This document shows, piece by piece, positions 1 through 5,968 of a stretch of 5,968 bases of DNA. Under the pieces are notes generated by a model, which did not search any database, had not been told where the DNA came from, and worked only from the letters and a program-made list of their open reading frames with translations. Source of the stretch: JBFMHD01 sp040752395 [NCBI: Candidatus Hydrogenedentota bacterium] (GTDB lineage Bacteria > JBFMHD01); NCBI GenBank assembly GCA_040752395.1, contig JBFMHD010000172.1, forward strand, positions 1 through 5,968. Direction: 5' to 3'. A program made the position numbers and the translations under genes. Position 1 is the stretch's first letter. Each line of letters opens with the position of its first letter.

Positions 1-451
1 GAATTAAATAGCCGCTTTCTGAAATACGGGGCTTAATAACCACTACATCTGTGTTAAATATTTTATTTATTTGTAATATTGTGTTTCTAATTTCGGATGT
101 CTTCTTAGTATTTTTAAAATTAAGTAGTGTTGTAGGGATTGTATTTATGTGTCTTAATTCGTATAAGTATTTATACTTATCAATATTCCAAAAAATAAAG
201 TCATAATCGTTTATCAGTTTAATGTTATTTTTTTTGAGCATTGATATTTGCTTTAAAAATTCTTGATAGTGTAAATAATAACCCCAGATGCTTTTTAAAA
301 TTACTACGTCAAAAGGTTTTGATATCTCTATGGCATTTTTCAAAGTAACGATTTCACAAGAGAATCCTTTATTTCTATAGGCGTTACGTATATAAATGTC
401 TTCCTGGATTTTCCCTACATGTTTTTCTGATGAAGTTATATATATTTTCAT
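1..451 (-). CDS. ATP-grasp domain ligase, partial (C-terminal part outside the window)
   Basis: The ATG at 449-451 opens a frame that stays open for 150 codons to the left edge, so the rest of the protein is missing. I recognise an ATP-grasp enzyme of the RimK/glutathione-synthetase-like or DcsG-like kind. There is an N-terminal pre-ATP-grasp region with DVVILKSIWGYY (48-59), then FWNIDKYKYLYEL (87-99), where these families carry a W-N-x-D-K-x-x-x-L pattern, then VVVIKPRISESG (136-147), where K140 would be the nucleotide-binding lysine. The family joins a carboxylate to an amine or similar nucleophile through an acyl phosphate, using ATP. The substrate cannot be read from this fragment. The start overlaps the stop of the upstream aminotransferase by four bases (ATGA), which argues for translational coupling and settles the start despite the absence of a Shine-Dalgarno sequence. 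Cytoplasmic; no signal peptide seen. Confidence 0.75.
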   Translation of the reverse strand, partial: MKIYITSSEKHVGKIQEDIYIRNAYRNKGFSCEIVTLKNAIEISKPFDVVILKSIWGYYLHYQEFLKQISMLKKNNIKLINDYDFIFWNIDKYKYLYELRHINTIPTTLLNFKNTKKTSEIRNTILQINKIFNTDVVVIKPRISESGYLI

Positions 452-2013
452 GTCAATAATTCTATGGATGATTTAAGGCGTAAAAAGGATTTCAATAAAT
501 CTTCGTATTTATCAAATGCGATAGTTACCCTTGCAATAAGCTGGTCTTGATTAGGCCAACAGATTGCTTTTCCAGTCAATAATTTAATATTACCTGATGT
601 ATATAAAAATTTTAGCAAAGTTGCATCATCAACTATCCTAAATCCTTTATAAGTTTTTCCAAGTAATTTACTTAAATCCAAGAGTATAAAAAAACCCGAC
701 TCTGGCTCAAGTACTATACTAATATCTTTGATACCATTCATAGTTTTTTTAATATCGAAAATAAGTCTGTTGTTTTTGATAATTTTGTTCAGCAGAATTC
801 TTTCTTTCTTATTAATTTTGTCAGTTCCTATAATAATGGCCTTCGCGAAAATATACCTTTCATAATATTTTCTGGTTATATCGGTGAAATACTTTTCTCT
901 TTCCATGAGAGCATTATTTTCCGATAAAAAAGTTGCGCCCATAGCGGCCGACTGTAATAATGATAATGAATCCAAGTTTTGAAATATTTTATCTCTTATC
1001 AAAGAAATAATCGTCTCATTAGCAATTAACATACCTGATCTTAAACCAGCTAATCCGTAAGGTTTAGAAAGAGAATATAGTGTTATAGTATTATCAAAGT
1101 GTCCCTTTAAACTGCAAATAGGTAGTACGGTAGAATTTCTATTGAATTCTAGACCAAAATAAGCCAAATCATCAATAATAAATACACCGGCATTATTGCA
1201 AATATTAGAAATTTCCAATAATAACGATTCATCTTTTTTGCTATATACAATACCAGTCGGGTTATGTGGGTTTAAATTAAGAAAAGCAGAAATTCTTGGC
1301 GGTACATCAGAATGTCTAAAAACATATCCACCCCGATTCATTTTATAATTTCGCCTAAGTTCATTGTTTGTGCTAGAAATAAGTTGTTTAAGTTCTTTCG
1401 GATTAATTTTCCAATTATTAAAGCTTGTAAGTGGCAAAAGCTTAACCTTACCTCCAATCCTTTCCGGTATGAAAGCAAAAAGCCCATAATTGGGAGCCGT
1501 CATAATGACTACATCCCCATAATCCAGTATTGTTTCCATAATAAAAGTAAACGCTTGTGTGCTTGAATGAGTAAAAATAATATTATTCTCAACAATTTCT
1601 AAATCATGAAAAATTCTAAAATATTTTATAATGGGCGCCTTATCCTTACTATCCCCCGCAGCTAGTTGATAATCAGAAAGTACTCTATTTTTCAAGGCAT
1701 GTTTTATACTCGTAATGCATCTACTAAAAGGCTTAAAACGCGCGGGGCTTCCAATTCCCAATCTTACTTTATCCACCACTGGATTTTTAAATCCTTTTAT
1801 AAGAAGGTTTGATGAAAGACTGTAATTTTCATATGCTTTAGCAGCCTCTTGTATCTCGATAGATTTCCAAGAATTCAAAAGCGTATTACCCAAGTAAGGC
1901 AGTCCACCATAAGACATTCTATTGACTTGGTTAGACGGATACATACGTATCACAGATCTTATGGATTTTGGAAAATCTTTATTTCTCACAACTTTTTGTT
2001 TATTATCCATCAT
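448..2013 (-). CDS. PLP-dependent class I/II (fold-type I) aminotransferase, long form
   Basis: The 521-residue protein has the complete active-site signature of the aspartate aminotransferase family. PNY (174-176) marks the cofactor-stacking region. NPHNPTG (248-254) carries the cofactor-binding Asn, D282 and Y285 lie in DDLAY, and K317 in SLSKPYGLAGLRSG is the Schiff-base lysine. R495 in ARVTIAF is the expected substrate-carboxylate arginine. It should move an amino group between an amino acid and a 2-oxo acid; the substrate is unknown. It is about 100 residues longer than typical members (380-430). The extra length lies in an N-terminal stretch of about 80 residues before the first core strand (RLGIGSP, 84-90), around 205-240, and around 395-435. 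The phosphate-cup motif reads THSSTQAF (148-155), with Ser where Gly is common. Two adjacent ATGs (2008-2013) could both start it. It lies 70 bp after E1-beta and overlaps the ATP-grasp start by 4 bp, so the genes are probably co-transcribed. Confidence 0.9.
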   Translation of the reverse strand: MMDNKQKVVRNKDFPKSIRSVIRMYPSNQVNRMSYGGLPYLGNTLLNSWKSIEIQEAAKAYENYSLSSNLLIKGFKNPVVDKVRLGIGSPARFKPFSRCITSIKHALKNRVLSDYQLAAGDSKDKAPIIKYFRIFHDLEIVENNIIFTHSSTQAFTFIMETILDYGDVVIMTAPNYGLFAFIPERIGGKVKLLPLTSFNNWKINPKELKQLISSTNNELRRNYKMNRGGYVFRHSDVPPRISAFLNLNPHNPTGIVYSKKDESLLLEISNICNNAGVFIIDDLAYFGLEFNRNSTVLPICSLKGHFDNTITLYSLSKPYGLAGLRSGMLIANETIISLIRDKIFQNLDSLSLLQSAAMGATFLSENNALMEREKYFTDITRKYYERYIFAKAIIIGTDKINKKERILLNKIIKNNRLIFDIKKTMNGIKDISIVLEPESGFFILLDLSKLLGKTYKGFRIVDDATLLKFLYTSGNIKLLTGKAICWPNQDQLIARVTIAFDKYEDLLKSFLRLKSSIELLT

Positions 2014-2083
2014 TTGATTTTAAAAATTTCTTTTATTTTAACTGATGTATCTCTTGATTGATTCCTAAAGAGAAGATATTCTT

Positions 2084-3130
2084 TTAAAACTTCTTTATAA
2101 TTAAATTTGGAAGAAGATGTAATTCTTCAAAAGTTAATTTACGTTTAATAGTTGGTTTATCCATCAGGCGTAACGCAGCATTTGCAATATCTATTTTTGT
2201 AGGATAATAATATTTAGTTAGTGCTGTTGAGGTGGGAACTGGAACATTAGGGCAAGAAAGCGATACTGGACTATTCTTTAGATATAATAACTTTTGTTTC
2301 GCAATGTCCGCAATAACATCTGTGCCAATACTAAAAGCGTGATTAGTAGTATCAACCGTAATAAGTCGGCCAGTTTTTTTTACTGATTTTAAAATAGTCT
2401 CGTAATCTACCGGATTTATGGAAACAAGATCTATAAGTTCTACGTCAACATGGTCACGAATTAGCTTTAAAGCTTCATATGCCGTAATCAAACCATCTCC
2501 ATAAGAAACAATTGTAAGATCTGTACCCTTTTTCACCACAACAGCTTTATCAAGTGGTTCATTATATAGTCCGGTTGGCACATCTTGTCTTAGAGAAAAA
2601 AGCCAGCGCGATTCCAAGATAACCACGGGGTTTTTGTCGCGGACTGCAGAAATAAGCAAGCCTTTCGCCATATACGGAGTAGAAGGAATTACAACCTTAA
2701 GGCCAAGTGCATTGCCAAAGAGTGAATAGAGCGCTTGTGTGTGTTGTGGGCCTTGTCCCCACTGTCGACCAATATTGATTCTGAATACAATTGGAACTGG
2801 ATGCTCGCCACCAAACATATAATTCCACTTCGCTGCCTGCGTAAAAATTTGGTCAGCAGCAAAGAGCGCAAATTCAATCCTACCGTGATGCACAATAGGA
2901 CGAAGACCTGTTATAGCTGCGCCAATAGCCATTCCTGTTATGGCATTTTCTGATTGTGGCGTTTCGATTATTCGGTAAGGATATTTTTCTTTAAGCCCAG
3001 CTGTTGTTCCGTCTGCACCGTTTTTGTATGAAACCTCAAGACCCATAACAATAACATCTTGATCAACTTCCATTATTTGATCCGTGGCTTCTTTAATTGC
3101 TTCAGTGTATTTAATAATCCTATTAGGCAT
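2084..3130 (-). CDS. 2-oxoacid dehydrogenase E1 component, beta subunit (TPP-dependent)
   Basis: With the start at 3130 the protein has 348 residues and begins MPNRIIKYTEAIKEA, as E1-beta subunits (about 325 residues) do. A longer frame opens at 3199, but its extra 23 residues lie wholly inside the E1-alpha coding end and do not resemble the family, so I prefer 3130. The first half is the transketolase-type pyrimidine-binding domain: TPQSENAITGMAIGAA (58-73), where E61 is the expected TPP-activating Glu, and GQGPQHTQALYSLF (126-139), with H130 at the conserved active-site position. PSTPYMAKGL follows, and a transketolase C-terminal domain covers roughly residues 200-320. About 20 extra residues trail the usual end. 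It should pair with the adjacent E1-alpha as an alpha2beta2 enzyme that decarboxylates a 2-oxo acid. The start overlaps the E1-alpha stop by 8 bp. The segment RIEFALFAADQIFTQAAKW (84-102) follows the E1-beta pattern, but the substrate is not evident. Confidence 0.9.
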   Translation of the reverse strand: MPNRIIKYTEAIKEATDQIMEVDQDVIVMGLEVSYKNGADGTTAGLKEKYPYRIIETPQSENAITGMAIGAAITGLRPIVHHGRIEFALFAADQIFTQAAKWNYMFGGEHPVPIVFRINIGRQWGQGPQHTQALYSLFGNALGLKVVIPSTPYMAKGLLISAVRDKNPVVILESRWLFSLRQDVPTGLYNEPLDKAVVVKKGTDLTIVSYGDGLITAYEALKLIRDHVDVELIDLVSINPVDYETILKSVKKTGRLITVDTTNHAFSIGTDVIADIAKQKLLYLKNSPVSLSCPNVPVPTSTALTKYYYPTKIDIANAALRLMDKPTIKRKLTFEELHLLPNLIIKKF

Positions 3131-4097
3131 AGAGGTTAGTGTATAAACTTTCTTTCTTTGGAAAAGGTGCCTTCTCGGCAAACATGATGGCATCAGCAAC
3201 AGTTTTTATAATATTATCTTCTGTGGCAACAATTTCGCTTTCGGAGATTCCCAAAGCGAGGATTTCTCGTCTCATCTTTGCTACTGAATCTTTTTCTTTT
3301 CTCCGTTCAGCCGTATCTTCTTCACGAGTTTCCTCCTCAAAAGTTGGCCCACTGTGTGCCATGTGGCGGTAGGTCATGCACTCAATAAGAGCAGGTTTGC
3401 CTATGCGTACTTCGGTGATAAGTTCTCTAGCTTTTATTGTTACATCTAAATAATCATTCCCGTCAGCTTTTATGTATCGTACTCCAAATCCAGTAACAAT
3501 CTTTTCGGTATCATAATCCGCAGATCGACGTTCCCAAAGACGCGTGTTAATAGATCTAAGATTATTTTCAAGAACCAAGAGTAATGGTAGTTTAAAAAGT
3601 GCTGCTAGATTTAAAGATTCACAAACACCTCCCTCTTCAAACGCGCCATCGCCTAAAAACACGACTGTTACTGTACCGCTCTTGTGATACTTTTGTTCAA
3701 ATCCACTACCACAAGAGAGAGGTACAGCACTTGAGAGAATTGGCGTCGACCCAATGAAATTAACCGATGTATCAATCAAGTGCATTGACCCACCTTTGCC
3801 ATGGGAACAACCGCATTCCTTTCCAAGTAATTCACAGACCATCTTTTTAAGATCTCCGCCTTTAGCCAGATAGTGTCCGTGTGATCGATGGTTGCTCATC
3901 ACTCGGTCGCCTTTCTGTAATGCATCGCAGATGCCCACCGCTACTGCTTCCTGGCCAATATAGAAATGGACAAGACTCATTATATTATTCTTAAGATAGT
4001 AAGCTGCTATTTGCTCTTCTGTTGTTCGAATAAGGAACATTTTTTTATAGGCGGCAATCCTTTCTGTGGTTCCGATTAATATTTTTTTGTTTTTCAT
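3123..4097 (-). CDS. 2-oxoacid dehydrogenase E1 component, alpha subunit (TPP-dependent)
   Basis: The 324-residue protein is full length for bacterial pyruvate/acetoin-type E1-alpha. It has YIGQEAVAVG (46-55), NHRSHGHYLAKG (69-80) and SHGKGGSMHL (98-107). The thiamine-diphosphate/Mg motif is intact: GDG at 149-151, then 26 residues, then NN at 178-179. YRHMAHSGP (243-251) matches the conserved His-Ser loop near the active site. The family decarboxylates a 2-oxo acid on TPP and normally passes the acyl group to the lipoyl arm of an E2. No E2 or E3 gene lies in the window, so complex membership is unproven. I keep the ATG at 4097 because the LxxYKKMFLIRTTEEQ-type first helix is a family feature; M20 is a less likely alternative. 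No clear Shine-Dalgarno is present. This is the first gene of the four-gene cluster, and an extended -10 lies about 95 bp upstream. Confidence 0.93.
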   Translation of the reverse strand: MKNKKILIGTTERIAAYKKMFLIRTTEEQIAAYYLKNNIMSLVHFYIGQEAVAVGICDALQKGDRVMSNHRSHGHYLAKGGDLKKMVCELLGKECGCSHGKGGSMHLIDTSVNFIGSTPILSSAVPLSCGSGFEQKYHKSGTVTVVFLGDGAFEEGGVCESLNLAALFKLPLLLVLENNLRSINTRLWERRSADYDTEKIVTGFGVRYIKADGNDYLDVTIKARELITEVRIGKPALIECMTYRHMAHSGPTFEEETREEDTAERRKEKDSVAKMRREILALGISESEIVATEDNIIKTVADAIMFAEKAPFPKKESLYTNLYA

Positions 4098-4132
4098 AGT
4101 ATTTTTGAATCTTTTTAAAAAATTTATTATTC

Positions 4133-4152
4133 TTACCTTGAATTACGAAATT
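4133..4152 (+). repeat. AATTACGAAATT repeat, copy 1
   Basis: This reads TTACCTTGAATTACGAAATT. TTGAAT (4138-4143), a 16-nt spacer and TACCAT (4160-4165) give it a weak promoter shape on the plus strand. A hairpin starts about 6 nt further on. The core AATTACGAAATT is close to a palindrome (AATTWCGWAATT). Confidence 0.8.
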
Positions 4153-4170
4153 AAGTTGATACCATGAAAG

Positions 4171-4191
4171 TACAGGATTATTCTGTATTTT
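4171..4191 (+). repeat. Hairpin TACAGGA/TTCTGTA with T-tract
   Basis: Positions 4171-4177 pair with 4181-4187 (one G-U pair, 3-nt loop), followed by TTTTC-like sequence. It sits downstream of repeat copy 1, just as the TACAGGGTAT hairpin sits downstream of copy 3, so repeat and hairpin form a module. It is weak as a terminator. Confidence 0.5.
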
Positions 4192-4192
4192 C

Positions 4193-4201
4193 ATTATACC
4201 A
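4193..4201 (-). promoter_or_regulatory. Candidate extended -10 promoter for the E1-alpha cluster
   Basis: Read on the minus strand, this is TGG followed by a perfect TATAAT. No convincing -35 lies 16-18 bp upstream, which fits an extended -10 promoter. It would give a leader of roughly 90 nt before the E1-alpha ATG, and that leader would begin inside the 4171-4187 hairpin and then cross repeat copy 1. AT-rich DNA produces such hexamers by chance, so this is a suggestion only. Confidence 0.4.
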
Positions 4202-4240
4202 ATTTATTCTCTAACAGGACTTACGGCGCCTTGAAAAGAT

Positions 4241-4270
4241 AGCGTATTGACAATGTAATCAGCGTATTGA
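4241..4270 (+). repeat. Direct repeat AGCGTATTGA, two copies at 20-bp period
   Basis: AGCGTATTGA occurs at 4241-4250 and 4261-4270, separated by CAATGTAATC. The 20-bp period is about two helical turns, which would put both copies on one face of the helix. Just before it lies CAGGACTTACG (4215-4225), which reminds me of ends of some insertion sequences or miniature elements. I cannot confirm that, so no element is assigned. Confidence 0.6.
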
Positions 4271-4292
4271 AACCCATAACTGCATTTCTGTT

Positions 4293-4312
4293 TTACCCCC
4301 AATTACGAAATT
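4293..4312 (+). repeat. AATTACGAAATT repeat, copy 2 (diverged)
   Basis: TTACCCCCAATTACGAAATT matches copy 1 at 17 of 20 positions; CCC replaces TTG, which removes the -35-like hexamer. A TATGAT (4320-4325) still lies at the same 16-nt spacing. The copy starts 160 bp after copy 1. Confidence 0.7.
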
Positions 4313-4336
4313 CAAAAAATATGATTTTTAACCCAT

Positions 4337-4380
4337 ATTAAACCAATACTGAAACTAAAATTCACAATTAAACCAATACT
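4337..4380 (+). repeat. Direct repeat ATTAAACCAATACT, two copies at 30-bp period
   Basis: The 14-mer occurs identically at 4337-4350 and 4367-4380, and similarity runs a few bases further (GAAA against AAAA). Function unknown. Confidence 0.7.
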
Positions 4381-4389
4381 AAAAACACT

Positions 4390-4444
4390 CTGAATGTAAA
4401 TTCAGTTTCTAATTTTTTTAAAAATATTATATTTTTAAAAAAAT
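4390..4444. repeat. Short hairpin plus 33-bp AT-only palindrome
   Basis: CTGAAT-GTAA-ATTCAG (4390-4405) is a perfect 6-bp stem-loop. Immediately after it, 4412-4427 and 4429-4444 are exact reverse complements around a single central T, made only of A and T. Such a perfect AT palindrome can extrude as a cruciform or act as a protein-binding site. It ends 11 bp before repeat copy 3. Confidence 0.65.
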
Positions 4445-4451
4445 AAATATC

Positions 4452-4471
4452 ACACCTTGAATTACGAAATT
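4452..4471 (+). repeat. AATTACGAAATT repeat, copy 3, with promoter shape
   Basis: CCTTGAATTACGAAATT (4455-4471) is identical to copy 1, but preceded by ACA instead of TTA. It has the best promoter shape of the four: TTGAAT (4457-4462), 16-nt spacer, TGG then TATTAT (4479-4484). A palindrome follows 7-9 nt later. It starts 159 bp after copy 2. No plus-strand gene follows, so a transcript from here would be a very short RNA or an operator-controlled non-coding RNA. Confidence 0.75.
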
Positions 4472-4490
4472 AATTTGGTATTATAAAAAT

Positions 4491-4509
4491 TACAGGGTAT
4501 ACCCTTTTT
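4491..4509 (+). terminator. Weak hairpin with T-run (AGGGTATACCCT palindrome)
   Basis: AGGGTATACCCT (4494-4505) is a perfect 12-bp palindrome followed by T residues to 4509. As RNA it gives only a 4-bp stem with a TATA loop, so it may be a protein-binding palindrome instead. The leading TTACAGGGTAT recurs exactly 50 bp downstream, in a stronger terminator. Confidence 0.35.
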
Positions 4510-4541
4510 CTTTTCTCTCTTTTCTTTTAATTTGGTTATTT

Positions 4542-4566
4542 ACAGGGTATAATCCCTGTTTTTTTA
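4542..4566 (+). terminator. Rho-independent terminator-like hairpin, plus strand
   Basis: ACAGGG (4542-4547) pairs with CCCTGT (4554-4559) around a 6-nt loop and is followed by a run of six T. It works only in the plus direction, yet no plus-strand gene precedes it. The only likely input is transcription starting at repeat copy 3, which would give an RNA of about 75 nt. Confidence 0.55.
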
Positions 4567-4671
4567 TATCATGCAAATCCAAATAAAGGTTTACAATGAT
4601 ATATTAAACAAAGTAAAAATTATTTGCAACCCTTAATCTTTTAAAAATTCATACCTTGTAATCTCACAAGC

Positions 4672-4731
4672 ACATTTAGATAATCAAGATTAAAATGTGA
4701 TTCTTTTTGATTTTTTTGATTAGCTAAATGT
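4672..4731. repeat. Long imperfect inverted repeat, 18-nt arms
   Basis: Positions 4672-4689 pair with 4714-4731 (16 Watson-Crick pairs, one G-T, one mismatch) around a 24-nt loop. An alternative 7-bp pairing, CACATTT (4671-4677) with AAATGTG (4693-4699), uses the same left arm and excludes the first fold. It lies 15 bp inside the right end of the candidate element. The rest of 4571-4671 shows nothing I can assign. Confidence 0.45.
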
Positions 4732-4745
4732 TTTTATGAGAAAGC

Positions 4746-4765
4746 AATTTCGTAATTCAAGGTTA
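4746..4765 (-). repeat. AATTACGAAATT repeat, copy 4 (inverted)
   Basis: This is the exact reverse complement of the 17-bp copy-1 core plus TTA. On the minus strand TTGAAT is followed after 16 nt by CATAAA (4733-4738), so it could direct transcription leftward, but the match to -10 is weak. Its outer TTA supplies an in-frame TAA to the broken nuclease frame. Confidence 0.75.
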
Positions 4766-5035
4766 ACTACCTAACCAATTAAGATATGAGAGGGCTTGGA
4801 TAATTGCCTCGTTTTGTTCGCCCCATTTATATTAAATAATAACTGGTGAATTATTTTCATCTAATCCCAAGGCGTCTATTCTTCCACTATCGGTGATAAC
4901 TTCTGGAGCTATATAACGAATACCAAAAATATCTTCTAAATTATCATCAATGAGATTTTGTAGTTCTTTCTCATTTCTAAAGTTTGACGCTTTAATCTGG
5001 CTTGTTTTGTTGTTTTGGATTTTAAAAATTGGCAT
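4763..5035 (-). pseudogene. Broken PD-(D/E)XK nuclease-like gene (COG3586/NucS-like N-terminus)
   Basis: The frame from ATG 5033-5035 gives 67 residues (MPIFKIQNNK to NNSPVII), then TAA at 4832-4834. Reading through, the same frame continues YKWGEQNEAIIQALSYLNWLGS to a TAA at 4763-4765. The N-terminus (NEKELQNLIDDNLEDIFGIR) and GRIDALGLDEN...VII[E]YK resemble a family of uncharacterised proteins with a PD-(D/E)XK-like fold, as I remember them. D54 and the expected E68-x-K70 would be the metal-binding and catalytic residues. The first stop stands exactly at E68, a one-base change from GAA. The second end coincides with the repeat boundary, and the rest of the usual, much longer protein is absent. 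It starts 2 bp after the XRE stop, so the two were presumably one operon, perhaps a regulator with a nuclease-type defence protein. A short, still expressed fragment cannot be excluded. Confidence 0.65.
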
Positions 5036-5037
5036 AG

Positions 5038-5250
5038 TTATTTAATTAAATCATCAACCGCTACGCCTAATGCTTTGGCGATTTTTGATAATGTTTCAAT
5101 GGTCGGATTTTTATTTCCGCCAGATTCAATCTTGATAATCGTATTATAGGTAACATCGGCTAATTTTGAGAGCCGATCTTGAGAAATACCCATTTTATTG
5201 CGGTATTTCTTGATATTTTCAGCGATTGTGGATTTATTGTATGACTTCAT
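5038..5250 (-). CDS. XRE-family helix-turn-helix transcriptional regulator
   Basis: This 70-residue protein is a single Cro/C1-type HTH domain (HTH_3) with almost nothing else. IAENIKKYRNKMGISQDRLSKLADVTYNTIIKIESG runs from residue 9 to 44, with the recognition helix around VTYNTIIKIE (33-42). NPTIETLSKIAKALGVAVDDLIK closes the domain at the C-terminus. It should bind operator DNA as a dimer. Inverted repeats at its own start (5247-5308 and 5258-5279) suggest autoregulation. The two-base gap to the following nuclease-like gene suggests control of that gene too. Solitary XRE proteins of this size also act as antitoxins or control proteins of restriction systems; with the partner broken, its present role is open. 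No Shine-Dalgarno is visible upstream of the ATG (5248-5250). Confidence 0.9.
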   Translation of the reverse strand: MKSYNKSTIAENIKKYRNKMGISQDRLSKLADVTYNTIIKIESGGNKNPTIETLSKIAKALGVAVDDLIK

Positions 5251-5308
5251 TGTAATATATTACTATAATCAAAGTAATAGATGTAGAGATTTCTTAATAT
5301 TACAATGA
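5247..5308. promoter_or_regulatory. Nested inverted repeats at the XRE start: candidate operator
   Basis: The outer arms 5247-5258 and 5297-5308 are exact 12-bp reverse complements (core CATTGTAATAT), and the left arm includes the XRE start codon. Inside lies a second dyad, TATTACT (5258-5264) and AGTAATA (5273-5279), separated by 8 bp, the usual size for an XRE dimer site. Binding there would block the promoter or start of the regulator. A good sigma70 promoter is not obvious; TATAGT (5262-5267, minus strand) is a possible -10 within the inner dyad. Confidence 0.5.
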
Positions 5309-5679
5309 TAACAAAAATTTATAAAAGAGTAAAGAACAAAAAGGGAGTAAAATTTCGCAGGAACGCGCACGGGAAGGGTGGGGCAAGTTCCTGCACCTTA
5401 AAAATCTGCGGCTCGCCCGCGAAGCGGGCAAAGACGGGCGGACAAAAAGGAAGGGGTTTTAGGAGTTTAAGTCCCCAGGAATTTTTGCCCGCCCGCCGCA
5501 ATTTTTTGCAGAGTTCTTGCCGCGCCGCAGGCGCGGCAGTCAGTTTCGTTCAAAATAGGTTCGGATTTGGTAGTATAAATGCTCCAGTATCAAACTTTCG
5601 TCTTTTTTGCCTGCTGTTTCGGCGGCGCGAAGCGCCGCCCCCGAATTCGTCGGGAAAAAACCGAAAAGTTTTATCGTGA
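5309..5679. other. GC-rich gene-free spacer packed with stem-loops
   Basis: Between the XRE operator and tRNA-Gly there is no convincing gene. The composition turns sharply GC-rich from about 5355 to 5655. Perfect or near-perfect stems are: 5357-5364 with 5387-5394 (GCAGGAAC); 5415-5420 with 5424-5429 (GCCCGC, GAA loop); 5435-5448 with 5482-5495; 5518-5526 with 5530-5538 (GCA loop); 5621-5628 with 5632-5639 (GGCGGCGC, GAA loop); and 5640-5644 with 5650-5654. The GCGAAGC mini-hairpin, known for unusual stability as DNA, occurs twice. This could be a cluster of REP-like palindromes or a structured RNA. Confidence 0.6.
5400..5506 (-). ncRNA. Candidate structured RNA or DNA element, three-way junction
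   Basis: The closing stem pairs 5400-5405 and 5407-5412 with 5495-5506 (C5406 bulged). It encloses the hairpin 5415-5429 and a long arm 5435-5448 with 5482-5495, inside which GGGG (5453-5456) faces CCCC (5473-5476). The only mismatch in the long arm (A5442/C5488) becomes a U-G pair if the minus strand is transcribed, which favours that strand. It lies downstream of tRNA-Gly in the same direction and could be reached by read-through. No known RNA family is recognised, and the pairing was done by eye. Confidence 0.35.
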
Positions 5680-5751
5680 AGCGGGAGACGGGACTCGAAC
5701 CCGCGATCTTCTCGTTGGCAACGAGACATTCTACCACTGAACTACTCCCGC
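5680..5751 (-). tRNA. tRNA-Gly (anticodon GCC)
   Basis: The minus strand folds as a full cloverleaf. The acceptor stem is GCGGGAG with CTCCCGC, the D arm starts GTTCAGTGGTAGAA, and the anticodon stem TCTCG/CGAGA carries the loop TTGCCAA, giving GCC. The T arm is GCGGG-TTCGAGT-CCCGT. The discriminator base is T, as expected for bacterial tRNA-Gly. The bases after it read TCA rather than CCA, so the CCA end is not encoded and must be added by CCA nucleotidyltransferase. Downstream, an imperfect stem followed by six T (about 5655-5676) might terminate it, weakly. Confidence 0.96.
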
Positions 5752-5780
5752 GTTTAATTAACAAATTTACGATTTTTCGA

Positions 5781-5821
5781 TTATTCATCATTATTCATCA
5801 ATATTATTCAATTATTCATCA
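5781..5821. repeat. TTATTCATCA short tandem repeats
   Basis: TTATTCATCA occurs at 5781-5790, 5791-5800 and 5812-5821, with a shortened TTATTCA at 5804-5810. The block lies between the transposase stop and the tRNA-Gly 5' end. It may mark the insertion sequence end or a slippage-generated array; the IS terminal repeat itself cannot be identified from one end. Confidence 0.7.
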
Positions 5822-5835
5822 ATCGCATTTATTGG

Positions 5836-5968
5836 TCAATCACTTGCGCTTGACGGGTACATTGGTAACACTTTTTGATGTTGAAAATGAAATTCTACGG
5901 GTGTCTGATATCCAAGAGATTGGTGAGGTCTATTGAAGTCGTATTCAATTAACCATTCAGTTAAATTC
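5836..5968 (-). CDS. IS transposase, C-terminal fragment (integrase-core, IS3/IS481-like), partial
   Basis: The frame enters from the right edge and stops with TGA at 5836-5838, giving the last 44 codons. LTEWLIEYDFNRPHQSLGYQ followed by TPVEF is the hallmark C-terminal end of DDE (rve) integrase-type transposases of the IS3/IS481 group: the last core helix with N-R-P-H-Q-x-L, then G-Y-x-T-P. The tail HQKVLPMYPSSASD is Ser-rich. The catalytic residues, the start and any orfA partner lie outside the window, so it is unknown whether the element is intact. It marks a recently or formerly mobile region next to the tRNA. Confidence 0.85.
   Translation of the reverse strand, partial: NLTEWLIEYDFNRPHQSLGYQTPVEFHFQHQKVLPMYPSSASD

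Follow-up and report, generated by a model that had tools for sequence, protein, structure and literature searches.

The four consecutive minus-strand genes at the left end of the window, the whole analysed stretch of 5,968 nucleotides, are best explained as two neighbouring modules, probably from a Patescibacterium, a reading to which we assign a probability of about 0.55. Module A would be an alphaKADH2-type orphan E1 that carries out C2 sugar chemistry, and module B would be a separate pathway that couples amino acids. The genes encode E1-alpha, E1-beta, a class I/II aminotransferase, and a DcsG-like ATP-grasp protein, the last cut by the window edge. These and the other features are as follows.

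3123..4097, minus strand: E1-alpha of the orphan ThDP 2-oxo-acid E1, module A (324 aa; PF00676, E=1.2e-58; trees; motif table)
2084..3130, minus strand: E1-beta, module A (348 aa with the ATG start; PF02779 and PF02780; alignment, motif tables)
2014..2083, minus strand: intermodule gap between E1-beta and the aminotransferase (70 bp)
448..2013, minus strand: class I/II PLP aminotransferase, module B (521 aa; PF00155, E=1.1e-25)
2..451, minus strand: DcsG-like ATP-grasp protein, N-terminal half, module B (150 aa, running off the window edge)
4100..4770, no strand: AT-rich stretch preceding E1-alpha, in which ACCTTGAATTACGAAATT occurs as direct and inverted copies
4832-5035: NucS-like fragment, right of E1-alpha
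5038-5250: Xre HTH, right of E1-alpha

Gene calls, family matches, and orthologues confirm the gene order of the original prediction, including the overlaps of 8 bp between E1-alpha and E1-beta (3123-3130) and 4 bp between the aminotransferase and ATP-grasp genes (448-451). For E1-beta we take the ATG at 3130 as the start codon, in place of the TTG at 3199 given in the ORF list. Family matches are strong for three of the four genes, and the ATP-grasp assignment was confirmed through full-length orthologues. No E2, E3, or lipoyl gene lies within the visible window, as was noted before. The right part of the window also holds a tRNA-Gly and the end of an IS3-type transposase. A 40-base stretch of the window had no occurrence in the viral contig collection.

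As expected for the alphaKADH2 type, the E1 pair has paired alpha and beta subunits that keep their ThDP and active-site motifs. E1-alpha carries the ThDP motif GDG...NN and a loop, YRHMAHS, common to the Patescibacteria clade (motif table; alignment with human PDH). E1-beta keeps a Glu (ETPQSE) and a His (QHTQ), which we take to be active-site residues, with the His catalytic; a Trp-Gly signature, GRQWGQGPQHTQ, precedes the His (alignment, motif tables). In the final tree, Trp-Gly at this position is present in all 23 members of the orphan group and in 1 of the 17 others, and it was seen in none of 12 E1-beta sequences with an adjoining E2 or lipoyl gene. The E1-alpha subunits of six relatives are 55-70% identical to that of the window, and five of the six are labelled as members of the Patescibacteria group. 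The clade that contains the window E1 has a support of 100 and is drawn from Patescibacteria sugar/heptose loci; in both trees the window E1 is well separated from the branches of the acetoin and pyruvate complexes. A single-protein pattern scan found no E1-alpha relatives in viral contigs.

Some observations on the tree count against this explanation. The orphan group as a whole has a support of 78, rising to 95 when Solidesulfovibrio is left out. One sequence (L080) carries Trp-Gly although it falls outside the orphan group, and the second E1 pair of genome G001 (L032) lacks it and sits on a long branch. The split with the highest support in the second tree (100) groups L033-L035, of which two are E2-linked, with the orphans. 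The second tree omits L032 and L027, both present in the first; L027 was omitted because the ORF taken for its E1-beta is not one. This L027 is a lone orphan-like E1-alpha (42% identical), with no E1-beta seen, in a genome (G127) that has an E2.

The relatives bear out the original prediction of an E1 without E2. In a profile search, none of the 15 genomes that carry an orphan-group E1 pair gave a match to PF00198 (E2) (genome completeness unstated), so the E2 gene by which a pyruvate or acetoin dehydrogenase complex would be recognized was not detected in them. The same search gave matches in 10 of 14 control genomes and in 3 of 16 genomes, other Patescibacteria, where each match lies beside an E1 pair outside the orphan group. 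Biotin_lipoyl was above its cut-off only in those three of the 16, with matches below cut-off in three more (G005, G006, and G302).

The neighbourhoods of the E1 relatives point to sugar biosynthesis. A Zn-alcohol dehydrogenase (ADH) orthologue adjoins E1-alpha in all 11 close loci read: directly upstream in nine, fused in one (L006, 690 aa), and divergent in one (L070), where an SDR gene lies between the two. Relative to the ADH of locus L001, the other ten are 57-70% identical. The same 11 loci include an RfaE-I-like kinase (8/11), HldC (7/11), and GmhA (6/11), and orphan E1 pairs on Solidesulfovibrio and Azospirillum plasmids also adjoin sugar genes. The ADH, the heptose genes, and the sugar-biosynthesis neighbourhood in general are absent from the visible window, which counts against our preferred explanation.

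The best-known analogues of the E1 pair, likened here by description, are AviB1/B2, Pau11/12, and KbDH, which resemble E1 and put C2 branches on sugars. Such branching by alphaKADH2 enzymes is described in PMC12247030 (section 2.2). Like module A, the members of this set (aldgamycin alphaKADH2, KbDH-alpha/beta, AviB1/AviB2, and Pau11/Pau12) are two-gene E1-alpha/E1-beta enzymes; as proposed for module A, action on a sugar replaces the dehydrogenase complex, and reduction or transamination may ensue (PMC12247030, sections 2.2, 2.3, and 3; PMC4753412; PMC4425429). For AviB1/B2 and Pau11/12, the latter two sources describe C2 branching with ketoreduction afterwards. They occur in antibiotic clusters, whereas the E1 relatives here are found next to a Zn-ADH in sugar/heptose loci of Patescibacteria. 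YerE, which makes the C2 branch of yersiniose in O-antigens, resembles the proposed chemistry and cell-surface role, but it is a single TPP-dependent flavoprotein (PMC4753412) and not an E1 pair. Pyruvate and acetoin dehydrogenase E1 (PdhAB, AcoAB) belong to the same families and share the ThDP and active-site motifs, but differ in the presence of E2 and in lacking Trp-Gly where E2 or lipoyl genes adjoin. Scores against the NCBIfam models fall below cut-off for both E1-alpha (TIGR03182, 279.7 bits; cut-off 393.85) and E1-beta (263.2 bits; cut-off 321).

By analogy with these enzymes, we infer that the E1 pair is a pyruvate-dependent C2 ligase that acts on a sugar. Outside any dehydrogenase complex, its ThDP would decarboxylate a 2-oxo acid, for which pyruvate is the likeliest candidate. 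The resulting hydroxyethyl-ThDP would then add to a carbonyl group on a sugar intermediate, either a keto sugar or one from the heptose pathway, and the product would be a surface sugar with a C2 branch or C2 extension. The Zn-ADH next to E1-alpha in the relatives would either produce the keto acceptor or reduce the acetyl group once it is attached. The earlier suggestion that a 2-oxo acid is converted to a condensed carbonyl product gains support: the nearest characterized analogues are described as doing this, and the relatives lie in sugar loci.

The heptose association could instead mean a ketol-transfer role. The E1 pair might form backbone ketols or aldehydes, either as a split-transketolase-like supplier of heptose precursors or as an E2-free pyruvate decarboxylase that feeds the ADH. 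The GmhA, HldC, RfaE-I-like kinase, and Zn-ADH genes beside the close relatives fit such a role, which we consider a minor possibility. However, L001 and L030 already hold a separate two-subunit transketolase in the same stretch (named by eye), so it is unlikely that another would serve that step, and the window E1-alpha scores 199 bits to E1_dh versus 22 to Transketolase_N. Simple fermentation by a pyruvate decarboxylase and ADH would leave the sugar context unexplained.

Module B is conserved apart from the E1 pair. It recurs in two Patescibacteria genomes (loci L069 and L077; aminotransferases 66% and 59% identical), in both cases as aminotransferase and ATP-grasp genes followed by Nudix and amino-acid-ligase-type genes, which bears out the proposal that the first two form a biosynthetic unit. 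The Nudix gene of L077 has in addition a 270-aa N-terminal domain. The window aminotransferase matches PF00155 at 91 bits (cut-off 19.7), and NPHNPTG, DDLAY, K317, and R495, presumably PLP-site positions, are invariant across the three orthologues, in keeping with a class I/II enzyme. Its AlphaFold model has a pLDDT of 32, too low for use. Full-length ATP-grasp orthologues are 293 aa; the 150-aa window fragment has no Pfam match. DcsG, a D-cycloserine synthetase, is the best model for this protein, yet matches far below the NCBIfam equivalog cut-off of 360 (window fragment, 40 bits, E=1.9e-10; L069 orthologue, 54 bits), and no other PDB profile reached E<=0.1 (DcsG, E=0.015). The fourth gene of the relatives' module, outside the window, is above cut-off for PF18603 (LAL C-terminal domain) in L069 only and just under cut-off for PF13535 (ATP-grasp core) in both L069 and L077; its PDB matches include L-amino-acid ligases, BacD among them.

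Searches for module B elsewhere returned little. Single-protein pattern scans found no aminotransferase relatives in genome or viral contigs and no relatives of the L069 ATP-grasp protein in viral contigs. The window ATP-grasp fragment had no plasmid match at 1e-5; the L077 orthologue had four, at 23-27% identity. Plasmid matches to the aminotransferase were set aside as ordinary enzymes (19-25% identity among the best 20 of 316 listed; one neighbourhood read), as was a match in genome G255 (26% identity), whose neighbouring ORF was judged by eye to be phosphoenolpyruvate-carboxykinase-like.

With the Nudix and L-amino-acid-ligase-type ATP-grasp proteins of the relatives, module B would make an amino acid and couple it, giving a small amide or dipeptide-like compound. 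The aminotransferase of the bacilysin-type pathway is BacF, and BacF/BacD resemble module B in pairing an aminotransferase with an L-amino-acid-ligase-type ATP-grasp gene. Module B differs in its extra DcsG-like ATP-grasp and Nudix genes, and no anticapsin genes were seen beside it.

It is tempting to join all four genes into one pathway, as originally predicted: E1 would make an acyloin or branched carbonyl, the aminotransferase would aminate it, and the ATP-grasp enzyme would ligate it. The genes share a strand and are tightly packed, and a consensus scan listed no terminator-like or promoter-like match in the 70-bp gap (2014-2083). GC3 is alike in E1-beta (0.266) and the aminotransferase (0.255), and the alphaKADH2-made branch of kibdelomycin is transaminated (PMC12247030). 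However, the aminotransferase and the other module B genes were each found in 0 of 31 E1 loci, a set that contains the 11 closest ones. These 31 are from a total of 41; the other ten (L008, L038, L040-L044, and L046-L048) are plasmid loci, the first ten used as references for the complex-type or TRAP-linked kind. Conversely, neither module B locus has an E1 pair; their genomes show only partial PF00676 matches elsewhere, with no full-length E1-alpha match, and the module's partners there are the Nudix and amino-acid-ligase-type genes. Of the single-pathway reading, the proposed E1 chemistry gains support and the aminotransferase/ATP-grasp unit stands, but the linkage is not supported: the four genes were never together in the homologous loci searched, and we regard the chain as unlikely.

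The E1 pair adjoining module B is so far unique to this window. A bolder synthesis, which we hold only as a long shot, is that the E2-free, Trp-Gly-marked E1 of Patescibacteria branches or extends surface heptose-type sugars and that the window lineage recruited it beside module B, with its product aminated and amide-linked. Even less probable is a decaying or chimeric junction, in which the E1 portion of a sugar locus was joined to a separate locus by mobile-element activity or misassembly. The unique pairing would fit, as would the region upstream of E1-alpha, which lacks the ADH and instead has AT-rich repeats, fragments of HTH and NucS-like genes, and the end of an IS3 element, and the AT-rich stretch resembles an insertion remnant. 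However, the four frames are open with conserved motifs and tidy overlaps, and GC3 is similar across the E1-beta/aminotransferase gap. A GC step between the E1 genes (0.384, 0.409) and the aminotransferase and ATP-grasp genes (0.317, 0.262) was considered as a sign of different origin and dropped because of the GC3 values of the four genes (E1-alpha 0.338, ATP-grasp 0.267, and the two above). A partnership between the E1 pair and an E2/E3 encoded elsewhere in the same genome is highly improbable: the E2 search covered the relatives' genomes rather than the window's own, and G127 has both an orphan-like E1-alpha and an E2, but that E2 adjoins another E1 pair, and the PF00198 and Biotin_lipoyl counts above argue against it.

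On the two-module reading, the E1 pair seems to be a sugar-building enzyme that dispenses with the partners E1 normally has. Such genes are easily annotated as pyruvate dehydrogenase even where no complex exists. Clade, a Zn-ADH neighbour, and a short motif separate the orphan E1 from complex-linked E1, and therefore the wrong inference, that these Patescibacteria make acetyl-CoA from pyruvate, can be avoided and the sugar chemistry can be tested. Module B is probably an uncharacterized pathway that joins amino acids. To our knowledge, few small-molecule pathways come from bacteria with reduced genomes, and the aminotransferase/ATP-grasp/Nudix/amino-acid-ligase unit would be one.

The E1 part of the window belongs to a clade of E2-free E1 pairs found in sugar loci, and the adjoining aminotransferase and ATP-grasp genes have their own relatives elsewhere. 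The gene layout is as originally predicted, with four genes on the minus strand and genuine 8-bp and 4-bp overlaps at two junctions and 70 bp between the genes at the third. Features of the window are as follows.

2-451, minus strand: ATP-grasp gene, cut by the window edge
448-2013, minus strand: aminotransferase
2084-3130, minus strand: E1-beta
3123-4097, minus strand: E1-alpha
5680-5751: tRNA-Gly(gcc), near the transposase end
5869-5967: IS3-type transposase (rve_3), truncated by the window edge, with its C-terminal end in view

E1-alpha heads the gene run and is preceded by an AT-rich repeat stretch (4100-4770, 24-26% GC) with copies of ACCTTGAATTACGAAATT, direct at 4135 and 4454 and inverted at 4746-4763, that is like MITE ends or an insertion remnant. 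Beyond it, a 67-aa NucS_C-like fragment (under the Pfam cut-off) adjoining an Xre-type HTH gene (4832-5250) looks like a mobile or defense remnant.

A genome scan found six E1 relatives with E1-alpha 55-70% identical to that of the window, five of them in the Patescibacteria group (one by its title; Lipton-, Kaiser-, Taylor-, and Adlerbacteria by the NCBI taxonomy). These nearest relatives suggest that the window, too, derives from a Patescibacterium. E1-alpha matches occur in 11 of 379 phylum genomes (E<=1e-10), 6 of 383 class genomes, and 3 of 244 order genomes (both E<=1e-80). From the scan and these overlapping samples, 11 distinct close loci were read (L001-L006, L024, L025, L063, L064, and L070). 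A Zn-alcohol dehydrogenase adjoins E1-alpha in all 11, directly upstream in 9; in L070 it is divergent from E1-alpha, with an SDR gene in between. The L001 dehydrogenase shares 57-70% identity with the ten others. In L006, dehydrogenase and E1-alpha are fused into one 690-aa protein (8867-10939), which hints that the two work jointly in the window clade.

Many of these loci also carry heptose-type genes. By tblastn, an RfaE-I-like kinase is present in 8/11 (six of these at 22-26% identity), HldC in 7/11, and GmhA in 6/11, family names that rest on model scores all under the curated cut-off, narrowly so for GmhA (201.5 of 209) and HldC (177 of 181.5). An NAD-epimerase cluster occurs in 7 of the first 8 close loci. 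L070 has a row of kinase, epimerase, GmhB-like HAD (by eye), GmhA, and HldC, and in L063 a weak kinase match is the sole sugar marker among those tested. In L003, L004, L005, L024, and L070, the gene directly after E1-beta encodes a short, divergent RfaE-I-like kinase of 246-295 aa with 22-25% identity to that of L001. Neither the alcohol dehydrogenase nor the heptose/sugar genes of the relatives lie within the visible window. Given this heptose-gene setting of its relatives, a ketol-transfer role is possible for the E1 pair.

Membership in the E2-free clade was examined in two trees. In the first (34 E1 pairs), the window falls inside a 12-member clade (support 100) together with eight alcohol dehydrogenase loci, two other loci from Patescibacteria, and one of heptose type from Azospirillum oryzae; a second clade, of 14 pairs (support 96), takes in all E2-linked pairs. 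The second tree (40 pairs; eight added, L027 and L032 left out) gives a window clade of 15, again with support 100, within a 23-member orphan group of pairs. Support for this wider group is 78, or 95 without Solidesulfovibrio, and a support-100 split joins L033-L035, of which two are E2-linked, to the orphan pairs. Thus, membership in the window clade is firm, unlike the limits of the wider group.

The window pair keeps its ThDP and active-site motifs, including the catalytic His of E1-beta. A Trp-Gly a few residues before this His is found in 23/23 orphan-group pairs versus 1/17 others. That one carrier, L080 (3028-4972), has no E2 in the stretch shown; it is an A. oryzae pair annotated as pyruvate dehydrogenase. 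An E2 or lipoyl gene lies beside E1 in 12 of the 17 others, none of which has Trp-Gly; L033, L040, L041, L080, and L081 (unannotated) have no adjoining E2/lipoyl gene in the part seen. Of the rows left out of the second tree, L032 lacks Trp-Gly and L027 lacks E1-beta. The E1-alpha loop reads YRHMAHS in the window and close relatives and differs in other E1-alpha. In L001 and L030, a separate two-subunit transketolase gene pair (by eye; at 3227-4989 and 7992-9760, respectively) shares the stretch with the orphan E1 pair.

The idea of an E1 without E2 is supported among the window pair's relatives: PF00198 (E2) is found in 0/15 genomes that carry orphan-group pairs (G001-G007, G056, G156, G184, G245, G254, G678, G683, and G835). 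Among 16 Patescibacteria genomes with E1 matches, PF00198 occurs in three (G010, G025, and G127), each time directly beside an E1 pair (L034, L031, and L035). Only these three have Biotin_lipoyl over the cut-off, with weaker matches in three others. Against this pattern, G127 is the one genome with both an E2, beside a separate E1 pair, and an orphan-like E1-alpha: L027 (2182-3180), 42% identical to the window's, with orphan-like motifs and no E1-beta seen beside it. PF00198 was found in none of four further genomes, including G775, and no E2 in G302, whose E1 sits on a long branch outside the orphan group. A single absence is weak evidence because genome completeness is not given; the pattern across orphan-group genomes is stronger.

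Orphan-group pairs also occur in other phyla, on plasmids and amid sugar genes. Solidesulfovibrio pDMC1 has one with an HddA-like kinase, an HddC-like nucleotidyltransferase (both below cut-off), and a DegT aminotransferase. The A. oryzae plasmid locus combines two DegT aminotransferases with a PfkB-type gene (one end matching HldC) and a SIS gene that matches GmhA, and three more Azospirillum plasmids pair the E1 genes with DegT aminotransferases. A Streptomyces plasmid E1 pair lies within a natural-product region.

The aminotransferase belongs to a different gene set. No close relative was found in the 379-genome phylum sample, where the single match is an ordinary aminotransferase. The order sample has matches in 3/244 genomes (E<=1e-8), one of them, in G775, a full-length orthologue (66% identity over 521 residues), and the class sample has one in 295 (E<=1e-30), in G643 (59% identical). 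In both genomes (loci L069 and L077) the aminotransferase gene is followed by those for a 293-aa DcsG-like ATP-grasp, a Nudix, and an L-amino-acid-ligase-type ATP-grasp, in this order; of these, the window holds the aminotransferase and half of the DcsG-like gene. The aminotransferase/ATP-grasp junction is a 4-bp overlap in the window and L069 and a 1-bp gap in L077, and the PLP-site motifs are invariant in the three orthologues. In L069 the Nudix is a 150-aa protein; in L077 it forms the C-terminal part of one of 428 aa (11726-13012), whose 270-aa N-terminal part, absent from the L069 orthologue, has no Pfam domain and appears Fe(II)/2OG oxygenase-like by eye (best PDB match only E=0.058). 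The combination of an aminotransferase and two ATP-grasp enzymes suggests that the product is an amide of an amino acid or a dipeptide-like compound.

Co-transcription of all four window genes is possible, since they share a strand across a short gap in which no terminator-like match is listed, and the similar GC3 on either side gives no compositional argument for a recent join. However, the originally proposed four-gene pathway is unlikely: aminotransferase and other genes of its set occur in 0/31 E1 loci tested (of 41 read), and no E1 pair lies in the G775 and G643 loci (these genomes have partial PF00676 matches, 115 and 112 of 300 model positions, 29.7 and 25.9 bits; cut-off 22), so that the four are not conserved together. 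What does recur, in G775 and G643, is the aminotransferase with ATP-grasp.

For the E2-free E1 pair of sugar loci, published enzymes offer a model. In a review (PMC12247030), alphaKADH2 enzymes are described as E1 pairs that attach a pyruvate-derived C2 branch to antibiotic keto sugars, with later reduction, oxidation, methylation, or transamination possible. AviB1/AviB2 and Pau11/Pau12 are proposed as such pairs, with acetyl-branch ketoreduction shown or proposed as the following step (PMC4753412 and PMC4425429). In gene content and context, E2-free E1 pairs that lie beside an alcohol dehydrogenase in sugar loci fit C2 branching of this type. Our literature searches found no description of alphaKADH2 acting on surface sugars of Patescibacteria. 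Because the review (PMC12247030) credits YerE-like enzymes with LPS branching and links alphaKADH2 mainly to specialized products, a surface-sugar alphaKADH2 in Patescibacteria would extend the role of these enzymes.
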